Shown: piece by piece, positions 1 to 23,404 of the stretch | How the letters are laid out: every line of letters begins with the position of its first letter | Position numbering within the stretch: position 1 is the stretch's first letter | From: Streptomyces sp. MMG1121 | Lineage (GTDB): Bacteria > Actinomycetota > Actinomycetes > Streptomycetales > Streptomycetaceae | Length of the DNA stretch: 23,404 bases | Assembly: GCF_001280015.1 (NCBI RefSeq) | Contig: NZ_LGDV01000243.1 | Span: forward strand, 1 to 23,404 | Reading direction: 5' to 3' | The notes under the pieces: model-generated | Databases searched by the model: none | Seen by the model: only the letters and a program-made list of their open reading frames with translations | What the model was told of the DNA's origin: nothing | Position numbers and translations under genes: made by a program

Positions 1-35
1 TCACGCAGCCGGGCGAGTGTGGCCTGCGGTGTCAT
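1..35 (-). CDS. N-terminus of an unidentified protein running off the left edge
   Basis: Eleven codons and part of a twelfth are visible, beginning MTPQATLARLR. The ATG at 35 has a good ribosome binding site (GAGGAG, 7 nt upstream). The start overlaps the stop of a possible 33-aa frame by ATGA, which suggests translational coupling in the same operon. Too little is present to assign a family. Confidence 0.5.
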   Translation of the reverse strand, partial: MTPQATLARLR

Positions 36-133
36 GCCTGCTCCTCAGTGTGCTGGGCGAACCGGCGGGCCAGAGCCAGCCGCTGGACCTTCAACGTGGG
101 CAGTGTCGGTTTGTGGGCTGCGGAGCCCTTCAC
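32..133 (-). CDS. possible 33-aa small protein
   Basis: A GTG-started frame of 33 residues begins 20 bp after the DoxX-like stop and ends in a TGA that overlaps the ATG of the next gene (ATGA). Third positions are about 85% G or C, which fits coding use here. The only Shine-Dalgarno-like sequence (GGAG) sits about 11 nt from the GTG, rather far. The middle (LPTLKVQRLALARRF) faintly recalls the C-terminal end of acyl-CoA synthetases, but that is only an impression. It could be a real small protein, a remnant, or chance. Confidence 0.3.
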   Translation of the reverse strand: MKGSAAHKPTLPTLKVQRLALARRFAQHTEEQA

Positions 134-153
134 GGGGAGAGCTTCTCCACCGG

Positions 154-528
154 TCAGAAGGAGTAGGGACCGAAGCGGCCCCACATCACGAAGGCCGCCA
201 CGGCGAGCAGGACCACGTTCACCACGATCGGCTGGGCCTCGTGACGACGCACATGGGTGACGGCCGCGCCGACCATCAGCAGGGCCAGGCCGAGGGCGGC
301 CAACGGCACCAGCACCGGCGCGATGCCGAGCGCCCCCGGCAGGATCAGACCCACCCCGGCCAGCATCTCCAGGATGCCGATGGCCTTGACGGGACCGGAG
401 CCGAAGTCCTCGACCCAGCCGAAGCCGCCGGCGGCCAGCTTCTCCGTGGGCTGTGCGACCTTCATGGCGCCGCCGGCCAGGCATGCTGCGCCCAGCACCG
501 CCGCGACGATCCACAGTGCGATGTTCAC
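154..528 (-). CDS. DoxX-like small membrane protein
   Basis: A 124-residue protein with four predicted membrane segments at about residues 3-20, 48-65, 68-91 and 100-115. The first two are joined by a loop containing GGxMKVxxP and FGW. This layout is that of the DoxX/DoxX_2 family, whose members often sit beside quinone or redox enzymes and are thought to act in membrane electron transfer or redox homeostasis; the exact role is unknown. The GTG start at 528 is chosen because AAGGAG lies 7 nt upstream and the membrane segment begins at once. It follows wrbA but is separated from it by a strong hairpin, so it may have its own transcript or depend on read-through. Confidence 0.75.
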   Translation of the reverse strand: MNIALWIVAAVLGAACLAGGAMKVAQPTEKLAAGGFGWVEDFGSGPVKAIGILEMLAGVGLILPGALGIAPVLVPLAALGLALLMVGAAVTHVRRHEAQPIVVNVVLLAVAAFVMWGRFGPYSF

Positions 529-592
529 GCGAGTTCTCCTTGCAGGTTCGGCGGGACCGCGGCCCGCCCTGGGATGCGGCGGACACACCGGC

Positions 593-641
593 CACCGCGG
601 TGCCGTCCCTGCCGGGCGGCGGGCGGGGCGGCACCGCGGTG
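593..641 (-). terminator. hairpin after wrbA
   Basis: Perfect 13-bp inverted repeat, CACCGCGGTGCCG at 593-605 and CGGCACCGCGGTG at 629-641, with a 23-nt G-rich loop. It lies just after the wrbA stop and before the DoxX-like gene. No T tract follows, which is usual for streptomycete terminators. Each arm holds the palindrome CACCGCGGTG, so protein binding is an alternative. Confidence 0.6.
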
Positions 642-659
642 TGCGTGGATGACGGACCG

Positions 660-1274
660 TCAGACAGTGGCCGGGCGGCCGGCCTTGAGCGCCGCCGCGG
701 TCTGGACGACGCGCTGGGCCTGGTGGCGGGCCGACTGCAGGGTGTCCTCGCCGGGCGCGCCCTGGCCCGCCACGTGCGACGTCCCGTACGGGTTCCCGGT
801 CTTGAACTGGACGGGGTCGGTGTAGCCCGGGGGCACGATGATGCCGCCCCAGTGGTAGAAGGTGTTGGCCAGTGCCAGGATCGTCGACTCCTGTCCGCCG
901 TGGGCGGTGTTGGAGGCGGTGAACGCCGAGCACACCTTGCCCGCGAGCTTGCCCTGGGCCCACAGCGGACCGGTCGTCTCGATGAACGCCCTGAGCTGGC
1001 TGGCCGGGTTGCCGAACCGGGTCGGGGTGCCGAACAGGACGGCGTCGGCCCAGCCCAGGTCCTCAAGGGTGGCCTCGGTGACGTCGGCGCTGTCCTCGAT
1101 GTGCTTGGCCCAGGCCGGGTTGGTGGCCACGGCCTCCGGCGGGGCCAGTTCGCGGACCTTGCGCAGCCGCACGGTCGCGCCGGCCTTCTCCGCGCCCTCG
1201 GCGCAGGCCTTCGCCAGGGTGTGCACGTTGCCGGTCGCGCTGTAGTAGATGATGGCGACGTTCACGGAATCCAT
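660..1274 (-). CDS. wrbA: WrbA-type NAD(P)H:quinone oxidoreductase (flavodoxin fold)
   Basis: A 204-residue flavoprotein of usual WrbA length. The FMN phosphate loop is YYSATGNVHTLA (residues 10-21); the second flavin loop is GTPTRFGNP (82-90); the aromatic/flavin region HWGGIIVPPGY (141-151) and GNPYGTSH (160-167) follow. WrbA enzymes reduce quinones to hydroquinones by two electrons using NAD(P)H. In this cluster it would fit reducing a prenylated quinone or the quinone product of the FAD hydroxylase, an inference from context. The ATG at 1274 is chosen because the flavodoxin strand (VNVAIIYY) follows directly; upstream is a purine-rich GAGAGAGAGAAA run. It starts 23 bp after the prenyltransferase stop, so the two are probably co-transcribed. 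Confidence 0.88.
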   Translation of the reverse strand: MDSVNVAIIYYSATGNVHTLAKACAEGAEKAGATVRLRKVRELAPPEAVATNPAWAKHIEDSADVTEATLEDLGWADAVLFGTPTRFGNPASQLRAFIETTGPLWAQGKLAGKVCSAFTASNTAHGGQESTILALANTFYHWGGIIVPPGYTDPVQFKTGNPYGTSHVAGQGAPGEDTLQSARHQAQRVVQTAAALKAGRPATV

Positions 1275-1297
1275 GATCGGTTTCTCTCTCTCACTCG

Positions 1298-2218
1298 CTA
1301 CTTGGCGGCGTGCGGCCGGACGTCGTCGGACACCAGCAGTACGTTCTCCACCCGCGACTGCCACTTGTAGTACGACTGGAGCTTGTGGTACTCGCCCTTG
1401 GGCGACGAGGTGATCGCGTAGACGAACTGACGGTCGTCGGTGCTGTAGGGCGCGTTCTTCACGTAGTGCTCGATCTTCGGTTCGATGCGCACGGGCAGCG
1501 TCGTCGGATCCGGCGTCATGGCCGCGATGGTGATCCGCTCGACCTTCGGGGAATCCCAGGTCAGGGTGGCGTATATGCCGAACGCCCGGGTGCCGAGCCG
1601 GATCAGCCGGTCACTCGGCGCGGGCAGTCCGGCGTCCCGGAGGATCGACGTGATGCCCTCGGCCCGGAAGTTCTCCTCGGGGGCCGCGCCGAAGTACAGG
1701 TTCACCGACCTGCTCGGGTAGTCGATACCGACCAGGCTCACCTTGTCGGCGAGCCCGTACCGGGTGAAGAAGTCGAGGTTCCCGGCGACGGCGGCCGGCA
1801 GCGACTCCAGCCTGACCAGATCGGACAGCGACTGGAGGGCATCGGTCGGGAAGAAGGACCACGTCTTCTTGAACCCGCCGACGACTCCGAAGTCGATACC
1901 GCTGCTTTCGACGGGGAACTCGCGGTGCAGTTCCTCCAGCAGGCTCCCGACGGGATGGTCCGTCTTCACGGTCAGCCCGTTCGACAGCGCGACCGCGTAC
2001 GGGTCCATGCTCTTGGGAAGCATGGTGAAGCGGCAGTCGAAATCCTTGGCGTTGCGCTCGCCTGTCGCCACCCGGAAGGCCACCACGGCTTGCGCGAGCG
2101 CATCCCCGTACGCGGTCAGGATCGGCCAGACCTTGTCGCGTGCACAGGTGATGCCCGCCAGTCGGGATGATTCCTCGATGACAGAGTAGAGACCTGCCAC
2201 CTCATTGTTGTTCGACAT
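1298..2218 (-). CDS. NphB/ABBA-type aromatic prenyltransferase 1
   Basis: A 306-residue soluble prenyltransferase, about the length of NphB (307 aa) and alignable along its whole length from memory. Recognisable elements: CARDKVWPIL (25-34), DFDCRF with the acidic residue at the NphB Mg-binding position (59-64), GGFKKTWSFFPTD (114-126), IDYPSRSVNLYF (165-176), KVERITIAA with the diphosphate-binding Arg228 (225-233), and EYHKLQSYY with its conserved lysine (276-284). These enzymes form the ABBA barrel and attach a C5, C10 or C15 prenyl group to an aromatic ring; Mg dependence is expected for this subgroup. Acceptor and donor cannot be read from sequence. The ATG is supported by GAGG a few bases upstream. 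It lies 58 bp after the FAD hydroxylase gene, same strand, probably one operon. Confidence 0.92.
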   Translation of the reverse strand: MSNNNEVAGLYSVIEESSRLAGITCARDKVWPILTAYGDALAQAVVAFRVATGERNAKDFDCRFTMLPKSMDPYAVALSNGLTVKTDHPVGSLLEELHREFPVESSGIDFGVVGGFKKTWSFFPTDALQSLSDLVRLESLPAAVAGNLDFFTRYGLADKVSLVGIDYPSRSVNLYFGAAPEENFRAEGITSILRDAGLPAPSDRLIRLGTRAFGIYATLTWDSPKVERITIAAMTPDPTTLPVRIEPKIEHYVKNAPYSTDDRQFVYAITSSPKGEYHKLQSYYKWQSRVENVLLVSDDVRPHAAK

Positions 2219-2276
2219 ACATCCTCACGTTCGATTGACGGGCGCACCTTTGACGGGGCGTGAGGTCCTGGGGCGC

Positions 2277-3752
2277 CTAGGCAAGGTCCGGGGTGCCGAA
2301 CCAGCGGTGCAGGGCGGCGGAGAGGCCGGCCGGGTCGTCGCCCGCGAAGGCGATGTAGCCGTCGGGGCGGACCAGCAGCGCGGCCACCCCGTCGAAGGCT
2401 CCGTCGGACGCCAGCGTGCCGGTGACGGTGGTGACCCGGTCCTTCCAGCCTGCCGCGGCGGCCCGCAGCTCGGGCGTGTCCGAGAGGTCGAGCAGCACGC
2501 CGAGGGCCGGGTGCAGCAGCTCGGGGGTCTGCACCGGGCCGCCCACGGCGTGCAGGGTGCGCGGGGGCAGCCGGCGGCCGACGAGCGGGTGGCCCTCGGG
2601 GTCGATGTCGTAGCGGATGTCGACGTGGCTGACCATGCCGGCCAGGTGCCGCTTCACGTCGTCGAGGGCGATCAGTTCGGCGTACAGGTCGCGCAGGCCC
2701 TGCGACTCGTCGCCGCCGAAGATGGACATGGCCTGGGCGCGGGTGTTCGCCAGCAGCCGTGCTCCCACCGGGTGGCGCTCGCTGTGGTAGGTGTCCAGCA
2801 GCTCTTCGGGCGCCCAGCCGCGGACGGTGGCGGCGAGCTTCCAGCCGAGGTTGGCCGCGTCCTGGACGCCCGCGCTCATGCCCTGGCCGCCGACGGGCAG
2901 GTGGATGTGGGCGGCGTCCCCGGCGAGCAGCACCCGGCCCCGGCGGTACTCGGCGGCCTGGCGGGTGGCGTCGGTGAAGGAGCTGACCCACAGGGGAGTG
3001 CCGCCCGAGATGTCCTCGCCGGTCACCCGCAGCCAGGCCGCGGCGATCTCCGCGTACTCGGGCGTCTCGTTGTGGTTCTCCGCCGAGGCGGCGTACTCGG
3101 TCATGATGACGCGGTCCACGTCGCCGCCGGGGAAGACCTGCACGAGGCCGCCCGGCAGCCGCTCGCCGAAGGGCCGCGCACGGACGCCGGAGCCGCAGAC
3201 GTCGGCGAGGTGCATCACCTGGGTGCCGGAGGTGCCGGGGAAGTCGATCCCGGCCGCCTTGCGCACCGCGCTGTGCGCGCCGTCGGCGCCCACCACGAAC
3301 AGGGCGCGCAGTTCTTCCCGCTCACCGCCGGGGGTGGCCACGGTCACCGTGACCCCGTCCTCGTCCTGCTCCAGGCCGAGGAAGGACCGGCCGCGGCGGA
3401 TGTCCGCGCCCAGTTCACCGGCCCACGCCTCAAGGACCGCCTCCGACTGGGACTGCGGGATGCCGCGGGCGCCGAAGTTCGCGTCCTCGAGGACCGTGTA
3501 GTCGAACGGGATGCCGCCGAAGTGGCCCATCGGCATGGTCTCGACGGTGCCGAAGCGGGGGACGAGGCCACGCTGGTCGAACGACTCCAGGGCGCGGGTG
3601 GTGAAGCCGAGGGCACGCGACTGGCCGGTGGGCCGCTCCAGCGCCTCGGCGACGATGACGTCCGCACCGCCGAGGCGCAGCTCCCCAGCCAGCATCAGAC
3701 CGGTGGGACCGGCTCCGACGACGATGACGTCGGTGTCCACATTCCTGGCCAT
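2277..3752 (-). CDS. FAD-dependent aromatic hydroxylase (PgaE/RdmE/OxyS-like)
   Basis: A 491-residue class A flavoprotein monooxygenase. The Rossmann motif GAGPTG is at residues 13-18; the NADPH/FAD motif GADGAHSAVR at 155-164; the FAD-ribityl motif GDAAHIHLPVGGQGM at 278-292; and a thioredoxin-like C-terminal domain covers roughly 390-491. This is the architecture of hydroxylases for aromatic polyketides and phenols, which insert one oxygen using NAD(P)H and O2. A likely job is ring hydroxylation or conversion of a phenol toward a quinone before or after prenylation; this is inference. The ATG has AAGGA 7 nt upstream. It follows the acyltransferase by 75 bp and precedes prenyltransferase 1, on the same strand. 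Confidence 0.9.
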   Translation of the reverse strand: MARNVDTDVIVVGAGPTGLMLAGELRLGGADVIVAEALERPTGQSRALGFTTRALESFDQRGLVPRFGTVETMPMGHFGGIPFDYTVLEDANFGARGIPQSQSEAVLEAWAGELGADIRRGRSFLGLEQDEDGVTVTVATPGGEREELRALFVVGADGAHSAVRKAAGIDFPGTSGTQVMHLADVCGSGVRARPFGERLPGGLVQVFPGGDVDRVIMTEYAASAENHNETPEYAEIAAAWLRVTGEDISGGTPLWVSSFTDATRQAAEYRRGRVLLAGDAAHIHLPVGGQGMSAGVQDAANLGWKLAATVRGWAPEELLDTYHSERHPVGARLLANTRAQAMSIFGGDESQGLRDLYAELIALDDVKRHLAGMVSHVDIRYDIDPEGHPLVGRRLPPRTLHAVGGPVQTPELLHPALGVLLDLSDTPELRAAAAGWKDRVTTVTGTLASDGAFDGVAALLVRPDGYIAFAGDDPAGLSAALHRWFGTPDLA

Positions 3753-3827
3753 GTCAATCCTTTCCTCACGCGAGCCGACGCGTTGTCACGTTGTGGTGTT
3801 CGAAAGGGGGTTGCGGGAGTTCTGAGC

Positions 3828-5030
3828 TCAGGCGGCCTTGCCGACCGGCACGGATTCCGTGCTGCGGGGGGCGGCCTGCGAGGGCCGCTTCCTGCTGCGG
3901 CTCCAGCGCCGCATCACGGGCATCTCCACCAGGCGGTACAGCAGCCAGCCGGCCAGCAGGTTCGCCAGGAACAGCGCGATCAGCAGCCCCAGGGCGGGCA
4001 CGACGCCGTAGGTCCGGGCGTCCAGGACGCGGGGCCGGCCCCAGAACATGACGACGCCCTGGACGACGTAGAAGGCGAACGACACGTTGCCCAGCCACAC
4101 CATGGGCCGGCTGGCGAGCCAGCCGCCCTCGCCCCGTACGTCCTTCGCGGCCGCGGCGCAGATGAGCATGCCGAACGGGATGATCGTGCCTACGTAGAAC
4201 CGGTACGGGTACGGCAGCGCGAACGTGAGCCAGTAGCCCGCGCCGAAGGCGACTGCCGAGGCCACCAGACCGATCCGCGGCCACAGGCCGGCGGCGACGA
4301 TCCGGGCCAGGACCATGCCGAGACCGAACTCGAACAGGCGCATGGGCGGGAAGCCGTAGCTGAACCACAGCTGGTTCATCCACAGGTGGTACATCGGTAT
4401 CCGGACGCCGCCGGAGACGAACAGCTGCGTCACGACCGGGACGCCTACCACACAGGCGACCATCCCGCCGGCCCACAGCCACAGCCTGCTCTCCGGGATC
4501 CGCCGCAGCAGCATGAGCAGCAGGGGGAAGAGGGCGTAGGCGAACACCTCCACGCACAGCGACCAGGCCGGGAGGTTGACGCTTGAGATGACCTCGGGCT
4601 GGTTGCTCCAGGTGTGCACCAGGAAGAGGTTCGGCAGCCAGGCGTGCATCGGGGTGGAGGAGGCGAACAGCCACATCGCGATGACGAAGACCACGATGTG
4701 GTTGGGGTAGATCTTCAGGGCACGGCGCCGCCAGAACGCCGTGGCCCGTTCCCCGGGCTTCGTCGACCAGGCCAGGACGAAACCGCTGAGCACGAAGAAG
4801 AACGACACCGCGACATATCCGGGCCCGAAGACGTCGGACAGCCCCTTGGCGATGCGGTGGTTGGCGAAGAGGTTGAGCGGCGCGTCCGGCCGGTTGGGAC
4901 CGGAGAGCAGCGAGGCATGGGAGAAGAACACGAGCATGGCCGCCACCCACCTCAGACCGGTGAGCGACGGGAGCGCGGCCGGGCGCCCTGGTGGACCGCT
5001 GCTGGTTGCTGCGCCGGTTCTGTCTGCCAT
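3828..5030 (-). CDS. membrane-bound acyltransferase (acyltransferase_3 family)
   Basis: A 400-residue integral membrane protein with about ten hydrophobic segments. Family marks are the first-helix histidine in FFSHASLL (H38), FFFVLSGFVLAW (77-88) and the arginine cluster FWRRRALKIYP (99-109). Members transfer acetyl or other acyl groups to hydroxyls of sugars, macrolides or cell-surface polymers. Here it could acylate the metabolite, or protect or export it; the acyl donor and acceptor are not visible. The ATG at 5030 has AAAGG about 10 nt upstream. It is the first gene of the apparent operon acyltransferase - FAD hydroxylase - prenyltransferase 1 - wrbA, behind a leader of about 260 bp and regulatory module A. 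Confidence 0.85.
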   Translation of the reverse strand: MADRTGAATSSGPPGRPAALPSLTGLRWVAAMLVFFSHASLLSGPNRPDAPLNLFANHRIAKGLSDVFGPGYVAVSFFFVLSGFVLAWSTKPGERATAFWRRRALKIYPNHIVVFVIAMWLFASSTPMHAWLPNLFLVHTWSNQPEVISSVNLPAWSLCVEVFAYALFPLLLMLLRRIPESRLWLWAGGMVACVVGVPVVTQLFVSGGVRIPMYHLWMNQLWFSYGFPPMRLFEFGLGMVLARIVAAGLWPRIGLVASAVAFGAGYWLTFALPYPYRFYVGTIIPFGMLICAAAAKDVRGEGGWLASRPMVWLGNVSFAFYVVQGVVMFWGRPRVLDARTYGVVPALGLLIALFLANLLAGWLLYRLVEMPVMRRWSRSRKRPSQAAPRSTESVPVGKAA

Positions 5031-5290
5031 GGTCGTACTGCCTTTCGATCAAGGATGCGGTCGGCTGGGTGGTGGGCGTGCGGCGAGTGCGGCGGAGAAC
5101 GACCTGGCTCGCGCCAACCCGGGGGAGCGCAGGGGGCACGCCACGTGCGTGCACGTCCGTGGCAGCAAGTGCGCGAGAGGCGTGAGTGAGAGGTGAGGGC
5201 GAGAAGAATCCGGTGCCGCACCGGGCTTGGCCCGGCCCCGCCTGGTGAACGGCGGCTGTGGCACTCGACCCGCTGACGCCTGCTCGGTAC
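5031..5290 (-). other. gene-free leader of the acyltransferase operon
   Basis: About 260 bp without a convincing gene between module A and the acyltransferase start. It contains several short inverted repeats: GCCACG/CGTGGC at 5140-5145 and 5158-5163, CCGGG/CCCGG near 5222-5236, and GTGCC/GGCAC enclosing roughly 5213-5272. On the transcribed strand it has a CT-rich stretch near 5170-5205. If transcription starts in module A, this is an unusually long and structured 5' untranslated region. Confidence 0.45.
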
Positions 5291-5373
5291 GAGTTTCAGG
5301 CAGGGGTGACGCACGGGAATGGTGACACGCGTGCCGTGCGCCACCAAGAGCCGCTCGAAGTGACGCGGACCAC
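5291..5373 (-). promoter_or_regulatory. regulatory module A (copy of module B at 8288-8371)
   Basis: Aligned by eye with 8288-8371, about 53 of 83 columns match with one 1-nt gap. Shared blocks at identical spacing are GGCAGG-N-GTG, GTGACAC, CCAAGAG and AAGTGACG. On the transcribed strand a weak sigma-70-like pair is TTGGTG (5342-5347), 17 nt, CACCAT (5319-5324). Both modules stand upstream of a minus-strand operon, in the same orientation. They are likely a common promoter plus operator; the promoter reading is uncertain. Confidence 0.6.
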
Positions 5374-5381
5374 TGTCGCCG

Positions 5382-5864
5382 CTAGCCGACCAAGTAGCGC
5401 TGGATCGTGGGGCCGATGAGGTCGACGAGCTCGTCGGTCGAGGCGGACGCGAGCGGTTCGAGCTTCAGGATGTAGCGCAGGATGACCATGCCCCACACCT
5501 GTGACTGGGCCGCGTTGATGTTCACCGGCGGCACCTTGAGGAGGTCTGCCACCTCGGCGATGTCGAGCGTCTGGGCCAGCCCGAGGGCCTTGCCCAACTG
5601 GCTGAAGATCTGGGAGGACTGGGCGGACATGAAGTCGCGCATGCGTTCCGCGCCCGCCTCTTCGGTGATCGCGGCCCGCACGTCCGCGAGCAGTTGCACC
5701 CTCGCCCGGGGATCCTCCCACTGCTTCAGCGACGCACGGAGCAGGCCCTCGGCCAGTTGCTCCCGCTGCCCGGTGATCGACTCCGCTCCGGCCCGGGCGA
5801 GTGCGTCCCCGAGCGTGCTCATGGCGGTCGAACCGGCTGCGGCGCTGATGGATCCGGTCGTCAT
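5382..5864 (-). CDS. stand-alone TetR C-terminal (ligand-binding) domain, no helix-turn-helix
   Basis: A 160-residue protein. Residues about 33-160 match the actinobacterial TetR C-terminal domain (TetR_C_16 type) from memory: LLRASLKQWEDP (41-52), LLADVRAAITEEAGAERMRDF (58-78), RYILKLEPLASAS (130-142) and PTIQRYL (152-158). The roughly 60-residue N-terminal DNA-binding domain of TetR proteins is absent: only about 30 low-complexity residues precede, and the upstream DNA is a terminator and then another gene. The ATG at 5864 is chosen for its GGAGG 4 nt upstream; the longer frame from 5930 lacks a ribosome site. Such a protein could bind a ligand or dimerise with an intact TetR, or have been turned to another role. 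A palindrome in its leader (5898-5913) looks like a TetR operator. Confidence 0.75.
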   Translation of the reverse strand: MTTGSISAAAGSTAMSTLGDALARAGAESITGQREQLAEGLLRASLKQWEDPRARVQLLADVRAAITEEAGAERMRDFMSAQSSQIFSQLGKALGLAQTLDIAEVADLLKVPPVNINAAQSQVWGMVILRYILKLEPLASASTDELVDLIGPTIQRYLVG

Positions 5865-5897
5865 GGTCCCTCCGGTGATGGCATGCGTGGTCTCGTG

Positions 5898-5913
5898 AAC
5901 GGAACCGTCCGTT
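5898..5913. promoter_or_regulatory. palindrome AACGGA-ACCG-TCCGTT, TetR-operator-like
   Basis: Perfect 6-4-6 inverted repeat centred about 41 bp upstream of the headless TetR start. Its size and position fit an operator for a TetR-family repressor, which often sits ahead of its own gene. No full-length TetR gene is present in the window to bind it. Confidence 0.45.
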
Positions 5914-5960
5914 ACGGCCATGGTGGACATGCCGTCTGGAGGCCCGCTTGAGCCGGGACC

Positions 5961-5986
5961 CCGCTTTCCCGTGTCCGGGAAAGCGG
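5961..5986 (-). terminator. terminator after prenyltransferase 2
   Basis: Perfect 11-bp stem CCGCTTTCCCG/CGGGAAAGCGG with a 4-nt loop (TGTC), 14 bp past the prenyltransferase 2 stop. It should end the methyltransferase-prenyltransferase 2 transcript, so the headless TetR gene needs its own promoter or read-through. Confidence 0.8.
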
Positions 5987-5999
5987 AGGCCGCCGGGGA

Positions 6000-6914
6000 T
6001 CAGACCTGCTGCCCGGTGAGCTTCTTCAGCAACGTGCGCATCAGCGGCGAAAGCGCGGTGTACGGCCCCAGATTCATGTATCGCTCCTCGCGGGTCCATT
6101 TGACGGCCGCGATCACGATGGGCTCTCCGTCGTAACGGCGCCGGGAGTTCCTGACGAACTTCTCGACCTCCGGCTCGATCCGTACGGGAAGTGCCGAGGG
6201 ATCCCAGTCGCGGGTCGGCGCCAGGGCGTAGCAGATCCGCTCGATCCGCGCGGAGTCCCAGCCGAGCGTGACGTACACCCTGAACGACCTCCGGGCGAAT
6301 TCCAGCATCCTCCCCTCCGGTTCGCTCAGACCGATCGCGCGCTGCAGCGACAGGACGTTGTGCGACTCGCCGAATTCCCCGGGGAGTTCGGCGAAGTACA
6401 GATTGACCGTCCTGCGCTGGTAGTCGATCCCGATCATCGCCACCTCGTTCAGGTGGTGGCGTGCGAAGAGATCCGCGTTCTCGGCCAGGGCGGGCGGTAT
6501 GGACGGCAGCTTCGCCAGCTGCGACACGCTCTGCAGGTGGAAGGGGAAGTGCGCGTAGATCTTGCTGAAGCCGCTCTGGGTCCCGCCGTCCACGAAGTAC
6601 TCGCTGACGGGGACATGCGCCCGGATGTCGCCGAGGAGGCCGGCGACGGGGTGGTCCGTCTTCTCGACGAGGCCGTGTGCCAGCGCGACGGCGTGGGGGT
6701 CGCCGCCCTGCACGGGTATCGCGATGGTGTAGTCGAGCTCTGCCGGCGGGTGCTCGCCGGTCGACACGCTCAGTACGACCCCGGCGTCCGGGAGAGCGTC
6801 CTGGTACGCGGTCAGGACCGGCAGGACCTTCTCAGGTGAGCAGGGCGCCCCCACCAGCCGGGCCGATTCCGCGATGGCCGCATAGGCGTCCTCGGTCTCG
6901 GTGGTTTCGGACAC
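6000..6914 (-). CDS. NphB/ABBA-type aromatic prenyltransferase 2
   Basis: A 304-residue paralogue of the enzyme at 1298-2218. Family elements: CSPEKVLPVL (25-34), ELDYTIAI with the Mg-site aspartate (59-66), SGFSKIYAHFP (114-124), IDYQRRTVNLYF (163-174), RIERICYAL with the diphosphate arginine (223-231) and ERYMNLGPYT (277-286). Two positions depart from NphB as I recall it: the KK pair of GGFKKT is SK, and the lysine of YYKLG, which holds diphosphate, is asparagine (N281). Function is probably prenyl transfer to an aromatic acceptor, perhaps with altered donor use; loss of activity is possible. The GTG at 6914 is set by GGAGG 5 nt upstream. It follows the methyltransferase by 52 bp and is followed by a strong terminator. 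Confidence 0.9.
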   Translation of the reverse strand: MSETTETEDAYAAIAESARLVGAPCSPEKVLPVLTAYQDALPDAGVVLSVSTGEHPPAELDYTIAIPVQGGDPHAVALAHGLVEKTDHPVAGLLGDIRAHVPVSEYFVDGGTQSGFSKIYAHFPFHLQSVSQLAKLPSIPPALAENADLFARHHLNEVAMIGIDYQRRTVNLYFAELPGEFGESHNVLSLQRAIGLSEPEGRMLEFARRSFRVYVTLGWDSARIERICYALAPTRDWDPSALPVRIEPEVEKFVRNSRRRYDGEPIVIAAVKWTREERYMNLGPYTALSPLMRTLLKKLTGQQV

Positions 6915-6966
6915 GAGTCCTCCAACTCTTGTCGGTTCCTCCTGGCTGTGGTGCGAAACCGTGCCG

Positions 6967-7962
6967 CTAGCGGGCGACGACCAAGGTGGCGGGCGGCGCG
7001 GAGTGGAACGCGACGTCCTCGAAGCCGGCCTTGCGGAGCCAGCCGTCGTAGTCGGAGCGCCGCCAGGTCCCTCCCTGGTTGCTCTTGAGCAGCATTTCCG
7101 AGGCGAACAGCAGCGGGAACGCCGGACCGCTGCGGTCGTCCTCGACAACGTAGTCACAGACCACCAGGGCGCCGCCGGGTTTGAGGGCCCTGCGCAGCCT
7201 GGAGAAGACCTCGATGTTCTCCTCCGCCCCCTCCTGGTGGGCGATGTGGGAGTACAGCGCGATGTCGTAGACCGCCTCGCCGAAGTCGGTGGTGTGGAAG
7301 TCACCGTCGAGGCAGGTGAACCGGTCGGCCAGGCCGCGCTCTGCCAGCAGCCGGCGGGCGATGTCGTTGATCGGCTGCCAGTCGAGCTGGGTCGAGCGGG
7401 CCTTGGGGTTGGCCTCCAGCCAGACCGCCGAGTAGATACCCGAGCCGCCGCCCACGTCGAGGATCGAGACCTCGCCGGCCTCGGGCAGCCGCAGCACCTC
7501 GGCGGCGACGGTCGCCGCGGGCACCGACTGCGCGGCGATGGCCGGGACGACAAGCTCCCAGTGGGGGTTGTCGGCCACCTCCGTCGTGGGATGCTTCACC
7601 GGGCCCCCGGCGCGCACCACCTCGGGCAGGTCGGCCAAGGAGCCCATGTGGGTCAGCTTGAGCTGGGCGAAGCTGGTCAGGCAGGCGGGCCTGCCCTCGA
7701 CCAGGTACGCGGACGCCTCTGCGGTGTTGCGGTAGGCGCCGTCGCGCAGCTCGACCAGACCCACGCTGACGAGTCCGTCGAGCAGGGTCTGGGCGCCCCG
7801 CTCGGAGATCTTGGCACGGGCGGCGAGCCGCGCTGCTGTGTCCGCGCCGTTGTCGAGGTGGGTGAAGACGGAGTGGGCGGCGGCCGCACCGATGAGGCCG
7901 GTGGCCCAGTAGCCGTTGATGAGCCGCAGTATTCCGTCCGGGGTTGGCTGTTCGCTCGTCAT
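6967..7962 (-). CDS. SAM-dependent O-methyltransferase (acetylserotonin/hydroxyneurosporene MT-like)
   Basis: A 331-residue methyltransferase. An N-terminal winged-helix dimerisation domain (about 10-90) includes AAHSVFTHL and TLLDGLVSVGLVEL. The SAM-binding motif is ILDVGGGSG (167-175), followed by the acidic loop at CLDGDFH and the motif RALKPGGALVVCDYV further on. This is the layout of plant-type and polyketide O-methyltransferases (Methyltransf_2); members methylate phenolic hydroxyls. It probably methylates the same aromatic metabolite the prenyltransferases use. The ATG has AAAGGG 4-5 nt upstream. It is first in a two-gene operon with prenyltransferase 2 and is preceded by a long leader and module B. 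Confidence 0.88.
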   Translation of the reverse strand: MTSEQPTPDGILRLINGYWATGLIGAAAAHSVFTHLDNGADTAARLAARAKISERGAQTLLDGLVSVGLVELRDGAYRNTAEASAYLVEGRPACLTSFAQLKLTHMGSLADLPEVVRAGGPVKHPTTEVADNPHWELVVPAIAAQSVPAATVAAEVLRLPEAGEVSILDVGGGSGIYSAVWLEANPKARSTQLDWQPINDIARRLLAERGLADRFTCLDGDFHTTDFGEAVYDIALYSHIAHQEGAEENIEVFSRLRRALKPGGALVVCDYVVEDDRSGPAFPLLFASEMLLKSNQGGTWRRSDYDGWLRKAGFEDVAFHSAPPATLVVAR

Positions 7963-8287
7963 GCTGCCCTTTCTGGGGCCTGAGTGGACATGGGTTCGGC
8001 GTGTAGGGGTGTGGCGAGAGTGCGCTGGAGGAGATCCCGCAGTCGATTCCCTGAGCGCGCAGGTCGGTGACGGCTCCCGCCCGGTCCACGCCCGGGTCCG
8101 GTGTCACCGTGCGGGACTGCCCGGCGCAGCGCGCGAAGCAGCGCTCGTGGAGGGGGGCGGGAAGCACGGGAAGAGCGTGCGCGCCGGTTCGTCGTCCTGG
8201 GGGAAGAAAGAGCCGGGCCGCATCGGGAGGCGAAAGCGGTCGGGCTGACGGACCGTCGGATGAGACACCCAACTCCCCGGCCCTGCA
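7963..8287 (-). other. gene-free leader of the methyltransferase operon
   Basis: About 325 bp between module B and the methyltransferase start with no convincing gene. Short open frames here lack ribosome sites and family resemblance. It contains the 12-mer TGACGGACCGTC at 8246-8257, also found at 650-661. A short patch near 8208-8240 resembles the acyltransferase leader near 5196-5230, so the similarity between the two leaders may extend past the modules. Confidence 0.4.
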
Positions 8288-8371
8288 CAGTTTTCGGGCA
8301 GGCGTGGCTTGCTCCGATAGTGACACGGGGGCGCCACCGCGCCAAGAGTGGCAGAAAGTGACGTAGGTCAC
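8288..8371 (-). promoter_or_regulatory. regulatory module B (copy of module A at 5291-5373)
   Basis: It shares with module A the blocks GGCAGG-N-GTG, GTGACAC, CCAAGAG and AAGTGACG at the same spacing. On the transcribed strand a weak promoter-like pair is TTGGCG (8340-8345), 17 nt, CACTAT (8317-8322). The far end is a palindrome, GTGAC-GTAG-GTCAC (8358-8371), a candidate activator or repressor site. It lies about 326 bp upstream of the methyltransferase. Confidence 0.6.
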
Positions 8372-8451
8372 GCGAGGATGGAGGGTGTGCGGATCGGCGA
8401 GTCCGGCGTGCCGGCTCAGTCGCAGGTCCGCGTCCAGCTCGAAGACCGGGC

Positions 8452-8750
8452 ATGACCAGGATGGCCGCGGACGCCTTCCTCGCAGCCGTCGACGCGACGG
8501 CGCAGCCGGGGGCGGCTGACGCCCGATCACGTCCGCGGCCCGCCGGCCGCCGTCCACGGGCTCATCGAGGACCTGGCCGCACCTCATGGCGCTCGCCGAA
8601 ACCCTCGACCCGCCGCAGGAGCATGTGGACGGCGTTCCCCTCGCCAAGGGCGGCCAGGCGGCCGGACTCTACGCGTTCCCGGGCGCCCAGTCCGAGCGGG
8701 ACGTGCGGTGCACACCGGCTCTCTCACCTCTCGCACTCCCGGAGCACGCG
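8452..8750 (+). pseudogene. possible decayed coding region
   Basis: Three successive plus-strand frames read like protein with high G/C third positions: MTRMAADAFLAAVDATAQPG, then LTPDHVRGPPAAVHGLIEDL in another frame, then MALAETLDPPQEHVDGVPLA and onward in a third. Joined by two frameshifts they would make about 100 residues. No family is recognised. It may be a gene remnant, a sequencing artefact or chance in high-GC DNA. Confidence 0.25.
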
Positions 8751-8777
8751 CCGAGCCCGACGGTGTCGTCGGGCCAG

Positions 8778-8844
8778 CCGGAACCAACCGTGCGGTGGGG
8801 GCCGCCCGCACGTCGGCAGTACGGCCCCCGCGTGCCGGTTCCGG
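8778..8844 (-). terminator. nested hairpin after the ferredoxin gene
   Basis: Outer arms CCGGAACC (8778-8785) and GGTTCCGG (8837-8844) enclose inner arms GGGGGCCG (8797-8804) and CGGCCCCC (8822-8829). It lies 11 bp past the ferredoxin stop and probably ends the P450-ferredoxin transcript. Confidence 0.65.
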
Positions 8845-8855
8845 AACGCTCCTCG

Positions 8856-9050
8856 CTACTCGTCACCGACGGCGATTGCCTGCACGGGGCAGGCCCGTAC
8901 GGCTTCACGCACCAGCGGCTCGCCGGCGCCGTCCTCCCTCCCGGGCAGGATCTCGCTCAAGCCGTCGTCGTCCTGGGTGAAGACACCCGGCACGGTCAGG
9001 GCGCACATCCCCGCGCCCACGCACCGGTCCTTGTCGATCTGGATCCGCAC
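8856..9050 (-). CDS. 3Fe-4S ferredoxin, P450 redox partner
   Basis: A 64-residue ferredoxin of usual length for the P450-associated type. Cluster ligands are C10 and C16 in CVGAGMC and C54 in ACPVQAI. The alanine in place of the fourth cysteine is the usual mark of a [3Fe-4S] rather than a [4Fe-4S] cluster. It passes electrons from a ferredoxin reductase, not in the window, to the adjacent P450. The GTG at 9050 has GGAG 6 nt upstream. It starts 9 nt after the P450 stop, so the two are co-transcribed and almost certainly work together. Confidence 0.92.
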   Translation of the reverse strand: MRIQIDKDRCVGAGMCALTVPGVFTQDDDGLSEILPGREDGAGEPLVREAVRACPVQAIAVGDE

Positions 9051-9059
9051 GCTTGTCTC

Positions 9060-10268
9060 CTACCATCTGACGGGGAGCTGGAGCATCCCCTGGAGCGTGG
9101 TGCCCGGTTTGAACGGGATCTCCGACACGGGCGCGGCGAGCTTCAACCCCGGCAGCCGGTCGAACAGGGTGCGCAGCGCGATCTCGATCTCGGCGCGGGC
9201 GAGGTTCTGTCCCAGGCACTGGTGCATGCCGAAGCCGAACGCGAGGTGGTGCCGGTCGGGGCGGTGCCAGTCCAGCTCGTCGGGCGCGCTGTAGGCCGCG
9301 GTGTCCCGGTTGATCAGGGACGTCGACATCACGACACCGTCGTTGGCGCGGATCGTCTGTCCGGCGTACTCGATGTCCTGGGTCGCCACCCGCATGCCGC
9401 CCTCGGCGACGGCACAGAAGCGCAGCAGTTCCTCCACGGCGGCCGGCATCAGCTCCGGGTCCGCGCGCAGTTCGGCGAGCCGGTCCGGGTGCTCCAGCAG
9501 CGTGAACGCGCCAAGGGAGATCATGTTGGTGGTGGTCTCATGGCCCGCGACGACCAGCAGGGCCGCCAACGCCATCAGCTCGTCGGGCCGGATGGCCCCT
9601 TCGGCCAGCGGCTGGTGGATGAGCTCGTCGAGCAGCGCGTCGCCGGGCTCGCGCTGCTTGCGCTCGATCAACGCGCCCAGATAGGCGTCGAGTTGCTCCC
9701 CGCCCCGCTGGGTGTCCTCGACGGTCGGGCCGGCTATCAGCCGCCGCGACTGCTCCTCGAAGAACTCGTGGTCGGCGTACGGCACACCGAGCATGAGACA
9801 CATCACCTGCGAGGACACCGGCAGCGCGAACGCGCTCACCAGCTCGGCGGGCGGCCCCTGGGCGATGATGTCGTCGATGAGTGCGTCGACGATCTCCTGG
9901 ATCTTCGGGCGCAGGGCGGAGACGCGCTTGGCCGTGAAGGTGGGGATCACCGTCCGCCGCAGTGTCTTGTGCTCGGGGTCGTCCATGCCCAGGAGGGACA
10001 GCCGGCGCCCGCGAACACGGTTCTTGAAGCCCTCGGTGGGCGAGGGGAACGCCTCGTTGTCCTGGTCGGCGGACAGGCGCGGGTCGCCGAGCAGATCCCG
10101 GGCCGCAGCGATCCCGGTGACGAGCCACACCGCGCGGCCGTCGTAGAGCCTGACCCGGGTCAGCGGCCGGGCGGCGCGCAGCGGGTCGTACCCGGCCGGC
10201 GGGTGGTAGGGACACGTACGGTCCTGGGGGAAGGAGACGAGGGGGTGCTTCACCGCTTCTTCCGTCAT
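9060..10268 (-). CDS. cytochrome P450 (CYP105-like)
   Basis: A 402-residue soluble bacterial P450. The I-helix oxygen-activation motif is AGHETT (241-246), the K-helix ExxR is EELLR (279-283), and the haem loop FGFGMHQCLG has the ligand C351. The N-terminal region (RLSADQDNEAFP, then MDDPEHKTLRR) resembles CYP105-type streptomycete enzymes. It would hydroxylate, couple or epoxidise the cluster product, with the downstream ferredoxin as partner; the substrate is unknown. The ATG has GAGG 7 nt upstream. It is the first gene of a two-gene operon, with a candidate promoter 90-95 bp upstream and a dyad beyond it. Confidence 0.93.
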   Translation of the reverse strand: MTEEAVKHPLVSFPQDRTCPYHPPAGYDPLRAARPLTRVRLYDGRAVWLVTGIAAARDLLGDPRLSADQDNEAFPSPTEGFKNRVRGRRLSLLGMDDPEHKTLRRTVIPTFTAKRVSALRPKIQEIVDALIDDIIAQGPPAELVSAFALPVSSQVMCLMLGVPYADHEFFEEQSRRLIAGPTVEDTQRGGEQLDAYLGALIERKQREPGDALLDELIHQPLAEGAIRPDELMALAALLVVAGHETTTNMISLGAFTLLEHPDRLAELRADPELMPAAVEELLRFCAVAEGGMRVATQDIEYAGQTIRANDGVVMSTSLINRDTAAYSAPDELDWHRPDRHHLAFGFGMHQCLGQNLARAEIEIALRTLFDRLPGLKLAAPVSEIPFKPGTTLQGMLQLPVRW

Positions 10269-10357
10269 GGATGCCTCGCAACTGTAGGAACAGGTGAACC
10301 GAGTCAGGCGGCCCGCTGACGGCCAGGCCCGTGGGCAGAGCGCGTTCGACCGGCGTC

Positions 10358-10363
10358 ACTATA
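10358..10363 (-). promoter_or_regulatory. candidate -10 box (TATAGT) of the P450 operon
   Basis: TATAGT on the minus strand fits the TAnnnT consensus and lies about 90 bp upstream of the P450 start. No good -35 is found 16-18 bp upstream, which would fit an activated promoter using the dyad at 10389-10423. Confidence 0.4.
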
Positions 10364-10388
10364 GGCACGCCGCCCGACCAGGCCATAT

Positions 10389-10423
10389 GGTGTGCAACCG
10401 CGGAGACCCCGCCCTTGCACACC
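10389..10423. promoter_or_regulatory. perfect 9-bp dyad upstream of the P450 gene
   Basis: GGTGTGCAA at 10389-10397 and TTGCACACC at 10415-10423 form a perfect inverted repeat with a 17-bp spacer. It lies just upstream of where the -35 of the P450 promoter would be, a usual place for an activator. It could also fold as a hairpin, but no gene ends nearby on either strand. Confidence 0.5.
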
Positions 10424-10550
10424 CGTCGACGGCAGCGGAGGCAGGCTGGTGCAGGCAGATCCGGGACCGGCCCGCCGTGACGCACGCCCGGGCGTCCACC
10501 GGCCCTCGACACGGCCTCGAGCCCATCTGGACCCGCCGCACCCCGTACCG

Positions 10551-10612
10551 CACATGACGACGCGCCCCGGCGCACACATCACCCCGCCCTCCGGCCGCAC
10601 ATCACCCCGCCC
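10551..10612. repeat. short direct repeats with period 23-24 bp
   Basis: The 15-mer CACATCACCCCGCCC occurs at 10575-10589 and 10598-10612, and a degenerate copy begins at 10551. The stretch is non-coding, between the P450 promoter region and the CMD terminator. The rest of 10,424-10,629 shows no gene. Confidence 0.5.
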
Positions 10613-10629
10613 CGTGCCACACGCGACAG

Positions 10630-10662
10630 CGTCCCGGGCACCGGTGAGCGGTGCACGGGACG
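10630..10662 (-). terminator. terminator after CMD-family gene 1
   Basis: A 13-pair stem with one mismatch (CGTCCCG-g-GCACCG against CGGTGC-a-CGGGACG) and a 5-nt loop GTGAG, 25 bp past the stop at 10688. Confidence 0.8.
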
Positions 10663-10687
10663 TGGGCGGGCGCCGGGCGGGCGTCGG

Positions 10688-11164
10688 TCAGCCGAAGTCG
10701 CCGGGCGTGTAGCTGCCGCCGGGCGTGCGGTTGAGGACGCCGAAGCGGTTGGAGGAGTTGATGAAGGCGATGAAGCACATCAGCGCCGACAGCTGCTCCT
10801 CGTCGAAGTGCTTTTCGGCGTCGGCCCAGGCCTCGTCGGTGATGCCGCCGGCGCCGTCGGCGATGCGGGTGCCCTGCTCCGTCAGCTCCAGCGCGGCGCG
10901 CTCCGCGTCGGTGAAGACGGTGGACTCCCGCCAGGCCGCGACCAGGTTGACGCGCGTCGCGGACTGCCCGGCATGTGCGAGGTCCTTGGAGTGCGCGTCC
11001 GTGCAGTAGCCGCAGCCGTTGATCTGGCTGGCCCGCAGCATCACCAGGTCCTGAATCGTCTTCGGCAGCGACGACTCCTTGATGAGGGTCCTGCTCGCCG
11101 AGGCGAAGTACTTCAGGGACTTGGCGATGACGGGGCTGTTGTAGAGGTTCAGACGCGGTTCCAT
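10688..11164 (-). CDS. AhpD-like carboxymuconolactone decarboxylase family protein (CMD 1)
   Basis: A 158-residue all-helical protein of the CMD/AhpD family. The redox motif CGYCTDAH gives C51, C54 and H58, the arrangement used by AhpD-type alkylhydroperoxidases. It ends with the short conserved region FIAFINSSNRFGVL. Its likely role is thiol-dependent peroxide reduction or an uncharacterised redox function; true carboxymuconolactone decarboxylation is unlikely. The ATG at 11164 has AAGGAG 6 nt upstream. It is transcribed away from the ebo regulator gene. Upstream is an ECF41-type promoter identical in its boxes to that of CMD 2 (21106-21672), which sits beside the ECF41 sigma gene. Confidence 0.9.
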   Translation of the reverse strand: MEPRLNLYNSPVIAKSLKYFASASRTLIKESSLPKTIQDLVMLRASQINGCGYCTDAHSKDLAHAGQSATRVNLVAAWRESTVFTDAERAALELTEQGTRIADGAGGITDEAWADAEKHFDEEQLSALMCFIAFINSSNRFGVLNRTPGGSYTPGDFG

Positions 11165-11195
11165 GATGAACTCCTTGCCGCTGGCCGGGGTGTAC

Positions 11196-11220
11196 GTCTC
11201 AGTGGGTACGTCACTGAGAC
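11196..11220. promoter_or_regulatory. dyad overlapping the CMD 1 promoter -10
   Basis: GTCTCAGTG (11196-11204) and CACTGAGAC (11212-11220) form a perfect 9-bp inverted repeat with a 7-bp spacer. It covers the -10 box and start site of the CMD 1 promoter. The core TCTCAGTGG is repeated twice in the CMD 2 leader. Confidence 0.55.
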
Positions 11221-11244
11221 ACCGCGAACCAGTGCACTGTGACA
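11218..11244 (-). promoter_or_regulatory. ECF41-type promoter of CMD 1
   Basis: On the minus strand TGTCACA (11238-11244), 16 nt, TGTC (11218-11221). The published ECF41 consensus, from memory, is TGTCACA-N16-CGTC; this differs by one base. The -10 lies 54 bp upstream of the start codon. The same two boxes with the same spacing precede CMD 2. Confidence 0.75.
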
Positions 11245-11325
11245 TGGCCCGGTACCGGGGCGCCGGTCGGCAAGCCTCGTCCTCAAGACGGGCTCGAGCC
11301 GCCTTCCAGACCCGCTTGTGGCTCG

Positions 11326-11355
11326 TTGACACTGTTCTGGCCCACCGCCTCCAAT
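11326..11355 (+). promoter_or_regulatory. candidate sigma-70-type promoter of the ebo regulator
   Basis: TTGACA (11326-11331), 18 nt, TCCAAT (11350-11355). The -35 is a perfect consensus hexamer and the -10 matches at four of six positions. The start codon follows 47 bp after the -10. Confidence 0.55.
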
Positions 11356-11402
11356 GTCGCTGTCGGAAATTGGTCCCTTGCGCATCGCGTCAGGAGGTGC
11401 AC

Positions 11403-12434
11403 GTGTCTCAGGCCGAGCAGTTGACATACCCGGCGGTCGATCCCGACGCGATCGAGTCATCGGCCCTGTGGATCGCCTCGCACCCCGTCACCCGCGTACG
11501 GATCGACTCGCTCGTCCTGGACGACTCCCCTCGGCTGGCCGGGGAGGACCAGGCCCATGTGCGGGCGCTCGCCGAGGCCGGGGACTGTCTGCCTCCCATC
11601 GTGGTGCACCGCCCCACCCTGCGGGTCATCGACGGCGCCCACCGCGTCCGTGCGGCCCAGGTCAACGGCCGTTCGGAGATCGCCGCACGGCTGCTGGACT
11701 GCGACCGGGCCGCGGCCTTCGTACTGGCGGTGCGGGCCAACGTCACCCACGGTATGCCGCTGTCCCGCGCCGACCGCACGGCCGCGGCGGCCCGGATCGT
11801 CCGTGCCTACCCGCGCTGGTCGGACCGTGCGGTCGCGGCCGCCGCCGGACTCTCCGACAAGACCGTCTCCCGCATCCGCGTGTGCTCGGGCGCCGGGGAC
11901 AGCACACCGTGCGAAACGAGACTCGGCCGGGACGGCCGGGTACGGCCCCTCGACAGCGCTCAGCGCCGGCGCCACGCCGCCGCGATCCTCCTCGACCTGC
12001 CCCACGCCGGACTGCGCGAGGTCGCCCGCGCCACCGGCCTGTCACCCGCCACGGTGCGCGACGTACGACGCCGCATCGACCGCGGCGAGGACCCCGTCCC
12101 GGTCCGTTACCGCGCTCCTGGGCCCGTGGCCGGCGACCCCACCGCGAACCGGCCGCGCCCGCCCGCCGCCCCCGCACGTGCCGAACGCAGCGCCGTCCCC
12201 GTGGACCGGCACAAACTGCTCGCACGGCTCGGCGAGGACCCCTCGCTGCGGCTCAACGAAGCCGGCCGGCGCGCCCTGCGCTGGCTGCACCACTACTCCG
12301 TCGACGGCGGTGACACCGAGACGCTGCACCGCGGACTGCCCGGCCACTGGTCCCCCGAGGTCGCCGATCTGGCCCGCAGTTGCGCGGCCGTCTGGAGCGA
12401 GCTGGCCGCACAGCTCCAGCAGCGCACGTTGTAG
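11403..12434 (+). CDS. StrR/ParB-like DNA-binding regulator
   Basis: A 343-residue protein. Residues about 28-100 are a ParB-like domain with the signature VIDGAHRVRAA (75-85) after PPIVVHRPTLR. A helix-turn-helix follows at 141-160 (SDRAVAAAAGLSDKTVSRIR) and a second at about 203-224 (LREVARATGLSPATVRDVRR). This is the architecture of StrR-type pathway activators of antibiotic clusters and of ParB-like regulators, and it differs from chromosome-partition ParB in lacking an evident dimerisation tail of that type. It probably activates the ebo operon 121 bp downstream and may be co-transcribed with it. The GTG at 11403 is preceded by AGGAGG at ideal spacing; longer in-frame starts upstream would overlap its promoter. 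Confidence 0.82.
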   Translation: MSQAEQLTYPAVDPDAIESSALWIASHPVTRVRIDSLVLDDSPRLAGEDQAHVRALAEAGDCLPPIVVHRPTLRVIDGAHRVRAAQVNGRSEIAARLLDCDRAAAFVLAVRANVTHGMPLSRADRTAAAARIVRAYPRWSDRAVAAAAGLSDKTVSRIRVCSGAGDSTPCETRLGRDGRVRPLDSAQRRRHAAAILLDLPHAGLREVARATGLSPATVRDVRRRIDRGEDPVPVRYRAPGPVAGDPTANRPRPPAAPARAERSAVPVDRHKLLARLGEDPSLRLNEAGRRALRWLHHYSVDGGDTETLHRGLPGHWSPEVADLARSCAAVWSELAAQLQQRTL

Positions 12435-12555
12435 CGCCCAGACCGGCACGCCGTACGGACAGGCCGCAAGCCGCCCCCAGCTCAGGGACCACCCCTTCCC
12501 CCCTCTGCCCCGCTCGACCCGCTCGTCAGAACCGACGCACTTCAGGAGGCCTTCC

Positions 12556-13710
12556 GTGTCCGAACATGACGAGACGTCCGGTACCCGCCCCGGACCCGAG
12601 AGCGGGCCCGGCACCGGCGTGTGGTTCATCGGAGCCCGCGGCTCCGTCGCCACGACCGCGGTCGCCGGGTGCGCCGCGCTCGCCGCGGGGCTGCACCCGC
12701 CGACGGGCATGGTCACCGAGACCGAGGCCTTCACCGGCGCCCGCCTGCCCGCCCTGTCCGGCCTCGTCTTCGGCGGCCACGACACCGTCGACTGGCCGCT
12801 GCCCAAGCGCGCCGAGGCACTCACCGAACAGGGCGTCCTGCCGCACGGCCTCGGCCAGGCGGTGCACCACGAACTCGCCGCCGCCGACCGGGAGATACGC
12901 ACCGGCGGACCGCTGGCCGGAGACCGGCGCAGCGACGAGGAGCTGATCGCCGCTTTCGCCGCCGACATCGAGGACTTCACCCGCCGCCGGGCGCTCGCCC
13001 GGACCGTCGTCGTGAACGTCGCCTCCACCGAGCCCGCCCCGGCCGCGGGCGACCCCCGGCTGCCGGCCAGCTCCCTGTACGCGGCGGCCGCCCTGCGCGC
13101 GGGCTGCGCGTACGTGAACTTCACCCCGTCGACCGGTGTGCGCCACCCGGCCCTGGAGGAGCCGGCCCGGTCCGCGGGCGTGCCCTACGCGGGCCGGGAC
13201 GGCAAGACCGGGCAGACCCTGCTGCGGGCGGTGCTCGCGCCCATGTTCCGCCAGCGCGCCCTGACCGTACGGGCCTGGTCCGGCACCAATCTGCTCGGCG
13301 GCGGAGACGGGGCGGCGCTCGCCGACTCCGCCGCGGCGGCAGCGAAGAACGCGGGCAAGAACCGGGTCCTTCAGGACACCCTCGGAGTGCTGCCCGAGGG
13401 TGAGGTGCACATCGACGACGTACCCGCGCTCGGCGAGTGGAAGACCGCCTGGGACCACGTCGCCTTCGAGGGCTTCCTCGGCGCGGGCATGATCCTCCAG
13501 ACCATCTGGCAGGGCTGCGACTCGGCGCTCGCCGCGCCGCTCGTGCTCGACCTGGCCCGGCTCGCCGCCCGCGCCCACGAGGCGGGGATCACCGGGAGCC
13601 TTCCGGAGCTGGGCTTCTACTTCAAGGATCCGGACGGCGGCTCCGCGGCGCTCGCCGAGCAGTACGACGTGCTCCTGGGCTTCGCCGCCCGCCTGGGGGC
13701 GGCACGGTGA
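12556..13710 (+). CDS. myo-inositol-1-phosphate synthase homologue of the archaeal type
   Basis: A 384-residue NAD-dependent cyclase homologue. The NAD-binding loop is FIGARGSVATT (24-34); then VNVASTEP, GKTGQTLLRAVLAPMF (216-231), SGTNLLGGGDG (242-252), the lysine-rich AKNAGKN (263-269), KTAWDH (296-301), WQGCDS (318-323) and YFKDP. These match the archaeal-type synthase, which turns glucose 6-phosphate into inositol phosphate; catalytic lysine positions appear kept, though the usual GNxDG is GGGDG and the SKxxSK pair is AKNAGK. It may make inositol phosphate or another cyclitol phosphate for the ebo pathway. It stands where other ebo clusters have the dehydroquinate-synthase-like EboD. The GTG has AGGAGG 7 nt upstream; its end overlaps eboC by GTGA. 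Confidence 0.85.
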   Translation: MSEHDETSGTRPGPESGPGTGVWFIGARGSVATTAVAGCAALAAGLHPPTGMVTETEAFTGARLPALSGLVFGGHDTVDWPLPKRAEALTEQGVLPHGLGQAVHHELAAADREIRTGGPLAGDRRSDEELIAAFAADIEDFTRRRALARTVVVNVASTEPAPAAGDPRLPASSLYAAAALRAGCAYVNFTPSTGVRHPALEEPARSAGVPYAGRDGKTGQTLLRAVLAPMFRQRALTVRAWSGTNLLGGGDGAALADSAAAAAKNAGKNRVLQDTLGVLPEGEVHIDDVPALGEWKTAWDHVAFEGFLGAGMILQTIWQGCDSALAAPLVLDLARLAARAHEAGITGSLPELGFYFKDPDGGSAALAEQYDVLLGFAARLGAAR

Positions 13711-14669
13711 GCACCGCCCGCGACTGGGCCGAACTCCTCCGGGTCTCCGCCCTGTTCACCGTTCCCGGCGACGCGCTCGCCGGGGCCGCGGCGAGCGGGC
13801 TGCGCCCGGGCGCCCGCACCGCCCTGGCGGCCGGCACCTCGCTGTGCCTGTACACGGCCGGCATGGCGCTCAACGACTGGGCGGACCGGGAGGAGGACGC
13901 CGCCGAGCGCCCGCACCGCCCCCTGCCCTCGGGCCGTATCGCCCCCGCTCACGCGCTGACGGCGGCGGCCGCGCTGACGGCCACCGGGATCGGCCTCGCG
14001 CTCGTCGCGGGCCGCTCCGCCGCGCTCACCGCCACCGCCCTCGCCGGCACTGTCTGGGCGTACGACCTGCGGCTGAAGCACACGCCCGGCGGCCCGGCGG
14101 CGATGGCCGCCGCCCGCGGCCTCGACCTGCTCCTCGGGGCGGTGGCCACCGCCGGCTCCCGTGCCGGTGACCGGGACGCGGCCGTCGCCGACGGCACGGC
14201 CCGGGCGGTGCGCCGCGCACTGCCGTCCGCCGCCGCGCTCGGCGCCCACACCTATGCGGTCACCGCCGTCTCCCGCCACGAGACCCAGGGCGGGGCGCCG
14301 GGCAGGGCACTCGCCGCGCTCGGCGCGACCGCCGCCCTCGGCCTGCTGACCGGCGCCGTACGGGGCAGCGACGGCCCGCGCACCGGACAGCGCCGGAGCA
14401 GGCCGCTCAGGTCGCTCGGCACGCCCCACGACCTTGCCCGGACCGCGTGCGCGGGCGCCTACGTGGCAACGGCGGCGCGGCCCTACCTGCATGCCGCGCT
14501 GAACCCGTCACCGCCCCTGACCCAGAAGGCCGTGGGCGGCGGCATCCGCGCGATGATCCCGCTGCAGGCGGCCCTCGCGGCACGCTCCGGTGCGCTCGCC
14601 CCGGCCGGGCTGCTCACCGCACTGGTGCCCGTGGCCCGCCGAGCGGCCCGGAAGGTGAGCCCCACATGA
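13707..14669 (+). CDS. eboC: EboC, UbiA-family membrane prenyltransferase
   Basis: A 320-residue membrane protein with about eight hydrophobic segments. The first aspartate-rich motif is NDWADREED (56-64), followed by the family stretch RPHRPLPSG (68-76), and the second conserved region is YDLRLKH (119-125). UbiA enzymes transfer polyprenyl groups from diphosphates to aromatic or cyclic acceptors inside the membrane, with Mg bound by the aspartates. In the ebo pathway the acceptor is unknown; a cyclitol made by the preceding synthase is one reasonable guess. It starts with a GTG overlapping the upstream stop and ends overlapping the next start (ATGA), so translation is coupled on both sides. 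Confidence 0.88.
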   Translation: MSTARDWAELLRVSALFTVPGDALAGAAASGLRPGARTALAAGTSLCLYTAGMALNDWADREEDAAERPHRPLPSGRIAPAHALTAAAALTATGIGLALVAGRSAALTATALAGTVWAYDLRLKHTPGGPAAMAAARGLDLLLGAVATAGSRAGDRDAAVADGTARAVRRALPSAAALGAHTYAVTAVSRHETQGGAPGRALAALGATAALGLLTGAVRGSDGPRTGQRRSRPLRSLGTPHDLARTACAGAYVATAARPYLHAALNPSPPLTQKAVGGGIRAMIPLQAALAARSGALAPAGLLTALVPVARRAARKVSPT

Positions 14670-15559
14670 GCATCCGCCTCGGCTACGGCACGAACGGCCT
14701 GACCGACCTGCGGCTCGACGACGCACTCGGCATACTGGCCGAACTCGGCTACGACGGCGTCGGCCTGACCCTCGACCACATGCACCTCGACCCGCTCGGC
14801 CCGCATCTCGCCGCCCGCGTGGCCCGGATCGCCGGCCGGCTCGACGCGCTCGGCCTGTCCGTCACCGTGGAGACCGGCGCCCGCTATGTGCTCGACCCCC
14901 GCCGCAAGCACGCCCCGACCCTGATCGAACCGGAGCCGGAGGGGCGGGCGGCGCGGACCGAGTTCCTGGTCACCGCGGTGCGGGTGGCCGCGGACCTCGG
15001 CGCCCACGCGGTGCACTGCTTCAGCGGAGTCCGGTCCGTCGTCACCAGCGAGGACACCGCCTGGGACCTGCTCGGCGACTCCCTCGGCCCGGTCCTCGAC
15101 GCCGCTGAACGGGCCGGCGTCCCGCTCGCCATCGAGCCTGAGCCCGGTCACCTCCTGGACTCGCTCGCCGGCTTCCACCGGCTGCGCGCACAGCTCGGCC
15201 ACCACCCGCTGCTCGGCCTCACCCTCGACATCGGGCACTGCCAGTGCCTGGAGCCGCTGCCGCCGGCCGACTGCGTCAGCGCCGCGGCTCCCTGGCTGCG
15301 GCACGTGCAGATCGAGGACATGCGGCGCGGTGTGCACGAACACCTGCCCCTCGGCGAGGGCGAGATCGACTTCCCGGCCGTGCTCGCCGCGCTCGACGCC
15401 ACCGGCTACCAGGGGCTGACCGTCGTCGAGCTGCCCCGCCACTCGCACGCCGGCCCGCGACTCGCCCGCTCCTCCATGGAGTTCCTGCGCGCCCAGCTCA
15501 CCGCGCTGCCCCGCGCCGCCTCCTCGCCCACCGCCGCCTTCGCGGCGCCGTCCGCGTAG
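14666..15559 (+). CDS. xylose-isomerase-like TIM barrel (sugar phosphate isomerase/epimerase family)
   Basis: A 297-residue AP-endonuclease-2/xylose-isomerase-like TIM barrel. Candidate metal ligands are E157 in AIEPEPGH, D188 and H191 in TLDIGHC, H213 in HVQIEDM and E255 in VVELPRHS; GEGEIDF (230-236) is the family's usual late motif. Relatives such as IolE and IolI dehydrate or isomerise inosose and related cyclitols, which fits an operon that also holds an inositol-phosphate synthase. It resembles EboE in fold but is shorter, so the operon has two barrels of this superfamily. The ATG overlaps the eboC stop; GAAGG lies upstream. Confidence 0.85.
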   Translation: MSIRLGYGTNGLTDLRLDDALGILAELGYDGVGLTLDHMHLDPLGPHLAARVARIAGRLDALGLSVTVETGARYVLDPRRKHAPTLIEPEPEGRAARTEFLVTAVRVAADLGAHAVHCFSGVRSVVTSEDTAWDLLGDSLGPVLDAAERAGVPLAIEPEPGHLLDSLAGFHRLRAQLGHHPLLGLTLDIGHCQCLEPLPPADCVSAAAPWLRHVQIEDMRRGVHEHLPLGEGEIDFPAVLAALDATGYQGLTVVELPRHSHAGPRLARSSMEFLRAQLTALPRAASSPTAAFAAPSA

Positions 15560-15569
15560 GGAAACCCGT

Positions 15570-16190
15570 ATGCCCATCACCCGAGAGGAACTGCCGGCCC
15601 GCCTCGGTCCCGAGAGCGCCGCATGGATCGACGCCGCGCTCGCCGACGCGCACGACGCCGCCCGCCCCGGCCCGGACGCCCCGCCGCGCCGGGGCATCGC
15701 GGCGTGGGAGCGGCGGTTCGCGGCGGCCGGCCGGGAGTGCGGCTCACCAGAGGCGGCGGAGGCCGTCCGCGTCCTCCTGCTGCACACCGCCCGCCCCGAC
15801 GCGGCCACCGTGACCCGGCTCTACGAGCGGGGCACCGCCGCCGAACGCCGCGCCGTCCTGCTGGCCCTGCCGCATCTGCCTCTCGCCCCGCACGAGGCTG
15901 TCCCGCTGCTCGAGGACGCGCTGCGCACCAACGACACCCGGCTGGTCGCCGCGGCCGTAGAGACCGGTGCCGCCGCCCATCTGGACGCCCACGCCTGGCG
16001 CCACGCCGTCCTCAAGTGCCTGTTCACCGCAGTGCCGCTGGCCGTCGTCGCAGGCCTTGCGGACCGGGCCCGCGCGGACGCCGAACTCGCCCGCATGCTG
16101 CGGGACTTCGCCGCGGAACGTACCGCCGCGGGGCGGCCCGTCCCCGAGGACCTCTCCCACGTACTCGCCCTGACCGCCAAGGAAGCCTGA
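15570..16190 (+). CDS. eboA: EboA-domain protein
   Basis: A 206-residue protein without known catalytic motifs. It carries the marks of the EboA family as I know them: ERRAVLLALPHLP (92-104), the invariant-looking RTNDTR (119-124), AWRHAVLKCLF (142-152) and AERTAAGR (182-189). It is rich in helices and probably forms an alpha-helical repeat-like fold. EboA is required in cyanobacteria, with the other ebo proteins, for export of the scytonemin monomer to the periplasm; its biochemical role is unknown. It starts 10 bp after the TIM-barrel gene with a weak ribosome site (GGGAAA) and shares one base with eboB. Confidence 0.85.
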   Translation: MPITREELPARLGPESAAWIDAALADAHDAARPGPDAPPRRGIAAWERRFAAAGRECGSPEAAEAVRVLLLHTARPDAATVTRLYERGTAAERRAVLLALPHLPLAPHEAVPLLEDALRTNDTRLVAAAVETGAAAHLDAHAWRHAVLKCLFTAVPLAVVAGLADRARADAELARMLRDFAAERTAAGRPVPEDLSHVLALTAKEA

Positions 16191-17038
16191 TGCGCATCTT
16201 CGACCCGCACATCCACATGACCTCGCGCACCACCGACGACTACCAGGCGATGTACGCGGCAGGAGTGCGAGCGCTGGTCGAGCCCTCCTTCTGGCTCGGT
16301 CAGCCGCGCACCTCGCCGCAGAGCTTCCTCGACTACTTCGACGCGCTGCTCGGCTGGGAGCCCTACCGGGCCGCGCAGTACGGGATCGCACACCACTGCA
16401 CCATCGCCCTCAACCCCAAGGAGGCGAACGACCCGCGCTGTGTGCCCGTCCTTGACGAGCTGCCGCGCTATCTGGTCAAGGACGGCGTGGTCGCGGTCGG
16501 GGAGATCGGGTACGACTCGATGACGGCGGCCGAGGACACCGCACTGGCCGCGCAGCTCGAACTCGCCGCCGAGCACGGCCTGCCCGCCCTGGTGCACACC
16601 CCGCACCGCGACAAGCTGACGGGCCTGCGCCGCACCCTCGACGTGGTCACCGAGTCGAAACTGCCCGTCGAACACGTCCTGGTCGACCACCTCAACGAGA
16701 CCACGGTCGAGGAGGCCAAGGACTCGGGTGCCTGGCTCGGCTTCTCCGTCTACCCGGACACCAAGATGGACCCCCACCGCATGGTCGCCGTGCTGAAGGA
16801 GTACGGACCGGAGCGGGTCCTGGTCAACTCGGCCGCGGACTGGGGAAAGAGCGACCCGCTCAACACCCGCAGGGTCGGTGAGGCGATGCTCGCCGCGGGA
16901 TTCGGCGAGGACGACGTGGACCGGGTGCTGTGGCGCAACCCCGTCACGTTCTACGGGCAGAGCGGCCGGCTGGTCCTGGAACCCGCCAAGCCGCAGGAGC
17001 TGCACGAGGGCAACTCCATACTGCGCGGGGGCGAATGA
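16190..17038 (+). CDS. eboB: EboB, TatD-like metal-dependent hydrolase
   Basis: A 282-residue amidohydrolase-superfamily TIM barrel. Metal ligands expected for TatD-like enzymes are visible: H7 and H9 in DPHIHM, E105 in AVGEIGYD, H136 in VHTPHRDK, H167 in VDHLNE and D217 in SAADWGKSDP. TatD proteins are metal-dependent nucleases or hydrolases, but the ebo branch has no proven substrate. It could hydrolyse a phosphate ester or lactone in the pathway. The ATG overlaps the eboA stop by one base (TGATG) and eboE follows 3 bp after its stop, so it is tightly coupled in the operon. Confidence 0.9.
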   Translation: MRIFDPHIHMTSRTTDDYQAMYAAGVRALVEPSFWLGQPRTSPQSFLDYFDALLGWEPYRAAQYGIAHHCTIALNPKEANDPRCVPVLDELPRYLVKDGVVAVGEIGYDSMTAAEDTALAAQLELAAEHGLPALVHTPHRDKLTGLRRTLDVVTESKLPVEHVLVDHLNETTVEEAKDSGAWLGFSVYPDTKMDPHRMVAVLKEYGPERVLVNSAADWGKSDPLNTRRVGEAMLAAGFGEDDVDRVLWRNPVTFYGQSGRLVLEPAKPQELHEGNSILRGGE

Positions 17039-17041
17039 ACC

Positions 17042-18211
17042 GTGCGCTTCCTGCACCCCGACGGCACGACCGTACACCTCGCCTACTGCACCAACGTCCA
17101 TCCGGCCGAGACCCTCGACGGTGTCGTCGCCCAGCTCTCCGCCCACTGCGGACCGGTCCGCCGCCGCCTGGGCGTCGAGCGCCTGGGCATAGGACTGTGG
17201 CTGGCCCGCGACGCGGTGCGTGTCCTGAACGCCGAGCCGGCCGCGCTGCGTCGGCTGCGCACCGAGCTGGACCGGTGCGGCCTGGAGGTGGTCACCCTCA
17301 ACGGCTTCCCCTACCAGGGCTTCGGCGCCGAGCAGGTCAAGTACCGCGTCTACCGGCCCGACTGGACCGACCCGCGGCGCCTGGAGCACACCGCCGACCT
17401 GGCGCGACTGCTCGCCCGGCTGCTGCCGCCCGACGTCACCGAGGGCACCGTCTCCACGCTGCCGCTGGCCTGGCGCACCGGCTTCGACGAGGCCGCGGCC
17501 GCCTCGGCGCACACGGCGCTGACCGAACTGGCCCGCCGTCTGGACCGGCTGGAGCAGGAATCGGGCCGCTCGATCCGGCTGGCCCTGGAGCCGGAGCCCG
17601 GCTGCGCGGTGGAGACCACCACCGACGCGCTCGCCCCGCTCACCGCCCTGCCCGGCCACCGCATCGGCCTGTGCCTGGACACCTGTCACCTCGCGACCAG
17701 CTTCGAGGAGCCCCGGACGGCACTCGCGAACCTGGCACGGGCGGGCGTCCCGGTGCCCAAGGTGCAGCTCTCCGCGGCCCTGCACGCACAGGACCCGCGC
17801 GACCCGGCGGTCCGTGCGGCGCTCGCCGCCTTCGACGAGCCGCGTTTCCTGCACCAGACCCGGGCCCGGGCGGACGGGGTCCTGCACGGCACCGACGACC
17901 TCGGCCAGGCGCTGAGCGGGAACGCGCTGCCGGACACCGTGCCCTGGCGGGCCCACTTCCACGTACCGCTGCACCAGCCGCCCGCCCCGCCGCTCACCTC
18001 CACGCTCGGCGTGCTGCGCGAGACGCTCGCCGCGCTGGTCGGCGGGCCCACCGCGGTCAGCCGCCACTTCGAGGTCGAGACCTACACCTGGCAGGCCCTG
18101 CCCGTGGCGGCGCGTCCGGCCACCGACGCCCAGCTCGCCGACGGCATTGCCGCCGAACTCGGCCTGGCCCGCGACCTGTTGACCGACCTCGGACTCAAGG
18201 AACAGCCGTGA
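17042..18211 (+). CDS. eboE: EboE, metabolite traffic protein (TIM barrel)
   Basis: A 389-residue TIM-barrel protein of the EboE family. Motifs: AYCTNVHP (14-21), LNGFPYQGF (86-94), ALEPEPGC (181-188), CLDTCHLA (211-218) and VETYTWQALP near residue 345. The E and D/H residues in EPEPGC and LDTCH correspond to the metal site of xylose-isomerase-like barrels, so it is probably an enzyme rather than a transporter despite the family name. It may act with the shorter barrel at 14666-15559. The start is GTG, 3 bp after the eboB stop, and its end overlaps eboF by GTGA. Confidence 0.9.
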   Translation: MRFLHPDGTTVHLAYCTNVHPAETLDGVVAQLSAHCGPVRRRLGVERLGIGLWLARDAVRVLNAEPAALRRLRTELDRCGLEVVTLNGFPYQGFGAEQVKYRVYRPDWTDPRRLEHTADLARLLARLLPPDVTEGTVSTLPLAWRTGFDEAAAASAHTALTELARRLDRLEQESGRSIRLALEPEPGCAVETTTDALAPLTALPGHRIGLCLDTCHLATSFEEPRTALANLARAGVPVPKVQLSAALHAQDPRDPAVRAALAAFDEPRFLHQTRARADGVLHGTDDLGQALSGNALPDTVPWRAHFHVPLHQPPAPPLTSTLGVLRETLAALVGGPTAVSRHFEVETYTWQALPVAARPATDAQLADGIAAELGLARDLLTDLGLKEQP

Positions 18212-19590
18212 CGACGTCCCCGACGCCCCTTCTCGTGCTGGACGTGGTGGGCCTGACCCCCGCGCTCCTGGACCACATGCCCCGGCTGAAGGCCCTCGCC
18301 GGCCACGGCTCGCGCGCCGGACTCGGCACCGTGCTGCCCGCCGTCACCTGCGCCGCCCAGTCCACCTTCCTGACCGGCACGATGCCCGCCGAGCACGGCG
18401 TCGTCGGCAACGGCTGGTACTTCCGCGACCTCGGCGAGATCCTCCTGTGGCGCCAGCACAACGGGCTCGTCGAGGGCGACAAGGTCTGGGACGCGGCCCG
18501 CCGGCTGCACCCCGGCTACACGGTCGCCAACGTCTGCTGGTGGTACGCGATGGGCGCGGACACCGACTTCACCGTCACCCCGCGCCCGGTCTACTACGCC
18601 GACGGCCGCAAGGAACCCGACTGCTACACCCGGCCGCCCGGGCTGCACGACGAACTCACCGCGAAACTCGGTACGTTCCCGCTGTTCAGCTACTGGGGCC
18701 CCACGGCCGGCCTGGTGTCCAGCGAGTGGATCATCGACGCGACCCGGCATCTGAACCGCACCCGGCACCCCGACCTGACGCTGTGCTACGTACCGCACCT
18801 CGACTACGACCTCCAGCGGTTCGGCCCGACGGACCCGCGGTCTCTGAAGGCCGCCGCCGACCTCGACGCCGTGCTCGCCCCGCTGCTCGACGACGCCGAC
18901 GCCGAGGGACGCACCGTCGTCGTCCTGTCCGAGTACGGCATCACCCCGGTCAGCAGGCCCGTCGACATCAACCGGGCGCTGCGCCGTGCCGGTTACCTCG
19001 AGGTGCACACCCAGGACGGCATGGAGTACCTGGACACCACCGCCTCCCGCGCCTTCGCGGTGGCCGACCACCAGATCGCGCATGTGTATGTGCGCCGGCC
19101 CGAGGACCTGGCCGGTGTCCGGGAGGTGCTGGAGGGCCTCGACGGGATCGATGCGGTCCTTGCCGACGCGGACAAGAAGGAATACGGCCTGGACCACCCG
19201 CGCGCCGGCGAGTTCGTCGCGGTCGCCGAGCCGGACGCCTGGTTCACGTACTACTACTGGCTCGACGACACCTGCGCCCCCGACTTCGCGCGGCTCGTGG
19301 AGATCCACCGCAAGCCCGGCTACGACCCCGCCGAACTGTTCATGGACCCCGACGACCCGTATGTGAAGGTCAAGGCGGCCAAGGCGCTGGCCCGCAAGAA
19401 GCTCGGCATGCGCTACCGGATGGCCGTCGTCCCGCTCGACCCCTCCCCGGTGCGCGGCAGCCACGGCAGGCTGCCGGACCGGCCCGAGGACGGACCGGTC
19501 CTGCTGTGCTCCCGTCCGGGCGAGGTCTCGGGGACCCTCGCCGCCACGGAGGTGAAGGCGCTGCTGCTGCGGCTGGCGGGGATCGCCTGA
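18208..19590 (+). CDS. eboF: EboF, alkaline-phosphatase/nucleotide-pyrophosphatase fold protein
   Basis: A 460-residue protein of the type I phosphodiesterase/nucleotide pyrophosphatase fold. D12 in VLDVVGL and T47 in AVTCAAQST fit the first metal ligand and nucleophile; GTMPAEHGVVGNG (57-69) is the following family motif. Other ligands depart from the classic set: PHLDYDLQRFGP (196-207) has Gln where the second histidine is expected, and SEYG (241-244) replaces SDHG. I believe this is typical of the EboF branch, so substrate or metal use may differ from ordinary pyrophosphatases. It could cleave a phosphodiester or prenyl-phosphate intermediate. The GTG overlaps the eboE stop and AAGGA lies upstream. 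It is the last gene of the operon, ending 26 bp from the convergent SnoaL-like gene. Confidence 0.88.
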   Translation: MTTSPTPLLVLDVVGLTPALLDHMPRLKALAGHGSRAGLGTVLPAVTCAAQSTFLTGTMPAEHGVVGNGWYFRDLGEILLWRQHNGLVEGDKVWDAARRLHPGYTVANVCWWYAMGADTDFTVTPRPVYYADGRKEPDCYTRPPGLHDELTAKLGTFPLFSYWGPTAGLVSSEWIIDATRHLNRTRHPDLTLCYVPHLDYDLQRFGPTDPRSLKAAADLDAVLAPLLDDADAEGRTVVVLSEYGITPVSRPVDINRALRRAGYLEVHTQDGMEYLDTTASRAFAVADHQIAHVYVRRPEDLAGVREVLEGLDGIDAVLADADKKEYGLDHPRAGEFVAVAEPDAWFTYYYWLDDTCAPDFARLVEIHRKPGYDPAELFMDPDDPYVKVKAAKALARKKLGMRYRMAVVPLDPSPVRGSHGRLPDRPEDGPVLLCSRPGEVSGTLAATEVKALLLRLAGIA

Positions 19591-19616
19591 GCCTTTCCGC
19601 GGGCCGGCGGCGCCGC

Positions 19617-20132
19617 TCAGATCAGGTTTTCGAGCGCGGCCGTCAGACTGTCGATGCGCCAGCCGCCGTCGGCCTCGCGGCGCAGGTGGAAGCGGTAGGC
19701 GCCGGAGATGGCGAGGGAGGAGTGGGCGTGGCCGATACGTAACTGGAGCATGTAGGCGTGCGCCGTGGCCTCGTCGCCGGACAGCTCGATCACGTGGTTG
19801 GTGAACAGGTGACGGCGCTGGTCGCCCTGCTTCGGCCACAGGTCGGCCTCTTGCGCCGCGATGTTCTCGGCCCCGTGCTTGGCGGGGATCTCGATCTCGC
19901 CCATGATGGTGCCGCGCCAGGTGGCGTCGGCGGTGAAGCACTCGGCGAGCGCGGCCTGGTCGTGTTCGTCGTAGGCCCAGCCGTAGCGCGCGATGCGCTC
20001 GGCGATCAGCAGACGGTCGGCGGCGGAGCCGGCATCGGTGGCGGCGGAACCGCCGTACGCGGCGAAGCCGAGCAGCCCCGCGGCGGTGGCCCAGCCGGGC
20101 GCCGGACGGGGGACGGGAAGGCCGGTTTCCAT
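19617..20132 (-). CDS. stand-alone SnoaL-like protein
   Basis: A 171-residue protein. Residues about 38-168 form a SnoaL/NTF2-like domain (SnoaL_4 type): RLLIAERIARYGWAYDEHD, CFTADATWRG, and a C-terminal WRIDSLTAALENL. Residues 14-31 are hydrophobic (ATAAGLLGFAAYGGSAA) and might be a signal or anchor, though no basic cluster precedes. SnoaL-like proteins are cyclases, isomerases or ligand binders. The sigma factor upstream ends in the same fold, which suggests a functional link. The ATG at 20132 has AGGGAG upstream. Its start lies only 22 bp past a strong hairpin, so it needs a promoter inside that region or read-through. Confidence 0.8.
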   Translation of the reverse strand: METGLPVPRPAPGWATAAGLLGFAAYGGSAATDAGSAADRLLIAERIARYGWAYDEHDQAALAECFTADATWRGTIMGEIEIPAKHGAENIAAQEADLWPKQGDQRRHLFTNHVIELSGDEATAHAYMLQLRIGHAHSSLAISGAYRFHLRREADGGWRIDSLTAALENLI

Positions 20133-20154
20133 GATCACTCCCTTGCAATGCGTG

Positions 20155-20183
20155 GGTCCGGGCGGTTCGCAACCGCCCGGACC
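20155..20183 (-). terminator. strong terminator or attenuator after the ECF41 sigma gene
   Basis: Perfect 13-bp stem GGTCCGGGCGGTT/AACCGCCCGGACC with a 3-nt loop (CGC). It lies between the sigma stop (20211) and the SnoaL-like start (20132) and probably limits transcription into the latter. Confidence 0.85.
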
Positions 20184-20210
20184 ACTCATGACATCTGCCG
20201 TACGACCCAA

Positions 20211-21077
20211 CTACCGGGCGAGATCGGCCAGTTCGTCGAGGCGCGTCAGCTTGTGCGGGTTGCGCACCACATAGATCCGCGTGACCCGCCCATCCTCCAC
20301 CTCGAGACTCACCGCGGCCGGAGTGCCGTCGAACTCGATCCGGCCCGCGGGCGCGCCGTTGAGCCATACCGTCGTGGTCTCCAGCGCGTCCACCACCCGG
20401 TTGGCGCGGGCGAGGATCGGCGCCACCGCGTCGGCTCCGTGGATCGGCTCCAGAGCGGCGGCGACCAGGCCGCCCCCGTCGGTGACCAGGACGACGTCCG
20501 GTGCCATGACCTCCAGCAGTTCCTGGAGCTTCCCGGTGCGCAACGCCGTGAGGAACCGCTCCACCACGGCCTGCTTCTCCGACCGGCTGACCTGCACCCG
20601 CGGCCGCCGGGCCGCCACGTGCTCGCGTGCCCGGCGAGCGATCTGCCGTACCGCGACCTGGGACTTCCCGATGGCCTCGGCGATCTCCCCGTACGGCATG
20701 TCGAACACCTCGCGGAGCACGAACACCGCCCGCTCGGTCGGCCCGAGCGTCTCCAGCACGGTCAGCACCGCGATCGAGACGCTCTCCGCGAGTTCGACGT
20801 CCTCGGCGACGTCGGGGCTGGTCAGCAGCGGTTCCGGCAGCCACTCGCCCACGTAGTCCTCGCGGCTGCGCGACAGGCTGCGCAGCCGGTTGAGGGACTG
20901 CCGGGTGACGGCCCGGACGAGATACGCCCGGGGCTCACGCACCTGGGACCGGTCGACGTCGGCCCACCGCAGCCAGGTCTCCTGGAGCACGTCCTCCGCG
21001 TCGGCGGCGGAGCCGAGCATCTCGTAGGCGACGGTGAACAGCAGGCTGCGGTGGACGACGAACGGATCATCGGTCAT
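20211..21077 (-). CDS. ECF41-type RNA polymerase sigma factor with SnoaL-like C-terminal domain (SigJ-like)
   Basis: A 288-residue ECF sigma factor. Region 2 covers about 10-40 (SLLFTVAYEML, AEDVLQETWLRW), region 4 about 105-155 (LGPTERAVFVLREVF, YGEIAEAIGKSQVAVRQ), and a SnoaL-like domain 165-288. ECF41 hallmarks are all present: WLPEPL (79-84) in the linker, DGGG (200-203) and NPHKL (273-277). In this group the C-terminal domain regulates the sigma factor in place of a separate anti-sigma, and the usual target is a neighbouring CMD, oxidoreductase or epimerase gene. That fits here: CMD 2 is directly upstream with an ECF41-type promoter. The start at 21077 (MTDDPFVVHR) matches the family; an ATG at 21101, 4 bp past the CMD 2 stop, is an alternative. 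Neither has a clear ribosome site, so translation is probably coupled to CMD 2. Confidence 0.92.
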   Translation of the reverse strand: MTDDPFVVHRSLLFTVAYEMLGSAADAEDVLQETWLRWADVDRSQVREPRAYLVRAVTRQSLNRLRSLSRSREDYVGEWLPEPLLTSPDVAEDVELAESVSIAVLTVLETLGPTERAVFVLREVFDMPYGEIAEAIGKSQVAVRQIARRAREHVAARRPRVQVSRSEKQAVVERFLTALRTGKLQELLEVMAPDVVLVTDGGGLVAAALEPIHGADAVAPILARANRVVDALETTTVWLNGAPAGRIEFDGTPAAVSLEVEDGRVTRIYVVRNPHKLTRLDELADLAR

Positions 21078-21105
21078 GAGGTCATGAGTCTCACGAATCA
21101 TGCCG

Positions 21106-21672
21106 TCAGGCAACAGCGGTCTGGGAACGCTTGGCCAGCGGGATCTCGCAGGCCTCGGAGTAGCCCTGCGAGGTGATCCCGTGCGCCGTGTTGACCCGGG
21201 TGGACAGGTTGGCGAAACCGATGAACACGGTGAGCTCGACCAGCCCCGCCGGGCCGAGCTGCTTGAGCAGGCTCGCCGACAGCTCGTCGGTGACGGTCGT
21301 CGGCGTGTTCGTCATGGCCTCGGCGTACTCCATCACCTCACGCTCCAGCGGGGTGAACACATCGGAGTTCCGCCAGTTCGGCACCTGGCTCGCCTTTTCC
21401 ATGTCGAGGTTCTGGTTCAGCGCGGCGAAGTAGTTGATGTCCAGGCACCAGCTGCAACCGACCTGGGCCGCGACGGCCATGTGCGCGAAGGTCTTCAGGC
21501 CCTCGTCGGCCGCGTCCCACGCGGCGATCTTCGCCGAGAACTCCAGGTTGGAGGTGGCGACGGCGGGGTTGTTGAAGCTCACCTCGACGGGCTCGGGAAC
21601 GGCCCCGAGCTGCTTGACCAGCGCTTCCTTCATCTCGGCGGGGAGCTCGGCCTTCGGGACACGCACTGCCAT
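21106..21672 (-). CDS. carboxymuconolactone decarboxylase family protein (CMD 2), ECF41 partner
   Basis: A 188-residue CMD-family protein. The cysteine pair is in GCSWCLDIN (C73, C76); at the position of the AhpD histidine is an asparagine (N80), so classic AhpD peroxidase chemistry is doubtful. Such proteins are the usual first gene of ECF41 loci, where they are proposed to act in redox reactions or to supply the signal sensed by the sigma factor. The ATG at 21672 is supported by AAGGAG upstream; the longer frame lacks this and would run through the promoter. The promoter is the ECF41-type pair at 21741-21767. The sigma gene follows within 30 bp. Confidence 0.92.
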   Translation of the reverse strand: MAVRVPKAELPAEMKEALVKQLGAVPEPVEVSFNNPAVATSNLEFSAKIAAWDAADEGLKTFAHMAVAAQVGCSWCLDINYFAALNQNLDMEKASQVPNWRNSDVFTPLEREVMEYAEAMTNTPTTVTDELSASLLKQLGPAGLVELTVFIGFANLSTRVNTAHGITSQGYSEACEIPLAKRSQTAVA

Positions 21673-21691
21673 GGTGTTCTCCTTATCCTGC

Positions 21692-21720
21692 GGCCTTCTC
21701 AGTGGCCTTCTCAGTGGCCT
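21692..21720. repeat. 12-bp tandem repeat in the CMD 2 leader
   Basis: GGCCTTCTCAGT occurs twice in tandem plus a partial third copy, giving TCTCAGTGG at 21697-21705 and 21709-21717. The same 9-mer is in the CMD 1 promoter dyad (11198-11206), so this may be an operator rather than a chance duplication. Confidence 0.6.
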
Positions 21721-21740
21721 GCCGGCCTGTTTGGCATATA

Positions 21741-21767
21741 GACACCGCCGGGCGCACGGATGTGACA
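21741..21767 (-). promoter_or_regulatory. ECF41-type promoter of the CMD 2-sigma operon
   Basis: On the minus strand TGTCACA (21761-21767), 16 nt, TGTC (21741-21744). It matches the ECF41 consensus at all but one base and equals the CMD 1 promoter boxes. The -10 is 69 bp upstream of the CMD 2 start. It overlaps the hairpin at 21745-21789. Confidence 0.8.
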
Positions 21768-21789
21768 TCCACCGCCGTACGCCCGGCGG
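21745..21789 (-). terminator. hairpin after the ScyD/ScyE gene, overlapping the ECF41 promoter
   Basis: Arms CCGCCGGGCG (21745-21754) and CGCCCGGCGG (21780-21789) are perfect complements, enclosing an inner dyad GGATGT-g-ACATCC (21758-21770). It sits 17 bp past the ScyD/ScyE stop and probably terminates that transcript. Confidence 0.65.
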
Positions 21790-21806
21790 CCTCCGGTCGA
21801 ACCGGA

Positions 21807-22967
21807 TCAGGAAGCCGGGAACTTCAGCAGCTCGCCGGTGCTGCCCTGGGTGTTGCTGGTGACATAGACGTCACCGTTCGAGGTGACGGCCAGGCCCGCG
21901 GGCGCCACCAGAGGAGTGGTGGTCTGGATCGCGGTGACGGCGCCCGTCGAGGTGCTGATCCGGTTCAGGGCCCCGGGCCCCGGGTTGCTGGACGTACCGG
22001 TGCCGTACGACAGGGCGATCAGGTCGTTGCTGTGCGGGTCCAGGGCGAGGCCGAGGACGTCCGTCAGGCCCGTGGCGATGACGGTCGGCTGGCTGCCGGG
22101 GACGTAGCGCCAGATACGGCTCTTGCCCTGCTCCATGCCGCTCATGTCGGCGATGTAGAAGGCGCCGTCGTGGCCGCGCACGATACCGGTCGGCACCGCC
22201 TGCAGCTGCCCGACCGGGGTCTGCGGGTCGGAGGTGGCCGGGTTGGCCGAGATGTTGTTGGGGAAGAGGAACTCGGTCGAGGTGGTGCCGTCCGCGTGGA
22301 CCCGGATCAGGTCGTTGGCACCGGCGTCGGTGACCAGGAAGTCCTTGCCGTCCTTGGCGAACTCCCAGGGGTTGGAGAAGGGGCCGCCGGTGATGCCGTC
22401 CGCGGCGTCGGGGTTGTGCTCGAGCTCGTGCTCGGCCAGGTCACCGAGGACCTTGCCCTTGGACGTGCTGAGCGAGCCGAGCGGCTCGCTGCCCGCACCG
22501 AGAGCCGCACGGTCCGCCGGCGCACCGCTCAGGCCGTAGCTCACCTGGAAGGTGCCGTCACCGGCGTAGTCGGCCTGGACCGCTCCGGCGACGCGGGTGA
22601 GCACGCTGGTGCCGTAGTCCTGGTTGATCTGCTCGGAGGGCAGGCCCGTGACGACACGGCCCTTCGAGGAGCCGGCCACACGGTAGAGGGAGCCGGTGAA
22701 GCCGAGGCAACTGTTGCGCTGGTTGGCCGGCGGCGGCGGGCACGTGGCCAGGGTCGTACCGGCCTCCGCCACCACGAGCGAGCCGTCGGGCTGGACCCGG
22801 ACGCCACGCGGGTTGTGCAGGTTGCTCGCCACGACCACGGCGTTCGGGGCGATGGTGGGCTTGTGCCCGGTGGACGCGGCCTGGCTCGGTATCGCGGTCG
22901 CCGTGACGGTGCCCACGACTGCTATTGCCAAAAAGGCCCCAGTCCAAGACTTTCTTGTACCAGACAT
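21807..22967 (-). CDS. secreted ScyD/ScyE-family beta-propeller protein
   Basis: A 386-residue protein with a signal peptide: basic start RK, hydrophobic core about 11-27, likely cleavage near residue 30-31 (PSQA-AS). The mature part has repeated beta-propeller (NHL-like) units: GVRVQPDGSLVVAEAG, EFAKDGKDFLVTDAG, GIVRGHDGAFYIADM, GLALDPHSNDLIAL and GLAVTSNGDVYVTS. This is the ScyD/ScyE family, named from the cyanobacterial scytonemin cluster, where its role is unclear; many streptomycetes have secreted members. It would act outside the cell, perhaps binding a small molecule. The ATG at 22967 has GAGGAG 5 nt upstream. Two cysteines in the mature part near CPPPPANQRNSC could form a disulfide. 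Confidence 0.88.
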   Translation of the reverse strand: MSGTRKSWTGAFLAIAVVGTVTATAIPSQAASTGHKPTIAPNAVVVASNLHNPRGVRVQPDGSLVVAEAGTTLATCPPPPANQRNSCLGFTGSLYRVAGSSKGRVVTGLPSEQINQDYGTSVLTRVAGAVQADYAGDGTFQVSYGLSGAPADRAALGAGSEPLGSLSTSKGKVLGDLAEHELEHNPDAADGITGGPFSNPWEFAKDGKDFLVTDAGANDLIRVHADGTTSTEFLFPNNISANPATSDPQTPVGQLQAVPTGIVRGHDGAFYIADMSGMEQGKSRIWRYVPGSQPTVIATGLTDVLGLALDPHSNDLIALSYGTGTSSNPGPGALNRISTSTGAVTAIQTTTPLVAPAGLAVTSNGDVYVTSNTQGSTGELLKFPAS

Positions 22968-23363
22968 GACTCTCCTCAACTTGACACTCCCCCGTTGTCT
23001 GGGGTGAATGGAACCGGCGTCACCATAGACGCGGAGGCTGTCCACAACACGGTGTGCGACACCGGAAGTTCCGCGTTTGCACCGGCCGCGCGGGCACCCA
23101 CCGGCCCCGCTACGACACCGCGAGCAGGTCAGGGCGCACACGGAAGAGAGAATTCGGCAACGAAATGGTCGAGCAATTCTCTAGCAAGTCTCAGCCCCGG
23201 CTCAGCGCCGGTTCGACCAAGGGGGGTGTGGTGAATTCCGCCGCCCCCGAACCTGCGTAAGGAGCTGAAGGTTCGGGCAGCGGAACTGGACAGAGAAATC
23301 TCCGTCACCCTGCGCTGACTTTGCGAGCCGGTGGTTCTCGGTGGTGGGGCTGGTGTGGTGGTG
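22968..23363. other. gene-free stretch between ScyD/ScyE and the tRNA
   Basis: About 396 bp with no convincing gene; open frames here lack ribosome sites and family resemblance. It should contain the ScyD/ScyE promoter; TATGGT on the minus strand near 23024-23029 is a possible -10 without a good -35. The AT content is a little higher than elsewhere near 23140-23190. Confidence 0.4.
23246..23277 (-). terminator. possible hairpin downstream of the tRNA
   Basis: CCCGAACCT (23246-23254) and AGGTTCGGG (23269-23277) make a perfect 9-bp stem with a 14-nt loop, about 87 bp past the tRNA 3' end on the minus strand. Confidence 0.4.

Positions 23364-23404
<41 letters not shown>

Follow-up and report, generated by a model that had tools for sequence, protein, structure and literature searches.

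In the model of ECF41 sigma factors, a fused SnoaL-like domain restrains the sigma factor until a small-molecule or redox signal frees it, and a DGGG motif is a further feature of the group. The closest described systems are Ecf41Bli-ydfG of B. licheniformis and Ecf41Rsp-RSP_0606 of R. sphaeroides, which are presented in PMC3426412 as sigma factors that have a regulatory domain fused at the C-terminus, lack an anti-sigma gene and are accompanied by an adjacent carboxymuconolactone decarboxylase (CMD) gene and a promoter in which TGTCACA-N16 is followed by a GTC- or GTT-type -10 box. Among 15 candidates in B. licheniformis, not all of which were tested, ydfG is given as the sole detectable target in the pertinent part of Wecke et al. 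2012 (PMC3426412). Another CMD-sigma operon with an ECF41-type promoter, RpoE9-SMb20029, has been reported from S. meliloti (PMC6180224). An earlier note on the DNA analysed here described ECF41 factors as having a single neighbouring target, which agrees with the relevant portions of both papers.

The features shared by the B. licheniformis and R. sphaeroides systems recur in the window, i.e. the whole stretch of 23,404 nucleotides from Streptomyces sp. MMG1121 that was analysed. It encodes a SigJ-like sigma factor of 288 amino acids (20211 to 21077, minus strand) that scored 345 bits with TIGR02957 (cut-off 323) and 311 bits with the SigJ profile NF007214 (cut-off 271). Sigma70_r2 and r4 were above cut-off, and the SnoaL-like C-terminal extension stayed just under the cut-off of SnoaL_2 (25.7 bits, cut-off 27, E 1.8e-5). 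The WLPEP linker starts at residue 79, DGGG at 200 and the distal motif at 273, the latter in the form NPHKL; linker and NPDKL motifs are named for ECF41 in the section concerned of PMC7730460. M. tuberculosis SigJ (PDB 5xe7), which has a fused SnoaL_2 domain, is of the same family by sequence (E 3.8e-45, residues 6-278). Directly upstream on the same strand lies the neighbouring COE gene (for a CMD, an oxidoreductase or an epimerase) typical of ECF41 loci, here CMD2 (21106 to 21672), coding for a CMD family protein of 188 amino acids with a CSWC motif (PF02627 25.6 bits, cut-off 23), and the earlier note was right to place the sigma gene directly after it. No anti-sigma family was matched among the neighbours, the others being SnoaL_4 and ebo. 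The SnoaL_4 gene (19617 to 20132, minus strand, start picked by inspection; PF13577 75.4 bits) is probably the third gene of the CMD2-sigma operon. It was found only in ebo-linked copies, namely in NBC_01450, NBC_01562, NBC_01340 and genome G370 besides the window, and was not found at the 80 loci of sigma relatives compared.

On the far side of ebo lies CMD1 (10691 to 11164, minus strand), coding for an AhpD-like CMD family protein of 158 amino acids with the CxxC...H signature CGYCTDAH (PF02627 66.4 bits, TIGR00778 54.9 bits). CMD1 had been thought to diverge from the sigma gene, which is wrong, as the minus strand carries CMD1, CMD2 and the sigma gene alike; the genes from which CMD1 does diverge are those of ebo and a ParB-like/HTH regulator gene upstream of ebo (11403 to 12434, plus strand; HTH_23), some relatives of which are named ParB N-terminal domain-containing. 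The ebo metabolite-transport operon (12562 to 19590, plus strand) comprises seven genes, for inositol-phosphate-synthase-like, SCO3242/EboC-type prenyltransferase, sugar-isomerase-like, EboA-domain, TatD-like (a working label), EboE and type I phosphodiesterase (EboF-like) proteins. EboA, the prenyltransferase and EboE thus occur together, with NF035938 and NF035939 above cut-off; the prenyltransferase passes the SCO3242-type profile NF045897 and fails NF035940 for EboC. A cytochrome P450 gene (9060 to 10268, minus strand; Pfam p450 99.9 bits) is a kept neighbour of CMD1 and has its own conserved palindrome upstream. It was set aside as a member of the CMD1 operon in view of a 422 nt gap, a strong hairpin after CMD1 and this palindrome, and it is left out of the regulon, but a search for terminators of the tool's type found none, so that its exclusion is tentative.

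The exact pattern TGTCACA-N16-TGTC occurs twice in the window and, as had been noticed before, at these two places only, upstream of CMD1 at 11218 to 11244 (P1) and upstream of the CMD2-sigma operon at 21741 to 21767 (P2). Both sites are on the minus strand, share identical boxes and the 16-nt spacer and are about 10.5 kb apart. From the -10 box to the ATG there are 53 nt for CMD1 and 68 nt for CMD2, with both start codons picked by inspection. Compared with the ECF41 pattern TGTCACA-n16-CGTC before the COE gene, T replaces the first C of the -10 box, as it does in the ydfG promoter as listed in Wecke et al. 2012 (PMC3426412). The element common to P1 and P2 is longer than first described, TGTCACA-N13-CGGTGTC, and had two exact matches in the window versus none in 100 dinucleotide shuffles. 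With up to two mismatches, the short pattern was found 3 times versus 3.95 expected, so only exact matches stand out. One near-match (11338 to 11364, plus strand, 2 mismatches) precedes the ParB-like gene; it was ruled out as a promoter on this frequency, and its second box is not retained in NBC_01450 or in genome G221. The -10 box of CMD1 is overlapped by an inverted repeat of 9 nt, which is missing from the same two genomes and was ruled out as an operator.

These sites make a two-operon ECF41 regulon likely, in which the sigma factor would activate its own operon CMD2-sigma-SnoaL_4 in cis from P2 and the separate gene CMD1 in trans from P1. The SnoaL-like domain would keep the sigma factor in check until a small-molecule or redox signal releases it; two thiol-type AhpD/CMD proteins would then rise together, and their joint rise may constitute a small detoxification or redox response.

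In Streptomyces sp. NBC_01450, the block P450-CMD1-ParB-ebo-SnoaL_4-sigma-CMD2 is entire, with 86.7% DNA identity to the window and both promoters exact, and further intact copies of the whole locus may exist. In G221, a P1-type promoter is retained with TGTCACG as -35 box, but the assembly contains no close sigma (best match 49%) and no CMD2 at E <= 1e-20; as its contigs break inside ebo, loss of these genes and an assembly gap are not distinguishable. Across the three species, 6 of 7 positions of the P1 -35 box, 7 of 7 of the -10 box and 5 of the 13 nt between are invariant, a footprint of limited resolution from three sequences, since conservation is likewise high in the flanks (76 of 120 upstream positions invariant). 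G370, NBC_01562 and NBC_01340 have the sigma half together with part of ebo, whereas G221 has part of ebo together with the CMD1 half. In another genome (G243), a CMD1-type gene with CGGCGTC lies 11.6 kb from a CMD2 gene; this was rejected as a second linked case and noted as a curiosity, as the ECF41 match has a length of 116 residues and the stretch yielded no ebo gene.

The entire block in NBC_01450 and the recurring halves would fit a functional bracket, in which the regulon serves a product handled by ebo proteins and ebo shares its signal. This is compatible with the two-operon regulon but rather doubtful, as no promoter of the P1/P2 type precedes ebo and inheritance as one block suffices as explanation. 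Moreover, no ebo gene was found at any of the 80 sigma loci (flanks up to 10 kb, some ended by contig ends), a set from which genomes very near that of the window may have been excluded, and among the best 30 ebo loci the sigma gene lies beside ebo in two, the window and G370, despite EboF-like proteins in 269 of 392 genomes. Bracketing of ebo by ECF41 targets is rare. Of the small regulon bracketing ebo that the earlier note had suggested, the regulon is supported by sequence, as one promoter type on two units with a clade-specific -10 box and a counterpart in NBC_01450 points to a very small regulon, whereas the link to ebo is weak.

CMD1 might instead depend on a different ECF41-type sigma encoded elsewhere in this genome, the nearby operon being coincidental. 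Four other full-length ECF41-type sigmas (C250, C202, C241 and C212) are encoded there besides weaker partial matches, G221 has the P1 promoter without a close sigma, and at 57 of the 62 distinct loci examined for CMD1-type genes elsewhere, no ECF41-like gene lies closer than about 1.5 kb; most of these genes bear ECF41-type promoters and would be served in trans. However, the -10 box speaks against this reading and renders it unlikely. Sites adjoining the C202, C241 and C212 sigmas end in CCCGTC or CTCGTC and none was readable upstream of C250, which sets CGGTGTC of P1 and P2 apart. The window sigma is the sole member of its clade in the host genome (next best 53% identity), and a GGTGTC-type -10 box is a signature of this clade. 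An exact ECF41-type site precedes the sigma gene at 64 of 80 related loci, and in a tree of 126 distinct proteins (identical ones and the short sigma matches L286 and L194 removed), sigmas at least 64% identical had GGTGTC in 82 of 83 readable upstream sites (one GGCGTC, 7 unreadable). Between 56.5 and 64% identity, there were 11 GGTGTC, 4 GGCGTC and 4 unreadable sites, between 52.5 and 56.5% one GGTGTC, two other and one unreadable, and below 52.5% GGTGTC in none of 8 readable sites (5 unreadable). P1 has the -10 form seen in the clade of the local sigma and in the sister clades closest to it. Sigma residues 19, 60 and 70 are among ten positions tracking the GG-type -10 box, a pattern that follows phylogeny and proves nothing about contacts. 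Genomes with GGTGTC CMD1-type genes (G295, G120, G216 and G173) have a sigma 59-80% identical, as do 32 of 42 genomes searched, and this co-occurrence was regarded as uninformative as support.

The genome scan suggested earlier, for TGTCACA-N16-YGTC, returned 10 sites versus 2 for a reversed control pattern; four end in CGGTGTC, of which only P1 and P2 directly precede a gene start. That P1 is a chance match or relic and CMD1 is transcribed from another promoter is very improbable: the two remaining CGGTGTC sites and the chance-level frequency of near-matches would allow it, but the extended element is missing from all shuffles, was retained despite changes to the spacer in NBC_01450 and G221, and has ECF41-type counterparts at a like position before CMD1-type genes elsewhere. 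Counted against the two-operon regulon are the P1-type promoter of G221 in an assembly without close sigma and CMD2, the two sites without a gene start, and the B. licheniformis candidates as a reminder that consensus matches need not be targets.

In a tree of 69 CMD1 proteins (71 minus two identical), those of the window, NBC_01450 and G221 group together in a clade with support 0.978, all with CGGTGTC, and TCTCGTC was found at its sister (G284) and at the next most similar gene (G237). Because the nearest homologues elsewhere have CTCGTC, a switch of specificity probably took place in the CMD1 promoter when it joined this locus. In the genus sample, ECF41-type promoters are common before lone CMD genes, which have no ECF41 gene in their vicinity; a distant target is therefore not in itself exceptional, and the published single-target rule is called into question. 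A broader reading of these sequences, to which we give an even chance, is that Streptomyces ECF41 sigmas are not single-target and would serve many lone AhpD-type CMD genes in trans, with paralogues separated by a -10 code (CGGTGTC versus CCCGTC/CTCGTC) and CMD1-type genes having changed owner several times by code switch, once on joining the ebo-ECF41 locus.

A single target is a reported behaviour rather than a sequence criterion of ECF41, and the window holds two well-placed sites. The locus would be a small exception to the published picture of one sigma and one neighbour, with promoters kept in a second species, and going by the wider survey, ECF41 control in the genus may regularly include lone CMD genes. 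The clade-specific -10 box may provide a rule for deciding to which of several ECF41 paralogues a lone target belongs. For A. brasilense RpoE10, also an ECF41 factor, the title of Dubey et al. 2020, as cited in PMC8999054, credits control of motility and lateral flagella, and going by this title, perhaps more than one neighbour is controlled. S. meliloti RpoE9 differs from the present locus in that one target was identified by the authors, as stated in the part of PMC6180224 concerned. For Ecf41Bli and Ecf41Rsp, the description is of one target lying next to the sigma gene; here, by contrast, a second CMD gene at a distance of about 10 kb bears the promoter, and unlike in their promoters, the -10 box is the extended CGGTGTC.

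The window, which is all of contig C242 of the 9.45 Mb assembly, includes from left to right genes for a P450 (-), CMD1 (-) and a ParB-like regulator (+), the seven-gene ebo operon (12562..19590, +), and genes for a SnoaL_4 protein (-), an ECF41-type sigma factor (20211..21077, -), CMD2 (-) and an NHL-repeat protein (-); start codons were picked by inspection. The CMD2-sigma-SnoaL_4 genes form an operon convergent with ebo, at a distance of 26 bp. An earlier note placed TGTCACA-N16-TGTC before both carboxymuconolactone decarboxylase (CMD) genes, and the exact element is present on the minus strand at P1 (11218-11244), 53 nt upstream of the CMD1 ATG, and at P2 (21741-21767), 68 nt upstream of the CMD2 ATG. 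The promoters match beyond these boxes, sharing TGTCACA-N13-CGGTGTC, which occurs twice in the window versus never in 100 dinucleotide shuffles. CMD1 had also been described as diverging from its regulator gene, which is incorrect because CMD1 and the sigma gene lie on the same strand; CMD1 diverges from the ParB-like gene.

Further features of the window were observed. A perfect 9-nt inverted repeat with a 7-nt loop (11196-11220) overlaps the CMD1 -10 and was not found in Streptomyces sp. NBC_01450 or in G221, another genome of the genus. Within 10268-10691, upstream of the P450 gene, the palindrome GGTGTGCAA...TTGCACACC, conserved in both these genomes, looks like a putative operator of some repressor. 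The SnoaL_4 gene (19617-20132), 3' of the sigma gene, was seen only in ebo-linked copies and was not found at the 80 sigma loci compared; its product may act as a separate partner for the sigma factor's SnoaL-like domain. A further Orf2-type aromatic prenyltransferase-like match lies at 1298-2218.

Five full-length ECF41-type sigma factors including the window's, plus weaker partial matches, are encoded in the genome. The closest paralogue of the window sigma is 53% identical, and the window sigma is the sole member of its clade there. Among 80 relatives of this factor (genome_contigs), an exact ECF41-type site lies upstream in 64, with a -10 of CGGTGTC (C 63/64, G 64/64, G 64/64, T 63/64, then GTC). 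Eleven others carry TGTCACG with GGTGTC, the base after TGTCAC thus being A at 64 loci and G at 11, and five have nothing readable within 900 nt. When the 126 distinct sigma factors of a tree were binned by identity to the window sigma, GGTGTC was found in 82 of 83 readable cases at >=64% identity (GGCGTC in one; seven unreadable). At 56.5-64%, there were 11 GGTGTC, four GGCGTC and four unreadable cases, and at 52.5-56.5% one GGTGTC, two other and one unreadable. Below 52.5%, none of the eight readable sites had GGTGTC, and five were unreadable. This association is an independent signal, as the site search set no GG requirement. Because GGTGTC is linked to this clade, the sequences point to the local sigma factor serving both P1 and P2.

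The genome-wide scan proposed in the earlier note was run and yielded 10 TGTCACA-N16-YGTC sites versus two for a reversed control pattern. Two are P1 and P2, and three precede genes adjoining another ECF41-type sigma gene, on contigs C202, C212 (an epimerase-like gene) and C241 (a transporter-like gene), both gene names resting on inspection only. On C241 (L040), three Orf2-type aromatic prenyltransferase-like matches occur together with two ECF41-like sigma matches, one of which comes after the transporter-like gene with its ECF41-type promoter. Another site (C117:288817-288843) lies before a CMD1-related CMD gene (158 aa), with the closest ECF41-like match on that contig about 48 kb off; since its -10 reads CGCCGTC, this promoter probably belongs to a sigma factor other than the window's. 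The remaining four (C95, C176, C200, C261) are not closely followed by any clear gene start, and the C176 site falls within an open frame. Four of the 10 end in CGGTGTC, among which only P1 and P2 precede genes. With the base after TGTCAC left free, two more GGTGTC sites appear, both TGTCACC.

CMD1-type proteins (E <= 1e-55) were found in 256 of 392 genus genomes sampled, and a strict pattern (an ECF41-type promoter, 20-50 nt, then the start of a CMD1-type gene) in 65 of the 392. Read by eye, the strict-pattern sites include none with CGGTGTC and one with CGGCGTC; a second pattern requiring GGTGTC recovered CMD1-type genes in four other genomes. Of 62 distinct CMD1-type loci, the window excluded, 57 lack any ECF41-like gene within about 1.5 kb; the 62 are a subset of all matches (30 strict-pattern loci, four GGTGTC-pattern loci and best E <= 1e-55 matches). 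Likewise, a search with the window sigma found none at nine such loci over 16-20 kb of DNA each. Of the 69 distinct CMD1-type proteins placed on a tree, those linked to ebo group in a single clade (support 0.978), all with CGGTGTC, and TCTCGTC occurs in its sister (G284) and in the next most similar gene (G237). The -10 is of the GG type in eight, of another form in 56 and unreadable in five; the GG type needs five changes on the tree, against a mean of 7.7 for shuffled labels (<=5 in 7 of 2000 shuffles). From the tree and this distribution, CMD1 probably came to this locus with an ECF41-type promoter already in place, which was then retuned to the local sigma factor. In genome G243 (L286, C1:4985001-5005000), about 11.6 kb separates a CMD1-type gene with the -10 CGGCGTC from a CMD2 gene, behind which an ECF41 match of 116 residues follows; this may be a separate instance of the CMD1/CMD2-sigma pairing without ebo.

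The block is present in NBC_01450 (NZ_CP109481.1, a linear 2.35 Mb record labelled plasmid), where 95% of a 13.1 kb query aligns at 86.7% identity. Both promoters are kept around ebo there, a check that had been proposed, with TGTCACAGCCCGCCGATGCGCGGTGTC upstream of CMD1 and TGTCACACTCGTGCGCCCGGCGGTGTC upstream of CMD2. G221 retains P450-CMD1-ParB plus the first genes of ebo, and its CMD1 is preceded by TGTCACG...CGGTGTC. Across these three species, 6/7 positions of the P1 -35, 7/7 of the -10 and 5/13 of the nucleotides between are invariant, which suggests a clear but not overwhelming footprint, because 76 of the 120 nt upstream are invariant as well. Neither CMD2 nor a sigma factor of the window's clade (best 49%) was found in the G221 assembly, which counts against reading the locus as a two-operon regulon. 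As ebo is divided there over two contigs (C178 and C224), each ending inside it, either the assembly or the organism itself may lack the sigma operon. G370, NBC_01562 and NBC_01340 (L242, L281, L282) have the sigma side only, ebo being cut at one shared position in EboA; about 0.8 kb past the cut in G370 is the start of an IS4/5-type transposase gene.

EboF-like proteins occur in 269 of the 392 genomes. Among the 30 best EboF loci, three of which end at contig edges on the other side, the sigma gene lies within 1.5 kb of EboF in just two, the window and G370. No ebo gene was found in the flanking DNA searched at the 80 sigma loci, in a collection that may omit records very near the window's genome, and no P1/P2-type site was found before the ParB-like gene or ebo in the window. 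Of the proposed small regulon bracketing ebo, the bracketing itself is borne out, and one other species has inherited it as a block, but the sequences give no sign that ebo is itself a member.

The reading that best fits the locus is an ECF41 regulon of two operons, one predicted target lying in cis and the other in trans. According to Wecke et al. 2012 (PMC3426412), the ECF41 promoter is defined as TGTCACA-n16-CGTC, and these factors in general govern one target gene or operon; S. meliloti RpoE9 (PMC6180224) is consistent with this rule, and the earlier description of ECF41 factors as usually having a single target agrees with both. An A. brasilense ECF41 sigma factor is cited in PMC8999054 as controlling motility. 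Among the literature matches listed (20 of 108 and 20 of 72 in two cases), comprising titles and abstract openings with subscription papers mostly outside their scope, none reported a distant second CMD target or described lone CMD genes with ECF41-type promoters. The locus points to a possible wider exception to the single-target rule. An ECF41 sigma factor with a CMD target is known; the variant with a second, distant CMD target, as predicted here, would be new.
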